The notes under the pieces: model-generated
Database searches by the model: none
The model's input: the letters and a program-made list of their open reading frames with translations, nothing else
What the model was told of the DNA's origin: nothing
Assembly: GCF_902498185.1 (NCBI RefSeq)
Contig: NZ_CABVIX010000001.1
Span: forward strand, 248,001 to 312,000
Reading direction: 5' to 3'
Length of the DNA stretch: 64,000 nucleotides
DNA from: Pseudomonas fluorescens
Lineage (GTDB): Bacteria; Pseudomonadota; Gammaproteobacteria; Pseudomonadales; Pseudomonadaceae
Translations under genes and position numbers: made by a program
In this document: positions 1 through 64,000 of the stretch, piece by piece
Numbering within the stretch: position 1 is the stretch's first letter
Layout: the number at the start of each line of letters is the position of its first letter

Positions 1-147
1 CGTGGGGGCGCACTGCGCTACATCGATTCGATCGGGGTTGCCGAGTTCGTCGCCCTGGCCGACCGGTACGCCGATCTGGGGCCGCTGTACCAGCCCACCG
101 CGAAGCTGCGTGAAATGGCCAAGAACGGCCAGCGCTTCTTCGGCTAA
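1..147 (+). CDS. fadB: FadB C-terminus (fatty acid oxidation complex alpha subunit), 5' cut by window edge
   Basis: The first 48 codons read in frame from base 1 to a TAA at 145-147 and end in the typical FadB tail ([13 protein letters not shown]). FadB carries enoyl-CoA hydratase and 3-hydroxyacyl-CoA dehydrogenase activities of beta-oxidation and forms a complex with FadA. FadA starts 31 bases later, so the two form the usual fadBA operon. The identification rests on this tail and on the neighbour; the rest of the gene is outside the window. Confidence 0.9.
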
Positions 148-163
148 GCGCCCAACGATATAG

Positions 164-1354
<1,191 letters not shown>

Positions 1355-1374
1355 CCGCGCGGGATGGACAGCAG

Positions 1375-1398
1375 CCGGGGCCTTGTGCCCCGGTTTTT
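1375..1398 (+). terminator. Rho-independent terminator of fadBA
   Basis: Perfect 7-bp stem CCGGGGC/GCCCCGG with a 5-base loop followed by TTTTT, 20 bases after the fadA stop. Confidence 0.9.
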
Positions 1399-1434
1399 GT
1401 TTTTTGCAGGATTTATTTCAAGAGGGTTATCGAC

Positions 1435-1686
1435 ATGCAGATACAGCCAGGCATATACCGGCATTACAAGGGGCCTGAGTATCGTGTGTTCGACGTCGCA
1501 CGGCACTCCGAGACCGAGGAATGGGTGGTCTACTACCAGTGTCTGTATGGTGATTACGGACGTTGGGTGCGGCCCTTGTCGATGTTTGTCGAATCCGTCG
1601 AGGTTGACGGCGAACAGGTCCCGCGCTTTGCTCTGGTCAAGGCCGAAAAGGGTATGTTCGAGCGTGCGGATGCCGAGGGCGGCTGA
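1435..1686 (+). CDS. DUF1653-family small protein
   Basis: The protein has 83 residues and begins [18 protein letters not shown]. The pattern GxYRHYKG...Y.V...[15 protein letters not shown]....WVRP is that of the DUF1653 family, whose function is unknown. The ATG at 1435 follows an AGAGGG ribosome site, and a longer in-frame extension to 1228 would overlap fadA, so the short form was chosen. It sits between the fadA terminator and topA and is probably transcribed on its own or with topA. Confidence 0.85.
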
Positions 1687-1787
1687 GCCATCGCGCTTGA
1701 CCTCACCTTGTCGCCACTATATATAGCGGTGCCGCGTCAGGGCACCTGCCGTGTTTTTATTTTTCAGATTCAGGAATACTCCGATCC

Positions 1788-4400
1788 ATGGGCAAATCGC
1801 TGGTCATTGTGGAATCCCCGGCTAAGGCCAAGACCATCAACAAGTACCTGGGCACCCAGTACGTGGTGAAGTCGAGTATCGGCCATATCCGAGACCTCCC
1901 CACCAGTGGCTCGGCGAGCGCCTCCAAGGAGCCTGCCGCCAAGCGTGGCAAGGCTGCGGCGGGCGAGGCGCCGGCACTGTCGCCCAAGGAAAAGGCGCGC
2001 AAGCAGCTGATCGCCCGCATGGGGGTCGACCCGGACCACGGCTGGAAAGCCAAGTACGAGATCCTTCCCGGCAAGGAAAAGGTGATCGAAGAGCTGCGCC
2101 GCCTGGCCAAGGATGCCGACACCATCTATCTCGCAACCGACTTGGACCGCGAAGGGGAAGCCATTGCCTGGCACCTGCGCGAAGCCATCGGCGGCGATGA
2201 CAGCCGCTACAAGCGCGTGGTGTTCAACGAAATCACCAAGAAAGCCATCCAGGAAGCGTTCTCGCAGCCGGGCGAACTCGATATTCATCGGGTCAACGCC
2301 CAGCAGGCGCGGCGCTTCCTCGACCGCGTGGTGGGCTACATGGTCTCGCCACTGCTGTGGTCGAAGATCGCCCGTGGCCTGTCGGCCGGCCGTGTGCAAT
2401 CGGTGGCGGTGAAGCTGGTGGTCGAGCGTGAGCGCGAGATCCGCGCCTTCAATCCCGAAGAGTACTGGGAAATCCACGCTGACCTGGGCACCGCCAAGAA
2501 CGCCAAGGTGCGTTTCGACGTCACTCGCGAAAAGGGCGAGGCCTTCAAGCCGCTCAACGAAGCCCAGGCCATGGCTGCCGTGGACAAGCTCAAGAGCTCC
2601 AGCTACAGCATCGTCAAGCGTGAAGACCGCCCGACCAGCAGCAAGCCGTCGGCGCCGTTCATCACCTCGACCTTGCAGCAGGCCGCGAGCAACCGTCTGG
2701 GCTACGGTGTGAAGAAAACCATGATGATGGCCCAGCGTCTCTATGAGGCCGGCTACATCACCTACATGCGTACAGACTCGACCAACCTGTCGACTGACGC
2801 GGTGGAAATGGCCCGTACCTACATCGAGCAGGAATTCGGCAAGCAATACCTTCCAGAAGGGCCGGTGGTCTACGGCAGCAAGGAGGGTGCCCAGGAGGCG
2901 CACGAAGCGATCCGGCCTTCGGATGTCAACACTCATCCGAGCAAGGTCAGCGGGATGGAGCGTGATGCAGAGCGCCTGTACGAGCTGATCTGGCGCCAGT
3001 TCCTGGCCTGCCAGATGCCACCTGCGCAATACCTGTCGACGAGCGTCACGGTCGCGGCAGGCGACTTCGAGCTGCGTGCCAAGGGCCGTATCCTCAAGTT
3101 CGACGGTTATACCCGAGTGCTGCCGCAGCAGAGCAAGCCGGGCGAAGACGACGTCCTGCCAGACATGGCCCAGGGCGAGGCGCTCAAGCTGATCCAGCTC
3201 GACCCGAGCCAGCATTTCACCAAGCCACCGGCGCGCTTCTCCGAAGCCAGCCTGGTCAAGGAAATGGAAAAACGTGGCATCGGTCGCCCGTCGACCTATG
3301 CGGCGATCATCTCTACCATCCAGGACCGTGGCTATGTCACCTTGCATAACCGCCGGTTCTATTCGGAAAAGATGGGCGACATCGTCACCGAGCGCTTGTC
3401 CGAGAGCTTCTCCGACCTGATGGACTACGGCTTCACCGCGGGCATGGAAGAAAACCTCGACGACGTGGCGCAGGGCGAGCGCGACTGGAAAAACGTGCTC
3501 GACGAGTTCTACGGCGACTTCAGCAAGAAGCTGCAGACCGCCGAGTCGGCCGAGAACGGCATGCGCGCCAACCAGCCGACGCTGACCAGCATCGCCTGCA
3601 AGGAATGCGGTCGGCCGATGATGATCCGTACTGCGTCCACCGGCGTGTTCCTTGGCTGCTCAGGCTACAGCCTGCCGCCGAAGGAACGTTGCAAGGCTAC
3701 CGTCAACCTGGTGCCGGGCGACGAGATCGCTGCCGATGACGAAGGCGAATCGGAATCGCGTGTGCTGCTCAGCAAGCACCGCTGCCCGATCTGCGCGACG
3801 GCGATGGATGCCTACCTGCTCGACGAGAAGCACAAGCTGCACATCTGCGGCAACAACCCGGACTGTGTCGGTTACGAGATCGAAGAGGGCAGCTACCGCA
3901 TCAAGGGCTACGAAGGGCCGAGCCTGGAGTGCGACAAGTGCGGCAGCGAGATGCAGCTCAAGACTGGCCGTTTCGGCAAGTTCTTCGGCTGTACCAATCC
4001 TGAGTGCAAGAACACCCGCAAGCTGCTCAAGAGCGGTGAGGCAGCGCCGCCCAAGATGGATGCGGTGAAGATGCCTGAGCTCAAGTGCGAGAAGGTGGAC
4101 GATACCTACGTGCTGCGCGATGGTGCTTCGGGGTTGTTCCTGGCTGCCAGCCAGTTCCCGAAGAATCGCGAGACCCGTGCGCCGCTGGTGATGGAGATTG
4201 TCCCGCACAAGGACGAGATCGATCCGAAGTACCACTTCCTGTGCGAAGCGCCGAAGAAAGACCCGGACGGCCGTCCGACCGTTATCCGCTATAGCCGCAA
4301 GACCAAGGAGCAGTACGTGCAGTCCGAAGTCGAAGGTAAGCCTACGGGCTGGAAAGCGTTCTATGACGGCAAGGCGTGGAAGATCGAAGACAAGCGCTAG
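1788..4400 (+). CDS. topA: DNA topoisomerase I
   Basis: This is type IA topoisomerase, 870 residues, which relaxes negative supercoils. The N-terminal Toprim domain opens with [15 protein letters not shown] and contains the [13 protein letters not shown] acidic motif. A basic Ala/Lys-rich insert lies near residues 40-65. The catalytic Tyr is Tyr326 in [13 protein letters not shown]. The C-terminal third holds several Cys4 zinc-ribbon repeats ([27 protein letters not shown]) and ends in a basic tail. Length and domain order match other Pseudomonas TopA proteins. Confidence 0.98.
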
Positions 4401-4427
4401 GCTTCGTCCTCGGGACCACCGCCAATC

Positions 4428-4535
4428 TGTGGGCGCGGGTTTACCCGCGAACACCGGCAAAGCCGGTACCAGACACCGGGTCGACTTCTTCGCGGCTGAA
4501 GCTGCTCCCATAGGTTTGTTGGGGGCGGCAGGGGC
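4428..4535. repeat. REP-type palindromic element
   Basis: Contains the palindrome GCGGGTTTACCCGC at 4435-4448, then ACCGGCAAAGCCGGT at 4453-4467 and a CTTCGCGGCTGAAGCTGCTCCC stretch. This matches the P. putida-type REP core, here in reverse orientation. A second REP lies at 17685-17727. Confidence 0.8.
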
Positions 4536-4609
4536 AGGATCGGCTTGCCTGCGATCCTGCAATCCGTGAAACTGATCTGCCGCCTCGCAGCCTTTCGGAG
4601 GGCGCCACC

Positions 4610-5131
4610 ATGGCCCAGGAACTCTACACCCGTACCAACCAGAAACTCTTCTTCGCGGGCCTTGCGCTCGAATCCTTGGCCAGGGCGCAGGGCGGTCAGG
4701 CCATGAATGCCCAGGGCCTGGTGCAGGCCGAGCGCGAAGCGGCTCTGTTCCATCTCTATGGAGCGCTGTTGGGGCTGTGTCACGAGATTGCCGGTTTCTA
4801 TCGACTGCCACAGGCCGGCGCGACACGTGCCGAGCTGCTGCTCAGCGACGAGATGCTCGACACCGTTGCCATCCCCGAAATGGCCGAGATGGTCGAGCTG
4901 GCGCGCAACCCTCACACCTGGCTTGCGCAGCTGCTTAAAGCGCATGCCGACCTGTACCGACCGCCGGTCGCGAAAAAAGCGCCGAAGGGCGATGTCACCC
5001 AGCCGCTGATCCAAGCGGTGAGCCTGGACGAAACCGACGTTGCGCCGCTCTCGCGCGAGGAGCTGGAAAGCTGGCGGCAGAACCTCAAGGACCTGACCCG
5101 ACGTTTTCGCGAAGCGTTGAGTGAGTGCTGA
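4610..5131 (+). CDS. Conserved Pseudomonas protein (DUF6586-like)
   Basis: The 173-residue soluble protein starts MAQELYTRTNQKLFFAGLAL behind a GGAGG-type site (CGGAGGGCGCC). It is mostly helical and has no signal peptide or clear catalytic motif. In pseudomonads a protein of this kind lies between topA and sulA-lexA. The C-terminal half (ESWRQNLKDLTRRFREAL) looks coiled-coil-like. No function is known to me; the DUF assignment is from memory. Confidence 0.75.
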   Translation: MAQELYTRTNQKLFFAGLALESLARAQGGQAMNAQGLVQAEREAALFHLYGALLGLCHEIAGFYRLPQAGATRAELLLSDEMLDTVAIPEMAEMVELARNPHTWLAQLLKAHADLYRPPVAKKAPKGDVTQPLIQAVSLDETDVAPLSREELESWRQNLKDLTRRFREALSEC

Positions 5132-5181
5132 CCAGGGCGGTCGCTGGTACACTAGCCGCCTTTCGTGGAGAACAGCCCTTT

Positions 5182-5415
5182 ATGTCAACGTCCTTTCTTG
5201 AAATTGTCGAGTTGCCTGATGGCCGGATCGAGCTGCGCCGCGCCGAGGACGAAGGTCCTCTGGTAACCCTGGATTTCTCCGAGGATGCCAAGGCGTTTCT
5301 GCAGGGACAGCACGTGGAAGTGGCCAAGGCCATGCTCAGCGTCGGCGTTCAGATGGCTGGCCGTCTCGCCGAAGGTGAGCTCGAACGCGACGAAGGTCCG
5401 CGCGTTCTGCATTGA
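5182..5415 (+). CDS. Small conserved hypothetical protein
   Basis: The 77-residue acidic protein begins MSTSFLEIVELPDGRIELRR. It has an N-terminal beta-strand pattern and then a helix (EVAKAMLSVGVQMAGRLAEGEL). The ATG at 5182 was preferred to upstream in-frame starts because the longer reading runs back into the previous gene. It lies 50 bases after the DUF6586-like gene in the same direction and converges with sulA. The gene is conserved at this locus in pseudomonads; function unknown. Confidence 0.75.
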   Translation: MSTSFLEIVELPDGRIELRRAEDEGPLVTLDFSEDAKAFLQGQHVEVAKAMLSVGVQMAGRLAEGELERDEGPRVLH

Positions 5416-5424
5416 GTCTTACGC

Positions 5425-5450
5425 CGGATTTCCCCGGGGCGGGAAATCCG
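5425..5450. terminator. Bidirectional hairpin between convergent genes
   Basis: Perfect 10-bp inverted repeat CGGATTTCCC/GGGAAATCCG with a 6-base loop lies between the stop at 5415 and the sulA stop at 5469. It has no long T-run, so termination strength is uncertain. Confidence 0.6.
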
Positions 5451-5468
5451 TCTTGCAAAGCCTGATCA

Positions 5469-5942
5469 TCAGCCGAGGCGGATGTTCAGGCTTTGTGCGT
5501 TTCCGGTCTCGGCGGCGCGAACCAGCTGTTGGCGTGAGCTGGCATTGAGAGCGCCCAGCCAGCTGACTACGGTGTGGCTACGGCCAAGGCGCAGGGCCTC
5601 GCAGGACAGTTGCAGCGCGCTCTGTTTGCCGCGCGGCTTGAGCAGCAGGATGCGTTCGCGGTTCAGCCCGGCGTCACGCAGCCAGGCGTGGGTCAGGCTG
5701 GCGGGTGGGTCGATCAGGGTCAGCCAGCGGGCATCCTGTTCTTCGCTAAGCTCGCGCAGCACAGGCGCGAGCAGGCTGTGGCAGTGGCCCGGCGCACCGC
5801 GCAACGACAGTTCGCTGAACGCCTCTGGCAGGTTGCTGTGGCGTGGAGGTTCGCTCACCTTCAGGCCGGGCAGCACGGGCTGGGACAGGAAGGCTTCGAA
5901 CAGCGAAAGCTGGGCTTGGTGGGGTGCGTGGGTGTACTGCAT
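5469..5942 (-). CDS. sulA: SOS cell division inhibitor SulA
   Basis: The 157-residue protein resembles Pseudomonas SulA, which binds FtsZ and blocks septation during DNA damage. The central RWLTLIDPP...LRDAGLNRERILLLKP and the VVSWLGAL segment are the conserved core of the SulA/RecA-like fold. The start follows an excellent AGGAGG site (AGGAGGCGAC-ATG). It lies 11 bases behind lexA on the same strand and so is co-transcribed with lexA from the two LexA boxes at 6573-6607. Confidence 0.92.
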   Translation of the reverse strand: MQYTHAPHQAQLSLFEAFLSQPVLPGLKVSEPPRHSNLPEAFSELSLRGAPGHCHSLLAPVLRELSEEQDARWLTLIDPPASLTHAWLRDAGLNRERILLLKPRGKQSALQLSCEALRLGRSHTVVSWLGALNASSRQQLVRAAETGNAQSLNIRLG

Positions 5943-5953
5943 GTCGCCTCCTG

Positions 5954-6562
5954 TTATCGGCGTATGACGCCAACGCTCAAGCCCTCGATCACCAGCTCCT
6001 GGTCTTTCAGGTTGACTTCGATTGGGGCAAATTCGGGGTTTTCGGCCAGCAGCCAGACTCTGTTGCCTTCTCGCTTGAAGCGCTTGACCGTCACTTCGTC
6101 ACCCAGCCGGGCGACCACGATCTGGCCATTGCGGGCTTCGCGGGTGGTGTGCACGGCCAGCAGGTCGCCATCGACAATGCCGACATCCCGCATGCTCATG
6201 CCGCGTACGCGCAACAGATAGTCGGCGCGGGGATGGAAGAAGGCCGGGTTGATGTTGCAGGATTCCTCGATGTGCTGCTGCGCCAGGATCGGCGCACCGG
6301 CGGCGACCCGGCCGATGATCGGCAAGCCGCTGTCGTCGGCCTTGGTCTCATGGCCCGGGATGCGGATGCCGCGCGATGCGCCTGGCGTCATCTCGATAGC
6401 ACCCTTGCGGGCCAGTGCCTTGAGGTGTTCCTCGGCGGCATTGGGTGACTTGAAACCCAGCTCCTGCGCAATTTCCGCGCGGGTCGGCGGGAAGCCGTTA
6501 TCGTCCAGGCAGCGTTTTATGAATGCAAGGATCTCGGCTTGGCGTGGCGTCAGTTTAAGCAT
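5954..6562 (-). CDS. lexA: LexA repressor
   Basis: The 202-residue SOS repressor has an N-terminal winged helix (residues 1-65, [23 protein letters not shown]). The self-cleavage site is Ala88-Gly89 in GRVAAGAP. The C-terminal protease uses Ser123 (RGMSMRD) and Lys160 (VTVKRF). The start at 6562 gives the canonical [10 protein letters not shown]; the frame stays open upstream through the operator, so the longer version is rejected. Two LexA boxes lie 10 and 29 bases upstream, which shows autoregulation. It heads the lexA-sulA operon. Confidence 0.98.
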
Positions 6563-6572
6563 GGCGGGCGCT

Positions 6573-6588
6573 CTGTCTTTTTGTACAG
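6573..6588 (-). promoter_or_regulatory. LexA (SOS) box 1 of lexA-sulA
   Basis: CTGTCTTTTTGTACAG fits CTG-N10-CAG exactly, with the extended CTGT...ACAG ends. It lies 10 bases upstream of the lexA start codon. Confidence 0.9.
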
Positions 6589-6591
6589 TGA

Positions 6592-6607
6592 CTGGAATTA
6601 TATACAG
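6592..6607 (-). promoter_or_regulatory. LexA (SOS) box 2 of lexA-sulA
   Basis: CTGGAATTATATACAG fits CTG-N10-CAG and lies 3 bases from box 1. Tandem boxes are usual for lexA autoregulation. Confidence 0.85.
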
Positions 6608-6610
6608 TAG

Positions 6611-6705
6611 TTGGGAAGCTGCAAGCGACAAGCTGCAAGTGGCAGGCAAAAGCCCGTGGCGACGCTTCTTCTTGCAGCCTGGCGCTTGAGGCTTGCCGCT
6701 GTGAA
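6611..6705. repeat. Imperfect intergenic inverted repeat rich in AAGCTGCAAGC
   Basis: The left side carries GGAAGCTGCAAGC and ACAAGCTGCAAGTGGC. The right side carries CTTCTTGCAGCCTGG and GCGCTTGAGGCTTGCCGCT, roughly complementary to it. Such repeats are common between Pseudomonas genes. It separates the divergent lexA and psrA promoters. Confidence 0.6.
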
Positions 6706-6743
6706 AGGCTGTGGTTTAATGGCGACCGGGCAGTCACGAAGCC

Positions 6744-6787
6744 TTGACAGGTACCTGTCTGAAACGTATGTTTCAAACAACTGTTTG
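6744..6787 (+). promoter_or_regulatory. psrA promoter with two overlapping PsrA operators
   Basis: TTGACA at 6744-6749 and TATGTT at 6767-6772 are 17 bases apart and make a good sigma-70 promoter. GAAACGTATGTTTC (6761-6774) and CAAACAACTGTTTG (6774-6787) both fit the known PsrA operator form (G/C)AAAC-N4-GTTT(G/C). The first covers the -10 element and the two share one base. This points to strong autorepression. Confidence 0.85.
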
Positions 6788-6802
6788 TCAGGCGGATTAT
6801 TC

Positions 6803-7516
6803 ATGGCCCAGTCGGAAACCGTTGAACGCATTCTCGATGCTGCCGAGCAGCTGTTCGCGGAAAAAGGTTTCGCTGAAACCTCGTTGCGGCTCATCACCAG
6901 CAAGGCCGGCGTCAACCTGGCAGCGGTGAACTACCACTTCGGCTCCAAGAAGGCACTGATCCAGGCGGTGTTCTCACGCTTCCTCGGCCCGTTCTGCGCG
7001 AGCCTCGAGCGCGAACTCGAGCGCCGCCAGGCACGCCCTGAGCTGAAACCATCGCTTGAAGAGCTGCTCGAGATGCTGGTCGAGCAAGCCCTGGCGGTGC
7101 AGCCGCGCAGTGGCAATGACCTGTCCATCTTCATGCGTCTGCTGGGGCTGGCCTTCAGCCAGAGCCAAGGCCATCTTCGGCGGTACCTTGAAGACATGTA
7201 CGGCAAGGTGTTCCGCCGCTACATGCTGCTGGTCAACGAAGCGGCCCCGCGCATTCCACCCCTGGAGCTCTTCTGGCGCGTGCATTTCATGCTTGGCGCC
7301 GCAGCGTTCAGCATGTCCGGCATCAAGGCGCTGCGGGCAATTTCAGAGACCGACTTCGGCGTCGACACTTCCATCGAGCAAGTCATGCGCCTGATGGTGC
7401 CGTTCCTGGCCGCCGGCATGCGTGCCGACAGCGGCGTCACCCATGAGGCGATGGCTGCAGCGCAGTTGCGCCCACGCGGCAAATCCGCCAGTACGTCGGC
7501 CCCGGCCAAGGCCTGA
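6803..7516 (+). CDS. psrA: TetR-family regulator PsrA
   Basis: The 237-residue TetR/AcrR repressor has an N-terminal HTH at residues 5-50 (RILDAAEQLFAEKGFAETSLRLITSKAGVNLAAVNYHFGSK) and a C-terminal ligand domain. In Pseudomonas PsrA senses long-chain fatty acids, represses beta-oxidation genes such as fadBA and activates rpoS. The start at 6803 is chosen because the tandem operators end 15 bases upstream and the protein begins MAQSETVERILDAAE as in relatives. nagZ follows after 29 bases and is probably co-transcribed. Confidence 0.95.
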   Translation: MAQSETVERILDAAEQLFAEKGFAETSLRLITSKAGVNLAAVNYHFGSKKALIQAVFSRFLGPFCASLERELERRQARPELKPSLEELLEMLVEQALAVQPRSGNDLSIFMRLLGLAFSQSQGHLRRYLEDMYGKVFRRYMLLVNEAAPRIPPLELFWRVHFMLGAAAFSMSGIKALRAISETDFGVDTSIEQVMRLMVPFLAAGMRADSGVTHEAMAAAQLRPRGKSASTSAPAKA

Positions 7517-7545
7517 AGACCCCACCTGAACTTGAAGGATCCCTT

Positions 7546-8556
7546 ATGACCGTCAGCCTGCAAGGCTCCCTGATGGTGGATATCGCCGGTACCTGGCTGA
7601 CCGCCGAGGACCGCCAGTTGCTGCGCCAGCCCGAAGTGGCCGGCCTGATCATCTTCGCCCGCAATATAGAGAGCCCGCGCCAGGTGCGTGAGCTGTGCGC
7701 CTCGATCCGGGCGATACGCCCGGAGCTGATCCTGGCGGTCGACCAGGAAGGTGGCCGGGTCCAGCGGCTGCGCCAGGGCTTTGTGCGTCTGCCTGCGATG
7801 CGCGCCATTGCCGACAACGACAACGCCCAGACCCTGGCCGAACAGTGCGGCTGGCTGATGGCGACCGAAGTGCTGGCTGTTGGCCTGGACCTGAGCTTTG
7901 CTCCGGTACTGGATCTGGATCACCAGCGCAGCGCCGTGGTCGGCAGCCGCGCCTTCGAGGGCGATCCCGAGATCGCCACGCAGCTGGCCGGGGCTTTCAT
8001 CCGCGGCATGAATGCCGCGGGCATGGCGGCGTGCGGCAAGCATTTCCCTGGACACGGCTGGGCCGAGGCGGACTCCCATGTGGCCATCCCCACCGACGAG
8101 CGCAGCCTTGAACAGTTGCGCCAGGCCGACCTGCTGCCTTTCTCGCGTTTGAGCGGCCAGTTGGCGGCGGTCATGCCCGCCCATGTGATCTACCCGCAGG
8201 TCGATAACCAGCCCGCCGGCTTCTCGCGTCGCTGGCTGCAGGACATCCTGCGTGGTGAGTTGGGCTTCAAGGGCGTGATCTTCAGCGACGATCTGTCGAT
8301 GGCGGGTGCGCACGTGGTTGGCGATGCCGCCAGCCGTATCGAGGCCGCGCTCAGTGCCGGCTGCGACATGGGGCTGGTGTGCAACGACCGGGCCGCAGCG
8401 GAGCTGGCCCTGAGCGCCGCGCAGCGGCTGAAGGTACAGCCCTCGCCGCGGATCGCGCAGATGCGTGGGCAAGGCTTCGCGCGCACCGATTACCGCCAGC
8501 AGCCGCGCTGGCTGGAGGCGCTCGGAGCGTTGAAGGACGCGCAGCTGGTGGATTGA
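7546..8556 (+). CDS. nagZ: Beta-N-acetylhexosaminidase NagZ
   Basis: The 336-residue cytoplasmic GH3 enzyme releases N-acetylglucosamine from anhydro-muropeptides in peptidoglycan recycling, and its product influences AmpC induction. It carries the NagZ signature KHFPGHGWAEADSH with the catalytic Asp-His loop. The nucleophile Asp lies in GVIFSDDLSMAGA. Start ATG at 7546 follows AAGGATC. It is downstream of psrA in the same direction and converges with the SNF2 gene. Confidence 0.97.
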   Translation: MTVSLQGSLMVDIAGTWLTAEDRQLLRQPEVAGLIIFARNIESPRQVRELCASIRAIRPELILAVDQEGGRVQRLRQGFVRLPAMRAIADNDNAQTLAEQCGWLMATEVLAVGLDLSFAPVLDLDHQRSAVVGSRAFEGDPEIATQLAGAFIRGMNAAGMAACGKHFPGHGWAEADSHVAIPTDERSLEQLRQADLLPFSRLSGQLAAVMPAHVIYPQVDNQPAGFSRRWLQDILRGELGFKGVIFSDDLSMAGAHVVGDAASRIEAALSAGCDMGLVCNDRAAAELALSAAQRLKVQPSPRIAQMRGQGFARTDYRQQPRWLEALGALKDAQLVD

Positions 8557-8590
8557 GCGAGCGTTGCTTGCGGCATGACGATGTTACCCA

Positions 8591-11500
8591 TTACTTCGCC
8601 CCGGCCCGCTTGCCGGGCAGGGGGGCGAAGAGGGCTTCGATCTCTTCGTCTTCCATCCGCCATTGCCCTGCCTGGCCGCCGTCGAGCAGTCCGGCCGCCA
8701 GTGCCGCCTTCTCCTGTTGCAGCTTCTGGATCTTCTCCTCCACCGTCCCGCGGGTGATCAGCTTGAACACGAATACCGGTTTGTCCTGACCGATCCGGTA
8801 GGCGCGGTCGGTAGCCTGGTTCTCGCTGGCCGGGTTCCACCAAGGGTCGTAGTGGATGACGGTATCTGCGGCGGTGAGGTTCAGGCCGGTGCCGCCAGCC
8901 TTGAGGCTGATCAGGAACACGCGGGTATCGCCGTTCTGGAATTCCTGCACCGGGGCGCGGCGGTCCCGGGTGTCGCCGGTCAGCAGGCTATAAGATACCT
9001 GGCGTTTCTGCAGCTCCTGCTCGATCAGCGACAGCATCGCGGTGAACTGGGAAAACAGCAGCACCCGGCGGCCTTCGCTGAGCAGCTCTTCGAGCATCTC
9101 CAGCAGGCTGCCGAGCTTGCCCTTGTCAGTCTGCGAACTCTTCACCTCGACCCCTTTGACCAACCGCAGGTCGCAGCAGACCTGGCGAAGCTTCAGCAGC
9201 GCGTCGAGGATCACGATCTGGCTGCGCGCCGCCCCGTTGCGGGCGATTTCACTGCGGACTTTCTCGTCCATTGCCACCCGTACGGTCTCGTAGGTATCGC
9301 GCTGGGCGTCGCTGAGCTCGACCCAGTGCACCATCTCGGTCTTGGGCGGCAGTTCGCTGGCCACCTGCTCCTTGGTGCGGCGCAGCAGGAATGGACGGAT
9401 GCGGCTGGCCAGGTGCGCCATGCGCTCCCGGTCGCCATGGCGTTCGATCGGCGTGCGGTAGTCCTGGGTGAAGCGCTTGCTGTCGCCCAGCCAGCCGGGC
9501 ATCAGGAAGTGGAACAGCGACCACAGCTCGCCCAGGTTGTTTTCCATCGGCGTGCCCGTCAGGCACACGCGCTGGTTGGCGGTCAGTTCGCGCGTGGCCA
9601 GTGCGGCCTTGCTGTTGGCGTTCTTGATGTTCTGCGCTTCATCCAGCACCAGCACATGCCAGGGCTGCGCCTTGTGGTGAGCCACGTCGCGTGGGAGCAG
9701 GGCATAGGTGGTCAGGATCAGGTCGTAGTCGTGCAGCGACTTGAAATGCTTGTTGCGCCCAGCGCCCTGCAGTGCCAGCACGCGCAGAGCGGGGGCGAAG
9801 CGCTGGGCTTCGTCTAGCCAGTTGGGTACGAGGCTGGTCGGCATGACCGCCAGCGCAGGATGCTGCAGACGCCCGGCCTGTTTTTCCAGCAGCAGGTGCG
9901 CCAGGGTCTGCAAGGTCTTGCCCAGGCCCATGTCGTCGCCCAGGATGCCGCCAATGCCCAGCTCGCGCAGGGCCTGCAGCCAGTTCAGGCCTTGCTGCTG
10001 GTAGGGGCGCAGGGTGGCGTTGAGCCCTGCCGGTGGCTCGACCTGCCACTCGCGCGCATCGCGCAGGCGACGGCCGAGGTCGCGCACGCGGGCGCCACCT
10101 TCCCATTGCAGGGGCAGGGATTCCATGTCGTTCAGGCGCGGCGCATCGGCGGTCGGCAGGCGCAGGGAAGGGCCGCTGCTGTCATCACCCAGGTACAGCT
10201 CGCCGAGCGTCTTCATCACTGTCTTGATCCGCCCGTAGGGCAGTGCCACGCGCAAGGCCGGGCTGTCGTGGCGGGCGCGGTTCAGGTCGATCAGCAGGTG
10301 CTCATCGTCGCTGCGCCTGGCGAGCTCCGAGGGTCGCAGCAGTTCCGGGCTGCTGCGCAGCAGGTGGAGGATGATCGGCAGCAGGCTGTGGCGCTGGCCA
10401 TTGACCTCGATCCCCAGCTCCAGGTCGAACCACTCATGGCCCGGCGCTTCGTCGAGCGATGCGTACCAGTCGTCCACCTCTTGCAGGTTGAAGGCAAAGT
10501 CCCGGTGCGCATCGATCTTCCAGCCGGCCTCGCGCAAGCGTGGCAAGTCGTTGCGCGCAAAGCGCAGCCAGGCTTCGTCATCAGGCAGCTGGTACATCTC
10601 GCCAGCGCTGTCGGGCAGGGCCTTGCTCTGGCGTGTCGCGGGCTTGAATCCCAGGTCGCGCAGGGCCTTGCGCAGGGCCTGCTCGGCGCCCGGCTGGCGC
10701 GGAATGCGCTGGCTGAGGGTATCGCGCACGCGGGTCACGGGTTTTTCGTCACTCCCCGTGGCGCGCAGGCCGTCGTAGTCGAAGGCCAGCGCGGCACGGT
10801 GTTGCAACTGGCGTTGCATGCGGCCGGTCTTGGGCATGTAGGCGCTGAACTCGAGACTGCCCAGGGACAGGTGCGCGACGGGCATGATGCCGTCGAGGTC
10901 CTCGCTGCGCACTGTCGCGGGCGTGGGAACCTGGCGGTCGAGAGAGTTGAGGCGATGGCTCAGCGGCACCACCAGGTGTTCGGGTACATCCGGGGCAATC
11001 GACAGCGAGCTGGCAATGAATGGGTCCAGGGCATGGAGCAGCCTGCCAGCCGTGTTCCGTTGCTCGTCGATGTAGAACAACGGCTCCAGCGGTACGACAA
11101 CGGTCGCACGATTGTCGATGTGCCACACGCCTCGGTAGTTGCCGTTGTCCAGCCGCACCCAGCGAAATTCCGCCGGGCAGTCGGGACCGGGAGAGAGGCT
11201 CGCCGCGGAGCTCTCGAACATTAGCCGTCCGGTGGCCAGCGCGGCTTCGAGCAGTTCGGCTCCCCACGCATCGCGCAGGTTCACCATGTCAGGCATGCCG
11301 CCGCTGGGCCGGCGGGCTTCAATCTGCCGGAGCAGGCGTGTGTCAGCCTCGGTCACGTAGCGGGGCGGGTAGTAGATCAGCTCATTGAACGAGCTGATCT
11401 TGCCGAAGTTGATCTCGCCGTCGGCCTGGCGAGTGCCCTTGAGCACCCTCAGGTAGCAGAAGTCACGGTTCGCTACCAGGCGGTAGTACAAAGCCCGGCC

Positions 11501-11932
11501 CTTGGTTTCCGGCTTGCTGGAGGCCGTGGGCTCGACGGGCGTTTCCAGCAGGGTCATCCAGTCCTGCAAGTCAGGCGTCAATGGCGCGCCAGTGCCCGCC
11601 TGCGTCGAGACCTGATGGCCCTCGGGGTAGTCCGGGCCACGTTGCAGCTCGAACAGCACGGCTGCGCAGTGCTTGCAGTTGCGCCTGACCGGGCAGGTGC
11701 AGGTGCCTTGCACGTCCATGCGGTCCGTGCCCGGGCCAAGGGTGACCTGCTGGCGATAGCGCTCGCCGCCAGAACCGGTGCACAGCGCATGGATCACCCG
11801 GTCATCGATGGACTGGATCTGCACTCGGCCCAGCGCCTTGTATTCCCAGCCCCGGTCACGGGTCCGGCGCTCGAAGCAGGCGGCCCAGCCATCGCTGCCC
11901 CGCACATGGATCTGCGCTTCGCTCTGCTTCAC
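8591..11932 (-). CDS. SWIM-domain SNF2-family helicase
   Basis: The 1113-residue protein has a SWIM zinc motif near residues 80-115 (CTCPVRRNCKHC, the CxCx5CxH pattern). A SNF2 ATPase fills the C-terminal half: Walker A GDDMGLGKT, Walker B LDEAQ, the LTGTPMEN motif, then the second RecA lobe with QATDRAYRIGQ. It belongs with the bacterial Snf2/RapA-like proteins that act on nucleic acids; the substrate is unknown. Its start is 1 base after the csiV stop, so it is the last gene of mfd-csiV-SNF2. Association with mfd suggests a role in DNA repair or transcription; that is inference. Confidence 0.93.
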   Translation of the reverse strand: MKQSEAQIHVRGSDGWAACFERRTRDRGWEYKALGRVQIQSIDDRVIHALCTGSGGERYRQQVTLGPGTDRMDVQGTCTCPVRRNCKHCAAVLFELQRGPDYPEGHQVSTQAGTGAPLTPDLQDWMTLLETPVEPTASSKPETKGRALYYRLVANRDFCYLRVLKGTRQADGEINFGKISSFNELIYYPPRYVTEADTRLLRQIEARRPSGGMPDMVNLRDAWGAELLEAALATGRLMFESSAASLSPGPDCPAEFRWVRLDNGNYRGVWHIDNRATVVVPLEPLFYIDEQRNTAGRLLHALDPFIASSLSIAPDVPEHLVVPLSHRLNSLDRQVPTPATVRSEDLDGIMPVAHLSLGSLEFSAYMPKTGRMQRQLQHRAALAFDYDGLRATGSDEKPVTRVRDTLSQRIPRQPGAEQALRKALRDLGFKPATRQSKALPDSAGEMYQLPDDEAWLRFARNDLPRLREAGWKIDAHRDFAFNLQEVDDWYASLDEAPGHEWFDLELGIEVNGQRHSLLPIILHLLRSSPELLRPSELARRSDDEHLLIDLNRARHDSPALRVALPYGRIKTVMKTLGELYLGDDSSGPSLRLPTADAPRLNDMESLPLQWEGGARVRDLGRRLRDAREWQVEPPAGLNATLRPYQQQGLNWLQALRELGIGGILGDDMGLGKTLQTLAHLLLEKQAGRLQHPALAVMPTSLVPNWLDEAQRFAPALRVLALQGAGRNKHFKSLHDYDLILTTYALLPRDVAHHKAQPWHVLVLDEAQNIKNANSKAALATRELTANQRVCLTGTPMENNLGELWSLFHFLMPGWLGDSKRFTQDYRTPIERHGDRERMAHLASRIRPFLLRRTKEQVASELPPKTEMVHWVELSDAQRDTYETVRVAMDEKVRSEIARNGAARSQIVILDALLKLRQVCCDLRLVKGVEVKSSQTDKGKLGSLLEMLEELLSEGRRVLLFSQFTAMLSLIEQELQKRQVSYSLLTGDTRDRRAPVQEFQNGDTRVFLISLKAGGTGLNLTAADTVIHYDPWWNPASENQATDRAYRIGQDKPVFVFKLITRGTVEEKIQKLQQEKAALAAGLLDGGQAGQWRMEDEEIEALFAPLPGKRAGAK

Positions 11933-11933
11933 A

Positions 11934-12506
11934 TCACTGCTCCATCATCTCGGGGTCCAGCGTCGGGATCCTGCGCGCCCCCACAGGGGCTACCTTGAGC
12001 AGCAGCCCGAGGTGGCCACCGTCGAGGAAAGTCAGTTGGCCGGTCTTGAGGGTGCTGTTGCTCTGCCTGAACTGCTCGCTTTGCAGCACGCGCCCGTTGC
12101 CGTCGAGCTGGTTGACCCAGAAGGTCGCCTCGGCACCAATGAAGCGCGCCTGCACCAGGCTCAGGACGCCTTCGATGGGAAAGTGCCCGAACTGCTCCTC
12201 GCCTTCGCCCAGGGCAATGCGCACCGGCTCGCTGCCCACGGGTTGTCGCCAGGCCTTGTGCAGCAGCACGGTGTAGCTGGGTGTGGCCTGCAGGCGCGTC
12301 ACTTCGTCCGCGAGGGTGGTCGGTTGCACGGCCTCCTTGGCCAGGCGCGCCGCGCCGGTGCTCCAGTCTTCGGGAGCGAACGGGCTGATGATCGCGGGTA
12401 CGGCGTTCTGCCGTACCAGGATCATTTCCACCTGATACAGGCCTTCGGCGAAGGCGGCTGGCGCGAACAGCGCCAGCGACAGGGTCAGGTAACGGATGGC
12501 ACGCAT
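11934..12506 (-). CDS. CsiV-family periplasmic protein
   Basis: The 190-residue protein has a clear signal peptide (MRAIRYLTLSLALFAPAAFA) and then a mature part beginning EGLYQVEMILVRQNA, with late GGHLGLLLKVAP strands. This matches the CsiV family, first described in Vibrio as a peptidoglycan-binding activator of LpoA/PBP1a. The start follows GAAGGAAG. It begins 10 bases after the mfd stop and ends 1 base before the SNF2 start. Function here is by family only. Confidence 0.8.
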   Translation of the reverse strand: MRAIRYLTLSLALFAPAAFAEGLYQVEMILVRQNAVPAIISPFAPEDWSTGAARLAKEAVQPTTLADEVTRLQATPSYTVLLHKAWRQPVGSEPVRIALGEGEEQFGHFPIEGVLSLVQARFIGAEATFWVNQLDGNGRVLQSEQFRQSNSTLKTGQLTFLDGGHLGLLLKVAPVGARRIPTLDPEMMEQ

Positions 12507-12516
12507 GGATCTTCCT

Positions 12517-15500
12517 TCAGGCAGACGCGGGTGTCAGGCGCTCGAACAGCGCCTCGAGGGTATTGAAGCGTTCGTCGGCGCGCTCCATCGGCACCATGAA
12601 GCGGAACTGGGTCGCACCCTCGAACTTGTAGCGCTTGGGCTGGCCCTGGATCAGCTTGATCAGCGTCAGCGGCTCGACCGGGGTCTCGGCCTCGAAGTCG
12701 ATCTTGCCGCCGTTGGGACCGGCATCGACCTTCTTGATGCCGAGCTTCTCGGCCTGCAGCTTGAGCAGCGTCAGGCGCACCAGGTTCTTGGTGGGATCGG
12801 GCAGCAGGCCGAAGCGGTCGATCATCTCGACCTGCAGGTCCTTGAGGCCTTCTTCGTCCACCGCCGAGGCGATGCGCTTGTACAGGATCAGGCGGGCATG
12901 CACGTCGGGCAGGTAGTCCTCGGGGATCAGCGCCGGCAGGCGCAGGTTGATCTCGGGGCCACCGCCCAGCGGCTGGTCGAGATTCGGCTGGGTGCCCTTG
13001 CGGATGGCCTTGACCGCCCGTTCGAGCATTTCCATGTACAGGGTGAAACCGACGGCCTGGATCTGTCCGCTCTGGCCTTCGCCCAGCAGCTCGCCCGCGC
13101 CGCGGATTTCAAGGTCGTTGGTGGCCAGCACGAAGCCTGCGCCCAGGTCCTGGGTATTGGCGATGGCTTCGAGGCGTTTTTCAGCGTCCGCGCTGACCTT
13201 CTGCCGCGCTGGCGTCAGCAGGTAGGCGTAGGCCTGGTGGTGGCTGCGCCCGACCCGGCCGCGCAACTGGTGCAGCTGGGCCAGGCCGAACTTGTCGGCT
13301 CGCTCGATGATGATGGTGTTGGCGCTCGGCACGTCGATGCCTGTCTCGATGATGGTCGAGGCGATCAGCACGTTGAAGCGCTTGTGGTAGAAATCGCTCA
13401 TCACCTGTTCGAGATCGCGCTCGCGCATCTGCCCGTGGCCGATGCCGATACGTGCCTCGGGCACCAGCTCGGCGAGGTCGGCGGCGCATTTCTCGATGGT
13501 CTTGACGTCGTTGTGCAGGTAGTACACCTGGCCGCCGCGCAGCAGTTCACGCAGCAAGGCCTCCTTGACCGTGCTCTTGTTCTGCTCCATGACGAAGGTG
13601 CGCACCGACAGGCGCCGGGCAGGCGGGGTGGCGATGATCGACAGGTCGCGCATGCCGGCCACGGCCATGTTCAGCGTCCGCGGAATCGGCGTGGCGGTGA
13701 GCGTGAGGATGTCGACTTCGCTGCGCAGGGTCTTGAGCTGCTCTTTCTGGCGCACGCCAAAACGGTGTTCTTCGTCGATCACCACCAGGCCCAGGTCCTT
13801 GAAGCGCACGTCGTCCTGCAGCAGCTTGTGGGTGCCGATCAGGATGTCGATCTTGCCTTCGGCCAGTTCCGCGGCGGCGGCGTTGACCTCCTTGGCCGAC
13901 TTGAAGCGGCTCATCACCTCGACCGTTACCGGCCAGTCGGCGAAGCGGTCACGAAAACTGTTGTAGTGCTGCTGGGCGAGGAGGGTGGTAGGCACCAGTA
14001 CCGCCACCTGACGGCCGCTGTGCACGGCAATGAACGCCGCACGCATGGCCACTTCGGTCTTGCCGAAGCCCACGTCGCCGCACACCAGGCGGTCCATCGG
14101 CTTGGCGGCGAGCATGTCGTCGCGCACGGCCTCGATGGCGTTCTGCTGGTCGGGGGTTTCCTCGAAAGGGAAGCCTGCGCTGAACGTGGCGTAGTCACCG
14201 GCGGGGTCAGCAAAGGCATAGCCCTTGCGGGCGGCGCGGCGGGCATAGATATCGAGCAGCTCGGCGGCCACGTCGCGGACCTGTTCGGCTGCCTTGCGCT
14301 TGGCTTTCTGCCAGGCCTCGGAGCCGAGCCTGTGCAGCGGGGCAAGGGCATCGTCGGTGCCGGTGTAGCGGGCGATCAGGTGCAGGTTGGCCACCGGCAC
14401 GTAGAGCTTGGCGTTCTCGGCGTACTCCAGGGTCAGGAACTCGGCGGCCTGGTTGTCGATTTCGAGGGTCGCCAGGCCCAGGTAGCGGCCCACACCATGG
14501 TCGATGTGCACGACTGGAGCGCCTTCGCGCAGTTCGGTGAGGTTCTTGATCACCGCGTCGCTGGCGACTTCTCCACGTTTTTCGCGGCGCCTGCGCTGCA
14601 TGACGCGCTGGCCGAACAACGGGCTCTCGGCGATCAGCGCCAGCGCCGGTTCGTCCAGCACCAGGCCGTCATCGAGTGGCGCGATGGTGATCGCCAGGCG
14701 CTCGCTGCCGGTGATGAAGTCGGTCCAGCCTTCGACGGTCTTCGGGCGCAGCTTGAGGCGTTCGAGCAGCTCGAGCAGCACTTCGCGGCGGCCCGCCGAT
14801 TCGGCGGTGAACAGTACGCGGCCCGGGAACTGGTCGAGAAAGCCCGCCAGCTCGGCCAGCGGCTGGTTGGCCTTGGCTTCGATGGCCAGGTTGGGCAACG
14901 GCCTGGCCGGGAAGCTCTGGCGGCCACTGCCGGTATCCAGCGGCTCCGGGCTGACCACTACGCGCGGCCACTGCTTGAGCAGTGCGAAGCAGTCCTCGAC
15001 CGGCATGAACAGCTCGGCCGGTGGCAGCAGCGGGCGGGTCAGGTCGCCGCGTCGTTCTTCATAGCGTCCGCGCACATCATTCCAGAAGTGCTCCGCCGCC
15101 TGCTCGACCCCTGGCAGGGAGAACACCTGGGTGTCCTGGGGCAGGTAGTCGAAGAGGGTCGCGGTCTCTTCGAAGAACAGCGGCAGATAGTACTCGATGC
15201 CGGCGGGGATGATGCCGCTGGCCAGGTCCTGGAAGATCGCGCTGCGACGGAAGTCCACATCGAAGCGCTCGCGGAACCGTGCCTTGAAGCGGGTGACCTC
15301 TTCCTTCTGCAGCGGAAACTCGCGGGCCGGCAGCAGGCGTATCGAGTCGACCTTGTCGATCGAGCGCTGGGTCTCGGGGTCGAAGGTGCGCAGGGTCTCG
15401 ATCTCGTCGTCGAACAGATCGATGCGGTAGGGCAGCTTGCTGCCCATGGGGAACAGGTCGATCAAGGCCCCGCGCACGGCGAATTCACCGTGCTCGTACA

Positions 15501-15966
15501 CCGTGTCGACGCAGCGGTAGCCGCTGGCCTCGAGACGCGCGCGCATCTGCTCGACGTCGATCTTCTGGCCAATGTCCAGCACCAGGCTGGTGCCGAGCAG
15601 GAAGCGCGTCGGCGCCAGGCGGTGCAGGGCAGTGGTGATCGGCACCACCAGGATCCCGTGTTCGAGCTCCGGCAGCCGGTACAGGCTGGCGATACGCTGG
15701 GAAATGATGTCCTGGTGCGGCGAGAACAGGTCGTAGGGCAGGGTTTCCCAGTCGGGGAACGGCAGTACCGGCAGGTCAGGAGCGAAGAAGCGCAGCTCCC
15801 GTTCAAGGCGGTCGGCGGCCTGGCTGTCGGCGGTCAGCAGCAAGGTGAAGCGCTTGGCGCTGCTGGCGGCCTCGGCGATGGCCAGGGTCAGGGCGGCACC
15901 GGGAAGGCTGCCCCAGGTTTGTTTGCCAGCGGTTGCCGGCAGGTTCGGTAAGCGCAGTACAGACAC
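12517..15966 (-). CDS. mfd: Transcription-repair coupling factor Mfd
   Basis: The 1149-residue translocase removes RNA polymerase stalled at lesions and recruits UvrA. The N-terminal UvrB-like domains are followed by the RNA-polymerase-binding domain (VHIDHGVGRYLGLATLE). The translocase has Walker A GDVGFGKTEVAMRAAF, DEEHRFGVRQKE and TATPIPRTLNMA, and the TRCF domain is C-terminal. A GTG start at 15966 gives MSVLRLPNLPA, as in other pseudomonads, and a length equal to E. coli Mfd. The frame stays open further upstream but over non-conserved sequence. First gene of mfd-csiV-SNF2. Confidence 0.96.
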   Translation of the reverse strand: MSVLRLPNLPATAGKQTWGSLPGAALTLAIAEAASSAKRFTLLLTADSQAADRLERELRFFAPDLPVLPFPDWETLPYDLFSPHQDIISQRIASLYRLPELEHGILVVPITTALHRLAPTRFLLGTSLVLDIGQKIDVEQMRARLEASGYRCVDTVYEHGEFAVRGALIDLFPMGSKLPYRIDLFDDEIETLRTFDPETQRSIDKVDSIRLLPAREFPLQKEEVTRFKARFRERFDVDFRRSAIFQDLASGIIPAGIEYYLPLFFEETATLFDYLPQDTQVFSLPGVEQAAEHFWNDVRGRYEERRGDLTRPLLPPAELFMPVEDCFALLKQWPRVVVSPEPLDTGSGRQSFPARPLPNLAIEAKANQPLAELAGFLDQFPGRVLFTAESAGRREVLLELLERLKLRPKTVEGWTDFITGSERLAITIAPLDDGLVLDEPALALIAESPLFGQRVMQRRRREKRGEVASDAVIKNLTELREGAPVVHIDHGVGRYLGLATLEIDNQAAEFLTLEYAENAKLYVPVANLHLIARYTGTDDALAPLHRLGSEAWQKAKRKAAEQVRDVAAELLDIYARRAARKGYAFADPAGDYATFSAGFPFEETPDQQNAIEAVRDDMLAAKPMDRLVCGDVGFGKTEVAMRAAFIAVHSGRQVAVLVPTTLLAQQHYNSFRDRFADWPVTVEVMSRFKSAKEVNAAAAELAEGKIDILIGTHKLLQDDVRFKDLGLVVIDEEHRFGVRQKEQLKTLRSEVDILTLTATPIPRTLNMAVAGMRDLSIIATPPARRLSVRTFVMEQNKSTVKEALLRELLRGGQVYYLHNDVKTIEKCAADLAELVPEARIGIGHGQMRERDLEQVMSDFYHKRFNVLIASTIIETGIDVPSANTIIIERADKFGLAQLHQLRGRVGRSHHQAYAYLLTPARQKVSADAEKRLEAIANTQDLGAGFVLATNDLEIRGAGELLGEGQSGQIQAVGFTLYMEMLERAVKAIRKGTQPNLDQPLGGGPEINLRLPALIPEDYLPDVHARLILYKRIASAVDEEGLKDLQVEMIDRFGLLPDPTKNLVRLTLLKLQAEKLGIKKVDAGPNGGKIDFEAETPVEPLTLIKLIQGQPKRYKFEGATQFRFMVPMERADERFNTLEALFERLTPASA

Positions 15967-16148
15967 GGGAGGTGGAACTCCAACGTTGCGGCAAAGAGGT
16001 CGATTGTACCGGGCCAGGGGGCTTGCTGTCAGGTTTGCAAGGGCGTTGCGGCGGCCTTTGCTGATGGCGATAGGCGCGCATTGCCCGAACCGTTGAGGGA
16101 AGTCATAATGTAGCCCCTTTTTTCTGTCCCTACATGTGGAAGGTTCCC

Positions 16149-17597
16149 GTGACTCAGAAGCCCGACCAGTGTCTTGGTGAGTGGATTGATCGTGAAGCAC
16201 TCGCGGAAGCGATGATCCCGCTTATCGGTCAGCTCTACCGCAATAACAATGTGGTGAGCTCGATCTATGGCCGCAGCCTGATCAACCGTTCGGTGATCTC
16301 GATCCTCAAGGCGCACCGCTTTGCCCGTCACCGCCAGGCTGACGAGACCGAGCTGTCCGTCCACGAGACGTTCCCCCTGCTCAAGGCGATGAGCGAGCTG
16401 AAACTGGGCGCCGCTTCGGTCGACCTGGGCAAGCTGGCCAACAAGTTCAAGGTACAGGGCAACGGCCGCAGCGCCGAGCAGTTCGTGCGTGAAGAGCTGG
16501 CTGAGGTGGTCGGCAAGCAGAACGGCGGCGCGCGCAAGGGCACCGACGTTGTGCTGTACGGTTTCGGCCGCATCGGCCGCCTGCTGGCGCGCATCCTGAT
16601 CGAGAAGACCGGTGGTGGCGACGGCCTGCGACTGCGCGCCATCGTCGTGCGCAAGGGCGCCGAGAACGACCTGGTCAAGCGTGCCAGCCTGCTGCGCCGT
16701 GACTCGGTGCATGGTCCTTTCGATGGCACCATCACCATCGATGAAGCCAACAACACCATCACTGCGAACGGCAACCTGATCCAGGTGATCTACGCGAAGA
16801 GCCCGAGCGAAGTCGACTACACCCAGTACGGCATCGACAACGCGCTGATCGTCGACAACACCGGCGTATGGCGTGACGCCGACGGCCTGGGCCAGCACCT
16901 GGCCTGCCCGGGCGCCGCCCGTGTGATCCTCACCGCACCTGGCAAGGGCGCGCTGAAGAACATCGTTCATGGCATCAACCATGGCGAAATCACCGCTGAC
17001 GACAAGATCGTCTCGGCCGCCTCCTGCACCACCAACGCCATCGTGCCGGTGCTCAAGGCAGTCAATGACCAGTACGGCATCATCAATGGTCACGTCGAAA
17101 CCGTTCACTCGTTCACCAACGACCAGAACCTGATCGACAACTTCCACAAGGGCAGCCGCCGTGGCCGCGCCGCGCCGCTGAACATGGTCATCACCGAAAC
17201 CGGTGCTGCCACTGCAGCCGCCAAGGCACTGCCAGTGCTCAAGGGCAAGTTGACCGGCAACGCCATCCGCGTGCCGACGCCGAACGTGTCCATGGCCATT
17301 CTCAACCTGAACCTCGAGAAGCCTACTTCGCGCGAAGAGATCAACGAGTACCTGCGCCAGACCGCCATGCATTCCGATCTGCACAAGCAGATCGACTACG
17401 TGAGCTCCCAGGAAGTGGTCTCCACCGACTTCGTCGGCTCGCGTCACGCCGGAGTGGTCGACGCCGAAGCGACCATCTGCAATGACAACCGCGTTGTACT
17501 GTACGTCTGGTACGACAACGAATTCGGTTACAGCTGCCAGGTTGTGCGTGTGATGGAAGACATGTCGGGCGTTAATCCGCCGGCGTTTCCACAGTAA
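16149..17597 (+). CDS. gap: Glyceraldehyde-3-phosphate dehydrogenase, long form
   Basis: The 482-residue protein has about 120 extra N-terminal residues ahead of the usual NAD-binding GFGRIGR motif, as in the Pseudomonas second GAPDH (GapB-like, about 460-490 residues). The catalytic Cys293 lies in SAASCTTNAIVP and the C-terminal WYDNEFGYS is intact. The GTG at 16149 (MTQKPDQ) has GGAAGG 7 bases upstream, whereas the ATG at 16134 has no ribosome site. A terminator follows at 17616. It is divergent from mfd. The long form is thought to favour gluconeogenesis. Confidence 0.93.
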   Translation: MTQKPDQCLGEWIDREALAEAMIPLIGQLYRNNNVVSSIYGRSLINRSVISILKAHRFARHRQADETELSVHETFPLLKAMSELKLGAASVDLGKLANKFKVQGNGRSAEQFVREELAEVVGKQNGGARKGTDVVLYGFGRIGRLLARILIEKTGGGDGLRLRAIVVRKGAENDLVKRASLLRRDSVHGPFDGTITIDEANNTITANGNLIQVIYAKSPSEVDYTQYGIDNALIVDNTGVWRDADGLGQHLACPGAARVILTAPGKGALKNIVHGINHGEITADDKIVSAASCTTNAIVPVLKAVNDQYGIINGHVETVHSFTNDQNLIDNFHKGSRRGRAAPLNMVITETGAATAAAKALPVLKGKLTGNAIRVPTPNVSMAILNLNLEKPTSREEINEYLRQTAMHSDLHKQIDYVSSQEVVSTDFVGSRHAGVVDAEATICNDNRVVLYVWYDNEFGYSCQVVRVMEDMSGVNPPAFPQ

Positions 17598-17615
17598 GCG
17601 ATTGGCGTTGTGAAG

Positions 17616-17644
17616 ACGGGAGCCTCTGGGCTCCCGTTTTTTTT
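17616..17644 (+). terminator. Rho-independent terminator of gap
   Basis: A 9-bp perfect stem ACGGGAGCC/GGCTCCCGT with a 4-base loop is followed by an unbroken run of eight T. Confidence 0.95.
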
Positions 17645-18029
17645 GGTGCATGTCTTGATTCATGCAGCGCCGCGCAAATCGAGCGCCGCCCGCGCGGCGC
17701 TTCGCGGGTAAACCCGCTCCCACATTGGTTGCAACGTGCCATGGCCTGTTGGATTTGGGTTGTCAGCCTTGGTGCATGGCATGAGAGTGTGCACTGGATG
17801 ACTCTTCGAGTTTTTTCCGGGACAATATGCCGCCTTGTTTTTTGGACAAGTTGATGTTTGTCCAAGGCATGTAGTGCACGCGAAAATAGCCTACGACGCG
17901 ACCAAGGGTTAATGTGCGCGGCGTTCACGCTTGATTAGACTGCACCCGAATTTTTTCATGACGCCACAGGCGGCATGATCGCGCCCCGCCGGCCAGTCAG
18001 GCCCGCGGGCCAGTTCTGAAGGAGTACGC
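17645..18029. other. gap-sthA intergenic region with one REP element
   Basis: This 385-base stretch has no convincing gene. A REP element lies at 17685-17727, with palindrome GCGGGTAAACCCGC at 17704-17717 and the usual CTCCCAC tail. The rest is the sthA upstream region, including CTTGATTAGACT near 17929, which could hold a promoter. GAAGGAG just before the sthA ATG is a strong ribosome site. Confidence 0.7.
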
Positions 18030-19424
18030 ATGGCTGTCTACAACTACGACGTAGTGGTGCTGGGTTCCGGCCCGGCCGGAGAAGGCGCGGCAATGAATGC
18101 CGCCAAAGCAGGACGCAAGGTCGCGATGGTCGACAGCCGCCGTCAGGTCGGCGGCAACTGCACCCACCTGGGTACCATCCCGTCCAAGGCCCTGCGTCAC
18201 TCGGTGCGCCAGATCATGCAGTTCAACACCAACCCGATGTTCCGGGCCATTGGTGATCCGCGCTGGTTCTCGTTCCCGGACGTGCTCAAGAGCGCCGAGA
18301 AGGTGATCTCCAAGCAGGTGGCCTCACGCACCGGCTACTACGCCCGCAACCGCGTCGACGTGTTCATCGGCACCGGCAGCTTCGCCGACGAGCAGACCAT
18401 CGAAGTGGTCTGCCCCAACGGCGTGGTCGAGAAACTGGTGGCCAAGCACATCATCATCGCCACCGGCTCGCGCCCTTATCGCCCGGCCGATATCGACTTC
18501 AATCACCCGCGTATCTACGATAGCGATACCATCCTCAGCCTGGGCCACACCCCGCGAAAGCTGATCGTCTATGGCGCCGGGGTCATCGGCTGCGAGTACG
18601 CGTCGATCTTCAGCGGCCTGGGCGTGCTGATCGAGCTGGTCGACAACCGCGGCCAGCTGCTGAGCTTCCTGGATTCGGAAATCTCCCAGGCGCTGAGCTA
18701 TCACTTCAGCAACAACAACATCACCGTACGCCACAACGAGGAATACGAGCGGGTCGAAGGGCTGGACAACGGGGTGATCCTGCACCTCAAGTCGGGCAAG
18801 AAGATCAAGGCCGATGCCTTGCTGTGGTGCAACGGCCGTACCGGCAATACCGACAAGCTGGGCCTGGAGAACATCGGCATCAAGGTCAACAGCCGGGGCC
18901 AGATCGAAGTCGACGAGGCCTACCGCACCGTGGTGCCGAACATCTATGGCGCCGGAGACGTGATCGGCTGGCCGAGCCTGGCCAGTGCCGCCCACGACCA
19001 GGGCCGCTCCGCCGCGGGCAGCATCGTCGACAATGGCAGCTGGCGCTTCGTCAACGACGTACCGACCGGCATCTACACCATTCCGGAGATCAGCTCGATC
19101 GGCAAGAACGAGCAGGAGCTGACCCAGGCGAAGGTGCCTTACGAAGTAGGCAAGGCATTCTTCAAGAGCATGGCGCGCGCGCAGATCGCCGGTGAGCCCC
19201 AGGGCATGCTGAAGATCCTGTTCCATCGCGAGACGTTGCAGATCCTGGGCGTGCACTGCTTCGGCTACCAGGCCTCGGAGATCGTGCACATCGGCCAGGC
19301 GATCATGGATCAGCCGGGTGATCGAAATACCCTGAAGTATTTCGTCAACACCACCTTCAACTACCCGACCATGGCCGAGGCCTACCGGGTTGCCGCCTAC
19401 GACGGCCTCAACCGGCTTTTTTGA
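18030..19424 (+). CDS. sthA: Soluble pyridine nucleotide transhydrogenase
   Basis: The 464-residue FAD protein exchanges reducing equivalents between NADPH and NAD+. The FAD-binding [15 protein letters not shown] lies at the N-terminus and a second dinucleotide fold ([17 protein letters not shown]) in the middle. The region that carries the CxxxxC redox pair in related lipoamide dehydrogenases reads [14 protein letters not shown] here. Only the first Cys is kept, which is the hallmark of SthA. Length is typical. The strong GAAGGAG site fixes the start. Confidence 0.97.
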
Positions 19425-19428
19425 GCGG

Positions 19429-19457
19429 CTCCGGCCGGTGGCCTGAGCCGGCCGGAG
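19429..19457. terminator. GC-rich hairpin between convergent sthA and GDPD genes
   Basis: Perfect 10-bp inverted repeat CTCCGGCCGG/CCGGCCGGAG with a 9-base loop, directly after the sthA stop. No T-run follows, so its role as terminator is likely but not certain. Confidence 0.6.
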
Positions 19458-19466
19458 AGAACGATT

Positions 19467-20189
19467 TCAGCCCTTCCCAAGGGTGGTACTGGCCAAACCG
19501 GGAAAGTCTGTAATCAGGCTGTCTACGCCGAAATCAGCGAGCCTGCGCATCAGCGCCGGTTCGTTGACTGTCCAGACCGACACGTGCAATCCCTGGCGCT
19601 GCGCCTTGAGCAGGCGCTCGGGCGTGCACAGCGTCCAGTTCAGCGCGAGCAGGTTGCAGCCGTAGTTCTGCGCGACCTTCAGCGGGTCGAGCCAGGCGTA
19701 CTCGGCAACCAGGCCGCGGGCGATGTCCGGGGTCAATTCAAGGGCTGCAGCCAGCACTTCGCGCGAGCTCGAGGTGATGGTGATGCGCTCGAGCAGGCCA
19801 AAGCGCTGGGCCATTTCCCGAATGGCCAGGACCGTGCTGGCCGCACGAGTGCGCGAGGCGCTCTTGACCTCCAGCTGCCAGTGCTCGAAGTCGCATTTCT
19901 CGAACAGTTCCTCAAGACGCGGAACAGGGCAGGGCTGTACCCAGCCCGGCCCGCCCTTGCGTGCATCGATCAGGACAAGGTCGGCGGCACTGTGCTCGAC
20001 CACCTTGCCGCGCCGGCCGGTGGTGCGCTTGAGCGTCGGGTCATGGATCACCATCAGTTCGTTGTCAGCCGACAGGTGCAGGTCCAGCTCGCATCGGCGC
20101 ACGCCGTGCTCCAGGCACTGGCGAAAGCTGGTCAGGGTGTTTTCGGGGGCTTCGCCCTTGGCGCCACGGTGGCCGTAAATCAGGGTCAC
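19467..20189 (-). CDS. Glycerophosphodiester phosphodiesterase
   Basis: The 240-residue cytoplasmic GDPD enzyme (no signal peptide, UgpQ-like length) hydrolyses glycerophosphodiesters to glycerol-3-phosphate and an alcohol. Motifs: GHRGAKGEAPENT at the N-terminus (catalytic His and Arg, metal-binding Glu), CELDLHLSADNELMVIHD (metal ligands and second His), and VSVWTVNE plus DSLITDFP at the C-terminus. It faces sthA and precedes the PilZ gene by 27 bases on the plus-strand coordinate, so the two minus genes may be co-transcribed. Confidence 0.92.
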   Translation of the reverse strand: MTLIYGHRGAKGEAPENTLTSFRQCLEHGVRRCELDLHLSADNELMVIHDPTLKRTTGRRGKVVEHSAADLVLIDARKGGPGWVQPCPVPRLEELFEKCDFEHWQLEVKSASRTRAASTVLAIREMAQRFGLLERITITSSSREVLAAALELTPDIARGLVAEYAWLDPLKVAQNYGCNLLALNWTLCTPERLLKAQRQGLHVSVWTVNEPALMRRLADFGVDSLITDFPGLASTTLGKG

Positions 20190-20216
20190 GTTCGTTCCTT
20201 CAGGATGTGATGAGGC

Positions 20217-20795
20217 TCAGGGGGCGTTCTGTTCCAATGCCTGGCGGCGCTGCTGTTGCTGGCGCTGCAGGATGTAGCGGGCCAGCAGTTGGCGCTGGGC
20301 ATCGCTGGTTTCGATAAATTCGGTACCAACCTCGAACTGCCCATCCGGGCGCGCGTCGCAGTGCACGACCCTGGCCCGCAGCAGCAAGCCGAGTGCCTGG
20401 GGCATCAGGACCATCTTAACGGCGACACGCGTGCCAGGCGCGACCGTGTGGGATTGCACGAATTCGACGCCGCCTTCGGACAGCACCACCGCACGCGGCT
20501 CGCCAATCTGCCCGAGCAGTGTCTGGGCGACCACGGCGCTGAGCAGGTCGATGCGTTTGTTCTGGGCCTTGAGAAACGCCGCCAGGGTACGGTCCTTGTC
20601 GCTGAGCTGGCGCAACAGATGCTGGGACTCGAACTCGCTCAGGTGCAATTCACTGAGCAGGTTGAACAGCGGTGACGCATCTTGCAACACGTCTGCCTCA
20701 AGGCCTTCGGCCGCGCTCAGCGGGCTAATTTCCAGTGCGATCCTGTCCTCGATACGGTAGTATTCGCGGCGATCTTCTTCATCCAATGTCGTCAT
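20217..20795 (-). CDS. PilZ-domain protein
   Basis: The 192-residue protein begins with DEEDRREYYRIEDRIALE, resembling the arginine motif of PilZ c-di-GMP receptors at an N-terminal YcgR-like position. A second PilZ-like barrel lies near residues 95-160 (PRAVVLSEGGVEF.....PGTRVAVKMVL). The usual (D/N)xSxxG reads VLSEGG, so the first position is not Asp/Asn and nucleotide binding is uncertain. The C-terminus is Gln-rich. It is divergent from lolC and upstream of the GDPD gene. Partner and output are unknown. Confidence 0.8.
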   Translation of the reverse strand: MTTLDEEDRREYYRIEDRIALEISPLSAAEGLEADVLQDASPLFNLLSELHLSEFESQHLLRQLSDKDRTLAAFLKAQNKRIDLLSAVVAQTLLGQIGEPRAVVLSEGGVEFVQSHTVAPGTRVAVKMVLMPQALGLLLRARVVHCDARPDGQFEVGTEFIETSDAQRQLLARYILQRQQQQRRQALEQNAP

Positions 20796-20889
20796 GGCGA
20801 ACCCATGGTAGCGGCGGTGGTCTGAGTGTAAAGCTGCTCATCAAGCCCCGCCACAAGGACGTTCCCCTTTCATCCGAACAAGCCCCGAC

Positions 20890-22140
20890 ATGTTCAGACC
20901 TCTTTTCGTATTCATCGGTACGCGCTACACCCGTGCCAAGCGCCGCAACCATTTCGTCTCGTTCATTTCCCTGACCTCGATGATCGGCCTCGCCCTGGGC
21001 GTGGTAGTGATGATCGTGGTGTTGTCGGTCATGAATGGCTTCGACCACGAAATGCGCACCCGGGTGCTCGGCATGATTCCTCACGCGACGCTGGAAACCG
21101 GCCAGCCCATCGACAACTGGCCTGCTCTTGCCGAGCAGGTAAAGCAGAACGCCCAGGTCGAGGCGGTGGCTCCCTTCACCCAGATGCAGGGCCTGCTCAC
21201 GCACGAAGGCAAGGTGTCCAAGGTGCTGCTCAACGGCATCGACCCCGAGCGCGAGCGCCAGGTGTCGATCATCGACCGGTTCATTCTCCAGGGCCGGCTC
21301 GAACAGCTGGCGCCGGGCGAGTGGGGCATCATGATCGGCGACAAGGCCGCGGCCAAGCTGGGCGTGGGCGTCGGCGACAAGCTGACCTTCGTCGCCCCCG
21401 AAGTGAGCGTGACCCCGGCCGGCATGTTCCCACGCATGAAGCGCTTCACCGTGGTCGGCACTTTCCATGTCGGAGCGGGTGAAATCGACGGCTACCTGGG
21501 CCTGACCAATCTTTCCGACCTGTCGCGCCTGCATCGCTGGAAGCCCGACCAGGTACAGGGCCTGCGCCTGAAGTTCGACGACCTGTTCCAGGCGCCGCGC
21601 GCAGCGTGGGACATCGCACAGAAGCTGGGCGAGCAAGAGTTCTACGCCCGCGACTGGACCCGCAGCCACGGCAACCTGTACCAGGCGATCCGTATGGAAA
21701 AGGCCATGATCGGCCTGCTGCTGTTGCTGATCGTCGCCGTGGCGGCTTTCAACATCATTTCCACGCTGGTGATGGTGGTCAACGACAAGAAGGGCGACAT
21801 CGCCATTCTACGTACCCTCGGCTCGACGCCTGGGCAGATCATGGCGATCTTCATGGTCCAGGGCACGGTGATCGGTGTGGTCGGCACCTTCATCGGTGCC
21901 GTGGTGGGGATCATCGCGGCGCTGAATGTCAGTGCGGTGATCGCCGGTATCGAGAAGCTTATCGGGCACAAGTTCCTCAATGCCGATGTGTACTTCATCG
22001 ATTACCTGCCCTCGCAGATCATCGCCCAGGATGTGTGGATGGTCTGCGGTGCGGCACTGGTCCTGAGTTTCCTCGCCACCCTGTATCCGGCCTGGCGCGC
22101 GGCGCGCACCCAGCCTGCAGAGGCGCTACGTTATGAGTGA
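20890..22140 (+). CDS. lolC: Lipoprotein-releasing ABC permease LolC
   Basis: The 416-residue inner-membrane permease is part of LolCDE, which extracts outer-membrane lipoproteins for transfer to LolA. One TM helix lies near residues 25-50 ([21 protein letters not shown]), then a periplasmic MacB-like domain, then three C-terminal TM helices with the cytoplasmic coupling sequence. The start [10 protein letters not shown] matches its paralogue lolE. First gene of lolCDE, reading away from the PilZ gene. Confidence 0.95.
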
Positions 22141-22147
22141 GTCGCGC

Positions 22148-22831
22148 ATGAGTGATAAAGCCGTACTGAGTTGCCGCAATCTGGGCAAGTCCTACGACGA
22201 GGGTCCGGAGTCGGTGCAGGTGCTGGCCGGCCTGCAGCTTGAGCTGCACCCGGGTGAGCGGGTCGCCATTGTCGGCAGCTCCGGCTCCGGCAAGAGTACC
22301 TTGCTCAACCTGCTGGGGGGGCTGGACACCCCGACCGAGGGCAGTGTCTGGCTGGCCGGCGAAGAGTTGTCGGCCCTGAACGAGCGGGCCCGCGGCCTGT
22401 TGCGCAACCGCGCGTTGGGCTTTGTGTACCAGTTCCACCACCTGTTGCCCGAGTTCACGGCCCTGGAGAACGTGTGCATGCCGCTCCTGATCGGCCGCAC
22501 GGCGATCCCCGAAGCCCGTGAGCGAGCCCAGGCGCTGTTGACGCGTGTGGGGCTGGGTCACCGGCTCAGCCACAAGCCGTCCGAGCTGTCGGGCGGCGAG
22601 CGCCAGCGCGTGGCCATTGCCCGTGCCCTGGTCAACCGTCCAGGCCTGGTGATGCTCGACGAGCCGACCGGCAACCTCGATCATCACACCGCCCAGGGTA
22701 TCCAAGAGCTGATGCGCGAACTGTCCAGTTCTTCGCAGACCGCGTTCCTGGTGGTCACCCATGACCTCGCCCTGGCGCGTCAGATGGACCGGGTGCTGCG
22801 CCTGGAAGACGGCCAGCTGGTGCCGATCTGA
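22148..22831 (+). CDS. lolD: Lipoprotein-releasing ABC ATPase LolD
   Basis: The 227-residue ATPase of LolCDE has Walker A (GSSGSGKST), Q-loop ([11 protein letters not shown]), signature LSGGERQR, Walker B ([12 protein letters not shown]) and His switch (VVTHD). The ATG at 22148 gives [11 protein letters not shown], the start I recall for P. putida LolD. An ATG at 22133 overlapping the lolC stop is equally open and would add five residues. lolE follows after a 60-base gap. Confidence 0.95.
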
Positions 22832-22891
22832 GTCAACGCCACGGGGCGCTGTCGGCGCCCCGTTCCCCTTCTTCATCGGGTGTTTTCGTAC

Positions 22892-24136
22892 ATGTTCAGA
22901 CCCTTGCCCTTGTTCATCGGTGCCCGCTACACCCGCGCCAAGCGCCGCAACCATTTCATCTCGTTCATCTCCATGACCTCGATGATCGGCCTGTCCCTTG
23001 GCGTGCTGGCGATGATCGTGGTGCTCTCGGTAATGAACGGCTTCCAGCGTGAAATGAGCTCGCGCATCCTGGGCCTGGTGCCCCATGCCAGCATTCTTGG
23101 CGAGCAGCCGTTGCAGGACTGGCGCGGCGTTGCCGATGCCGCCCTGAAGAACCCGGCGGTGATGGCCGCAGCCCCGCTGACCGAAATGGAAGGCATGCTC
23201 TCGTACAAGGGGGCAATGCAGCCGATCCAGGTGAGCGGCATCGATCCAGCGGAAGAAGGCAATGTCTCGATCGTTGGCCAGCACATCGTCCAGGGCAGGT
23301 TGCAGGATCTGCAGCCCGGCGAGTACGGCGTGGTGCTGGGTGAGCTGACTGCCCGGCGCTTTCGCCTGAACACCGGTGACAAGCTGACCCTGATCGTCCC
23401 GGAAATCAGCAAGGCGCCCGGCGGCATCACCCCGCGCATGCAGCGCCTGACCGTGGTCGGTATCTTCAAGGTCGGCGCCGAGCTGGACGGCTCGCAAGCC
23501 TATATCCATATCGCCGATGCCGGTGAGATGCAGCGCTGGGCACCCGGCCAGGTACAGGGCGTGCGCCTGAAGCTGCATGACCTGTATGCCGCGCCGCAGG
23601 TGTCGAAGGCCATCGCCACGGGCATGGGCCAGGGCTATCTGGCAGACGATTGGTCGCACACCCAGGGTAGCCTGTTCAGTGCCATGAAGATGGAAAAGAC
23701 CATGATCGGCCTGCTGCTGATGATGATCATCGCCGTAGCCGCGTTCAATATCATCGCCACGTTGATCATGGTGGTGAACGACAAGGGCTCGGACATCGCC
23801 ATCCTGCGCACCATCGGCGCCACGCCTGCGCAGATCATGGGCACGTTCATGGTTCAGGGCAGCCTGATCGGTATCGTCGGCACCCTGATCGGGGGTGTGC
23901 TGGGGGTGATTGCGGCAATCAATGTAAGCCAGATCGTAGGCTGGCTGGAGCGGATCAGCGGGCAGCATATCTTCACGTCGGACGTGTACTTCATCAGCAG
24001 CCTGCCCTCGGAGCTGCAATGGGGAGATGTCGGACTGATCTGCACGGCAGGGCTGGTGATGAGTTTCCTGGCAACCCTGTACCCCGCGTGGAGGGCGTCG
24101 CAGGTGGAGCCGGCGTACGCATTGCGCTATGAATGA
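22892..24136 (+). CDS. lolE: Lipoprotein-releasing ABC permease LolE
   Basis: The 414-residue protein is paralogous to LolC: the first 40 residues ([38 protein letters not shown], shown here in parts only) align almost without gaps with LolC. It has the same one-plus-three TM layout. It completes LolCDE; LolC and LolE form the heterodimeric membrane part. The ATG at 22892 was chosen over a GTG at 22880 because it matches the LolC start. Confidence 0.95.
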   Translation: MFRPLPLFIGARYTRAKRRNHFISFISMTSMIGLSLGVLAMIVVLSVMNGFQREMSSRILGLVPHASILGEQPLQDWRGVADAALKNPAVMAAAPLTEMEGMLSYKGAMQPIQVSGIDPAEEGNVSIVGQHIVQGRLQDLQPGEYGVVLGELTARRFRLNTGDKLTLIVPEISKAPGGITPRMQRLTVVGIFKVGAELDGSQAYIHIADAGEMQRWAPGQVQGVRLKLHDLYAAPQVSKAIATGMGQGYLADDWSHTQGSLFSAMKMEKTMIGLLLMMIIAVAAFNIIATLIMVVNDKGSDIAILRTIGATPAQIMGTFMVQGSLIGIVGTLIGGVLGVIAAINVSQIVGWLERISGQHIFTSDVYFISSLPSELQWGDVGLICTAGLVMSFLATLYPAWRASQVEPAYALRYE

Positions 24137-24192
24137 CGCAAGGGGCCTGCCCGGCCCCGCAGACTGTTTGTCCGAGACGGAGCGAGCCACCC

Positions 24193-24657
24193 ATGAAACA
24201 CCTGTTGATCGCCAGCGCCTTGATGCTGGCCAGCCTGTCCAGTGTTGCCAGCCCTTCGCACGGCTATGGCTTCGGCGCGCCTGCCCCGGCTTCCCAAGCC
24301 ACCCGTACCGTCGAGGTAAAGCTCAAGGACATCGCTTTCGAGCCCGGCAGCCTGAAGGTCAAGGCCGGGGAAACCGTGCGCTTCGCGCTGGTCAACGAAG
24401 GCAGCCTGCCCCACGAGTTCAACCTGGGCAGCAAGGCCATGCACGTCGAGCACCAGAAGGAAATGGTCGCCATGCAGGGCAAGCTGTTCACCGGTCACGG
24501 CGGCCATGAACATCACGCGGACAATACCGTGCTGCTGCAGCCGGGCCAGCGTGGGGAACTGACGTGGACCTTCAGCGAGTCGGCGCCCATCGAGTTCGCC
24601 TGCAATGTGCCTGGGCACTACCAGGCCGGCATGGTCGGTCCTCTGACCATTGAGTAA
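24193..24657 (+). CDS. Periplasmic cupredoxin-like copper protein
   Basis: The 154-residue protein has a signal peptide (MKHLLIASALMLASLSSVAS). The plastocyanin-like fold carries the type-1 copper ligands: His in GSLPHEFNLG, then Cys and His in FACNVPGHY and Met in YQAGM. A His/Met-rich insert (HVEHQKEM..MQGKLFTGHGGHEHH) may bind extra copper. It is probably a periplasmic copper carrier or electron donor. The start at 24193 is preferred over 24133 because it begins the signal peptide. No copper-resistance gene is adjacent. Confidence 0.88.
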   Translation: MKHLLIASALMLASLSSVASPSHGYGFGAPAPASQATRTVEVKLKDIAFEPGSLKVKAGETVRFALVNEGSLPHEFNLGSKAMHVEHQKEMVAMQGKLFTGHGGHEHHADNTVLLQPGQRGELTWTFSESAPIEFACNVPGHYQAGMVGPLTIE

Positions 24658-24723
24658 CAACAGGGTCCAAGGCGGGATGCAAAATTGCTAGACTAGGCGC
24701 ATCCGCTTTTTCAGGTCCGACCC

Positions 24724-25554
24724 ATGCATCCTGCTGCCGAACATTCCCCGCTGGGCAAGTCCAGCGAATACGTCTCCACCTATACCCCCTCCTTGCTGTT
24801 CCCCATCCCGCGCACTGCCAAGTGGGCGGAGCTGGGCGTCACTGCACAGACCCTGCCTTGGCAGGGCGTCGACTACTGGAACTGCTTCGAGCTGTCCTGG
24901 CTTCTGCCGTCGGGCAAGCCGGTGGTGGCGATCGGTGAGTTCGCCATCCCGGCCGACTCGCCGAACATCATCGAGTCCAAGTCGTTCAAGCTTTACCTCA
25001 ACTCGCTGAACCAGACGCCCTTCGAGTCCGTGGCCGCCCTGCAGGCGTGCCTCGAGAAAGACCTGTCGGCTGCCGCTGGCAAGCCGGTAAGCGTGTGCAT
25101 TCGTACCCTGGCCGAGGTCGAGGCGCAGGGCGTTGCCGGCCTGCCGGGGCAGTGCATCGATGAGCTGGATATCAGCGTGAGCGACTATGAGCAGCCCCGG
25201 CCGGAACTCTTGCGTTGCGATGCTTCGCAGGTTGTAGAGCAAACCTTCCATAGCCACCTGCTCAAGTCCAATTGTCCGGTCACCGGTCAACCGGACTGGG
25301 GCAGCGTGGTGGTCGAGTACCGGGGAGCGGCCCTGGATCCGACCAGCCTGCTGAGCTACCTGGTGAGCTTCCGCCAGCACGCCGACTTCCATGAGCAGTG
25401 TGTCGAGCGCATCTACCTTGACCTCAAGGGCCTGCTCAAGCCCGAGCACCTGACGGTGTATGCGCGCTATGTGCGCCGCGGCGGGCTGGATATCAACCCC
25501 TATCGCAGCACTGGGCCTGTCAGCCCGGCGAACCAGCGGTTGGTACGCCAGTAG
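24724..25554 (+). CDS. queF: NADPH-dependent preQ0 reductase QueF
   Basis: The 276-residue long-form QueF reduces 7-cyano-7-deazaguanine to preQ1 in queuosine synthesis. The active-site Cys184 and Asp lie in [16 protein letters not shown], and the substrate Glu in [16 protein letters not shown]. The N-terminal half is the degenerate tunnelling-fold repeat ([11 protein letters not shown] is the NADPH-binding motif). Length fits the two-domain class. A strong terminator follows. Confidence 0.97.
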
Positions 25555-25559
25555 CAGGT

Positions 25560-25585
25560 AAGCCCCGTCCCGCGACGGGGCTTTT
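25560..25585 (+). terminator. Rho-independent terminator of queF
   Basis: 10-bp perfect stem AAGCCCCGTC/GACGGGGCTT with a CCGC loop and a short T-run, 6 bases after the stop. It faces the end of the DUF4404 gene. Confidence 0.9.
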
Positions 25586-25606
25586 GCCTTGCGTGGGCAG
25601 CGTCTG

Positions 25607-25870
25607 TCAGATGCCCATGCTGTGCAGGTAGGTGGCGATATTGCGCAGGGTGATGGTGAGGTCCGGATGCTTGGCCTCGAAGCGCTCGACTGCCAGGTTG
25701 ACGCCATCTGACAGGTTGTTGTCGTGGGACGCTTGCTCCAGCTTCAGCTGTGCTTCGATCTGTTCCATCATCTTGTGCAGATCATCCCGCTCTTCCAGCG
25801 TCAGCGGCGGATTCCGTTCCAGTTGCTCGCGCAAGCTATCGAGTTGCTCTTGCAGTTCGCGGGCAGGCAT
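25607..25870 (-). CDS. DUF4404-family protein
   Basis: The 87-residue protein begins MPARELQEQLDSLREQLERN. It is almost fully helical with a coiled-coil N-terminal half and ends NIATYLHSMGI. This is the pattern of DUF4404, common in gamma-proteobacteria and without a known role. GAGGGAG upstream of the ATG at 25870 supports this start over the one 11 codons earlier. Confidence 0.82.
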   Translation of the reverse strand: MPARELQEQLDSLREQLERNPPLTLEERDDLHKMMEQIEAQLKLEQASHDNNLSDGVNLAVERFEAKHPDLTITLRNIATYLHSMGI

Positions 25871-25992
25871 GGGTGTTCTCCCTCTATGAATAGTCACAAG
25901 CATGGACCTCGGCGCTTGCGCAAAGGTTCTTGCATGTCTACAGAGTAATCCAGCCCGTTGCGCTTTGCATGACGGGGATCAGTCCGGATGTA

Positions 25993-26550
25993 TCAGGGCT
26001 TTTCGCCCTTGCGGCGACGCTGGGCGATGTCGTCAAGGCAGGTCTCGAGCGCCTCGAAGTGGTCGATCACCGAATGTACGCCCAGTTCGAAGAGGGCCAG
26101 CGTCGACCTCCCGCGTACCCGGTCCTGTTCCTGCCGGGTCATGGCCTGCCACTCGCTCAATGGCAGGCCGCACTGGGGAGTACACGCGGCGAGGCCTACC
26201 GTCCACAGCCCTGCGTTCAGTCCTGAGCGCAACAGGCGCGGCTCGCCGCTGACCAGCACGCATCCTTCCAGTCGCTCGATGCCCAGGGACATCAGCGCTT
26301 GCCAGCACGCATCGGGGGCTGGCCACGGGGATGTACTGCTGGAGTGACCCGTCAACCAGTCGGGCAGGACCAGGCGCTGGTCGTGGGAGGCGTCACGTTC
26401 ATCGAGCCAGATGCACGGCACGTGCTGACGGCGCAGCCCGTTCAATGCTTGCAGGGCGCCCGGAATGGGCGAGGGCGAATCCTCGGCCGCCTGCACCAGG
26501 CAGCCACGCAAGCCGAACAGCACAGCGGTGAGAGCGGGCGTTTCTGGCAT
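25993..26550 (-). CDS. HAD-like protein lacking the catalytic aspartates
   Basis: The 185-residue protein has the HAD hydrolase layout but its first motif reads AVLFGLRGCLVQ where active members have (V/I)FDxDGTLV. Both catalytic Asp positions are Gly and Arg. Later motifs are also changed: VLVSGEPRLLRSGLNAGLWTVGL keeps only the structural AGxxTVG part. It resembles proteins annotated in pseudomonads as phosphonoacetaldehyde-hydrolase-related. Most likely a pseudoenzyme with a binding or regulatory role. Upstream of mlaA on the opposite strand. Confidence 0.8.
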   Translation of the reverse strand: MPETPALTAVLFGLRGCLVQAAEDSPSPIPGALQALNGLRRQHVPCIWLDERDASHDQRLVLPDWLTGHSSSTSPWPAPDACWQALMSLGIERLEGCVLVSGEPRLLRSGLNAGLWTVGLAACTPQCGLPLSEWQAMTRQEQDRVRGRSTLALFELGVHSVIDHFEALETCLDDIAQRRRKGEKP

Positions 26551-26741
26551 GTCGGCATCCCTGACGTGAAATACACCGAGGCTAGTGCCTGTCTGTTACC
26601 GGCAGGTGACGGTTTGACACTTCTTTGCTAAATCCGTGTCAATGCCATGTAACGCTGTTTATCAGCACACGAGCCTTTATACTGGCTTCCTTGCAGCGCG
26701 CATTGGCGCCTGCCACCGTGAAATTCGATGGAGAGACATCT

Positions 26742-27449
26742 ATGGGTAGGATCGGCGCCGGTGTGATCGAGCGAGTCACCCAGGCCTGCGTCTGTGCGGG
26801 TTTACTGCTAGCGCCCATGGCCGCCACCCAGGCGGCCACCGAGGAAGATCCCTGGGAGGCGGTCAACCGGCCGATCTTCAGGTTCAACGATGTCCTCGAC
26901 ACCTATGCCCTCAAGCCGCTGGCGCAAGGTTATCAGTTCGTGACCCCGCAGTTTCTCGAGGATGGTATCCATAACGTCTTCCAGAACCTGGGCGACGTCA
27001 CCAACCTGGCCAACAACGTGCTGCAGTTCAAGCCCCATGCGGCGGGTGTCGACACGGCGCGCCTGATCGTCAACACCACGTTCGGCCTGGGCGGCTTCTT
27101 CGATGTGGGCACCCAGATGGGCCTGCAGCGCAACGATGAAGACTTCGGCCAGACCCTTGGCTACTGGGGCCTGAACAGCGGTCCTTACGTGGTCATCCCG
27201 TTGCTGGGCCCGAGCACCGTGCGCGATGCCTTCGCCAAGTACCCGGATACCTACACCCGTCCGTACCGCTACATCGATCATGTACCGACCCGCAACACGG
27301 TGCTCGCCGCCGATGTGGTCGACACGCGCGCCAGCCTGCTCTCCGCCGAGAAGCTGATCAGCGGCGACAAGTACGTCTTCATCCGCAACGCCTACCTGCA
27401 GAACCGCGAGTTCCGGGTCAAGGACGGGGAAGTCGAAGACGACTTCTGA
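26742..27449 (+). CDS. mlaA: MlaA/VacJ-family outer-membrane lipid asymmetry protein
   Basis: The 235-residue protein removes surface phospholipids from the outer membrane and hands them to the Mla pathway. After a signal sequence (ACVCAGLLLAPMAATQAA) come the MlaA motifs DPWEAVNRPIFRFND, NVFQNLGDVTNLANNVLQ, FGLGGFFDVGTQMGL and GYWGLNSGPYVVIPLLGPST. No lipobox Cys sits at the predicted cleavage point, so unlike E. coli MlaA it may not be lipidated. The start at 26742 is the ATG heading the signal peptide. Confidence 0.93.
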   Translation: MGRIGAGVIERVTQACVCAGLLLAPMAATQAATEEDPWEAVNRPIFRFNDVLDTYALKPLAQGYQFVTPQFLEDGIHNVFQNLGDVTNLANNVLQFKPHAAGVDTARLIVNTTFGLGGFFDVGTQMGLQRNDEDFGQTLGYWGLNSGPYVVIPLLGPSTVRDAFAKYPDTYTRPYRYIDHVPTRNTVLAADVVDTRASLLSAEKLISGDKYVFIRNAYLQNREFRVKDGEVEDDF

Positions 27450-27466
27450 TTTCCAGCGGATCACTC

Positions 27467-27491
27467 AGGCGGCCACCAGGCCGCCTTTTTT
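27467..27491 (+). terminator. Rho-independent terminator of mlaA
   Basis: 8-bp perfect stem AGGCGGCC/GGCCGCCT with an ACCA loop and six T. Confidence 0.93.
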
Positions 27492-27828
27492 GTAACATCC
27501 AATGCGAGTCGAGAATGCGAACAGCCTGCATGTAAAGGGGAAAACCGGGTCGAGGCTCACGCGAACCTTTCATAAGGTAGCGGAAATTCCCTTTCTTATA
27601 ACTCCCGGCGATGTGTTCGCCAAAGACCAGCCCCAGACTGCTCTTGTGCGCTTGAAACGCTCTGCGGATGGGAGTACCGTCTGCGCCTTACAGGGCACCT
27701 CTGTGATTTGCCGGACACGCTTTAATGTCCTACAACTCTGATAGAGAGTGGCTAGACAGAATTCCAGTAGCCATGAGTCGGCCCGCCGAACCCGCTACGC
27801 CAACCTATTTCTGGCGCCGTTTGCCCAC
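27492..27828. other. mlaA-rssB intergenic region
   Basis: A 337-base stretch. A 79-codon frame at 27502-27741 has no recognisable family, an atypical composition and no clear ribosome site. I see no further hairpin with a T-run. It probably holds the rssB promoter and leader. Confidence 0.5.
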
Positions 27829-29013
27829 ATGCAGAAACCCAGTGCAACGCTGCTGATCATCGATGACGACGACGTGGTCCGTGCGAGCCTCGCCGCGTAT
27901 CTGGAAGACAGCGGCTTCAGTGTGCTCCAGGCCGGCAACGGCCAACAGGGCCTCCAGGTCTTCGCAGCACAGCAGCCCGATCTCGTGATCTGCGACCTGC
28001 GCATGCCCCAGATGGGCGGACTCGAGCTGATTCGCCAGGTGACCGAAAGCGCGCCGCAACTGCCGGTGATCGTGGTGTCGGGTGCAGGCGTCATGAGCGA
28101 TGCGGTCGAGGCTTTGCGCCTGGGCGCTGCCGACTACCTGATCAAGCCTCTGGAAGACCTTGCGGTGCTCGAGCACTCGGTGCGTCGCGCGCTCGAGCGC
28201 TCGCGGCTGGTGCTCGAAAACCAGCGCTACCGCGAAAAACTCGAAGCAGCCAACCGCGAGCTCGAGGCGAGCCTGCACCTGTTGCAAGAAGACCAGACCG
28301 CCGGCCGCCAGGTGCAGATGAACATGCTGCCCGAAAGCCCATGGCACGCAGGTGACCTGACGTTCGAGCACCAGATCATTCCGTCGCTGTACCTGTCGGG
28401 CGATTTCACCGACTATTTCCGCGTCGATGACCGTCGGATTGCGTTTTACCTGGCCGATGTCTCGGGCCATGGCGCATCGTCGGCCTTCGTCACGGTGCTG
28501 CTGAAGTTCATGACCACCCGCTTGCTGTTCGAATTCAAGCGCGGCGGCAAGCTGCGCGAGTTCAAGCCCTCCGAGGTGCTTGGCCATATCAACCGCGGCC
28601 TGATCAACTGCAAGCTGGGCAAGCACGTGACCATGGTGGGCGGAGTCATCGATGAGGACACCGGCATGCTGACCTATAGCGTAGGCGGCCACCTGCCGCT
28701 GCCGGTGCTCTACACTCCAGGCCATACGCGCTACCTTGAAGGCCGCGGCCTGCCGGTAGGGCTGTTCGAGGAAGCCACCTACCAGGACCATGTGCTCGAA
28801 CTGCCAGCGCAGTTCAGCTTGAGCCTGATGTCGGATGGCGTACTGGACCTTTTGCCTGGGGACACACTCAAAGATAAGGAAGCGTCATTGCCGGAGATCG
28901 TCAAGGACGCCGGGGGCTGCCTGGACGGGCTGCGCCAACGATTCGGATTGGCTACGCTTGGGGAGATGCCGGATGATATCGCCCTATTGGTGTTAAGCAG
29001 GAACCTTCAATGA
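27829..29013 (+). CDS. rssB: Response regulator with PP2C-type phosphatase output (RssB-like)
   Basis: The 394-residue protein has a receiver domain (residues 1-125; IIDDDDVV, phospho-acceptor Asp in LVICDLRMPQMGG, Lys in YLIKPLED). A coiled linker (ENQRYREKLEAANRELEASLHLL) leads to a SpoIIE/PP2C phosphatase with metal-binding Asp in FYLADVSGHGASSAF and SLMSDGVLDLLPGD. In pseudomonads this protein precedes a STAS partner and takes part in partner switching linked to RpoS turnover. The start at 27829 gives the usual 394-residue length, but no clear ribosome site precedes it. It overlaps the next gene by 4 bases. Confidence 0.87.
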   Translation: MQKPSATLLIIDDDDVVRASLAAYLEDSGFSVLQAGNGQQGLQVFAAQQPDLVICDLRMPQMGGLELIRQVTESAPQLPVIVVSGAGVMSDAVEALRLGAADYLIKPLEDLAVLEHSVRRALERSRLVLENQRYREKLEAANRELEASLHLLQEDQTAGRQVQMNMLPESPWHAGDLTFEHQIIPSLYLSGDFTDYFRVDDRRIAFYLADVSGHGASSAFVTVLLKFMTTRLLFEFKRGGKLREFKPSEVLGHINRGLINCKLGKHVTMVGGVIDEDTGMLTYSVGGHLPLPVLYTPGHTRYLEGRGLPVGLFEEATYQDHVLELPAQFSLSLMSDGVLDLLPGDTLKDKEASLPEIVKDAGGCLDGLRQRFGLATLGEMPDDIALLVLSRNLQ

Positions 29014-29492
29014 GTACCGGTAGAATCCAGTTCGCCGAGCAGAGCGGTACCTTTGTTCTGAAATTCGTGGGTGAAGTGCGCCTGACCCTGTGTTCGGCGC
29101 TGGATGCGACGATCGAGAAGATATTCACCGCGCTGAACTTCTCGGCCATCGTCATCGACCTCACCGAGACCGAAAGCATCGACAGCACCACCCTGGGCTT
29201 GCTGGCCAAGCTGTCGATCCTGTCGCGCCAGAAAGTCGGCCTGCTGCCGACCGTGGTGACCACCAATCCCGACATTTCCCGGCTCCTGCAGTCCATGGGT
29301 TTCGAGCAGGTGTTCAATATCGTCGACCGCCCGATCCCTTGCCCCGAGTGCCTGACCGATCTGCCCTCCCAGGACCAGAACGAAGATGTCGTGCGCTCCA
29401 AGGTGCTCGAGGCTCACCGGATCCTCATGGGCCTGAACGATTCCAACCGCGAAGCCTTCCACGACCTGGTCCATGCGCTGGAGCGCAGCTGA
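29010..29492 (+). CDS. STAS-domain anti-sigma factor antagonist (RssC-like)
   Basis: The 160-residue protein has an N-terminal STAS fold (residues 1-105). The phosphorylatable Ser/Thr site lies in ETESIDSTTLGLLAKL, at the usual helix start. A C-terminal extension of about 55 residues carries CPEC and a helix (ESRSKVLEAHRIL-like region). The start overlaps rssB by ATGA, so the phosphatase and its probable substrate are translationally coupled. The pairing suggests that the phosphatase dephosphorylates this STAS protein; that is inferred from partner-switching systems. Confidence 0.87.
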   Translation: MSTGRIQFAEQSGTFVLKFVGEVRLTLCSALDATIEKIFTALNFSAIVIDLTETESIDSTTLGLLAKLSILSRQKVGLLPTVVTTNPDISRLLQSMGFEQVFNIVDRPIPCPECLTDLPSQDQNEDVVRSKVLEAHRILMGLNDSNREAFHDLVHALERS

Positions 29493-29512
29493 CCCGATCC
29501 CGCTGATATCCG

Positions 29513-31414
29513 CTAGTGCTGCTCAGCCCGGGGAAACTCGGTGGCCGGCCTGCCATCGGCGTTATGTTGCAGCACCCGTTCCGGCTGACCCTCTTCATTG
29601 AAGAAAACCTGACCCAGGCCTGCGCTGTTCCATAGCCGCTCGCCGGCCTGGCTGTGGCTTGGCGTGCGCGGCACCACCTCCATGCGACGGCGCTTGGTGA
29701 ACCAGTTCAGGGGCGAGCGGGGCGCGTAGAGCCAGCGGTTGAGACGGTCGAACGTATCCAGCAGACGCTTGGGAAACTGGTTCTTGATGCCGCTGCTGGT
29801 GATCTGCCAAAGATGTGGGCTGCGCTGGCGATGGCGGATGCGCACTTCATAGACGAACGAGTAGTGCACGTCGCCCGACAGGATCACGTAGTGCCCCGGC
29901 GTGCGCGAATGGCGGAATATGTTGAGAATCACCTGAGCCGTGCCCCGGTGGGCCATCCAGTTTTCGGCATCCACCAGCAATGCGAAGCCCAGCCAGCTGA
30001 ACACCTGCTGTACCGATTCGATCAGCTTGACGCCGAAGATCGGCGCGGGTGACACGATGATTGCCGAAGGATGGTCGAGCAGCGCCTGTTGCAGCTCGCT
30101 CAGCGCTTCCCAGTCGAGCAGGCCTGAAGGCCGCTTGAGGCTGGTTTCGCTTCGCCAGCGCCGCGTGCGGGTATCGAGCACCAGCAGTGGCGGATTGCTC
30201 GGTAGCTCGAACTGCCAGCCTTGGAATCGCAGCAACTCTTCGATCAAGGCATCCTGAGCCAAGCTGTCCAGCCCATGCTTTTTCGCCTGCAGGCCTAGCT
30301 GTCGGCATTGTTCGGCCAGTCCTCTGCAGCGGTCCGGATCATTGCCCCAGCCCTGGCACAGCAGATAGCCCAGCAGGGCATTGCCAATGATCCGGCGCGA
30401 GAAGGGGTGGCCGTAGGCGGTTTCTTCCCACTGCGCCGAGAGGTTCCAGTCATCGGTGATGTCGTGATCGTCGAAGATCATCAGGCTGGGCAGATGCGCC
30501 AGCACCCGTGCCACCGGGCTCAACCCCTGCACGAAGGCCTCGATCAGCGGCTGTTCCTGGCGGTAGCGTGCCTGGCGCTTGGCAGTCAGGCCCTTGGGCA
30601 TGCTCGGCTGCACCAGGCTCCAGGGCACTGGTGACCAGACCAGCAGGTACATGGCCATGACCTCGGCGAAGGTCACCAGATGGTTGTCCGCATTGCTGCT
30701 GGTGAAAATCGGCTTGCGCGTGCCACCAAAGAAGCGCTCGCGCAGGCTCTTGTTGCTTTCCAGTGCCGGCAGCAGGTCGGCGCGGTGGTAATAGCACGCC
30801 GGATGCCGGTACAGCTCGTCACTGTTGCCGACCAGAGCTCCCTCCAGCTGCTCGCCGAACAGCCCTAGCCGCTCGATCAGCCCATGGATGGCGCGCAGCA
30901 TCGGCCCGGCGACGTCGTCGGCGTATACCTGGTCGCCGGTCATCAGCAACAGGGCAGGGCGCTCCTCGGGGCGTTGGCAATCCTGCAGCAGGCGGTCAGC
31001 ACATAGCAGCCCGTCGGCGGCCGGATGATGCGGTTTGCGGCACGAGCCGTGGAGCAACTGTTCGAGGCGGCCGCGCAGCACCAGGCTCGGGCGCTGGGTG
31101 CCCGGATAGAGCAGGTGGGGTGCCCATTGTGCGATGCCCTTGCTCCCCTCGGCGGTTGGCAGCATCAGGTCGTAATCGAGCTGGACGTCCACCGGGAGGG
31201 GTTGTGCGAACCGGATGTCGAGCAGGTGAACAAACGCCCGTTCGCCCACCGGGATCACCTGGCAGTCGACAGAGGCCTGGACGTCCGGGTGCTCCAGGAT
31301 GAATGCGGGTTGCAGCGGTCGCGAACCTACCAGCCAGATGGCCAGGCGCGTGGGTTCCAGGCGGCGCAGCACGGGGCCGGCCAGGACCTGGGGGAGCGGG
31401 GTGGTATCCGACAT
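29513..31414 (-). CDS. Alkaline phosphatase D-family metallophosphoesterase
   Basis: The 633-residue protein has metal-binding motifs of the PhoD-like family: LLMTGDQVYADDV, then SLMIFDDHDITDDWN, and late VILSGDVHYSF with the metal His. There is no signal peptide, so it is likely cytoplasmic, in contrast to secreted PhoD. An N-terminal beta-rich domain (residues 1-130) precedes the catalytic core. Substrate unknown. The start at 31414 (MSDTTPLPQ) is the likely one; an ATG nine codons earlier is possible. It converges with the STAS gene. Confidence 0.85.
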   Translation of the reverse strand: MSDTTPLPQVLAGPVLRRLEPTRLAIWLVGSRPLQPAFILEHPDVQASVDCQVIPVGERAFVHLLDIRFAQPLPVDVQLDYDLMLPTAEGSKGIAQWAPHLLYPGTQRPSLVLRGRLEQLLHGSCRKPHHPAADGLLCADRLLQDCQRPEERPALLLMTGDQVYADDVAGPMLRAIHGLIERLGLFGEQLEGALVGNSDELYRHPACYYHRADLLPALESNKSLRERFFGGTRKPIFTSSNADNHLVTFAEVMAMYLLVWSPVPWSLVQPSMPKGLTAKRQARYRQEQPLIEAFVQGLSPVARVLAHLPSLMIFDDHDITDDWNLSAQWEETAYGHPFSRRIIGNALLGYLLCQGWGNDPDRCRGLAEQCRQLGLQAKKHGLDSLAQDALIEELLRFQGWQFELPSNPPLLVLDTRTRRWRSETSLKRPSGLLDWEALSELQQALLDHPSAIIVSPAPIFGVKLIESVQQVFSWLGFALLVDAENWMAHRGTAQVILNIFRHSRTPGHYVILSGDVHYSFVYEVRIRHRQRSPHLWQITSSGIKNQFPKRLLDTFDRLNRWLYAPRSPLNWFTKRRRMEVVPRTPSHSQAGERLWNSAGLGQVFFNEEGQPERVLQHNADGRPATEFPRAEQH

Positions 31415-31544
31415 CGTTGACTCGGGTGAGGGTAAATGCAATCGCGGGGCACGTCGGCTTGCGACGTGCCCCGCGATGTCTTCCTGCGCGTTGCGGGTGA
31501 AAAATCCTGGGGATTCAGCCCGCTGCTGGCAAACCCAATATGTA

Positions 31545-32471
31545 TCAGGCTTTTTCAGCCATCACTTTCTCCAGTTTTTCCTGGTCCCGCGCGAACTGGC
31601 GAATGCCTTCGGCGAGCTTGTCGGTCGCCATGGCGTCCTCGTTCATCGCCCAGCGGAACTGGCTCTCGTTCAGTTGCTGGCGCGGTTCGCCTGCATTGCC
31701 GGGCTTGAGTATGCGCGGCAGATCGCCCTGGTCTTCGCTGAGTTGTTGCAGCAGTTCAGGGCTGATGGTCAGGCGGTCGCAGCCGGCCAGGTGCTCGATC
31801 TGGCCCAGGTTGCGGAAGCTCGCACCCATCACCACGGTGTCGTAGCCATTGGCCTTGTAGTAGTCGTAGATGCGTGTGACCGACTGCACGCCCGGGTCCT
31901 CGGCGCCCACGTATTCCTGGCCGGTGCTCTTCTTGTACCAGTCGTAGATGCGGCCCACGAACGGCGAAATCAGGAACACACCCGCGTCGGCGCAGGCCTG
32001 GGCCTGGGCAAAGGAGAACAGCAAGGTCAGGTTGGTCTGGATGCCCTCGCGCTCGAGCTTCTCGGCGGCGCGGATGCCTTCCCAGGTCGAGGCCAGCTTG
32101 ATCAGCACGCGGTCACGGCCCACGCCTGCAGCTTCGTACAGCTCGATCAGCTGGTGCGCCTTGGCCAGCAGCGCCGGCTCATCGAACGACAGGCGTGCAT
32201 CCACCTCGGTGGAAATCCGCCCCGGAATGACCTTGAGAATCCCCGACCCCACGGCCACCGCGAACTTGTCGCAGGCCAGGTCTACATTGCCCTTGGAGTC
32301 CGCCTTCACCTGCTTGAGCAGGTCGGCATAACCGTGGATGGCAGCAGCCTTGAGCAGCAGCGACGGGTTGGTGGTGGCATCGACCGGCTTGAGACGGGTG
32401 ATCGCATCCAGGTCGCCGGTGTCGGCAACCACGGTGGTGAACTGCTTGAGTTGTTCCAGCTTGGAGGTCAT
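31545..32471 (-). CDS. tal: Transaldolase
   Basis: The 308-residue class I transaldolase moves a dihydroxyacetone unit between sugar phosphates in the non-oxidative pentose phosphate pathway. The Schiff-base Lys lies in [27 protein letters not shown] and [27 protein letters not shown] (split here as two motifs) are conserved. The start at 32471 gives [11 protein letters not shown], as in relatives; the frame is open 11 codons further upstream. Confidence 0.97.
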
Positions 32472-32593
32472 GGGCGTGCTCTGTCCTGTGCAATGACTCG
32501 ACATTACCCCAGCCCTGTCGGCCGCTCAAGGGGCTGACGAGGCAGTAGGGAGAAGGATCAGTATACGAGTGGAAAGCGCGCCCTGGGTTCCCC

Positions 32594-33604
32594 TTAACGA
32601 CCTTGCAACAATTCGCCGGCCTGGTCGAGCAGCCCCAGCGGGTCATTGGTCTTGTGGATGTCCGCCGACAGCATCTGGCGGAAGCGCCGCGCCCCTGGGA
32701 AGCCCTGGCCCAGGCCGAGGATATGGCGCGTGATGTGGTGCATCGCGCCGCCAGCCTGCAGGTGCGCCACGATATACGGCCGCAGCCTGGCCAGCGCTTC
32801 GCTGCGGCTGATGACCGGCGCGTCGCTGCCAAACAGCCGCTGGTCCACTTCGGCCAGCACATAGGGATTGTGATACGCCTCGCGGCCCAGCATCACGCCA
32901 TCGAAGGTCTGCAGATGCGCCTCGCACTCCTCCAGCGTCTTGATGCCGCCATTGAGCACGAATTCCAGGTCCGGGAAATCCGTCTTCAGCCTTGCTGCAA
33001 CGTCGTAGCGAAGCGGCGGGATCTCACGGTTCTCCTTTGGCGACAGGCCCTCGAGGATCGCGATGCGCGCGTGCACCGTGAAACTGCGGCAGCCCGCGTC
33101 GCGCACCTGGCCGACGAAGTCGCACAGCTCGTCATAGCTGTCGCGGCCATTGATACCGATGCGGTGCTTGACCGTCACCGGGATCTCGACCGCATCGAGC
33201 ATTGCCTTCACGCAGTCGGCGACCAGGGCGGGGTGGCCCATGAGGCAAGCGCCGATCATGTTGTTCTGCACCCGATCGCTTGGGCAGCCGACGTTGAGGT
33301 TGACCTCGTCATAGCCCGATGTCTGCGCCAGGCGTGCGCAGGCTGCCAGGTCGGCCGGCACACTGCCGCCCAGCTGCAGCGCCAGCGGGTATTCGGCGGC
33401 GTCGTGCTGCAGGAAACGCTGGGCGTCGCCGTTGAGCAGGGCGCCGGTGGTGACCATCTCGGTGTAGAGCAGGGTGTGGCGGGAGAGCAGGCGCAGAAAG
33501 AAGCGGCAGTGGCGGTCGGTCCAGTCCATCATGGGGGCGACAGAAAACCTCCTAACGACCGGGTTGCTTAGGATTGCTGGGTTTTCTGCTTGAATCGTCG
33601 ACAT
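32594..33604 (-). CDS. dusA: tRNA-dihydrouridine(20/20a) synthase
   Basis: The 336-residue FMN enzyme reduces uridines 20/20a in tRNA D-loops. N-terminal RRFSVAPMMDWTDRHCR is the DusA signature. The catalytic Cys lies in NLNVGCPSDRVQ, and the phosphate-binding part in LNGGIKTLEEC. Start at 33604 with a GAGAGAA ribosome site. dusA is a known integration site for prophages and islands, which usually enter at its 5' end. Here accessory DNA begins within about 300 bases of that end, while the gene itself is intact. Confidence 0.96.
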   Translation of the reverse strand: MSTIQAENPAILSNPVVRRFSVAPMMDWTDRHCRFFLRLLSRHTLLYTEMVTTGALLNGDAQRFLQHDAAEYPLALQLGGSVPADLAACARLAQTSGYDEVNLNVGCPSDRVQNNMIGACLMGHPALVADCVKAMLDAVEIPVTVKHRIGINGRDSYDELCDFVGQVRDAGCRSFTVHARIAILEGLSPKENREIPPLRYDVAARLKTDFPDLEFVLNGGIKTLEECEAHLQTFDGVMLGREAYHNPYVLAEVDQRLFGSDAPVISRSEALARLRPYIVAHLQAGGAMHHITRHILGLGQGFPGARRFRQMLSADIHKTNDPLGLLDQAGELLQGR

Positions 33605-33649
33605 TTCGGTTCTCTCGTTTACTACCACTGCCCGATGGTTTTGCTTAAT

Positions 33650-33698
33650 TGCTACACCTCGTTGCTACGTTTCAGCAACTCATACCCATCGTGTAGCA
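33650..33698. repeat. Nested inverted repeat in the dusA 5' flank
   Basis: TGCTACAC (33650-33657) pairs with GTGTAGCA (33691-33698), and inside it GTTGCT (33661-33666) pairs with AGCAAC (33674-33679). On the minus strand it lies 46 bases upstream of the dusA start. It could be an mRNA leader structure or a recombinase binding site. The remaining bases of the 33605-33924 gap show no gene. Confidence 0.5.
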
Positions 33699-33893
33699 GA
33701 TTCATCGGGTCTGGCACACGCGGAGTGCGAGGACAGGTCCGCCCCGGATCCGGCGCGGGTCTGTGTGTTGAAAAAGGGTGCGGTAGTCTAGCAGAGGAGG
33801 CCTGAGCTGAATACTGAGGTAGTGAAAGGCATGTGACTGATGCAGACACTTAAGCATACGAGACTGATGTTTCTCACGGTCTGCGTTCTATTC

Positions 33894-33919
33894 TATACTT
33901 GGCTCATTTTAAGGAGGTG
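33894..33919 (+). promoter_or_regulatory. Candidate -10 element and strong ribosome site of the PIN cassette
   Basis: TATACT at 33894-33899 is a good -10, with only a weak -35 (TTCTCA, 33871-33876). AAGGAGGTG at 33911-33919 is a full-length Shine-Dalgarno sequence, rare in this window, 5 bases before the ATG. The -10 lies so close to the ATG that the transcript leader would be only about 20 bases. Confidence 0.55.
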
Positions 33920-33924
33920 GCATC

Positions 33925-34218
33925 ATGGCTGAATTAAATTTTGACGCGGCGGTTCTTGTTGCTCGTTCAAATATTGAAAAGCTGGTTCCAAAAGCGAAGA
34001 ATGTGACGCTTGAAGAGGCCATGATCTCTTCCGATGGAAAGCTCTACGAGATTACATTTAGTTACGATCTTGAGCGGGAAAATAGCGCCAGCGGAGCCGC
34101 TGTTGACAATATCGCGAAGCTTGCGAGCCTGATGGGGCGGAGAAGGGAGTACAAAGTTTTTCTGGTTGATGCGGGAAATAATGAATTTAGGGGGTTCAGG
34201 GCCTACAAGGAGAAGTAG
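33925..34218 (+). CDS. Hypothetical partner of PIN-domain gene
   Basis: The 97-residue soluble protein begins MAELNFDAAVLVARSNIEKL. I do not recognise the family. The second half is beta-rich and basic (LMGRRREYKVFLVDAGNNEFRGFRAYKEK). Codon use is AT-richer than the core genes, a sign of transfer. It ends 2 bases before the PIN gene, so the two form one transcript. By position it could be the antitoxin of a PIN toxin, but it lacks the ribbon-helix-helix or AbrB fold usual for such antitoxins. Confidence 0.7.
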   Translation: MAELNFDAAVLVARSNIEKLVPKAKNVTLEEAMISSDGKLYEITFSYDLERENSASGAAVDNIAKLASLMGRRREYKVFLVDAGNNEFRGFRAYKEK

Positions 34219-34220
34219 TC

Positions 34221-34697
34221 TTGAGTAGCAAGGGGCTGATTATTGACACCAATCTCCTTCTACTGCTTGTGATAGGGTCTGTAGAAGAGGGCAGGCATAT
34301 TCGAAACTCCAACAGGCTTAATGCCTATAGCAAGGACGACTTTGATGTCGTTGCCCAGTTTATGGGTAAATTTAATGATGTCTTTATCACCCCCTATATT
34401 GCTGCGGAGGTGTCGAATCTGATTGACTTGAATGGATATGCCAGGGACTCGGCGTTTCAGATTGTCAGGGTTTTGTTGGATGAGTTCAAGCAGGTAGAAG
34501 TTGATCTATCGAAGGACGCCGCTTCTGACTCATTTTTGATTTATGGCTTGACGGATAATTCGCTGATAGATTTGGTTTCGGATTATACGGTCATCACCAA
34601 TGACGCAAGGTTGCTTGGGCCGCTGTTTGCGGCTAGCCCGGACAACGTTATTCCCTTTGAATTTGCGAAGAGTCTGGTAGACACCGGTAGATCTTAG
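34221..34697 (+). CDS. PIN-domain protein, putative ribonuclease
   Basis: The 158-residue protein shows a full PIN acidic set: Asp9 in GLIIDTNLLLLL, Glu63 in AAEVSNL, Asp112 in GLTDNSLIDL and Asp128 in VITNDARLLG. All four metal ligands appear present, so nuclease activity is plausible. The start is TTG at 34221, 2 bases after the previous stop; no ATG fits upstream. GC is low relative to neighbours. It may be a toxin, or an RNA-processing enzyme of a mobile defence cassette. The pair is not one I recognise as named. Confidence 0.72.
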   Translation: MSSKGLIIDTNLLLLLVIGSVEEGRHIRNSNRLNAYSKDDFDVVAQFMGKFNDVFITPYIAAEVSNLIDLNGYARDSAFQIVRVLLDEFKQVEVDLSKDAASDSFLIYGLTDNSLIDLVSDYTVITNDARLLGPLFAASPDNVIPFEFAKSLVDTGRS

Positions 34698-34749
34698 GCT
34701 CTGTACGAAATCTTGAGAAACAAGGCGAAGCCACAAACTTCCTTAATCT

Positions 34750-34932
34750 CTTGAAGACACTCTGGTCCAGGCGTCCGAATATCTTGTCCGTGCGCTCACG
34801 GTGGCGCAGCAGGTGATCTTGTCGAGCCCCAAACCTAGTGAACAGGTTCTCGCGCTGGCGACGATGCATGAAATCGATGCGGCGCATGGGCTTGTGGAAC
34901 TGGCGTTGAGCCAGGTGCAAGCACGGCACTGA
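34750..34932 (+). pseudogene. 5'-truncated DUF6124-family gene copy
   Basis: In frame it reads LEDTLVQASEYLVRALTVAQ and on to LSQVQARH-stop. This is nearly the same as the last 60 residues of the intact gene at 35556-35789. The first 17 codons, the start and the leader are missing, replaced by unrelated sequence from 34698. Homology continues about 50 bases past the stop. This is the remnant of a tandem duplication. Confidence 0.85.
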
Positions 34933-35369
34933 TAGCTAACGAAGATGGGCCGGTCTTGGCTCGGGATCGGCTTCGTTCTCTGGAAACTGGAGACGAAGGC
35001 ATATTTGTGTGAGCGTGTGGCTAAGATTGCGGCTGGTGCGGCGAGGATAAGGCTTCAGGAGAGGGCAGCGGCACTGGAGCAAAGCCAGCATTTAGCAAAC
35101 CTCAGAAAGAAGGAGACCCCGCAGAACGGGGTCCTCTCAATGCCTAGTCTCATTACCGTTTCTGTATCCCGGGCTTGGAGGTTCCTAGGGCTGCCGGGAC
35201 AGCTGACCAAGCGCTTGCTCCATAGACCAGGTCCTAATAAACGTAAAAAGTTCAGACTTCGCCTATATCGTGTAGGACATTTCCGAATTATCCTGCTATC
35301 GCCTTCAGGCGCTTGCGGTGGTCTTGTTGCGGGTCTAGTCTCGGCCGGTCGTTGGAAATACAACGACTC
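34933..35369 (+). other. Decayed spacer between DUF6124 copies
   Basis: The first 50 bases match the spacer that follows the intact DUF6124 gene (GGGCCGGTC, GGGATCGGCTTCGTT, AAGGCATAT). The DUF3077 start codon expected next is lost. A frame of 147 codons crosses the region but looks accidental. A small hairpin ACCCCG/CGGGGT lies at 35116-35132, and GTCGTTG/CAACGAC (35348-35367) lies just before the leader. Confidence 0.55.
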
Positions 35370-35528
35370 GGTTTTGACAGACCGATAGGAACCAAACGCA
35401 TGCGCGACCGTGTTATGGCGGCTGTGCGTGGGGCACTTCGGTGCGCCGGTCTTTTCTCGTTTGTTCCCCGGTCTGTCAACCCGCGTACAGCTGCCACCTT
35501 TCTGTTTGACAGCAGGCTTGTGGCAGCT
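35370..35528 (+). ncRNA. Structured leader (candidate RNA switch) of DUF6124 gene, copy 1
   Basis: Arm A GGTTTTGACAGACC (35370-35383) can pair with A' GGTCTGTCAACC (35470-35481). Arm B TGGCGGCTGTGCGTGGG (35416-35432) pairs over all 17 bases with B' CCCGCGTACAGCTGCCA (35480-35496), using three G-U pairs. Between them is a GCAC-TTCG-GTGC tetraloop hairpin (35433-35444). B' can also pair with a third arm: AGCTGCCAC (35489-35497) with GTGGCAGCT (35520-35528), 28 bases before the start codon. The A-B-A'-B' order allows a pseudoknot or alternative folds. Arms recur in copy 2. That it acts as RNA is inference. Confidence 0.55.
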
Positions 35529-35555
35529 CCACCTTGAACATACGAGAGCTACGCC

Positions 35556-35789
35556 ATGTTGAAGATCGTTCCCGATCCTCCCCGTTTCAACAATTCTCCT
35601 CAAACTCTTGAAGACACGCTGGTCCAGGCGTCCGAATACCTTGTCTGTGCGCTCACTGTGGCGCAGCAGGTGATTTTGGCGAGCCCCAAACCTAGCGAGC
35701 AGGTTCTCGCGCTGGCGACGATGCATGAAATCGATGCGGCGCATGGACTTGTGGAGCTGGCGCTAAGCCAGGTTCAAGCGCGGCATTGA
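35556..35789 (+). CDS. DUF6124-family small protein
   Basis: The 77-residue protein begins MLKIVPDPPRFNNSPQ and has a long helical body (EDTLVQASEYLVCALTVAQQVILASPKPSEQVLALATMHEI in part). It belongs to a small family seen in multiple copies in pseudomonad genomes, usually beside DUF3077 genes; no function is known. GAGAG precedes the ATG by 7 bases. The structured leader ends 27 bases upstream. A truncated copy lies at 34750. The DUF3077 gene follows after 71 bases. Confidence 0.8.
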   Translation: MLKIVPDPPRFNNSPQTLEDTLVQASEYLVCALTVAQQVILASPKPSEQVLALATMHEIDAAHGLVELALSQVQARH

Positions 35790-35860
35790 ATAGCTGACGA
35801 TGGCGGGCCGGTCCTGGTTCGGGATCGGCTTCGTTGTCTGGAATTTTCAGAGGAAGGCAT

Positions 35861-36136
35861 ATGAACGGCAATTCGCGAGACAAGACGAGGACGGCAGGGA
35901 AGGTGACATTTTGTAAGGGCGAAGGCGCGCAGCGGCTCTTTCGCGTGGAGCCGGGGATCGCAAGCGACTACGCGCTCGAGCAGGCCTCCATGCTGATGGG
36001 CTGCGTCCGGGAACTGACCTTCATTGGGGTGATGGACAATGAGAGCAACTCGATGTGGGCTGCGCACTATCTGAGTTCGATGGCCAAGGCGTTGGTTGAT
36101 GACGTGGAAATTGGCGCGCGTGACCGAGGCCGGTGA
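35861..36136 (+). CDS. DUF3077-family small protein
   Basis: The 91-residue protein matches the DUF3077 pattern: TFCKGEGAQRLFRVEPGIAS, then DYALEQASMLMGCVRELTF and a C-terminal helix (MWAAHYLSSMAKALVDDVEI). DUF3077 proteins occur in many copies in fluorescent pseudomonads and have no known role. The ATG at 35861 has AGAGGAAGG upstream and is preferred to a TTG at 35834. It forms a two-gene module with the DUF6124 gene. A terminator-like hairpin follows at 36221. Confidence 0.85.
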   Translation: MNGNSRDKTRTAGKVTFCKGEGAQRLFRVEPGIASDYALEQASMLMGCVRELTFIGVMDNESNSMWAAHYLSSMAKALVDDVEIGARDRGR

Positions 36137-36220
36137 TAGGCGTTGGATGGATTTACGGGCATTAGACACAGAGCCTAGGCTGGCCCTGGACGGCCGTTCG
36201 GCACAAACCACATCCCATCA

Positions 36221-36243
36221 AAAGCCTGCTGAATGCGGGCTTT
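36221..36243. terminator. Bidirectional terminator between DUF3077 and XRE genes
   Basis: 9-bp stem AAAGCCTGC/GCGGGCTTT with one G-T pair, a TGAAT loop and TTTT after it; A-tract on the other side. It separates convergent genes. Confidence 0.75.
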
Positions 36244-36254
36244 TCGGCTATCGA

Positions 36255-36506
36255 TCAATTCAATGCAGCAAGTACATGCTCAGGGTTGCTGTGGATCGCT
36301 TGGAGCAGCGCCCGGGCTGGCCCTTCGGGTTCGCGGCGTCCTTGCTCCCAATTCCGTAGAGTTCCCACTGCTACATCAATGCGTTTAGCAAACATGGCTT
36401 GGGAGAGCCCAGTTGCTTGGCGGATCTTCTTGACCTGAACCGCGTCAACGTGGAATTCACGCGATGGCTGACGCTCACCACGATCGATCTCATCTATCTG
36501 GGTCAT
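36255..36506 (-). CDS. XRE-family antitoxin-like regulator, probably frameshifted at its 5' end
   Basis: The 83-residue protein has a Cro/C1 helix-turn-helix (VKKIRQATGLSQAMFAKRIDVAVGTLRNWEQ in part) typical of NadS/HigA-type antitoxins and ends NPEHVLAALN. Relatives begin about 12 residues earlier. Those residues (MEKNLLDRLVEA) are present at 36541-36506 but one base out of frame: GAAGCATGA puts a stop exactly where the frame should continue. So a one-base deletion seems to have cut the normal start, leaving the internal ATG. No toxin gene lies next to it; the upstream space holds leader copy 2. Confidence 0.7.
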   Translation of the reverse strand: MTQIDEIDRGERQPSREFHVDAVQVKKIRQATGLSQAMFAKRIDVAVGTLRNWEQGRREPEGPARALLQAIHSNPEHVLAALN

Positions 36507-36583
36507 GCTTCCACAAGACGATCGAGGAGATTCTTTTCCATTATTTCCACCCTTCTCGACCAGCCGTTGCTCATCAGCGACCG

Positions 36584-36709
36584 GGTTTTGACAGACCTTT
36601 CAAATGGAATCCCTCATAGCTTCCGTGTTCATGGCGGCTGTGCGTGGGGCACCTCAGGATGCGCCGGGTTTCTTCGTTTACCAGTCTGTCAACCCGCGTA
36701 CAGCTGCCA
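36584..36709 (+). ncRNA. Structured leader copy 2, orphan
   Basis: Arms A (36584-36597), B (36632-36648), A' (36683-36694) and B' (36693-36709) are present in the same order as copy 1. A, B and B' are identical over 14, 17 and 17 bases; A' differs only at its first base. The sequence between the arms differs. The third arm B'' and the following gene are missing; an IS5-family remnant begins within 45 bases. This looks like a leader that lost its gene. Confidence 0.5.
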
Positions 36710-36751
36710 CCTATTGGGCGGATTCAACCGGTCGTCGCAACACTGGATTGG

Positions 36752-36871
36752 CACCAGCCCTGACGTGGCATCGACGCCAATGTGGGCCTTCATTCCGAAG
36801 TGCCACTGATTACCTTTTTTAGCCTGATGCATCTCGGGATCACGCTTGCCTTCTCGGTTCTTGACCGAGGG
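36752..36871 (-). pseudogene. IS5-family transposase fragment
   Basis: On the minus strand, 36871 to 36752 read [15 protein letters not shown] then [19 protein letters not shown] and TSGLV. The motif [16 protein letters not shown] is diagnostic of IS5-group transposases. Both ends of the gene are missing, so it is a dead internal fragment. It directly follows leader copy 2 and probably destroyed the module there. The rest of 36710-36985 shows no gene. Confidence 0.85.
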
Positions 36872-36985
36872 CGGGCTATTTTTGCAGCGGCTCCCTAGTT
36901 GTGGGCGACCATCAAGGCATCCTCCAGCGCACCGACTACATCTTGTTTTAAATGGCTGGGCTACATCCAGCCCGCCAATAAAGCT

Positions 36986-37029
36986 AAGCCTGTTATATAT
37001 TCCATAACGGAATATATAACAGGCTTTTT
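36986..37029. terminator. Perfect 18-bp AT-rich inverted repeat with T-run
   Basis: AAGCCTGTTATATATTCC (36986-37003) and its exact complement (37009-37026) flank a 5-base loop ATAAC, followed by TTTTTATTATTTT. It works as a strong terminator on paper, yet no intact gene ends just before it. The composition is far from that of the core genome. It could instead be an operator or an old element end ahead of the AraC gene. Confidence 0.7.
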
Positions 37030-37146
37030 ATTATTTTAGTTTTTTTGGCATAGGCCGCTAAATGATCGCTAAGCGGGTGCACCGTCCGACGGCTAATAGT
37101 TGGATCTGAGCGTTCCCGACGAGATTAATCTGAATCGGAGCCCCCC

Positions 37147-38217
37147 TTGCCTGCAATCGACACCATCGCTACCCGGGCTCAGGCCATCGCCCGCGCCCTG
37201 GAAGCTCAAGGCATCGCCGCTGCGCCGTTGTTGCGCGAAGCCGGGATCAGTCATTGCAACCTGCATGACTCCAACCAACGCATCGCACTTGCGTCCATGA
37301 GCGCGCTTTGGCGTGCTGCGCAGCGCATCACTGCTGACGAGTGCTTCGGTTTACGTGTTGCCCAGCATAGTTATCCGACCGACTTTCATGGGTTGTGTTT
37401 CGCCGCGCAAAGCAGCACATCCGTGGGCGAGGCACTTGAGCGTGGCGTACGGTTTGCGCCGGTGATCAGCACATCAACGGCTATCAGCCTGGAACGTAGC
37501 CCCGGCACCACTCGGTTGATCTATGCGCTGGCTGCGGGCGCAGAGGTCGAGCAGGTCGCTACCGAGGCTTCGATTGCTTACGCGGTGAATTTCAGTCGTC
37601 AGACCTGGGTCGACCTGCCGGTCGTGCAGAGCGTCCAACTGACTCGTCCTGCCCCTAAAGATCCAGAGCGCTGGGCACGCTTGATCGGTTGCCCGGTAAA
37701 TTATGGGGCCAGTGAGAACGCCATTGAGTACAGCAACCGTTGGCTTGATGTCCCGCTTGGTACCGCCAACCCTGAAGTCGCCAAAGGCTTGGACGGCGTA
37801 CTAAGCAATTACTTAGAGCGGCAAACTCGGCTTGACCTGCCCGAGCGCGTGCGCGCACTCATCGGCCATTACTTGCCAATAGGCGAAGTACAGCAAAGCC
37901 AGATTGCTGCCGAATTGGGCATGAGCGCGCGAAACATGCATCGGCACTTGCTCAAGCACGACACCAGTTTCAAGGCACTGCTTGATGATTGCCGCAGGCA
38001 ACTTGCCTTTAGTTACCTGCGTCAGAGTCAGGCCTCGATCACCGAGATCTGCTACCGGCTGGGCTTCAATGAGCAGAGTAGCTTCAATCGCGCGTTCCGT
38101 CGCTGGACGGGAGCGAGCCCCGGCAAATGGCGGCGCGATGGCGCTTGTTCGCTTCCGGAGCCATCGTCGGCTTACCTCGCTTCTGACCTGGATTGGCCAC
38201 TCGCCATTGCGGTTTGA
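37147..38217 (+). CDS. AraC-family transcriptional regulator
   Basis: The 356-residue protein has an N-terminal arabinose-binding-type domain (residues 1-200) and a C-terminal double HTH (QQSQIAAELGMSARNMHRHL, then SITEICYRLGFNEQSSFNRAFRRWTGASPG in part). It begins at a TTG at 37147 (MPAIDTIATRAQ) with GGAG 7 bases upstream; no ATG fits. It lies directly before a porin-amidase-MFS set in the same direction and is the likely activator of that set, sensing its substrate. Confidence 0.88.
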   Translation: MPAIDTIATRAQAIARALEAQGIAAAPLLREAGISHCNLHDSNQRIALASMSALWRAAQRITADECFGLRVAQHSYPTDFHGLCFAAQSSTSVGEALERGVRFAPVISTSTAISLERSPGTTRLIYALAAGAEVEQVATEASIAYAVNFSRQTWVDLPVVQSVQLTRPAPKDPERWARLIGCPVNYGASENAIEYSNRWLDVPLGTANPEVAKGLDGVLSNYLERQTRLDLPERVRALIGHYLPIGEVQQSQIAAELGMSARNMHRHLLKHDTSFKALLDDCRRQLAFSYLRQSQASITEICYRLGFNEQSSFNRAFRRWTGASPGKWRRDGACSLPEPSSAYLASDLDWPLAIAV

Positions 38218-38367
38218 CTCGCTTGTCCGGCCAAGACTATAGGTTGTCCGCGCAGGCCCCATTTATTTGCATTGTACCCTCTAGCATGGCGTTCCTAGCG
38301 TGGCCGACCACCGTAGTCGCGCGGCACTTTGGAGTCCCTGTCCGTGCTAATACCTTCCGCCCTCTTG

Positions 38368-39717
38368 ATGGCTCGCATGGCCAATACAAGTCACCTCCAC
38401 AAATGCTTGGACGCGTTGCTGATGGGCTCGATTTCATTGGCCTGGGGCGGTTGCGCAAGCGCCCAGTCCGCGCAGCTCGACAGCCAGGCCAGAGCACTCA
38501 CCAATGCCACCTGCAGTCACTACGATAAGTACCTGACCCGCGCCGAAATTGCCGTGAGGTCGGTACCGATCTGCGCCCGCATCCGCCCAGAGCTAGGCGG
38601 ACTGCGCAAGGCACTCTCTGCCTACGGCCTGGGCTTTACCGCCACGTCATACAATGGCTACACCTATGACGTGCTCGGTCACAACGCCAATCCCCAGCTC
38701 TACAATGGCCAGAACCCCAGTTACAACGCTTCGCTCAACACATACCTGACCTACGACCTGACCCGTCTGGGCATGGCCAACGATGCGCAATTTACCCTGG
38801 CCGCGCAGTGGGTGGGGGCCAATTACACGCCGGCCAATCCGCGCGTGGCAACTATGAGCGTCGCGGCAGTCAACCAGTCCTTTTACGACCGGCAACTGGA
38901 GCTTGAATACGGTTACATCACCGGGGTACGGCTGTTCTATGGCATCGCCCTCGGCGGTAACGCGTCTACCGCAGCGCTGGGGCCCAGCAGCGTGGTGCCT
39001 TTCCAGGTGGGCATGTCCGCCACCGAGCCGACCCCGACCTTGAACGTCATCGTACGCGACCCGTCGTTGCGGTTTTACAACAGCTTCGCCGTGACCCGTA
39101 GCGTCAGCCCCGCCGGCATCGCTCAGGACGTCAAAGACAACCCCAGCGGCTTTCGCCTGACCGTGCCGGACGCCAAGGCGCTGTTCATCAACGAATTCGG
39201 CTATAAACGCGAGGCCAGCGCCAGTGCGCGCTCGGCCTGGTTGCGCGGCGGCACTTTGTACAACACCAGCCACTACACCAAATTCAAGACCGGCAACAAA
39301 TCCGCGAATAATTACGGCACCTACCTTGCGGGCACCGTGCAAGTCAGCCAGCCCTGGGCAGATGCTAGGGGCTGGTACCTGGACAGTAAGTTCGACTACT
39401 CCCCGGATTCGGTCAACGCTATCAATAAGGCCATCCAGTTCACCGCCTTCAACATTGGGCCGTTCGCCAGCCGGCCGGCGGACATGATGGCCGTGGGTGT
39501 GACCAAGAGTTACTACAGCAAGGCATTACGCGACGTTTATGCCGGCTACCACCTGGATACCGCCGATTATACGTTGGCAGCAACCGTATCCTATGCTGCC
39601 CGAGTTACCCCAGGCGTATACGTAATCAGCGGCCTGACCTACACCCATAACCCGGTATTCACCCCAATTCATGACGATGCCTTGCTGTTACAGCTATCGC
39701 TGAACGTTCTGTTCTGA
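38368..39717 (+). CDS. Outer-membrane porin (carbohydrate-porin-like)
   Basis: The 449-residue protein has an N-terminal signal sequence (LLMGSISLAWGGCASAQSA), alternating beta-strands throughout and a C-terminal Phe (LLLQLSLNVLF) as required for barrel assembly. GLTYTHNPVFTPIHDDA resembles the OprB-type carbohydrate porins, but the match is loose and the substrate is unknown. Start choice is uncertain: ATGs at 38368 and 38377 both head the signal peptide and neither has a strong ribosome site. The amidase gene follows after 31 bases. Confidence 0.7.
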   Translation: MARMANTSHLHKCLDALLMGSISLAWGGCASAQSAQLDSQARALTNATCSHYDKYLTRAEIAVRSVPICARIRPELGGLRKALSAYGLGFTATSYNGYTYDVLGHNANPQLYNGQNPSYNASLNTYLTYDLTRLGMANDAQFTLAAQWVGANYTPANPRVATMSVAAVNQSFYDRQLELEYGYITGVRLFYGIALGGNASTAALGPSSVVPFQVGMSATEPTPTLNVIVRDPSLRFYNSFAVTRSVSPAGIAQDVKDNPSGFRLTVPDAKALFINEFGYKREASASARSAWLRGGTLYNTSHYTKFKTGNKSANNYGTYLAGTVQVSQPWADARGWYLDSKFDYSPDSVNAINKAIQFTAFNIGPFASRPADMMAVGVTKSYYSKALRDVYAGYHLDTADYTLAATVSYAARVTPGVYVISGLTYTHNPVFTPIHDDALLLQLSLNVLF

Positions 39718-39748
39718 ACTGGCCGAGCCACCCGAAGGAAGCTACCTG

Positions 39749-41203
39749 ATGAACCCATTGTCGCTGTCCGCAGCCGATTACCTGGAATTGGATGCCACCG
39801 CCATGGCCGAAGGCGTGCGTAATGGTACGTTGGCAGCCGACGCGTTGTTGCGTTGCGCCTTCGCCCGATGCGACTTGATCAATCCGCAGGTAAACGCCGT
39901 GGTCATGCGCCACGACGATCTGGCCCGGGAGCAATTGGCTGCCCTCAGGGCCGCGGGCAGAGATAGCCACGCCCCGCTGGCGGGTGTACCGATGTTGATC
40001 AAAGACCTCAACACGCAGTTGGCCACAACCTTCACCAGCAATGGTTCAAGGCTGCTGGCCGACGCACCCTGTGCCACGCACAACAGCACCATTGTCGAGC
40101 GTTATCTGGCCGCCGGCATGCTTATCTTCGGTAAGTCTGCCAGCCCGGAATTCGGTCTCACCACCACTACCGAATCAGCTTTGTGGGGGCCTACCTGCAA
40201 CCCCTGGAACTTGGCCTGCAGTGCCGGTGGGTCATCGGGGGGCGCTGCAGCCGCAGTCGCCGCGGGTATCGTGCCGGTCGCCCACGCTACCGATGGCGGC
40301 GGCTCAATCCGCATTCCCGCGTCTTATTGCGGAGTGTTTGGCCTCAAACCGACGCGCTATCGTACCCCTCAGGGCCCTGCCAGCTTCGAAGGCTGGTTCG
40401 GCGCCAGTTGCGGGCATGTGGTGTCGCGCAGCGTGCGCGACTCAGCCTTACTGCTGGATGTCAGCCACGGCCATGAACGCGGGAGTCCGTATTGGCTCGC
40501 TGAGCCGCAGCGGCCGTTTCGTGACGAAGTGTCGCGAGCGCCTGGCACCCTGCGCATCGGCGTAGTCAGTCAAGCCCTGACGGGCGCGGCGCTGCACCCG
40601 GATGTGCAGATGATCCTGGCTCAGACGATACAACGGTTGCAAGCCTTGGGGCATCACGTGCGCCCACTGACACTGCCGATTGATCCGCACCAGCTCTACA
40701 GCGCTCACGGCACTGTCACTGGCGTGGCGCTTCTTACGGCGGTACGTGATCGTGAGGCAGCGCGGGGTCGCCCCCTGCAGCAAGCAGAGTTGGAGCCGAT
40801 CAGCAGCCAGCTGTTGGCGCAGGCATCCACGGGTTCGGCAGAGCAGCTGTACCGTGCTCGGCGGACGTTTGAAAGCATCGGGCTGACGATGGAAGCGCTA
40901 TTCGATGAATATGACCTGATGCTGTCACCGGTGACGTCCCAGCCGACGCCACTGCTCGGCCACGTAAGCCTGCAAAACCGGTATGACGATTATCTCCAGC
41001 ACATCGTTGCTAGTGTCGGTTTCACCGTGTTGGCCAATGTCGGTGGGCAACCGTCCATGTCGGTACCGCTGGGGCAAAGCTGCGCAGGGCTGCCGATCGG
41101 CATGATGTTCACCGCCGCTCATTGCCAGGAAGGCCGCCTGTTGCAACTGGCCGGTCAATTGGAGCGCGAGCACCCTTGGGTCTGCAGCCCAGCCCAGTTT
41201 TAA
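39749..41203 (+). CDS. Amidase-signature hydrolase
   Basis: The 484-residue enzyme has the full Ser-cisSer-Lys triad: Lys85 (PMLIKDLN), Ser163 (GGSSGGAAAAVAAG) and Ser186 (DGGGSIRIPAS). It resembles the bacterial amidases that open linear or cyclic amides, such as 6-aminohexanoate-dimer hydrolases, but the true substrate cannot be told. No signal peptide, so cytoplasmic. GAAGGAAG before the ATG. It sits between a porin and an MFS carrier, so an amide compound is probably imported and hydrolysed. Confidence 0.88.
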   Translation: MNPLSLSAADYLELDATAMAEGVRNGTLAADALLRCAFARCDLINPQVNAVVMRHDDLAREQLAALRAAGRDSHAPLAGVPMLIKDLNTQLATTFTSNGSRLLADAPCATHNSTIVERYLAAGMLIFGKSASPEFGLTTTTESALWGPTCNPWNLACSAGGSSGGAAAAVAAGIVPVAHATDGGGSIRIPASYCGVFGLKPTRYRTPQGPASFEGWFGASCGHVVSRSVRDSALLLDVSHGHERGSPYWLAEPQRPFRDEVSRAPGTLRIGVVSQALTGAALHPDVQMILAQTIQRLQALGHHVRPLTLPIDPHQLYSAHGTVTGVALLTAVRDREAARGRPLQQAELEPISSQLLAQASTGSAEQLYRARRTFESIGLTMEALFDEYDLMLSPVTSQPTPLLGHVSLQNRYDDYLQHIVASVGFTVLANVGGQPSMSVPLGQSCAGLPIGMMFTAAHCQEGRLLQLAGQLEREHPWVCSPAQF

Positions 41204-41239
41204 CCGCTTGATCCACGATCACCCAACGAGCATTGTCCC

Positions 41240-42550
41240 ATGACGCGTTTGCGCCACCACTACACGTTGTTTTTGTTGTTCATGGTCTCCGCTGTCAACC
41301 TGATCGATCGGCAGATCATGGGCATCGTCATAGAACCGATCAAGGTCGAGTTCGGCGTGTCCGATACCCAGATCGGCCTGCTGACTGGCCTTGGGTTTTC
41401 CTTGGTGTACTGCTTGTGTGCCCTGCCCATGGGCCGCCTTGCCGACCGCACCAACCGGCGCAATGTCATCGGCCTGTGCTGCGCGTTCTGGAGTGTCATG
41501 ACCGGCCTGTGCGGTTTGGCAACCAGCTACTGGGGGTTGGCCCTTGCGCGCTTAGGCGTCGCAGCCGGTGAGTCAGGCAGCGGCGCGGCCTCGCTCTCGA
41601 TAATTGCCGACCTGTACCCGCCGAAGCAGCGCGCCATGGCGATCAGCTTTTTCATGCTGGGTGCCCCTATCGGCGTACTGCTCGGCATGAGTTTAGGTGG
41701 CTGGATCGCCTACTACCACGGCTGGCGCGCGGCGTTTGCGTGGATGGCCCTGCCTGGGCTGGTGACCGCAGTGGTGTTGTGGCTGAGCACACGCGACCCC
41801 CGCCGCGGCACGTGGGAGCCGAACATGGCCGGCCCTGTCGCGCAGGAGTCACTGTGGGCAGTGTTGTGCGGCGCCTGGGCCAGCAGCCCGTTTGTACGGA
41901 TTGCCATCGCCGGCGCGCTACTGGCTTTTTCCGGCTATGCGTTCAGCATCTGGAGCACCGCGTTTCTGGTTCGCAGCCACGGCTTGACGCTCAAAGACGC
42001 GGGCATCCTGATCGGCTTGGCGGCAGGGCCCGCCGCGATCATCGGCACGCTTTCCAGCGGCTGGATCACGGCCCGCCTGGTACGACGTGATCCGCGCTGG
42101 CAGCTCGGCGTGCCAATTATAGGTTCGCTACTGGCCTTCCCTCTGGCGATCGGCTTTGCCTTTAGCCCCGTTCAAGCTTACTGGCTAGTCGGCTCGTTGA
42201 AAGTCCCGCAGGCCGTAGCGTTCATATTTGGCCTTTCGGTATTCGGCATGTGGTGGATGGCGCCCAGCTATGCCGCTATAGCCCAAGTGGTCGCGCCGCA
42301 GCGGCGTGCGACGCTGATCGCGGTCTATAATTTCGGCATCATGGCTCTGGGTGCGGGCTTTGGGCCATTGCTGGTTGGACTGCTCAGCGACTGCCTGCAC
42401 GGAATTGTGGGCGCGAGTGCGCTGAGCTGGGCGTTAGCGTTATGCGCCAGCGGCTACCTGCTGGCCTGCGCTGTGTTGCTAAGTGTGCTCGAACCCTACA
42501 ACCGTGCGGCTCGAGAGCATGAGTACACTAGCGCCTTAACAAGTTGCTGA
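41240..42550 (+). CDS. MFS transporter
   Basis: The 436-residue carrier has 12 predicted TM helices. It shows the MFS loop motif GRLADRTNRRNVIG between helices 2 and 3 and an N-terminal DRQIMGIVIEPIK as in the aromatic-acid/spinster-type carriers. It is the last gene of AraC-porin-amidase-MFS and presumably takes the amide substrate or its product across the inner membrane. It starts 36 bases after the amidase. IS200/IS605 debris begins about 80 bases after its stop. Confidence 0.88.
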   Translation: MTRLRHHYTLFLLFMVSAVNLIDRQIMGIVIEPIKVEFGVSDTQIGLLTGLGFSLVYCLCALPMGRLADRTNRRNVIGLCCAFWSVMTGLCGLATSYWGLALARLGVAAGESGSGAASLSIIADLYPPKQRAMAISFFMLGAPIGVLLGMSLGGWIAYYHGWRAAFAWMALPGLVTAVVLWLSTRDPRRGTWEPNMAGPVAQESLWAVLCGAWASSPFVRIAIAGALLAFSGYAFSIWSTAFLVRSHGLTLKDAGILIGLAAGPAAIIGTLSSGWITARLVRRDPRWQLGVPIIGSLLAFPLAIGFAFSPVQAYWLVGSLKVPQAVAFIFGLSVFGMWWMAPSYAAIAQVVAPQRRATLIAVYNFGIMALGAGFGPLLVGLLSDCLHGIVGASALSWALALCASGYLLACAVLLSVLEPYNRAAREHEYTSALTSC

Positions 42551-42627
42551 AAGAGTGGAAGGCGAAATACGGGGCTGATGACGTTGATCCGGTGCGCGTC
42601 AAGCCCCGTCCTTTGCGGCGGTGGAAA

Positions 42628-42722
42628 TCAATGCGGCGTTTGCTGCTGCTCGATGTATTGGCGGATGATTTAGGGGGCGCCGCCGCAGCTACCGGCAAAG
42701 TAGGAGGGCGACCACAGTGCGC
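42628..42722 (-). pseudogene. IS200/IS605-family TnpA fragment
   Basis: The minus strand reads ALWSPSYFAGSCGGAP, an in-frame stop (42670-42672), then IIRQYIEQQQTPH-stop. The LWSPSYF..S.GGAP....YI..Q pattern is the C-terminus of IS200-type HUH transposases. The front of the gene is missing and the stop disables the rest. Confidence 0.85.
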
Positions 42723-42757
42723 CGCCCCATTTTTGACTTATCAAGTCGCGCGTAAAA

Positions 42758-42777
42758 CCCCTTCCTTTAGGTTGGGG
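42758..42777. mobile_element. Terminal hairpin of the IS200/IS605 remnant
   Basis: CCCCTTCCTTTAGGTTGGGG forms a bulged hairpin like those at IS200/IS605 ends, which are recognised by TnpA as single strands. It lies 35 bases from the tnpA fragment and marks the border with the truncated gene that follows. Confidence 0.65.
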
Positions 42778-42784
42778 ATATATC

Positions 42785-42913
42785 ATGTTGGCCGAGTTCT
42801 ATCGCCGCGAGGCCGGGCTGATCTCCAGCACGATCCTGATTTCCACGCTCGGTTCTCTTGGAACGCTGACGGTGCTGATGGTGTGGATGAACGTTGGGCG
42901 ACCAGGCGCGTGA
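42785..42913 (+). pseudogene. 3' fragment of a membrane transporter gene
   Basis: The 42-codon frame reads MLAEFYRREAGLISSTILIS and then TLGSLGTLTVLMVWM before the stop at 42911. It looks like the last TM helix of an AEC (auxin efflux carrier)-type transporter, but the family call is weak. The 5' part is missing and is replaced by the IS200/IS605 end. This is probably the original chromosomal gene cut when the accessory block arrived. Confidence 0.45.
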
Positions 42914-42952
42914 GGTAGGGGCCAGCGTGGCCAGCCGCTCAACGATTGCCAA

Positions 42953-43276
42953 TCACATCGGCTTATCGGTCTCATCCTCGACCAGCACCAGCTGGAACCC
43001 CCGCCGGTCCACGGAGGCGACTCGGCCTTGCAGTGTGCCGCCGCTGGGAATCGCCAGATGAGCGTAGGAAAGGCCGGGATCCTTGAGCAGGTCGCCGCCC
43101 AGGGCATGGCCAAGCACCACGGTGTAGGCGCCTTCGGTGGCCGTCGCCTCGATCAGCAGTTCCAGGTCGGCATGGCGGGCCTCGCGGTCCTCGCCGCCCT
43201 TTTCGGCACTGTAGGTCAGGGTCAGCAGGACTGGCCCTTCGTAGGGCAGCTCGATGTCGTTGGTGATTTCCGTCAT
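42953..43276 (-). CDS. Hypothetical protein
   Basis: The 107-residue soluble protein begins MTEITNDIELPYEGPVLLTL and is mostly beta-strand with acidic patches. It has no signal peptide or motif I recognise. AGAAGGAGA lies before the ATG at 43276 and supports this start over an upstream one. It stands alone, between the truncated transporter gene and the carboxypeptidase gene. Confidence 0.7.
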   Translation of the reverse strand: MTEITNDIELPYEGPVLLTLTYSAEKGGEDREARHADLELLIEATATEGAYTVVLGHALGGDLLKDPGLSYAHLAIPSGGTLQGRVASVDRRGFQLVLVEDETDKPM

Positions 43277-43434
43277 GGGTGAATCTCCTTCTCGGATAGG
43301 GTGGTCTGGCCAAGCGGATCTGTAGAGATAGACAAGCGGGCGGTGTGGACAGTCCAATGAAGATGGGTACAGCTCGTCGGATGGTCGATTGCAAGGCCCG
43401 GCGAGCCGGGCAATGCGGCGTTGCGGACCTGATC

Positions 43435-44667
43435 CTACTCCGCCAATTTCCTGATCATCGCCACCGTCAGATACAACCGTGGCGCGATGCTCTTCAGCTC
43501 GATGTACTCATCATCGGCATGCAACCCCGCCCCAACCACACCCATCGTCTCCAGTACCGCTGGCTTGGCGCTGCCCGGAACATAGGCGTAGCCGGCATCG
43601 GTACCGAAGCGCATGGCGATGGGTTCGATATTCTGGTCGATCTGGCTGTAGAGCTGCTGGGCGGTCTTGGCCAGTCGCTCGGAGCCTTCATTCTTCGCCA
43701 GCGGTGGGCGGCCTTTGATCAGGGTGACGGTGGTCTCGGTGTCGGCGATCAGGCGGTTCTGCACGATGCGCTTGGCATCGGCCAGTACACGGTCGGACTC
43801 GGCGAGGTCGGAGTAGCGCATGTCCGCGTCGGCAGTGGCCAGGGCGGGAATGATGTTGGCTTTTTCACCGGCCTTGGCCAGGGTCCAGTTGACCGTGGTG
43901 CCCTTGGCGGGGTCGCCGAGGTCCTTGAGCTGGATGATCTGGTGCGCCAGCTCGGTGAGGGCATTGCGGCCTTCTTCGGGCGCGGAACCGGCGTGGGAGG
44001 AGCGGCCCTTGACCTCCAGGTTCACGCGGTTGATGCCGTTGGTGGCGACAGTGACAGCGTCCTTGTCGGGTGGCTCGTAGGAAAAGACATAGTCATGCTT
44101 GCGCGCCAGCTCGGTGATGATCTGCTTCGAGCCGGCCGAACCCATCTCTTCATCCGGGTTGAACAGCACGGTCAAGGTGCCGTAGCCGTCGAATTTCTGA
44201 TCCTGCAGCAGCTTGACCGCATGCAGGATCATCGCCACGCCGCCCTTGGCATCGGCGACGCCTGGGCCGTAGGCGCGTTCGCCTTCGGTGCGGAACGGGC
44301 GCTTGGCGACGGTGCCGGGGCCGAATACCGTGTCGTAGTGGACCATGAGAAGGAAGTTCTTGCTGCCAGTGCCCTTGAAGGTGCCGACGATGTTGTCGCC
44401 CACCGATGGCGTTGCCGGATGGGTCTCGACCTTGGCGCCGAGAGCTTGCAGGCGCTTGACCAGCAGCGCGCTGACCTCGGTCAGGCCCGGCTGGGTGCCG
44501 GTGCCGGTATCGACCGATACCAGGGTTTTCAGGGTTTCCAGGTAGGCGGGGCGTTCGGCCTGCGCCTGCTTGAGCAGGTCCTTGGGCGCCAGCTCGGCGG
44601 CGCTGGCCGTGACACAGGCGATGGACAGCGCGAGGACTGCGGTGAAGGGCAGGGCGGACAACTGCAT
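43435..44667 (-). CDS. Glutamate carboxypeptidase (M20 family, CPG2-like)
   Basis: The 410-residue protein has a signal peptide (LPFTAVLALSIACVTASA) and M20 zinc-peptidase motifs. These are MVHYDTVFGPG (His ligand), YGPGVADAKGG (bridging Asp), FNPDEEMGS (catalytic Glu and Glu ligand), an Asp/Glu ligand near FSYEPPDKD, and GAGLHADDE (His ligand). The layout and length match Pseudomonas carboxypeptidase G2, which removes C-terminal Glu from folates and related compounds in the periplasm. The real substrate is not certain. Confidence 0.92.
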   Translation of the reverse strand: MQLSALPFTAVLALSIACVTASAAELAPKDLLKQAQAERPAYLETLKTLVSVDTGTGTQPGLTEVSALLVKRLQALGAKVETHPATPSVGDNIVGTFKGTGSKNFLLMVHYDTVFGPGTVAKRPFRTEGERAYGPGVADAKGGVAMILHAVKLLQDQKFDGYGTLTVLFNPDEEMGSAGSKQIITELARKHDYVFSYEPPDKDAVTVATNGINRVNLEVKGRSSHAGSAPEEGRNALTELAHQIIQLKDLGDPAKGTTVNWTLAKAGEKANIIPALATADADMRYSDLAESDRVLADAKRIVQNRLIADTETTVTLIKGRPPLAKNEGSERLAKTAQQLYSQIDQNIEPIAMRFGTDAGYAYVPGSAKPAVLETMGVVGAGLHADDEYIELKSIAPRLYLTVAMIRKLAE

Positions 44668-44882
44668 AGGTAGGGCCTCGATCCATGATGGGGAACAGCG
44701 GTGTTCAGCTTAGACCGCCCGTGCAATTGGGGCCGCAAAGCGGCCCAATTGCTTAACTGATTGGCATTGGGCTCCACCCTTTTTTTCTTCATCTATGCCA
44801 CTTTTCCACCCTCGCGCAACTCATAGCCAATACAGCCGCACAATCCTGACCAATCTCCTGTACGTCGTAGGAGCGCAACCCG

Positions 44883-45209
44883 ATGCTGACCCTCATCCCC
44901 GAGCTTGGCGCTACCACCCGCGCGGCCCTCGAGCGACTGCTGGCCGCGGCCGATGGCGACACCGCCCAGGCCCGGCATATCGCGGATTTCCTGCTGGCGT
45001 GGTGGGCGCCGGACCTCTACGGCGGCTTCGCGCTGACGGCCTTGTGGGAAATCGACGACGAGCTGGCGCGAGCCTGCGTGCTGGTCTTCGCCTGGGTGGC
45101 CGCCAACCGGGTGCACCCGGATGTCATTGGTTATGGCGCGCAGTTCGAGGCATTGTTCGAGCGAGTAGGGAGCACAACTGCCGGGGAATGGAGACAGCTG
45201 GCCTCGTGA
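44883..45209 (+). CDS. Conserved hypothetical protein (DUF7673-like)
   Basis: The 108-residue protein begins MLTLIPELGATTRAALERLL and contains the helical motif ARHIADFLLAWWAPDLYGGF, then LWEIDDELARACVLVFAWVA. Such proteins are common in pseudomonads and without a known role. TAGGAGCG precedes the ATG. It lies about 100 bases before the yhfG-fic locus in the same direction. Confidence 0.75.
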   Translation: MLTLIPELGATTRAALERLLAAADGDTAQARHIADFLLAWWAPDLYGGFALTALWEIDDELARACVLVFAWVAANRVHPDVIGYGAQFEALFERVGSTTAGEWRQLAS

Positions 45210-45310
45210 CAATGCCAAGGCCACGCGCTGAGTACTGATCGCATTGGCGCGCGATTTTTGCTGCGTTCGCGTACAATCTCCAGTCACTGATTCACGACGA
45301 GGCTCGTCTC

Positions 45311-45478
45311 ATGAAAGCTCTCAGCTTGCAGGCCAAAAAAGCCTATTGTGCGAAAACACGCCGTTCCAATTACGTGGCAAGTCTGCGCCTTGAAGGCTAT
45401 GAGGTCGCCCCTGACCTCGCCGATCGCGAGCTACCCTCACGCGAAGCCGCCGTCCAGGCTCACCGTAAACAGGGGTAA
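45311..45478 (+). CDS. yhfG: YhfG-family antitoxin of Fic
   Basis: The 55-residue protein reads MKALSLQAKKAYCAKTRRSN, then YVASLRLEGYEV. This is the YhfG/FicA-type small protein encoded before fic, which restrains the AMP-transferase (Fic) toxin. It is intact, and too short for most gene callers. The fic remnant starts 3 bases after its stop at a TTG. Since its toxin is deleted, it is an orphan antitoxin. Confidence 0.85.
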   Translation: MKALSLQAKKAYCAKTRRSNYVASLRLEGYEVAPDLADRELPSREAAVQAHRKQG

Positions 45479-45481
45479 ATA

Positions 45482-45842
45482 TTGGACAAGTATGGAGCGG
45501 GGCAGGATGCCTATTGTTATCCAGGCACTTCAGTCCTGCGTAACAAGCTAGGAATCGAAGACGACGAACAGCTTTCACGGGGGATGCTCGCGGGATAAGT
45601 TAATTACGCTCGTGGCGGAATGCTTTGGCGACCTGAACATGATTCATCCCTTTCGTGAGGGAAATGGTCGTGCGCAGAGAATTTTTTTTGAACATTTGAT
45701 TGTGAATGCCGGTTTCGAAATCAATTGGTGGAATGTCAACGAGCAAGAGTGGATCTCTGCGAACATTGACGCAGTAGTTTGTGATTACTCTTCACTGCAA
45801 CGTATCTTCGAACGTTGCATCGGTGCGGCCATTACCGGCTAG
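45482..45842 (+). pseudogene. fic: fic toxin with internal deletion and frameshift
   Basis: The first 32 codons (LDKYGAGQDAYCYPGTSVLR onward to DDEQLS) are the normal Fic N-terminus. The sequence then jumps into a different frame at about 45580 and resumes as DKLITLVAECFGDLNMIHPF with REGNGRAQRIFFEHL. The AMPylation motif HPF(R)EGNGR survives, but the middle of the protein is missing and the front frame ends at a stop at 45596. The frame shift means no full protein can be made. Confidence 0.85.
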
Positions 45843-45881
45843 TTGTTGTTACTCCAAGTCCTATCCTTCCTGCTTCAGTCT

Positions 45882-46571
45882 TCATGGCTGCGGCACGATC
45901 AACTGCGCCCCCTCGTTACGCACGTTCCCTACCGCCTTGCTCACTGCGAACCATTCGAAATCCTCCACCGGCAAGCACTCATCGCGCGCCAGTTCCTCCG
46001 CCTCCCGCGCCGTCAGCGACGGATCGATCCACTGCCGTGCATGTTCCGGCGACAGCACCAGCGGCCGGCGGTCATGGATATCCAGCATCCCCTGGTCGCT
46101 GGCTGCGGTGATGATGACAAAACCGTCCCCTTCATTCGGCTCGAGCCCGGCATGCACCTCAGCCAGCGCTGCCATGAACATGGGTGCCTGGCTTTTCAGG
46201 CGGATGAAGTAGGGCTGCTTGCGCTTGGGGTCGCGGGGGTCGCTCACCCATTCGTACCAGCCGTCGGCCATCACCAGCGCGCGGCCCTGGGGCCAGAGCG
46301 CCTTGAAGAACTTGCCGGTGGTCACGGTCTCGACCCGGGCGTTGATCGGCGCCGGGCGCTTGCTGGCGGCCCAGAAGGGCGCCCAGCCCCAGTGGCATGG
46401 ATCGATGCGCAGGCCGTCGTCGGCATTGTGCAGGATCAGTACGCGGGTGCCGGGGGCGACGTTGTAGCGGTTGACCGGGGTGCGGTCGTAGCCGCTGATC
46501 ACATCCTGCTCGGAATCGAGCTCGTGCAGGTAATCCGTTATGTCCCTGGACTGGACGAATCGTCCGCACAT
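45882..46571 (-). CDS. SRAP-domain SOS response-associated peptidase (YedK-like)
   Basis: The 229-residue protein begins MCGRFVQ; Cys2 after Met removal forms a thiazolidine crosslink with abasic sites in single-stranded DNA. NRYNVAPGTRV, a WGWAPFW motif, INARVETV and MADGWYEW are the SRAP signatures, with the conserved Glu in the last. It is divergent from umuDC. The LexA box at 46634-46649 lies 63 bases upstream of its start, so SOS control is likely. Confidence 0.93.
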   Translation of the reverse strand: MCGRFVQSRDITDYLHELDSEQDVISGYDRTPVNRYNVAPGTRVLILHNADDGLRIDPCHWGWAPFWAASKRPAPINARVETVTTGKFFKALWPQGRALVMADGWYEWVSDPRDPKRKQPYFIRLKSQAPMFMAALAEVHAGLEPNEGDGFVIITAASDQGMLDIHDRRPLVLSPEHARQWIDPSLTAREAEELARDECLPVEDFEWFAVSKAVGNVRNEGAQLIVPQP

Positions 46572-46633
46572 GCGCTGCTCCTTCTGTCGATATTTGCACG
46601 TTGAATTTGACCGGATGCCCGCCAGCTAGTTAA

Positions 46634-46649
46634 CTGTATGCATGTACAG
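46634..46649. promoter_or_regulatory. LexA (SOS) box shared by umuDC and the SRAP gene
   Basis: CTGTATGCATGTACAG is a perfect CTG-N10-CAG palindrome, with extended CTGTA/TACAG ends. It lies 24 bases before umuD and 63 bases before the SRAP gene on the other strand. Confidence 0.9.
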
Positions 46650-46672
46650 TAGAAATACAAGGCCGTCTTATC

Positions 46673-47104
46673 ATGGTTTCCATTCTCGGTGCGATTGCGT
46701 CGGGCGGGCAGTTGCTCGCGCAGTATTCCTTTCAAGTGCCAGCGGGTTTCCCCTCGCCGGCAGCGGACCACATGGAGCAGCAGATCTCCCTGGACGAGCT
46801 GTTCAACATCCGCGCGCCACACATGTACCTGGTGAGGATAGACGGCGACAGCATGCAGGGCGCCGGTATCTTCGACGGCGACCTGATCGTGGTCGACCGC
46901 TCGCAGGAGGCGCGCCACGGGCAGATCGTGATCGCCGCGATCAATGGCGAGCCGCTGTGCAAGCGCCTGCACAAGCTCGGGCACCAGGTCGCCTTGATGT
47001 CGGAAAACAAACGCTTCCCCCCACGCTATATCCTCGAAAGCGATGAATTGCTGATCTGGGGCGTCGTCACCTTCAGTGTGCGCAGCCATGACAACCTCGC
47101 CTGA
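46673..47104 (+). CDS. umuD: UmuD-type LexA-like peptidase
   Basis: The 143-residue protein is the accessory subunit of DNA polymerase V. The self-cleavage site is Ala24-Gly25 in FQVPAGFPSPA. The protease pair is Ser60 (RIDGDSMQGAG) and Lys97 (LCKRLH). It is induced by the LexA box directly upstream and overlaps umuC by 17 bases, so the two are coupled. Confidence 0.93.
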   Translation: MVSILGAIASGGQLLAQYSFQVPAGFPSPAADHMEQQISLDELFNIRAPHMYLVRIDGDSMQGAGIFDGDLIVVDRSQEARHGQIVIAAINGEPLCKRLHKLGHQVALMSENKRFPPRYILESDELLIWGVVTFSVRSHDNLA

Positions 47105-48365
47105 AACAGTCTTCGCACTGATCGACTGCAACAGCTTCTACGCGAGCTGCGAACGGGTATTCCGCCCAGACCTGCTGCGCACGCCCATCGTGGTGCTGAG
47201 CAACAACGACGGCTGCGTCATCGCCCGCAGTGCCGATGCCAAGCCGTTCGTGAAGATGGGCGAGCCGTATTTCCTGGTCAAGGACACCTTGCGCAAGCAC
47301 GGGGTGGTGGCGTTCTCGTCCAACTATGCGCTGTATGGGGACATGAGCCAGCGGGTCATGTCGGTGATCGAGGGCATGGTCCCCAGCCTGGAGGTCTACT
47401 CCATCGACGAGGCCTTCGCCGAGCTGACTGGCGTGCCAGGTAGCCTTGACATGCTCGGGCGAGACCTGCGCGCCAAGGTGTTGCGCGACACCGGGATCCC
47501 GGTCGGCATCGGCATCGCCGGCACCAAGACGCTGGCCAAGCTCGCCAACCATGCCGCCAAGCGCTGGCAGACGCAGAGCGGCGGGGTGGTGGACCTGCGC
47601 GACCCGGCCAAGCGCGACTGGGTGCTGAAAAAGTGCGAGGTCTCCGCTGTCTGGGGCATCGGTCGGCGCATGACCGCGCACCTGCGCGAGATGAAGATCA
47701 TCAGCGCCTGGGACCTGTCCCGGGCCGACCCCTGGACGCTGCGCAAGACCTTCAGCGTGGTGATCGAGAAGACCGCCCGCGAGCTGGCAGGCACGCCGTG
47801 CCTGGAGCTTGACGAGCCCGACCCGCCGAAGCAGGAGATCTGTTGCAGCCGCATGTTCGGCCAGCGCGTGGCGGAGCTCGCGCCAATCAAGGAAGCGGTC
47901 GCCACGTATGTGATGCGCGCTTCCGAGAAGCTGCGGGCGCAGGGTTCCGTGTGCCGCAAGATGCGCGTGAGCATCCGCACCGGGATGTTCAATCCGGACG
48001 AGGCCAAATACGCCAAGGGTGTGGTGGTGCAGTTGCCGTATCCCACCGATGACGTGCGCCTGCTGACCCGCATGGCGATGGAAGCGACCGCGCGCCTGTA
48101 CCGGCCGGGGTTCAAGTACAGCAAGGCCGAGGTGCTGCTGCTCGACCTCTGCCAGCGCGGGGAATACACGGACGACCTGTTCACAGCCTCGCAGCCGCTG
48201 AAGGACGAACGGGTGATGCAAGTGCTCGATTGCATCAATGGCCGGTGGGGCAGGGGTACGCTGCGCCCGGCGGCGGTGCCGGCCGATCCGGACTGGGCGA
48301 TGCGACGGGAGATGATGAGCCGCAGCTATACGACGCAGTTGGAGCAGCTCTGGCGGTTGGGATGA
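47088..48365 (+). CDS. umuC: DNA polymerase V catalytic subunit UmuC
   Basis: The 425-residue Y-family polymerase copies past lesions at the cost of mutations. It has FALIDCNSFYASCERVF (metal Asp and steric gate), the catalytic SIDEAF (YSIDEAFAEL), and thumb and little-finger domains, with a DUF4113 C-terminus (GRWGRGTLRPA). The ATG at 47088 lies inside the umuD end; a GTG at 47076 is possible but less likely. Preceded by umuD under SOS control. Confidence 0.95.
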   Translation: MTTSPETVFALIDCNSFYASCERVFRPDLLRTPIVVLSNNDGCVIARSADAKPFVKMGEPYFLVKDTLRKHGVVAFSSNYALYGDMSQRVMSVIEGMVPSLEVYSIDEAFAELTGVPGSLDMLGRDLRAKVLRDTGIPVGIGIAGTKTLAKLANHAAKRWQTQSGGVVDLRDPAKRDWVLKKCEVSAVWGIGRRMTAHLREMKIISAWDLSRADPWTLRKTFSVVIEKTARELAGTPCLELDEPDPPKQEICCSRMFGQRVAELAPIKEAVATYVMRASEKLRAQGSVCRKMRVSIRTGMFNPDEAKYAKGVVVQLPYPTDDVRLLTRMAMEATARLYRPGFKYSKAEVLLLDLCQRGEYTDDLFTASQPLKDERVMQVLDCINGRWGRGTLRPAAVPADPDWAMRREMMSRSYTTQLEQLWRLG

Positions 48366-48432
48366 GACAAGGAGGAAATAGCAGACACAAGTTCCCGATA
48401 AAGATGTAAATTTCGTAAATAAGATTTAAACC

Positions 48433-48451
48433 TATTTGAGAATCAATATAT
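48433..48451 (+). promoter_or_regulatory. Candidate Fur box of the TonB receptor gene
   Basis: TATTTGAGAATCAATATAT resembles the Fur consensus (TGAnAATnATT...) and lies 44 bases before the receptor ATG in an AT-rich leader. Several bases differ from the consensus, so this is a prediction only. Confidence 0.45.
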
Positions 48452-48494
48452 TTACCGTCCCTGTGGCTACCCCAATACACGGAGACGTAGAGAA

Positions 48495-50735
48495 ATGCAG
48501 TCCAGAACCTCACCCAACAGCCTGGCCCTGGCCTTTGTCGCGCTGGCATCGCCTGTGATGCTCGTGACCTCGGTCCAGGCTGAAGAAGTCGCCTCCAGTG
48601 AGGTACTGGAAATCCCGGTCAGCGATAACGCGCTGGTGATCCAGAACACCATGGTCACTGCTGAGGAAGAAGCCCGGCAGGCGCTGGGGTCTTCGGTCAT
48701 CACCGAGGAGGACATCAAGCGTCGCCCACCGGCCAATGACCTGTCGGACATCATCCGCCGCGAGCCGGGCGTCAACCTGACTGGCAACAGCGCCAGTGGC
48801 GCGCGGGGCAACAACCGTCAGATCGACCTGCGCGGCATGGGCCCGGAAAACACCCTTATCCTGATCGATGGCAAGCCATCGAGCGGACGCAACGCGGTGC
48901 GTTACGGCTGGAACGGCGACCGCGACACCCGAGGCGAAACCAACTGGGTGCCGGCCGAGGCGGTCGAACGCATCGAGATCCTGCGCGGTCCGGCGGCGGC
49001 GCGTTACGGCTCCGGTGCCATGGGCGGGGTGGTGAACATCATCACCAAGCGCCCGACCGACGAGCTCAAGGGCAGCCTTAACCTGTACACCCAGATGCCA
49101 GAGGACAGCGCCGAGGGCGCAAGCCGGCGTGCCAACTTCAACCTGAGCGGCGGGCTGACCGAGAACCTGGGTTTCCGCCTCTATGGTGGCCTGGCAAAAA
49201 GCGACGCCGACGACATCGACATCAACGCCGATCACGCCAACAGCGCCCTGTCCGCCGGCCGCGAAGGCGTTCGCAACAAAGATATCAACGGCCTGCTGAG
49301 CTGGAGGCTCAATGACGAGCATCGTCTGGAAGCGAGTGCTGGCTACAGCCGGCAGGGGAATATCTACGCCGGCGACACCATGAACAGCAACGGCGGCAGC
49401 AACCCGGACTACATCTCGAGCCTGTATGGCCATGAGACCAACGTCATGCAGCGCAACACCTACGACCTGACCCACCTGGGCGACTTCGACTGGGGCTCGA
49501 CCAAGACCTCGCTGTCGTACCAGTACGTGCGCAACTGGCGCATGAACGAAGGCCTGGCCGGCGGTCCCGAGGGCTCGATCAACGATTCGGGCGCTGACAT
49601 GTCGCGTCTGCGCAATACCCGCCTTGCCAGTGAAGTGAACCTGCCGTTCGCCATGGGCAACACCGAGCATGTCATGACCCTCGGCGGCGAATATCTCTAC
49701 GAGTCGCTCAACGACCAGGGCTCGTTCCGCGCCCAGAGCTTCGACCCGTCGGGCAATGGCGGCGATGTGATCGATGGCTTCGACCGCAGCGAGACCAAGA
49801 TGACGGCCAAGAGCTATGCGCTGTTCGCCGAAGACAATATTCTCATTGGCGACACCACGGTTACCCCGGGCCTGCGCCTGGACCACCACGAAGAATTTGG
49901 TGACAACCTCAGCCCGAGCCTGAACGTGTCGCACAAGCTGACCGACGCGCTGACCGTCAAGGGCGGCATCGCCCGGGCATACAAGACGCCGAACCTGTAC
50001 CAGTACAACTCCAACTACCTGCTCTACAGCCGCGGCAACGGTTGCAGCGTCCAGCAGACCAACTCCGGCGGCTGTTATCTGCAGGGCAATGCCGACCTCG
50101 ACCCTGAAACCAGCATCAACAAGGAGATCGGCCTGCTGTACGACCGTGGCACCTGGCGTACCAGCGCGACCTACTTCCGCAACGACTACAAGAACAAGAT
50201 CATCGGCGGCACCGACGTGATCTACGACATCAATGCCGGACGCCGCGTGACTCAGTGGGAAAACGCCGGCAAGGCCCTGGTCGAAGGCGTGGAAGGCAAC
50301 TTCTTCATCGAGCTGACCCCGTCGCTGGACTGGAATACCAACCTCACCTGGATGCTCAAGAACGACAACCGCGACACCGGCGAGCCGCTGAGCGTGATCC
50401 CGGAGTACACGGTCAATACTACCCTTGACTGGCGAGCCACCGAGCAGCTGTCGTTCCAGGTCGCCGGTACCTATTTCGGCAAACAGAAGTCGCCGACCTA
50501 CAACTACCGCACCCAGGAAAGCTACGACATCGATGCCCAAGAGGACGTCGAAGCCTACGGCCTGGTCGATGTCAGCACCGGTTACAAAATCAACGAGCAC
50601 TACGACGTGCGCCTGGGCGTGAACAACGTCTTCGACAAGCAGATCTATCGCGGTGGCAACGCCAGCAGCTCGGGCGCCAACACCTACAACCAGCCAGGCC
50701 GTGCGGTATTCGCCGCACTGAACATCACGTTCTGA
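48495..50735 (+). CDS. TonB-dependent enterobactin-type siderophore receptor
   Basis: The 746-residue protein has a signal peptide, a plug domain (SSVITEEDIKRRPPANDLSDIIR, then RGMGPENTLILIDGKP), a RYGSGAMGGVVNIITK motif and a C-terminal barrel ending NITF. The plug signatures and the YGWNGDRDTRGETNWVPA block are those of FepA/PfeA ferric enterobactin receptors. It carries ferric catecholate siderophore over the outer membrane with TonB energy. A possible Fur box lies upstream and an iron-reduction set follows. Confidence 0.9.
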   Translation: MQSRTSPNSLALAFVALASPVMLVTSVQAEEVASSEVLEIPVSDNALVIQNTMVTAEEEARQALGSSVITEEDIKRRPPANDLSDIIRREPGVNLTGNSASGARGNNRQIDLRGMGPENTLILIDGKPSSGRNAVRYGWNGDRDTRGETNWVPAEAVERIEILRGPAAARYGSGAMGGVVNIITKRPTDELKGSLNLYTQMPEDSAEGASRRANFNLSGGLTENLGFRLYGGLAKSDADDIDINADHANSALSAGREGVRNKDINGLLSWRLNDEHRLEASAGYSRQGNIYAGDTMNSNGGSNPDYISSLYGHETNVMQRNTYDLTHLGDFDWGSTKTSLSYQYVRNWRMNEGLAGGPEGSINDSGADMSRLRNTRLASEVNLPFAMGNTEHVMTLGGEYLYESLNDQGSFRAQSFDPSGNGGDVIDGFDRSETKMTAKSYALFAEDNILIGDTTVTPGLRLDHHEEFGDNLSPSLNVSHKLTDALTVKGGIARAYKTPNLYQYNSNYLLYSRGNGCSVQQTNSGGCYLQGNADLDPETSINKEIGLLYDRGTWRTSATYFRNDYKNKIIGGTDVIYDINAGRRVTQWENAGKALVEGVEGNFFIELTPSLDWNTNLTWMLKNDNRDTGEPLSVIPEYTVNTTLDWRATEQLSFQVAGTYFGKQKSPTYNYRTQESYDIDAQEDVEAYGLVDVSTGYKINEHYDVRLGVNNVFDKQIYRGGNASSSGANTYNQPGRAVFAALNITF

Positions 50736-50881
50736 CCTGATCCAGCGTTACCCCGGCTGCCCTTGCCTCGTCGCGCATCGACCAGGCCTGGGCGGCTTTT
50801 CTCGTGTCGGGACCGCAGTACGGGCAGAGGGGGTAGCCTGCCTTCCGGCCGATCAAGGTAAACACCCAAAAGGAGCTATGG

Positions 50882-51166
50882 ATGATCAAGTCCACACCCG
50901 CCTGGCTGGCGATCCTGTCGCGCAGTGCCGCGGCGTTGCTTGGCGGTTACCTCTTTACCTACGCGGTCACGGCCTTCCTGGCCCGTGTGCTGCCGCTATC
51001 AGCCAGCGATGCGGTGATCGTGTCGACGCTGCCGGCCTTTGCGTTCTATACCGGCGCCGTGCTCTGGGCGTTCGCCAGCCGCGATGCGTTGCGGGCCTGG
51101 GCGCCGGCGGGGGTGGCGGCGCCACTGGCGCTGGTGGCGTTCTGGCCTGTGGTAGGGGTGGCTTGA
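50882..51166 (+). CDS. DUF3649-family membrane protein
   Basis: The 94-residue protein begins MIKSTPAWLAILSRSAAALL and has three predicted TM helices. It belongs to the small DUF3649 inner-membrane family usually found beside PepSY-type iron reductases and TonB receptors. GGAGC precedes the ATG. The PepSY gene begins 1 base after its stop, so they are one operon. Its exact role is unknown; participation in siderophore iron release is inferred from context. Confidence 0.85.
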   Translation: MIKSTPAWLAILSRSAAALLGGYLFTYAVTAFLARVLPLSASDAVIVSTLPAFAFYTGAVLWAFASRDALRAWAPAGVAAPLALVAFWPVVGVA

Positions 51167-51167
51167 G

Positions 51168-52700
51168 ATGAAGACCAAGACTTTTACCCAGAACATGTCC
51201 TGGCTGCATACCTGGGCGGGGCTGATCTTCGGCTGGCTGCTGTATGCGATCTTCGTGACCGGGACGCTGGCGGTGTTCGACAAGGAAATCGATCACTGGA
51301 TGCACCCCGAGATCCCCGCCGCCGAGGTTACCCAGGCCCAGGCCACGCAGCGGGCGCTCGCCTATCTGCAAGAGCACGAGCCAACTGCCGGCAACTGGGG
51401 AATCAGTTTGCCGACCGACCGCTCGCCAGGGCTACGTGTGTCCACCGGTGACCGGCGCCATGGTGGCGGTGTGCAGCTCGATCCACAGACCGGTGAAGTG
51501 CTGGACGTGCGCGAGAGCGTCGGCGGCAACTTTTTCTTCCGCTTTCACTTCACCCTCAACCTGCCGCGCAACTGGGGCATCTGGGTGGTCGGCGCGCTGG
51601 CGATGGTGATGCTGGCGGGACTGGTGACCGGCATCGTCATCCACAAGAAGATCTTCAAGGAGTTCTTCACCTTCAGGCCGAACAAAGGCCAGCGCTCCTG
51701 GCTGGACTTTCACAATGCCAGCGCGGTGCTGCTGCTGCCGTTCCACCTGATGATCACCTACACGGGGCTGGTGATCTTCATGCTGATCTACATGCCCGCC
51801 GCCGTCGACACCTTGTTCGAGGGCGATACCCGTGCCTACTTCCAGGCGCAGGGCAATGCACGCGTGGAGCAACCGCGCCAGGCGCTCAGACAGCCCGCCC
51901 AACTGGTCGAGCTGGCGCCATTGCTGGCCCGGGCCGAGGCGCGCATGGGGTCGATCGGCGGCGTCAACGTGCGTAACCCGAACACTGCTGGCGCGCGGGT
52001 CGAGATTCGTCCGGTGCTGGGCAACCGCATTGCCCTGACCAAGGGCCAGGCGATGGTCTTCGACGGTGTCAGTGGCGAGCTGCTCAGCGATGTGCCCGAC
52101 CTGCAGCCGGCGCCGCTGACCCAGCGGGTGATGTCCGGCCTGCACTTCGCCCAGTTCGGCGGCTATTTCATGCGCTGGTTGTACTTTGTCTGCGGGTTGG
52201 TCAGCTGCGTGATGATCGCCAGCGGCCTGGTGCTGTTCTGCGTCAAGCGCGGACGCAAGTACGCGGGCAGCAAGGCCGATGCGTCGGCCCGGCGCTGGTA
52301 CCGGGTGGCGGAGGTGTTCAACGTCGCCTTCGTCGCCGGGCTATTGGTGGCCTGCATCGGCTTGATGTGGGCCAGCCGCGTGTTGCCGGCGGAACTGGCC
52401 CACCGCCAGGGCTGGGAAGTGCGGGCGTTCTTCGGGCTGTGGTCGCTGGCCTTGCTGCATGCCTGGGCCCGCCCGGCGAAGCGCGCCTGGGTCGAGCAGC
52501 TCGCGGTGGCGGCGGTGCTCTGCAGCGGCCTGGGCTTGCTGGGTGCCTTTACCGAGATTGCCGATCGCACGCGAATCGTCCTGGAACTGAGCAGCCTGGC
52601 ACTGGGCGTATTGCTGGCCCTGGCGGCGTGGCGTTGTGCGGTCGCAGGGGATGAGCCGGCAAGAGTGCGCGTAGGTGCCAAGACAGTGGAGGTCAGGTAA
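51168..52700 (+). CDS. PepSY-associated TM protein, putative siderophore-iron reductase
   Basis: The 510-residue inner-membrane protein has the PepSY_TM layout. It starts MKTKTFTQNMSWLHTWAGLI (with the conserved LHxWAG), followed by a large periplasmic part, a second LDFHNASAV.LLPFHL helix with His residues, then two to three further TM helices (residues 325-490). Related proteins such as FpvG reduce ferric siderophore complexes in the periplasm using heme-bound electrons. The His residues in TM helices fit heme binding. It overlaps the next gene by one base (TAATG). Confidence 0.85.
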   Translation: MKTKTFTQNMSWLHTWAGLIFGWLLYAIFVTGTLAVFDKEIDHWMHPEIPAAEVTQAQATQRALAYLQEHEPTAGNWGISLPTDRSPGLRVSTGDRRHGGGVQLDPQTGEVLDVRESVGGNFFFRFHFTLNLPRNWGIWVVGALAMVMLAGLVTGIVIHKKIFKEFFTFRPNKGQRSWLDFHNASAVLLLPFHLMITYTGLVIFMLIYMPAAVDTLFEGDTRAYFQAQGNARVEQPRQALRQPAQLVELAPLLARAEARMGSIGGVNVRNPNTAGARVEIRPVLGNRIALTKGQAMVFDGVSGELLSDVPDLQPAPLTQRVMSGLHFAQFGGYFMRWLYFVCGLVSCVMIASGLVLFCVKRGRKYAGSKADASARRWYRVAEVFNVAFVAGLLVACIGLMWASRVLPAELAHRQGWEVRAFFGLWSLALLHAWARPAKRAWVEQLAVAAVLCSGLGLLGAFTEIADRTRIVLELSSLALGVLLALAAWRCAVAGDEPARVRVGAKTVEVR

Positions 52701-53032
52701 TGGGGATGATGTTCATGGGTGGGCTGCTGTTTGCCTACAGCGCGATGCTCGCGCTGTGCCAGGGGCTGGAGCGGCACTACAAGCAGGTCTGGGGCCGAAC
52801 GTGTACGGTCTGGCAGCGCAGGGTGCTGCGGGGGCTGGGCTGGGCGGGGCTGGCAGTGAGCTTTCTGCTCTGCGTGGCGGCATGGGGCTGGGCGATGGGG
52901 CCGGTGGGGTGGTTCGGGGTGATTTCGCTGGCGGGCCTGGTGCTGGTGATGCTGCTGCCCTACCTGCCGCGGGTTGCCGTATGGCTTGGCGCGGCGGCAG
53001 GGGTGTGGCTGCTGTTGCTGGTCATTGTCTGA
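52700..53032 (+). CDS. DUF3325-family membrane protein
   Basis: The 110-residue protein has an N-terminal GLLFAYSAMLALCQGLERHYKQVWG and three predicted TM helices. This is the DUF3325 family found behind PepSY_TM reductases in siderophore loci. Its ATG shares a base with the PepSY stop codon, so translation is coupled. With DUF3649 it probably completes the inner-membrane reductase set. It converges with bphP. Confidence 0.85.
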   Translation: MGMMFMGGLLFAYSAMLALCQGLERHYKQVWGRTCTVWQRRVLRGLGWAGLAVSFLLCVAAWGWAMGPVGWFGVISLAGLVLVMLLPYLPRVAVWLGAAAGVWLLLLVIV

Positions 53033-53042
53033 GCACTGGGTG

Positions 53043-55271
53043 CTACACCTTATCGTGGCGCGGCACGGTGAAGTGGAAGGCGCTGCCTTCGCCCAGCTCA
53101 CTCTGTGCGCTGATCACGCCGCCATGGGCCTTGATGATGCCTTGCGAAATGTACAGGCCAAGCCCGGTGCCGTTGGGGTTGCCTTCGCGGGCAGTCCAGT
53201 AGCGGTCAAAGACGTGAGGCAGCTGCTCGGGCGGGATGCCCTTGCCGGTGTCGCGCACGCTGAAGGCGATATGAGGGCCGTCGGCCACCGCGGTGACCCC
53301 GACCTTGCCCTCGGCGCTGGTGAACTTGATGGCGTTGCCGACCAGGTTCGACAGCACCTGGAACAGCCGCTCGGGATCGGCATGGATATGCAGGCCGGGC
53401 TCGGCATGGAAGGTCAGTTCGACCGACTTGTTGGAGGCCAGGGGGCCAAGCAGGGTGTTGGCCTCTTCGAACATGTGGCCTACATCCAGCGGCTTGGGCG
53501 TGATGGTGTAGCGTCCGGCTTCGATCTTCGAGGTGTCGAGCAGGTCGTCGAGCAGTGCGTTCATGCGGCCGGTGGCTTGCTGCATGGTGCTGATGGCCGT
53601 GGAGATGCGCCGCGAAGCGTTGGCGCCGTCGGCGCTGTAGGATTTCTGCAGCATGCCGCAGAGCATCGAAATGATGGTCATCGGGTTGCGCAGGTCGTGG
53701 GAAACCACCGCCACCAGCTCGTCCCGGGCGCGCACGGCAGCCTGTTCCTTGAGCACCTGGTGGCTCAGGTCGATCTCCAGCGCCGAGCGGCGCAGGTCGT
53801 TGGCGGCAAACCGGTCGCCGTGCTCCCACTTGCGCGAGATCCCTTGCATCTCGACCTTCCAGATCTCGAACGAAGTGCGCGGGCGCAAGCGCAGGCCGGC
53901 GGCGGAGTTCTCCATATGCAGCGGCTTGTCTGGGTCGCCGCTCCAGTTGAGGGTTTCCTTGACCTCGGGGCGGAACCAGAGCATGCCGTTGGTGACTGGC
54001 TTGGGCAGGCTCAGCGCGAGTACACCACTGGCCAGCGTGCGGTAGGCCGCCGCTGGCGGGTACACGCTGCTGAGCGAGTCGCAGGCGTAGACCGGGGTGC
54101 CCTGGGCCCCGATCCACTGGTGCAGTGCATGGATCTGCTCAGGCTCCGGGCACAGGCCCGCAGTGCGCAGTTGCCCGTCTTCGATGATCGCAACGCCGCT
54201 GGCGCCGACCAGTTGCAGAAGCCGCTCGGTCTGCCCGGCCAGGCCGTCGAATACGGTGCCGGCGCTGTCGTGCATGGCCTGGCTGAGCTCGGCAAGCGTG
54301 TCGAGCTTGGCGTTACGCTGGGTGGCCAGCTTCAAGGCTTCCAGGGCGCTGATCTGCAATGACAGCACCTGGCCGATGGTCTTGCAGGCACTGCGCAGGC
54401 TACTGGGCACATGCAGGGGATCGCGGTTGCCGCAACTGATCAGGCCCCAGAGCTTGCCGTCGCTGATCAGCGAAATGCTCATCGACGACAGCACACCCAT
54501 GTTCTGCATGTACTGGCAATGGATCGGCGAAACGCTGCGCAGGGTCGCGAAGCTCAGGTCCAGCGGGCTTTCAGTGTCGGGGCGCATGGCCGGGACGATC
54601 GGCACCGGCTGGTAGCCTGCATCGGGAATGATCCGCAGCCAATTGCTCTGGTACAGCTTGCGCGCCTGTTGAGGGATGTCGGACGCCGGGAAGTACAGGC
54701 CGTTGAACAGCTCCATGTCCGGGCTTGCCGCCTCTGCGATGACCTGGCCGTGGCCTTCTTCCTCGAAACGGTAGATCAGCACCCGGTCGTAACCGGTGAG
54801 CGCCTGGACCTCGCGTACGCTCAGCTGGTGCAGCTCGTCCAGGCTGCGCGCCGCCTGCAGGCGCTGCAGCAGGCGGTTGAGACGAGCATGCGAATCGCCG
54901 TTGGCGGGGGCGAGGATCTCCATCTCGAAAATCAGCAACCCCTGGTGACGGTGCAGAAAACCTTCGAAAACCCGACCGTTGACCTTGAGGGTCAGAGGTT
55001 GCAGGCTTTCATCGAGGTCCTGCTCGACCACCGTGCGCACTTGCCTGGCCAGGCGTACGCCAAGCAGGACCGCGAGTGACTGGCCCAGCACCTGGCTGGC
55101 TTCAAGACCGAGCAGTTCGCCAACGTTGGCGCTGACCTGGACAATCTCGAGGTTCGGTTCACTGAGTGTCATCAGCACGCCATGTGGCTGGATGGCCCCA
55201 GGGTACTGGATCGGCTCGTCGGCGCAGTTGGCCAGCAGCTGCTCGAAAGTGTCCTTGTTGCCAGCCGTCAC
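53043..55271 (-). CDS. bphP: Bacteriophytochrome histidine kinase BphP
   Basis: The 742-residue photoreceptor has a PAS domain with the biliverdin-binding Cys16 (LLANCADEPIQYPGAIQPHG), a GAF domain with the SDIPQQARKLY chromophore motif, a PHY domain, a HisKA domain (VVSHDLRNPMT) and HATPase_c (NLVGNAIKFT, DTGKGIP, GTGLGLYIS). It senses red/far-red light and phosphorylates a response regulator. The GTG start at 55271 overlaps the bphO stop (GTGA). No response regulator gene is next to it. Confidence 0.93.
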   Translation of the reverse strand: MTAGNKDTFEQLLANCADEPIQYPGAIQPHGVLMTLSEPNLEIVQVSANVGELLGLEASQVLGQSLAVLLGVRLARQVRTVVEQDLDESLQPLTLKVNGRVFEGFLHRHQGLLIFEMEILAPANGDSHARLNRLLQRLQAARSLDELHQLSVREVQALTGYDRVLIYRFEEEGHGQVIAEAASPDMELFNGLYFPASDIPQQARKLYQSNWLRIIPDAGYQPVPIVPAMRPDTESPLDLSFATLRSVSPIHCQYMQNMGVLSSMSISLISDGKLWGLISCGNRDPLHVPSSLRSACKTIGQVLSLQISALEALKLATQRNAKLDTLAELSQAMHDSAGTVFDGLAGQTERLLQLVGASGVAIIEDGQLRTAGLCPEPEQIHALHQWIGAQGTPVYACDSLSSVYPPAAAYRTLASGVLALSLPKPVTNGMLWFRPEVKETLNWSGDPDKPLHMENSAAGLRLRPRTSFEIWKVEMQGISRKWEHGDRFAANDLRRSALEIDLSHQVLKEQAAVRARDELVAVVSHDLRNPMTIISMLCGMLQKSYSADGANASRRISTAISTMQQATGRMNALLDDLLDTSKIEAGRYTITPKPLDVGHMFEEANTLLGPLASNKSVELTFHAEPGLHIHADPERLFQVLSNLVGNAIKFTSAEGKVGVTAVADGPHIAFSVRDTGKGIPPEQLPHVFDRYWTAREGNPNGTGLGLYISQGIIKAHGGVISAQSELGEGSAFHFTVPRHDKV

Positions 55272-55870
55272 AGCAGCACCTCCCGGCTCTCGAGCCAGCG
55301 CTCGAAGCAGGTGAATGTGTCGATGGCGGCTTGTGCCACGCGTGCCTGGTCCGCAGGCGAGTCGGGGGCAGTCCCGAGATAGTGCAGGAAACCGCGCCAG
55401 AGCGATCCGGTCTCTGAGCCATAGACATCGAGAAAGGCACCGCCGTTGCCGGCGCCGATGGCCAGGCGTTCGGCCATGGCCCGCTTGAGCACCTGGCCAC
55501 CCAGGGTCGAGCCCTCCAGCACGTAGGCAACGCCGAGGGCCTGGGCTTCGTCGGCGATGTGGGGCAGATCCCGGCACAGGGGTAGCGCGTCGATCTGCGC
55601 GGGCGTCAGTCCGAGGTTCTGCAGGTCGGTGACCAGCGCGGGCGTCTTGAGCCGGCGCTGCGGGTCGATGGCGGGCAGGAAGCCGGCCAGGGCCTGCTCG
55701 AGCGGGGCGTGGAAACCGTAGTAGGCGCAGACCAGGCGCCGGTAGGCCGGGTGGTCGAAGCGTTCGTCGAAGAACGGCAGCCGGTCTTCCAGCGCCCTGT
55801 GACAGGGGCCGGTGCCTTGGCGCAAGGCAGTGAGCAGGGGTGACGGAGATTTGCCGGATGCGTCAGGCAT
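55268..55870 (-). CDS. bphO: Heme oxygenase BphO
   Basis: The 200-residue enzyme opens heme to biliverdin, the chromophore of BphP. The proximal His lies in TGPCHRALEDRLPFF and the distal helix carries EGSTLGGQVL. It ends with GTGA shared with the bphP start, so chromophore enzyme and receptor are produced together. Iron released by it could be linked with the iron-uptake genes to the left, but that is only a neighbour relation. Confidence 0.95.
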   Translation of the reverse strand: MPDASGKSPSPLLTALRQGTGPCHRALEDRLPFFDERFDHPAYRRLVCAYYGFHAPLEQALAGFLPAIDPQRRLKTPALVTDLQNLGLTPAQIDALPLCRDLPHIADEAQALGVAYVLEGSTLGGQVLKRAMAERLAIGAGNGGAFLDVYGSETGSLWRGFLHYLGTAPDSPADQARVAQAAIDTFTCFERWLESREVLL

Positions 55871-56067
55871 CGTCAGGAACTCGCAGCAAGATGGTTGAAC
55901 GACGCACCTCGGTGCAGACAGGATTAGCGACTTATCCTACAGCAAAGCTGGGAAATTCCACACATGGTCTTTAACGTCGAGGACCCTCTGCTACCGCTGT
56001 CAGCGCTCGAACGGGTGTTCGATGACCAAGCGGGTCGTGCCGGGTCATCCTCTCGCACTGCACCGGT

Positions 56068-56853
56068 TCAGAACGCCAGCTTGTAGCCGATCAGCAGCAG
56101 CATCCCGGCCAGGCAAGGGCGCAGCACGTTGTCGGAGATGCGGCCGGTCAGGTGGCTGCCCATGTAGATCCCCGGCAGTGAGCCCAGCAGCAGATAGCCC
56201 AGCAGCGACCAGTCCATGTTGCCCATGCTGGCATGGCCCAGGCCCGCGACCAGGGTCAGCGGTACGGCATGGGCGATCTCGGTGCCGACCAGGCGGCGGG
56301 TGACCAGGAAGGGATACAGCAGGAACAGCGCGACGGTGCCCAGGGCGCCCGCGCCGATGGACGTCAGGGTGACCATTACGCCCAGCACTACCCCGGTGAG
56401 CACCGTGAGGGTGTTCAGGGTGCGGTCGCTGAGATGGTAGTGATCGCCCGCATGCTTGCTGGCGAACGCCTGCAGGCGCGACTTGAACATGATGGCCAGG
56501 GCCGTGAGTATCAGCACCACCGCCAGGCCCTGCTTGATCACCGCATTGAGCGCGGAGGTGTCGGCATGCAGGGTGCTCAGGAACCACAAGGTCAGGGCTG
56601 CGGCGGGGACGCTGCCCATGCTCAGAAGACCGGTGATCTTCCAGTCGATGTTCTTGTTGCGGCTGTGGACCCAGACGCCACTGGCCTTGGTGATCGCGGC
56701 GTAGAGGAGGTCGGTGCCGACGGCCGTGGCCGGGTGAATGCCGAACCAGAGCAGGATCGGGGTCATCAGGGAACCGCCACCGACTCCGGTCATGCCAACG
56801 ATGAAACCTACAACCAGTCCCGCAAGGGTGAAACCGAAAGAACCAACATCCAT
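56068..56853 (-). CDS. TSUP/TauE-SafE family permease
   Basis: The 261-residue membrane protein has eight predicted TM helices. It shows the duplicated TSUP pattern GLVVGFIVGMTGVGGGSLMTP at the N-terminus and LTSIGAGALGT in the second half, the site for sulfur-containing anions in the family. It is likely a transporter of a sulfur compound or organic anion. No pathway gene is adjacent. Confidence 0.87.
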   Translation of the reverse strand: MDVGSFGFTLAGLVVGFIVGMTGVGGGSLMTPILLWFGIHPATAVGTDLLYAAITKASGVWVHSRNKNIDWKITGLLSMGSVPAAALTLWFLSTLHADTSALNAVIKQGLAVVLILTALAIMFKSRLQAFASKHAGDHYHLSDRTLNTLTVLTGVVLGVMVTLTSIGAGALGTVALFLLYPFLVTRRLVGTEIAHAVPLTLVAGLGHASMGNMDWSLLGYLLLGSLPGIYMGSHLTGRISDNVLRPCLAGMLLLIGYKLAF

Positions 56854-56999
56854 ACGCTACTCGACGCCCAACATGCCCGTGATCGGATGCGTGCCAGCAT
56901 AAAGGTCTTTTTTATAGCGAAATAGACTTGTTCGTTATTAGGTTATAACCGAGGCCGATTGATACGCCGTCCCGCATGGACACGGACGGCGCACGCAGA

Positions 57000-58886
57000 T
57001 CAGATCCTGAAACTGCCTACCAGCTGTTTCAGGCGTCCAGCCTGCTGACTCAAGGCATCGCAGTGGGCCAGGGTCTGGTTCAGGTGTTCCACGCCCTGCT
57101 GGTTCAGCGCGTTGATGTGGCTGATGTCCATGTTCAGGCTTTCGACTACCGCCGTCTGCTCTTCAGTCGCCGCGGCTACCGACTGGTTCATCCCGTCGAT
57201 CTCGCCGATGCGCTGGGTAACGCTGGACAGGCGGTCACCGGCACGGTTGGCCACCTGCACGCTCTGCTCGCTGGATACCTGGCTTGCGTTCATCGTGTGC
57301 ACGGCCTCGCGCGAGCCGACCTGCAGGGTGGTGATCATGCGGTGGATCTCTTCGGCCGACTCCTGGGTGCGGTGGGCCAGGTTGCGCACTTCGTCGGCTA
57401 CCACTGCGAAGCCGCGCCCGGCCTCACCCGCGCGGGCCGCTTCGATCGCGGCGTTGAGCGCCAGCAGGTTGGTCTGCTGTGAAATGCCCTTGATCACGTC
57501 GAGGATCTGGCCGATGTCGTCGGTGCTGGTGTTGAGCGTCTCGATCTGCTGGCAGGACTCGCTGATCTTCTGCGACAGCGCCGCCATGCTGGCAATGGTC
57601 TGCTCGACGACCTGGCGGCCATCGCTGGCCTGCTCGCTGGCGCCACTGGCGTGCTGCGAGGCATCGGCGGCGTTGCGGGCGATCTCCTGGGTCGCGGCAC
57701 CCAGCTGGTTGATGGCCGCCGCCACGCTGTTGGTGCGCATGCTTTGCTCTTCGGAGCCGCTGATCGAAGCGTTGGACGCCGTCATGACCCGCTCGGACAG
57801 GTCGTGCACCTGGCGGGTGACCGACGAGACTTCGCTGATCGAGGTATGGATGCGTTCGACAAAGCGGTTGAAGGAAGTCGCCAGTTCACCGAACTCGTCC
57901 TTGTTCTGCACCGCCAGGCGACGGGTGAGGTCGCCTTCACCTTCGGCGATGTCCTGCATGGCGCGGCCCATGGTGGTCAGGGGGCGCATCAGCACCGGGA
58001 TCAGCAGGCCCAGCAGGCCAAGGATGGCCGCCACGGCGATAAGCATGGCGATGATGGCCGAGGTACGGAACTGATCCAGGGCGGCGTAGGCTTTTTCCTT
58101 GTCGATAGACAGGCCGATATACCATTGCGCCGACGGCAGGCCGCTGACCGGGGTGAAGGAGATGATCCGCTCATGACCGTCCAGGGTCGCCTCCTGCACG
58201 CCCGGTTCCACCCGCAGGCTGGCGCCGGGGTAGATGTCCTTGAGGTTTTTCATCGCCTGGCCCTTGTCGGGGCTGACGATCACCTGACCGTCACGGTCGG
58301 CGAGAAACGCATGGCCGATGCCGCCGAAGTCCACCGAGTTGATGATCTCGTCCAGAGTGTCCAGGCTCACGTCGCCACCGACCACCCCAAGCAGCTCGCC
58401 GTTGGCCTTGCTGCTGACCGGAGTGGCGATGGTCACCACCAGACCGCCGACGGCGCCCTGGTAGGGCGCAGTGAGCACTGTCTGGCGCGCCGTTGCGGCG
58501 GTGCCGTACCAGGGACGCTGACGCGGATCGTAGCCAGCGGGCATGGTGGCATCGGGACGCTGGGTGAACTGGCCATCGGCCCGGCCGAGGTAGGTGAACA
58601 GGAAGTTGCGGGTGTAGGAGGGTTGGTCGACCAGGCCCGGCAGGTTGTCGCCCGCGCCTTGCTGAGCGATGTCCTGGGCAAGGTTCTCGAGCACCAGGAT
58701 ACGTCCGCTCATCCAGTTCTGCACGCTGCTGGCGGTCAGGGCGCCGGACTGGCGCACCGAGGACTCGATGTTCTGGCTGATGGTGCTGCGTTGCAGGTAG
58801 TCGTTGTAGAGCGTGAACAGGGCAAAGGCCAGGACGACCACGCCGCAGGCGCTCAGGAGAATCTTGTGGCGGAACTTCAGGTTCAT
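57000..58886 (-). CDS. dCache_1 methyl-accepting chemotaxis protein
   Basis: The 628-residue receptor has TM1 ([19 protein letters not shown]), a periplasmic dCache domain (residues 35-280), TM2, HAMP (residues 295-350) and a signalling hairpin with the [20 protein letters not shown] tip. In the distal Cache pocket YDPRQRPWY, an APY and GGDVSLD match the positions of the amino-acid-binding dCache_1 motif, as in PctA-type receptors. So an amino acid or close relative is the likely ligand. Confidence 0.92.
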
Positions 58887-59078
58887 GTTTCGAAGACCTT
58901 GAGTCTTGCTAGGGGGAGGGACGGCCGTGCGCTCGTGTCGCGGTGGACGGTCCTGTTGCTACGGATATCGGCGCACCCCCCGAAAGATGTAAGCCAAGGA
59001 CGTATTTCTCTGTGCAATATCGACGAACGGCGCTGTCAGCAATGTGCAGTCGGCTTCCAAACCAGGGCCTGCACCGAC

Positions 59079-60122
59079 TCAAGGCGTCCCGACCGGCAGG
59101 CGCATGACCCGAGGTTCGCGGCGATTGACCGCGGGCACCGGGCCGCGCATCAGGCCATCCTCGACCTGCCCCGACAGGTAGTAGACGCCTGACATGGCAC
59201 CGCTCTGGCGGTTTTCCATCAACCCTTGCCATTCCTCGTTGAGCGCCACGTTGAGGATCACCCGCAGTTGCTCGACCATTTCCGGGTGTTCGCGGTCATG
59301 GGTGATCATGCCGTAGCCCGCCGCAGCCACCGATATCAGCGTGCCCGCCGCCTTGCCCACTGCTGCGGCCACGGCGCTGGCAATACCGCGCGGGGCGAGT
59401 GTGGCGCCGAGCTTCTCGCTGGCACGGGTGGCCACCGAAGACAAGCCGACCTGGGTCTGGCCGGGCTCCTTGCTGGCTTGATCGTGCAGGTGCTGGCGCA
59501 GCGCGCTGTAGGCTGGCAGCTGCTGCAGGGGCTTGGCACGCAGCACCTGGTACAGGGTGGCATCACGCGCGGCGGGCGGGCCCAGGGCGATGGCCGGTAT
59601 GCGGTTGAGGCGCTGGCTCAACTGGTCGGGCGGTGCCCGGTAGCGGCTGATGATGGCGGGCAGCTGCTGGCCAAGGAGCTGCAGATACAGCTCGGTGGCG
59701 CGGTCACGAATGCCCTCGGGATTGATCTCCCGGGCCACCGGTTCGATGACCCGGTCGATGTATTGCGCTTGCAGGTAGAGCGCCAGTCGTTTTTCGGCGG
59801 GCTCATGGCCCTCGCCGCTGTTCATCCTGTACCAGGCCACCTTGAGGGTCAGCCATTGCTGGGTCCAGTAGCCAGTGAACCAAGGGATGAAATCGCTTTC
59901 GGTGCGCTGTTGCACGCGCTCCCTCCACACCCGCATCGAGCGCCGGGCGTAGTCGTTGGCCGACCCCGTGGCGCCCAGAGAGGCCTGCACCAGCTCCTGG
60001 TCGATCTGCTGCCAGGCGGCAGGCGAGAGAATGACCGGGGGCGGCGCCGCAGTGCGCGGCTTGCCCGCGCAGCCGGCCAGTGCCAGGAGCAGGCAGAGCA
60101 GGAGCGAGGCGAGCAGCTTCAC
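59079..60122 (-). CDS. Putative lipoprotein, hypothetical
   Basis: The 347-residue protein has a lipobox signal (LLLALAGC then AGKPRTAAPPP). The body is mainly helical with a glycine/alanine-rich hydrophobic patch (ASAVAAAVGKAAGTLISVAAAGYG) that could enter a membrane. No family recognised. The GTG at 60122 (VKLLASLLL) has AGGGGA 8 bases upstream; an ATG at 60143 is the alternative. It follows the two GntR genes on the same strand. Confidence 0.75.
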   Translation of the reverse strand: MKLLASLLLCLLLALAGCAGKPRTAAPPPVILSPAAWQQIDQELVQASLGATGSANDYARRSMRVWRERVQQRTESDFIPWFTGYWTQQWLTLKVAWYRMNSGEGHEPAEKRLALYLQAQYIDRVIEPVAREINPEGIRDRATELYLQLLGQQLPAIISRYRAPPDQLSQRLNRIPAIALGPPAARDATLYQVLRAKPLQQLPAYSALRQHLHDQASKEPGQTQVGLSSVATRASEKLGATLAPRGIASAVAAAVGKAAGTLISVAAAGYGMITHDREHPEMVEQLRVILNVALNEEWQGLMENRQSGAMSGVYYLSGQVEDGLMRGPVPAVNRREPRVMRLPVGTP

Positions 60123-60195
60123 GAGCGTGGTCCCCCTGTGCATGGACCGGGGCGGTATATGAGTATAGGGCCGGGTACGCTGGCCGTGTCCGCCG

Positions 60196-60882
60196 TCAAT
60201 CCAGCGCCAGCTCCAGCTTGGCCTCCAGCCGGTCCAGGTGCTGGTGCATCAGCGACCGGGCGACGTCGCCATCGCCGTCTTCCACCGCGTCGATGATCGC
60301 GGCGTGCTCTTGCCAGGCACAGTGGTCGCACGTATGCGATTCATAGCGGGCGATGATCAGCGAGGTCATCGGCACCAGGCCGTTCAGGAATCTGGTGAGG
60401 GGCGCATTGTTTGCGATCTGCGCGAGCTTGAGGTGAAACTCGCCGCCCAGGCGGATGGCGGCGCAGCGCTGACCTTGCTCATGGTGCTGGCGTTCGCGTT
60501 CGACCAGCTGGCGTAGCTGGCGGATCTGCGCAGGGCGCGAGCGCTGTGTGGCAAGGTCGATCAGGGTGATCTCGCCCAAGCGCCGGGCACTGAGAATCTG
60601 CCGCGCCTGCTGCGGGTCGGGCGCAGCGAGATGCGCAGTGTGGCTCGGCCTTTGCACCACCACGTGCTGGTCCGACAAGCGGCCGAGCACGCGGCGGATT
60701 ACCGTGCGGCTGACCCCGAATGCATCACCCAGCGCCTGCTCGGGCAGGGGACTGCCAGGGGGCAGGCGCTGTTCGAGAATGGCATCGAACAGACGTGGAT
60801 AGATCTGTTCGGCCGACAGGCGGGTTTCGCCGGCGGCGAGCAGGGGCGGCAGGGAAAGGGCGGCTTGGGCGCAGGCATTCAT
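60196..60882 (-). CDS. GntR-family regulator, FCD subfamily
   Basis: The 228-residue regulator has an N-terminal winged helix (FDAILEQRLPPGSPLPEQALGD then AFGVSRTVIRRVLGRL) and a C-terminal FCD domain with metal His residues (EFHLKLAQIANN, EHAAIIDA, MHQHLDRL). It starts 16 bases behind another GntR gene. Ligand unknown; control of the dctA-type carrier upstream is likely by position. Confidence 0.88.
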   Translation of the reverse strand: MNACAQAALSLPPLLAAGETRLSAEQIYPRLFDAILEQRLPPGSPLPEQALGDAFGVSRTVIRRVLGRLSDQHVVVQRPSHTAHLAAPDPQQARQILSARRLGEITLIDLATQRSRPAQIRQLRQLVERERQHHEQGQRCAAIRLGGEFHLKLAQIANNAPLTRFLNGLVPMTSLIIARYESHTCDHCAWQEHAAIIDAVEDGDGDVARSLMHQHLDRLEAKLELALD

Positions 60883-60898
60883 CGTCTCGCTCCTGGAG

Positions 60899-61603
60899 TC
60901 ATTGGCCCGGATGATCGTCCGGGATGTCGAGTTCGATCCCCATGCGCAGGCCTTCCTGGAGGATATGCCGCCGCATCCGGGCACTGGCCTGGGCACTGTT
61001 CTTTTCACGGATGGCACGCACTACTGCCTCGTTTTCGGCGAGGCGCGCCGCCAGGTGTTCCGGTGAATTGCGCAGTACCTGGGCGCTCTGCGTGAGGGCG
61101 TTGCCGGTCTGTTGCACCACGCTCTGGAAGATCGGATTGGACGTCAGCGCGAACAGCTCTTCATGGAAAGCGATGTAGGCGTTGACTCCGGCGTCGCTGT
61201 CGTGGGCCTCCAGCGCTTCGCGCATGTCCATCAGTGTCAGGCGCAGTTGGCCGATGTCCTTGCTGCTGGCCGACTGGGCCACCAGGCCGACGATGAACGG
61301 CTCCAGGGTGTAGCGCAGTTGCAGCACGTCGGCAAGGCTCGCCTTGGCCACTGCGTCCTGGCTGTAGGCGGGTTCAGAGGCGTCGGCATCGAGCACCAGC
61401 ACCCCCTTGCCGGGCAGCGAGCGCACCAGGCCCAGGGTTTCCAGCACGATTACCGCTTCGCGCAGGCTGGGCCGGCTGATGCCCAGTTGCTCGGCCAGTT
61501 CGCGCTGGCCGGGAAGCATGTCTCCAGAGCGCCACTGGCCGCTTGCCAGGGCCTGGCGTAGTTTTTCCACCACCGAAGTGACGACGGTCGATGAGCTGAT
61601 CAA
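60899..61603 (-). CDS. GntR-family regulator, FadR/LldR-like
   Basis: The 234-residue protein has a winged helix (SGQWRSGDMLPGQRELAEQL, GISRPSLREAVIVLETLGLV) and an FCD domain with FHEELFALTSNPIF and the metal-binding ARMRRHI. It is the first of two adjacent FCD regulators and begins 60 bases after the dctA stop on the same strand. Likely governs this carboxylate transport locus. Confidence 0.88.
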   Translation of the reverse strand: MISSSTVVTSVVEKLRQALASGQWRSGDMLPGQRELAEQLGISRPSLREAVIVLETLGLVRSLPGKGVLVLDADASEPAYSQDAVAKASLADVLQLRYTLEPFIVGLVAQSASSKDIGQLRLTLMDMREALEAHDSDAGVNAYIAFHEELFALTSNPIFQSVVQQTGNALTQSAQVLRNSPEHLAARLAENEAVVRAIREKNSAQASARMRRHILQEGLRMGIELDIPDDHPGQ

Positions 61604-61663
61604 GGTGTGCTCCTTGGCATCATTGCCTTGGACAGGGCCGGCGCCGTTGCCGGCCCTGTTCGG

Positions 61664-62974
61664 TCAGAATTCCTGTTGATGCGCGTTGGGCTGCTTGCGC
61701 GTCACGGGCGCGAAGCCTGGCTTGTTGGCCAGCACGTTCTGCGCACGCTCCAGGTCGATATCGCGTTCCCAGCGGGCAATGGCCACGGTGGCGACGCAGT
61801 TGCCGATGAGGTTGGTCAGCGCCCGGCCGATGCCCATGAACCAGTCCACTGCAAGCACCAGCACCAGGCCCACGACCGGGATCGCCGGCACCGCGGTCAG
61901 GGTTGCGGCGAGAATCACCAGGGCCGAGCCGGGAATACCGTGGGCCCCTTTGGAGGTCACCAGGGACACCAGCAGAATGGTCAGGAGGTCGGTCATGGCC
62001 AGCGGCGTTCCGGTGGCGTTGGCGATGAACACGATGGCCAGGGTCAGGTAGATCGAGAAACCGTCGAGGTTGAACGAATAGCCGGTCGGGATTACCAGCC
62101 CGACGGTCGAGCTGCCGATGCCCAGGTGCTCGAGCTTGCGCATGATCTGCGGCAGCACGGCGTCGGACGAGGCGGTGCCCAGGACGATGGTCAGCTCCTC
62201 ACGCAGGTACTTGATGAAGGGCAGCAGCTTGAGACCCGACAGGCGCATCACCGTACCCAGCACCACCAGTACGAATCCCGCGCAGGTGACATAGAACAGT
62301 GCCACCAGCCCGCCCAGGTGTTGCAGCGATTCGAGGCCATATTTGCTGGTGGTGAAGGCGATCGCGCCGAACACGCCGATCGGCGCCAGGCGCACGATCA
62401 TGCCCATGATGCGGAAGATCACATGGCTGAGCTCGTTGATCAGCCGCGAAATGCCCGACGCCGCCTCGCCAACCAGGTTCAGCGCGCTGCCGAACAGCAC
62501 CGAGAACAGCAGTACCTGAAGGATATTGTTGTCGGCGAAGGCGCCGACCACCGAGGTTGGAATCAAGTCCATGAAGAACGCGGACGCGCCATGTATATGC
62601 TGGCCGCGCTCGGCCAGGTTGCCCGCGTCGACGCTGGAAAGCTGGTCCAGATGAATGTTCGCGCCGCTGCCGATGCCGGTGCTGAACGCGAATATCAGGC
62701 CGATGACCAGCGCGATGGTGGTCAGGACCTCGAAGTAGATGACTGATTTGAGACCGATGCGCCCGACCTTTTTCAGGTCGCCTGCGCCGGAGATGCCGCT
62801 GACCACGACACAGAACACGATCAGGCCGATGAGCATCTTGATCAGCTTGATGAAACCGTCGCCGAGGGGTTTGAGTTGCAGAGAAAGTTCGGGAGCACTC
62901 AAGCCACAGGCAACGCCCAGAAGCAGGCCGAGCACCACTTGGAGGAAGATCGAACGCGAGCACCATTTGAGCAT
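61664..62974 (-). CDS. dctA: Dicarboxylate:cation symporter (DctA family)
   Basis: The 436-residue carrier of the DAACS family has GTASSDAVLPQIMRKLEHLG, then the STVGLVIPTGYSFNLDG signature and GTPLAM, with the two re-entrant loops. It is the pattern of DctA (C4-dicarboxylate/proton symporter). The chosen start at 62974 (MLKWCSRSIFLQ) has GGGAGGG-type sequence upstream. It is followed by two GntR regulators, so this is probably a specialised paralogue rather than the dctBD-controlled one. Confidence 0.88.
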   Translation of the reverse strand: MLKWCSRSIFLQVVLGLLLGVACGLSAPELSLQLKPLGDGFIKLIKMLIGLIVFCVVVSGISGAGDLKKVGRIGLKSVIYFEVLTTIALVIGLIFAFSTGIGSGANIHLDQLSSVDAGNLAERGQHIHGASAFFMDLIPTSVVGAFADNNILQVLLFSVLFGSALNLVGEAASGISRLINELSHVIFRIMGMIVRLAPIGVFGAIAFTTSKYGLESLQHLGGLVALFYVTCAGFVLVVLGTVMRLSGLKLLPFIKYLREELTIVLGTASSDAVLPQIMRKLEHLGIGSSTVGLVIPTGYSFNLDGFSIYLTLAIVFIANATGTPLAMTDLLTILLVSLVTSKGAHGIPGSALVILAATLTAVPAIPVVGLVLVLAVDWFMGIGRALTNLIGNCVATVAIARWERDIDLERAQNVLANKPGFAPVTRKQPNAHQQEF

Positions 62975-63177
62975 GGGAGGGATCTCTGATCGGTGTCCTC
63001 GCTTCAATGCCTGGGAAGGGCAAAGAGCAGCGGACTTAATTATTGTGGTCTTACCGGTTTGTCCAGTCCGGCTGCAGTGTAGGCGTAGGTTTTCAGGGTT
63101 TGCAAGGCCGATTAGCACTGGAAGGAGATTTTATGCTGACCGGTCTGACCAGTTGCGTGAGGACTGGGGTATCCCCG

Positions 63178-64000
63178 CTAATACCCCTCGGTGCGTGCAG
63201 GGTCCAGGCCCTGTTCGCGCATCCGCTTGTACAACGTGGTGCGACTGATGCCCAGGCTGCGGGCGAGCGACGAGACATTGCCCTGCGCCGAACGCAGCAA
63301 TATCCCAAGGTCATGGGTCGGCGCGGGACCCGCCGCTGCCTTGGCAACCAGCGGCGCGCCCGGCAACTCGGCGATGAAACTCTCCGGCAGATGTTCCAGC
63401 CCTATCGGTCGTGGCCCAGCCAGCGCCAGCGCGACCTGCAGCACATTGCCCAGTTGACGCAGGTTGCCTGGCCAGGGATGGCGCAGCAGCAGATCGAGCA
63501 CCTCGCTGCAGAGGTAGTCGGGTTGCCCGGGCTCGCGGTACTGGGCATGGGTCTGTTCGATCAGTGCGCGGCGGTCGCTGCGTTCGCGTAGCGCCGGCAG
63601 GACCAGCGTGAGACCAGCGATACGGTAGTACAAGTCCTGGCGGAAACGGCCACCGCGTACTTCGGCGGCGAGGTCACGGTTGCTCGCCGAAACCACCCGG
63701 ATGTCCACGGCGATCGGCTCCCCGCTGCCCAATGGCTGGATGCTGCGCGACTGCAGCACACGCAGCAGGCGGGCTTGGGTGGGCAGCGGCATGTCACCGA
63801 TCTCGTCGAGAAACAGGATGCCTCGGTCGGCCTTGCGGATCAGGCCGGGATTGCCTTTGTGGTGGGCACCTGTGAAGGCGCCCTTTTCGTAGCCGAACAG
63901 CTCGGATTCGACCAGCTCCGCAGGGATCGCGGCGCAGTTCACGGCTACCAGGGGGCCATGGGCGCGGCTGCTGCCACGGTGCAGGGCGTGGACGAGAACA
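63178..64000 (-). CDS. Sigma-54-dependent activator, C-terminal part (cut by window edge)
   Basis: The frame is open to the window end. It holds the AAA+ part with the sigma-54 contact loop GAFTGA ([18 protein letters not shown]), Walker B ([12 protein letters not shown]), the arginine fingers ([12 protein letters not shown]) and a Fis-type HTH ([20 protein letters not shown]). The layout resembles AcoR-type activators, but the sensor part is missing so the signal is unknown. It lies 203 bases upstream of dctA on the same strand. Confidence 0.9.

Follow-up and report, generated by a model that had tools for sequence, protein, structure and literature searches.

In type I toxin-antitoxin systems, a small protein is silenced by an antisense RNA. 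The module described here, located in a 64,000-nucleotide stretch of Pseudomonas fluorescens DNA (the window), would work in a similar manner, except that its RNA is encoded on the same strand as the gene and presumably within the same transcript. The immI region of phages P1 and P7 resembles the window locus in its RNA family, in its order (a1-b1-c4-a2-b2-icd) and in the position of b2 directly before the first gene. The C4 RNA, icd and ant of P1 are described in the available part of PMC8198154, and the P1 record notes repression of icd/ant translation; our Rfam scan detects C4 in both P1 and P4. In P1, icd and ant are the controlled genes and stand under the C1 repressor, whereas the window carries a DUF6124-like gene and a DUF3077 gene in a chromosomal module with dozens of copies. 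Neither icd/ant nor phage replication genes lie behind C4 in the window, which places it outside the phage immunity systems of P1 and P4.

The satellite phage P4, where C4 scores 74.9 bits in the Rfam scan, has a CI RNA with seqA and seqC that is comparable to the window RNA: in both, the antisense RNA stems from the leader transcript itself and has targets to either side. The P4 replication genes are controlled by premature termination (available part of PMC4825925); for the window copy, no leader terminator is predicted. The IsrK-orf45-anrP locus of Gifsy-1 consists of a leader, a terminator, a read-through RNA complementary to the leader and a small gene, an order similar to that of many relatives of the window module. 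IsrK is the terminated leader, and the stable RNA complementary to it arises from read-through; an action of the read-through RNA on the terminator was considered by the authors, with one co-expression experiment that did not fit (both from the part of PMC4825925 available). The short IsrK activates its target in Gifsy-1, whereas the window locus has neither an IsrK match (RF01394) nor a Rho-independent leader terminator, and is thus not an IsrK locus.

Many expressed and processed Group 1 C4-like sRNAs are described for A. baumannii in the accessible text of PMC5320573. They resemble those of the window genome in being chromosomal, numerous and variable in the target loop. That portion of the report names no proven target gene, whereas here each C4 usually precedes its own target and the pairing covaries. 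C4 and c4-a1b1 are also listed in PMC2864571, and C4 and isrK in Xylella in PMC12189769, in the parts of these papers at hand. In a literature search of mainly open-access papers, none was found that ties C4 to DUF6124 or DUF3077, and nothing was found on DUF6124 itself. The RNA family is already known; less ordinary is that genomes of one genus each carry dozens of coded modules that appear to silence themselves.

Leader RNA and genes of the module

Three matches in the whole-window Rfam scan exceed the curated gathering cut-offs (45 bits for RF01695, 46.7 bits for RF03163). The C4 antisense RNA (RF01695) is found at 35411-35501 (71.2 bits, E = 7.1e-12) and again at 36627-36714 (70.6 bits, E = 1e-11), and the c4-a1b1 target (RF03163) at 35335-35388 (49.9 bits). 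By covariance model score, the window thus contains members of both families. The original prediction, made from the letters of the DNA, had described a repeated structured leader for which it knew of no named motif; this last point has to be abandoned. It had also missed b1, the promoter-like sequence and the pairing between a loop and the Shine-Dalgarno (SD) region, in addition to the Rfam identity. The elements follow each other from 5' to 3' in the order promoter-like sequence, leader hairpin, a1, b1, C4, a2, anti-SD arm, b2/SD, ORF1 and DUF3077:

35313-35341 (+): promoter-like sequence TTGCGG-17-TAGTCT, by pattern match
35347-35367 (+): 5' leader hairpin, inside the RF03163 match 35335-35388
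35369-35384 (+): a1, first target of C4 loop a' (arm A of the original prediction), CGGTTTTGACAGACCG; RF03163 match and duplex with a'
35388-35398 (+): b1, first target of C4 loop b'; duplex of -10.9 kcal/mol and family-wide b'-b1 covariation
35411-35501 (+): C4 antisense RNA; RF01695, 71.2 bits, and covariation
35416-35432/35480-35496 (+): C4 stem P1 (arms B/B'); 17 of 17 positions paired, 3 of them G-U
35433-35444 (+): C4 stem P2, the UUCG hairpin
35455-35466 (+): C4 loop b', in the P3 loop
35469-35481 (+): C4 loop a' (arm A'), CGGTCTGTCAACC
35505-35513 (+): a2, second target of loop a'; duplex of -10.6 kcal/mol
35520-35530 (+): anti-SD arm GTGGCAGCTCC, which includes B'' and is able to base-pair with the SD region
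35536-35547 (+): b2, the key together with the SD region, targeted by loop b'; 11 of 12 positions pair with 35455-35466
35556-35789 (+): ORF1, 77 aa, DUF6124-like, predicted helical hairpin
35861-36136 (+): ORF2, DUF3077 protein, from the ATG at 35861; a TTG occurs further upstream in the frame, at 35834

The pairings noticed originally are all present. Besides the full-length B/B' stem and the UUCG hairpin, these are the A/A' pairing, now the a1/a' duplex (-22.3 kcal/mol with a few flanking bases), and the complementarity of B'' (GTGGCAGCT, 35520-35528), which extends over 9 bases to 35489-35497, that is, the 3' part of B' plus one base. B'' is placed between C4 and the start codon at 35556. 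The anti-SD arm that contains it is, at the window copy, a variant GCTC/GAGC instead of CTCC...GGAG.

The A-A' and B-B' complementarities cross ahead of a gene, and had been taken as a sign of a pseudoknot or RNA switch acting in cis. By comparison with the P1 record, the crossing A/A' pairing and the loop/SD pairing are instead those by which an antisense RNA binds its targets. A pseudoknot acting in cis, or a riboswitch for a metabolite, is highly improbable in this leader: a known antisense RNA and the family of its targets are both matched strongly, and C4 is annotated in phage P1 as a separate 77-nt RNA. Moreover, the loop bases vary provided that two distant target sites change with them, a freedom that a ligand pocket would hardly permit.

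The description of the genes as a DUF6124/DUF3077 module stands for ORF2, which matches DUF3077 (PF11275) with 62.7 bits against a cut-off of 21. The 77-aa ORF1 has no direct Pfam match to DUF6124 (PF19619), and its assignment comes from profile-profile comparison with DUF6124 members only (hhalign, 97.4%). The same method gives 91.1% for the DUF6124 profile against that of DUF3077; a direct homology of the window ORF1 family to DUF3077 is weak (12.9%), and the MNRYM family is not supported as a DUF3077 homologue (0.8%). The AF2 model of ORF1 is a two-helix hairpin (mean pLDDT 84.7), with which a PDB structure search returned nothing below E 0.44. A PADLOC search gave no match for ORF1 or ORF2 at E 0.01.

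Among 104 distinct first proteins behind C4, Pfam (E 0.01) assigns 22 to DUF6124, 18 to DUF3077 and 9 to Bro-N, and no further family. A family of ∼52 aa makes up 22 of the 104 in our alignment (ORF1 of L003, of L062 and of 20 others); 21 of its 22 loci have a leader hairpin and T-run, and the one member tested had no PHROG match. A Bro-N/antirepressor-like first gene is seen at L060 and, by likeness, at L020, L023 and L108, which echoes ant of phage P1.

Covariation and pairing between loops and targets

The own-genome set comprises all 28 C4s reported from 150 scored candidates among 1473 first-look candidates. In the alignment of its 27 distinct sequences, 93.7% of the cells are paired, compared with 35.5-41% in slid controls, and all three stems (P1, P2 and P3) are supported. 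Double-sided changes occur at 14 of the 27 pairs, and none of 500 shuffles was as good. A covariation test had been suggested in the original prediction; its reading as a regulatory RNA is supported, and the arms covary.

The layout around the RNA is recurrent as well. Of 117 loci, 77 show the pattern TTG[AC]NN-16..18-TANNNT in the corresponding zone, where 0.4 would be expected from shuffles. In 55 of 108, the stretch from C4 to the start codon contains a CTCC...GGAG arm (shuffles, 1.0); the 89 loci from other Pseudomonas genomes in these comparisons are among the best-scoring C4s and are biased towards the consensus.

Covariation also extends to the targets. The P3 loop (b') contains CCU (anti-SD) in 78 of the 108 loci that have a following gene, with 66 scorable. 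When the five bases after CCU are compared with the five before the AGG of the next SD, 91, 98, 96, 89 and 91% are paired (45 distinct combinations), against a mean of 41-46% and a maximum of 71% for shuffled partners (1000 shuffles). The three positions beyond this five-base key do not rise above the shuffle maximum. The corresponding key between b' and b1 is weaker, with 88, 76, 76, 78 and 63% paired (41 combinations), each position being above its own shuffle maximum (b1 shuffles overall: mean 40-47%, maximum 73%).

Duplex energies lead to a similar result. Over the 108 loci, b'-b2 duplexes average -14.4 kcal/mol with the cognate partner, compared with -8.4 when it is non-cognate and -8.8 when it is shuffled. 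The cognate b'-b2 duplex is better than 90% of the non-cognate ones in 98 loci and better than all of them in 46. The same 90% mark is passed by b'-b1 in 54, a'-a1 in 74 and a'-a2 in 26 of the 108 loci and, outside Pseudomonas, by 16 of 25 b'-b2 and 9 of 25 b'-b1 duplexes. As in C4 systems, the loops are thus complementary to a2 and b2 at the ribosome binding site of the next gene, strongly for b'-b2 and more weakly for a'-a2.

The window loop lacks the common CCU and has the variant UCUCGUUUGUUC against GAACAUACGAGA. Its b'-b2 duplex (-15.1 kcal/mol) is better than with every non-cognate target tested. For b'-b1, 7.5% of the non-cognate leaders are equally good; a'-a2 is weakly specific (23% of non-cognate targets equally good), and a'-a1 is not specific (80% of non-cognate leaders equally good).

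Within the own genome, a pairing matrix was calculated for 26 of the 28 C4s, omitting L045 (no gene) and L057 (doubtful start). Cognate duplexes average -13.9 kcal/mol, compared with -8.3 for the others, and none of 20000 random target assignments of these 26 loci reached the observed total energy. The own target ranks first for 15 of the 26 C4s, and for 9 no other target comes within 1 kcal/mol; for L049 and L053, the own target ranks only 11th, and one key is common to L043 (the window module) and L044. Insulation between keys within this genome is therefore partial.

There are 21 paralog pairs with a protein identity of 75% or more. Their C4 sequences are on average 88% identical outside P3 and 61% identical in the P3 loop, and two pairs with identical proteins (L041/L053 and L047/L056) have different keys. 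Since a change in the loop has to be matched at both b1 and b2, this divergence hints at selection for difference among the keys of paralogs.

These pairings also bear on whether the repeat could be an element of the DNA, for instance a transposition end or a REP-type repeat, rather than a transcribed RNA. Such an element would fit the large number of copies scattered over each genome and the remains of a transposase close to the second copy. It is nevertheless extremely improbable, because the copies recur on the same strand before genes, covary with the SD region, keep G-U pairs in their stems and have the promoter pattern in register.

Leader terminator and proposed regulation

A hairpin followed by a T-run lies between a1 and C4 in 51 of the 117 Pseudomonas loci, compared with 33 of 2770 control segments. 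Outside Pseudomonas, a looser rule finds a terminator-like element in 24 of 26 loci (control, 33 of 799). In the own genome, 3 of 28 C4 loci have a leader terminator and 25 do not; the window copy, which shows no hairpin and T-run before C4 by the rule of the 117-locus count, is among the latter. Among the terminator-bearing leaders, 45 with a recognisable b1 were folded with this 8-nt site masked; the predicted terminator probability is then 0.89, against 0.50 unmasked and 0.48 for a random block. The probability rises by more than 0.1 in 40 of the 45 and falls in one, with random blocks raising it in 14. A larger mask, which covers too much of the leader, changes the value from 0.39 to 0.79 over 63 loci (50 up, 4 down). 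In many relatives, masking of b1 is thus predicted to favour the leader terminator. The window copy has no such terminator, and early termination is therefore unsupported there.

A terminated leader could also reverse or mix the sign of regulation, if the short leader RNA (a1b1) acted in trans as a C4 sponge or as an opener of structure; the module would then be an activatable switch. In Gifsy-1, translation of orf45-anrP is activated by the short IsrK, while the stable RNA STnc1160 derives from read-through (PMC4825925, available part), so that the net sign at the window could differ. An RF01394 isrK match overlaps c4-a1b1 in phage PAJU2 and another stands in front of C4 in P4 (Rfam scan), and an element able to yield a short leader RNA is present in the 51 terminator-bearing loci of the 117. 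At the window, however, there is neither an RF01394 match nor, by the rule of that count, a terminator, so no short leader RNA is predicted; we regard the switch as an unlikely, but not negligible, alternative.

The region 35313-36136 is probably an operon that silences itself by means of a C4 antisense RNA, which would block translation of the mRNA that contains it. A single promoter would give rise to a transcript containing a1b1, C4, a2b2, ORF1 (DUF6124-like) and DUF3077, from which C4 would be excised, possibly through cutting by RNase P. On that mRNA, a2 would be bound by loop a' of the released RNA and b2 by loop b', which would cover the SD region and leave ORF1 untranslated. That b' over the SD blocks the ribosome on ORF1 is suggested by the covariation together with the P1 record of icd/ant translation repression. 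At the 5' end of newly made transcripts, C4 would bind a1b1 as well, which should favour early termination in the terminator-bearing relatives; the window copy would keep mainly the ribosome block. The direction of regulation in this scheme is an inference, and control of the next gene, as predicted originally, is most likely. The silenced genes may be phage-derived cargo or defence functions that stay off until C4 is lost or outnumbered.

Family membership, the covariation of arms and of key and lock, and the recurrent operon layout are computational results, as is, at the level of prediction, the terminator switch in relatives. DUF6124 and DUF3077, which are uncharacterised, gain a likely regulator, and breaking one loop should turn the gene on. 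The results further indicate that, throughout one genus, an RNA known from phage immunity has become a chromosomal system of many copies whose target code can be read.

Distribution and genomic surroundings

C4 was found in 184 of 199 sampled Pseudomonas genomes, in 183 of them above the cut-off, no more than 20 candidates being scored for each. A sample of the whole class has it in 18 of 274 genomes including the own genome, or 17 of 273 without it, with 1-6 copies elsewhere. The own genome has at least 28 copies (150 of 1473 first-look candidates scored), and five relatives have at least 42, 41, 43, 22 and 27 (up to 150 candidates scored in each).

The expected recurrence before DUF6124 and DUF3077 genes is borne out. 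In the own genome, 18 of 19 DUF3077 matches lie 336-470 bp behind a same-strand C4, the lone exception being a weak match with two stops; both DUF6124 matches above the cut-off follow a C4, and a third, below the cut-off, does not. In the five relatives, for which 150 of 175 C4s are listed, 113 of 148 DUF6124 matches are within 500 bp behind a listed C4 and 35 have no listed C4 nearby. The same distance holds for 12 of the 18 strongest DUF3077 matches there and not for the other 6, and 125 of the 150 listed C4s have a DUF6124 or DUF3077 gene next. In a 1.5 Mb genome of another family (G459, contig C9, 1700-3092), four C4s stand in a row with starts 354-598 bp apart.

The module is also carried by mobile elements. 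In IMG/VR, 95 viral stretches (80 kept) encode relatives of DUF6124 and 5 encode a relative of the window protein; C4 stands in front at all 20 loci scanned of these 85. The exact a2+b2 pattern of the window has 0 matches in IMG/VR. A phage tail chaperone gene is near the module in the two viral contigs looked at. Phage phiAH14b, with integrase, AlpA and primase, carries C4, and a P. putida plasmid has a1b1, C4, a small gene and DUF3077. The module would thus seem to be phage cargo that became dispersed among chromosomes. At L171 (3495-4253), on one of the two viral contigs with the tail chaperone gene, a protein with AbiJ_NTD5 and Abi_C domains is encoded between a C4-led DUF6124-like gene pair and a phage tail gene, and the site is a possible cargo hotspot.

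A broader role can be proposed tentatively, as something possible but not probable. Each genome would hold 20-40 C4-silenced cassettes whose keys, commonly CCU plus five bases, are selected to differ among paralogs; near-identical silent defence or interference genes of phage origin, belonging to the DUF6124/DUF3077 group, could then be kept off and released separately, and incoming phages or plasmids with the same key would be silenced on entry.

The surroundings of the window module contain decayed copies, as follows:

34740-34985 (+): decayed duplicate of ORF1 together with the sequence that follows it, 89.9% identical to 35597-35843 over 247 alignment columns
36550-36714 (+): second, decayed copy of a1b1 and C4; a1b1 19 bits (below 46.7), C4 70.6 bits
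36716-36958 (-): transposase remnant directly behind the second C4; DDE_Tnp_1, E 0.0012, 19.1 bits (cut-off 23)

The second copy had been recognised in the original prediction by its two 17-base arms, which are indeed unchanged, with different sequence between them. Its weak a1b1 (36550-36602, 19 bits) appears in a permissive scan of 34500-37200. No matching gene was found behind this C4, and the transposase remnant may have cut its target gene off. Regulation of ORF1 by the second C4 is unlikely, as its b' pairs with the window b2 at just -7.1 kcal/mol; its best predicted target in the own genome is that of L047 (-12.1 kcal/mol). The ORF1 copy at 34740-34985, where the whole-window and permissive Rfam scans gave no C4 match, is a decayed tandem duplicate.

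Such remains (a C4 lacking its target gene, a broken duplicate of ORF1 and part of a transposase), together with the occurrence of the module in viral contigs, two of them with it beside a phage tail gene, might suggest that the whole locus is a decaying prophage relic without present function. This is improbable: the window copy is intact, with promoter-like sequence, a1b1, C4, a2b2 and two open frames, keys and locks covary, and C4 persists in the 184 of 199 Pseudomonas genomes. In addition, five of seven neighbouring frames tested have ordinary chromosomal matches (transaldolase, dihydrouridine synthase (Dus), AraC, OprB and amidase) and two have none.

Two adjacent small frames, 33925-34218 and 34221-34697, have no match in Pfam (E 0.05) or PADLOC; the latter looks PIN-like, by eye only. 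A small HTH_3 regulator similar to the NadS/MqsA type is encoded at 36255-36506 (-), with a NadS score of 51.1 bits against a cut-off of 60.
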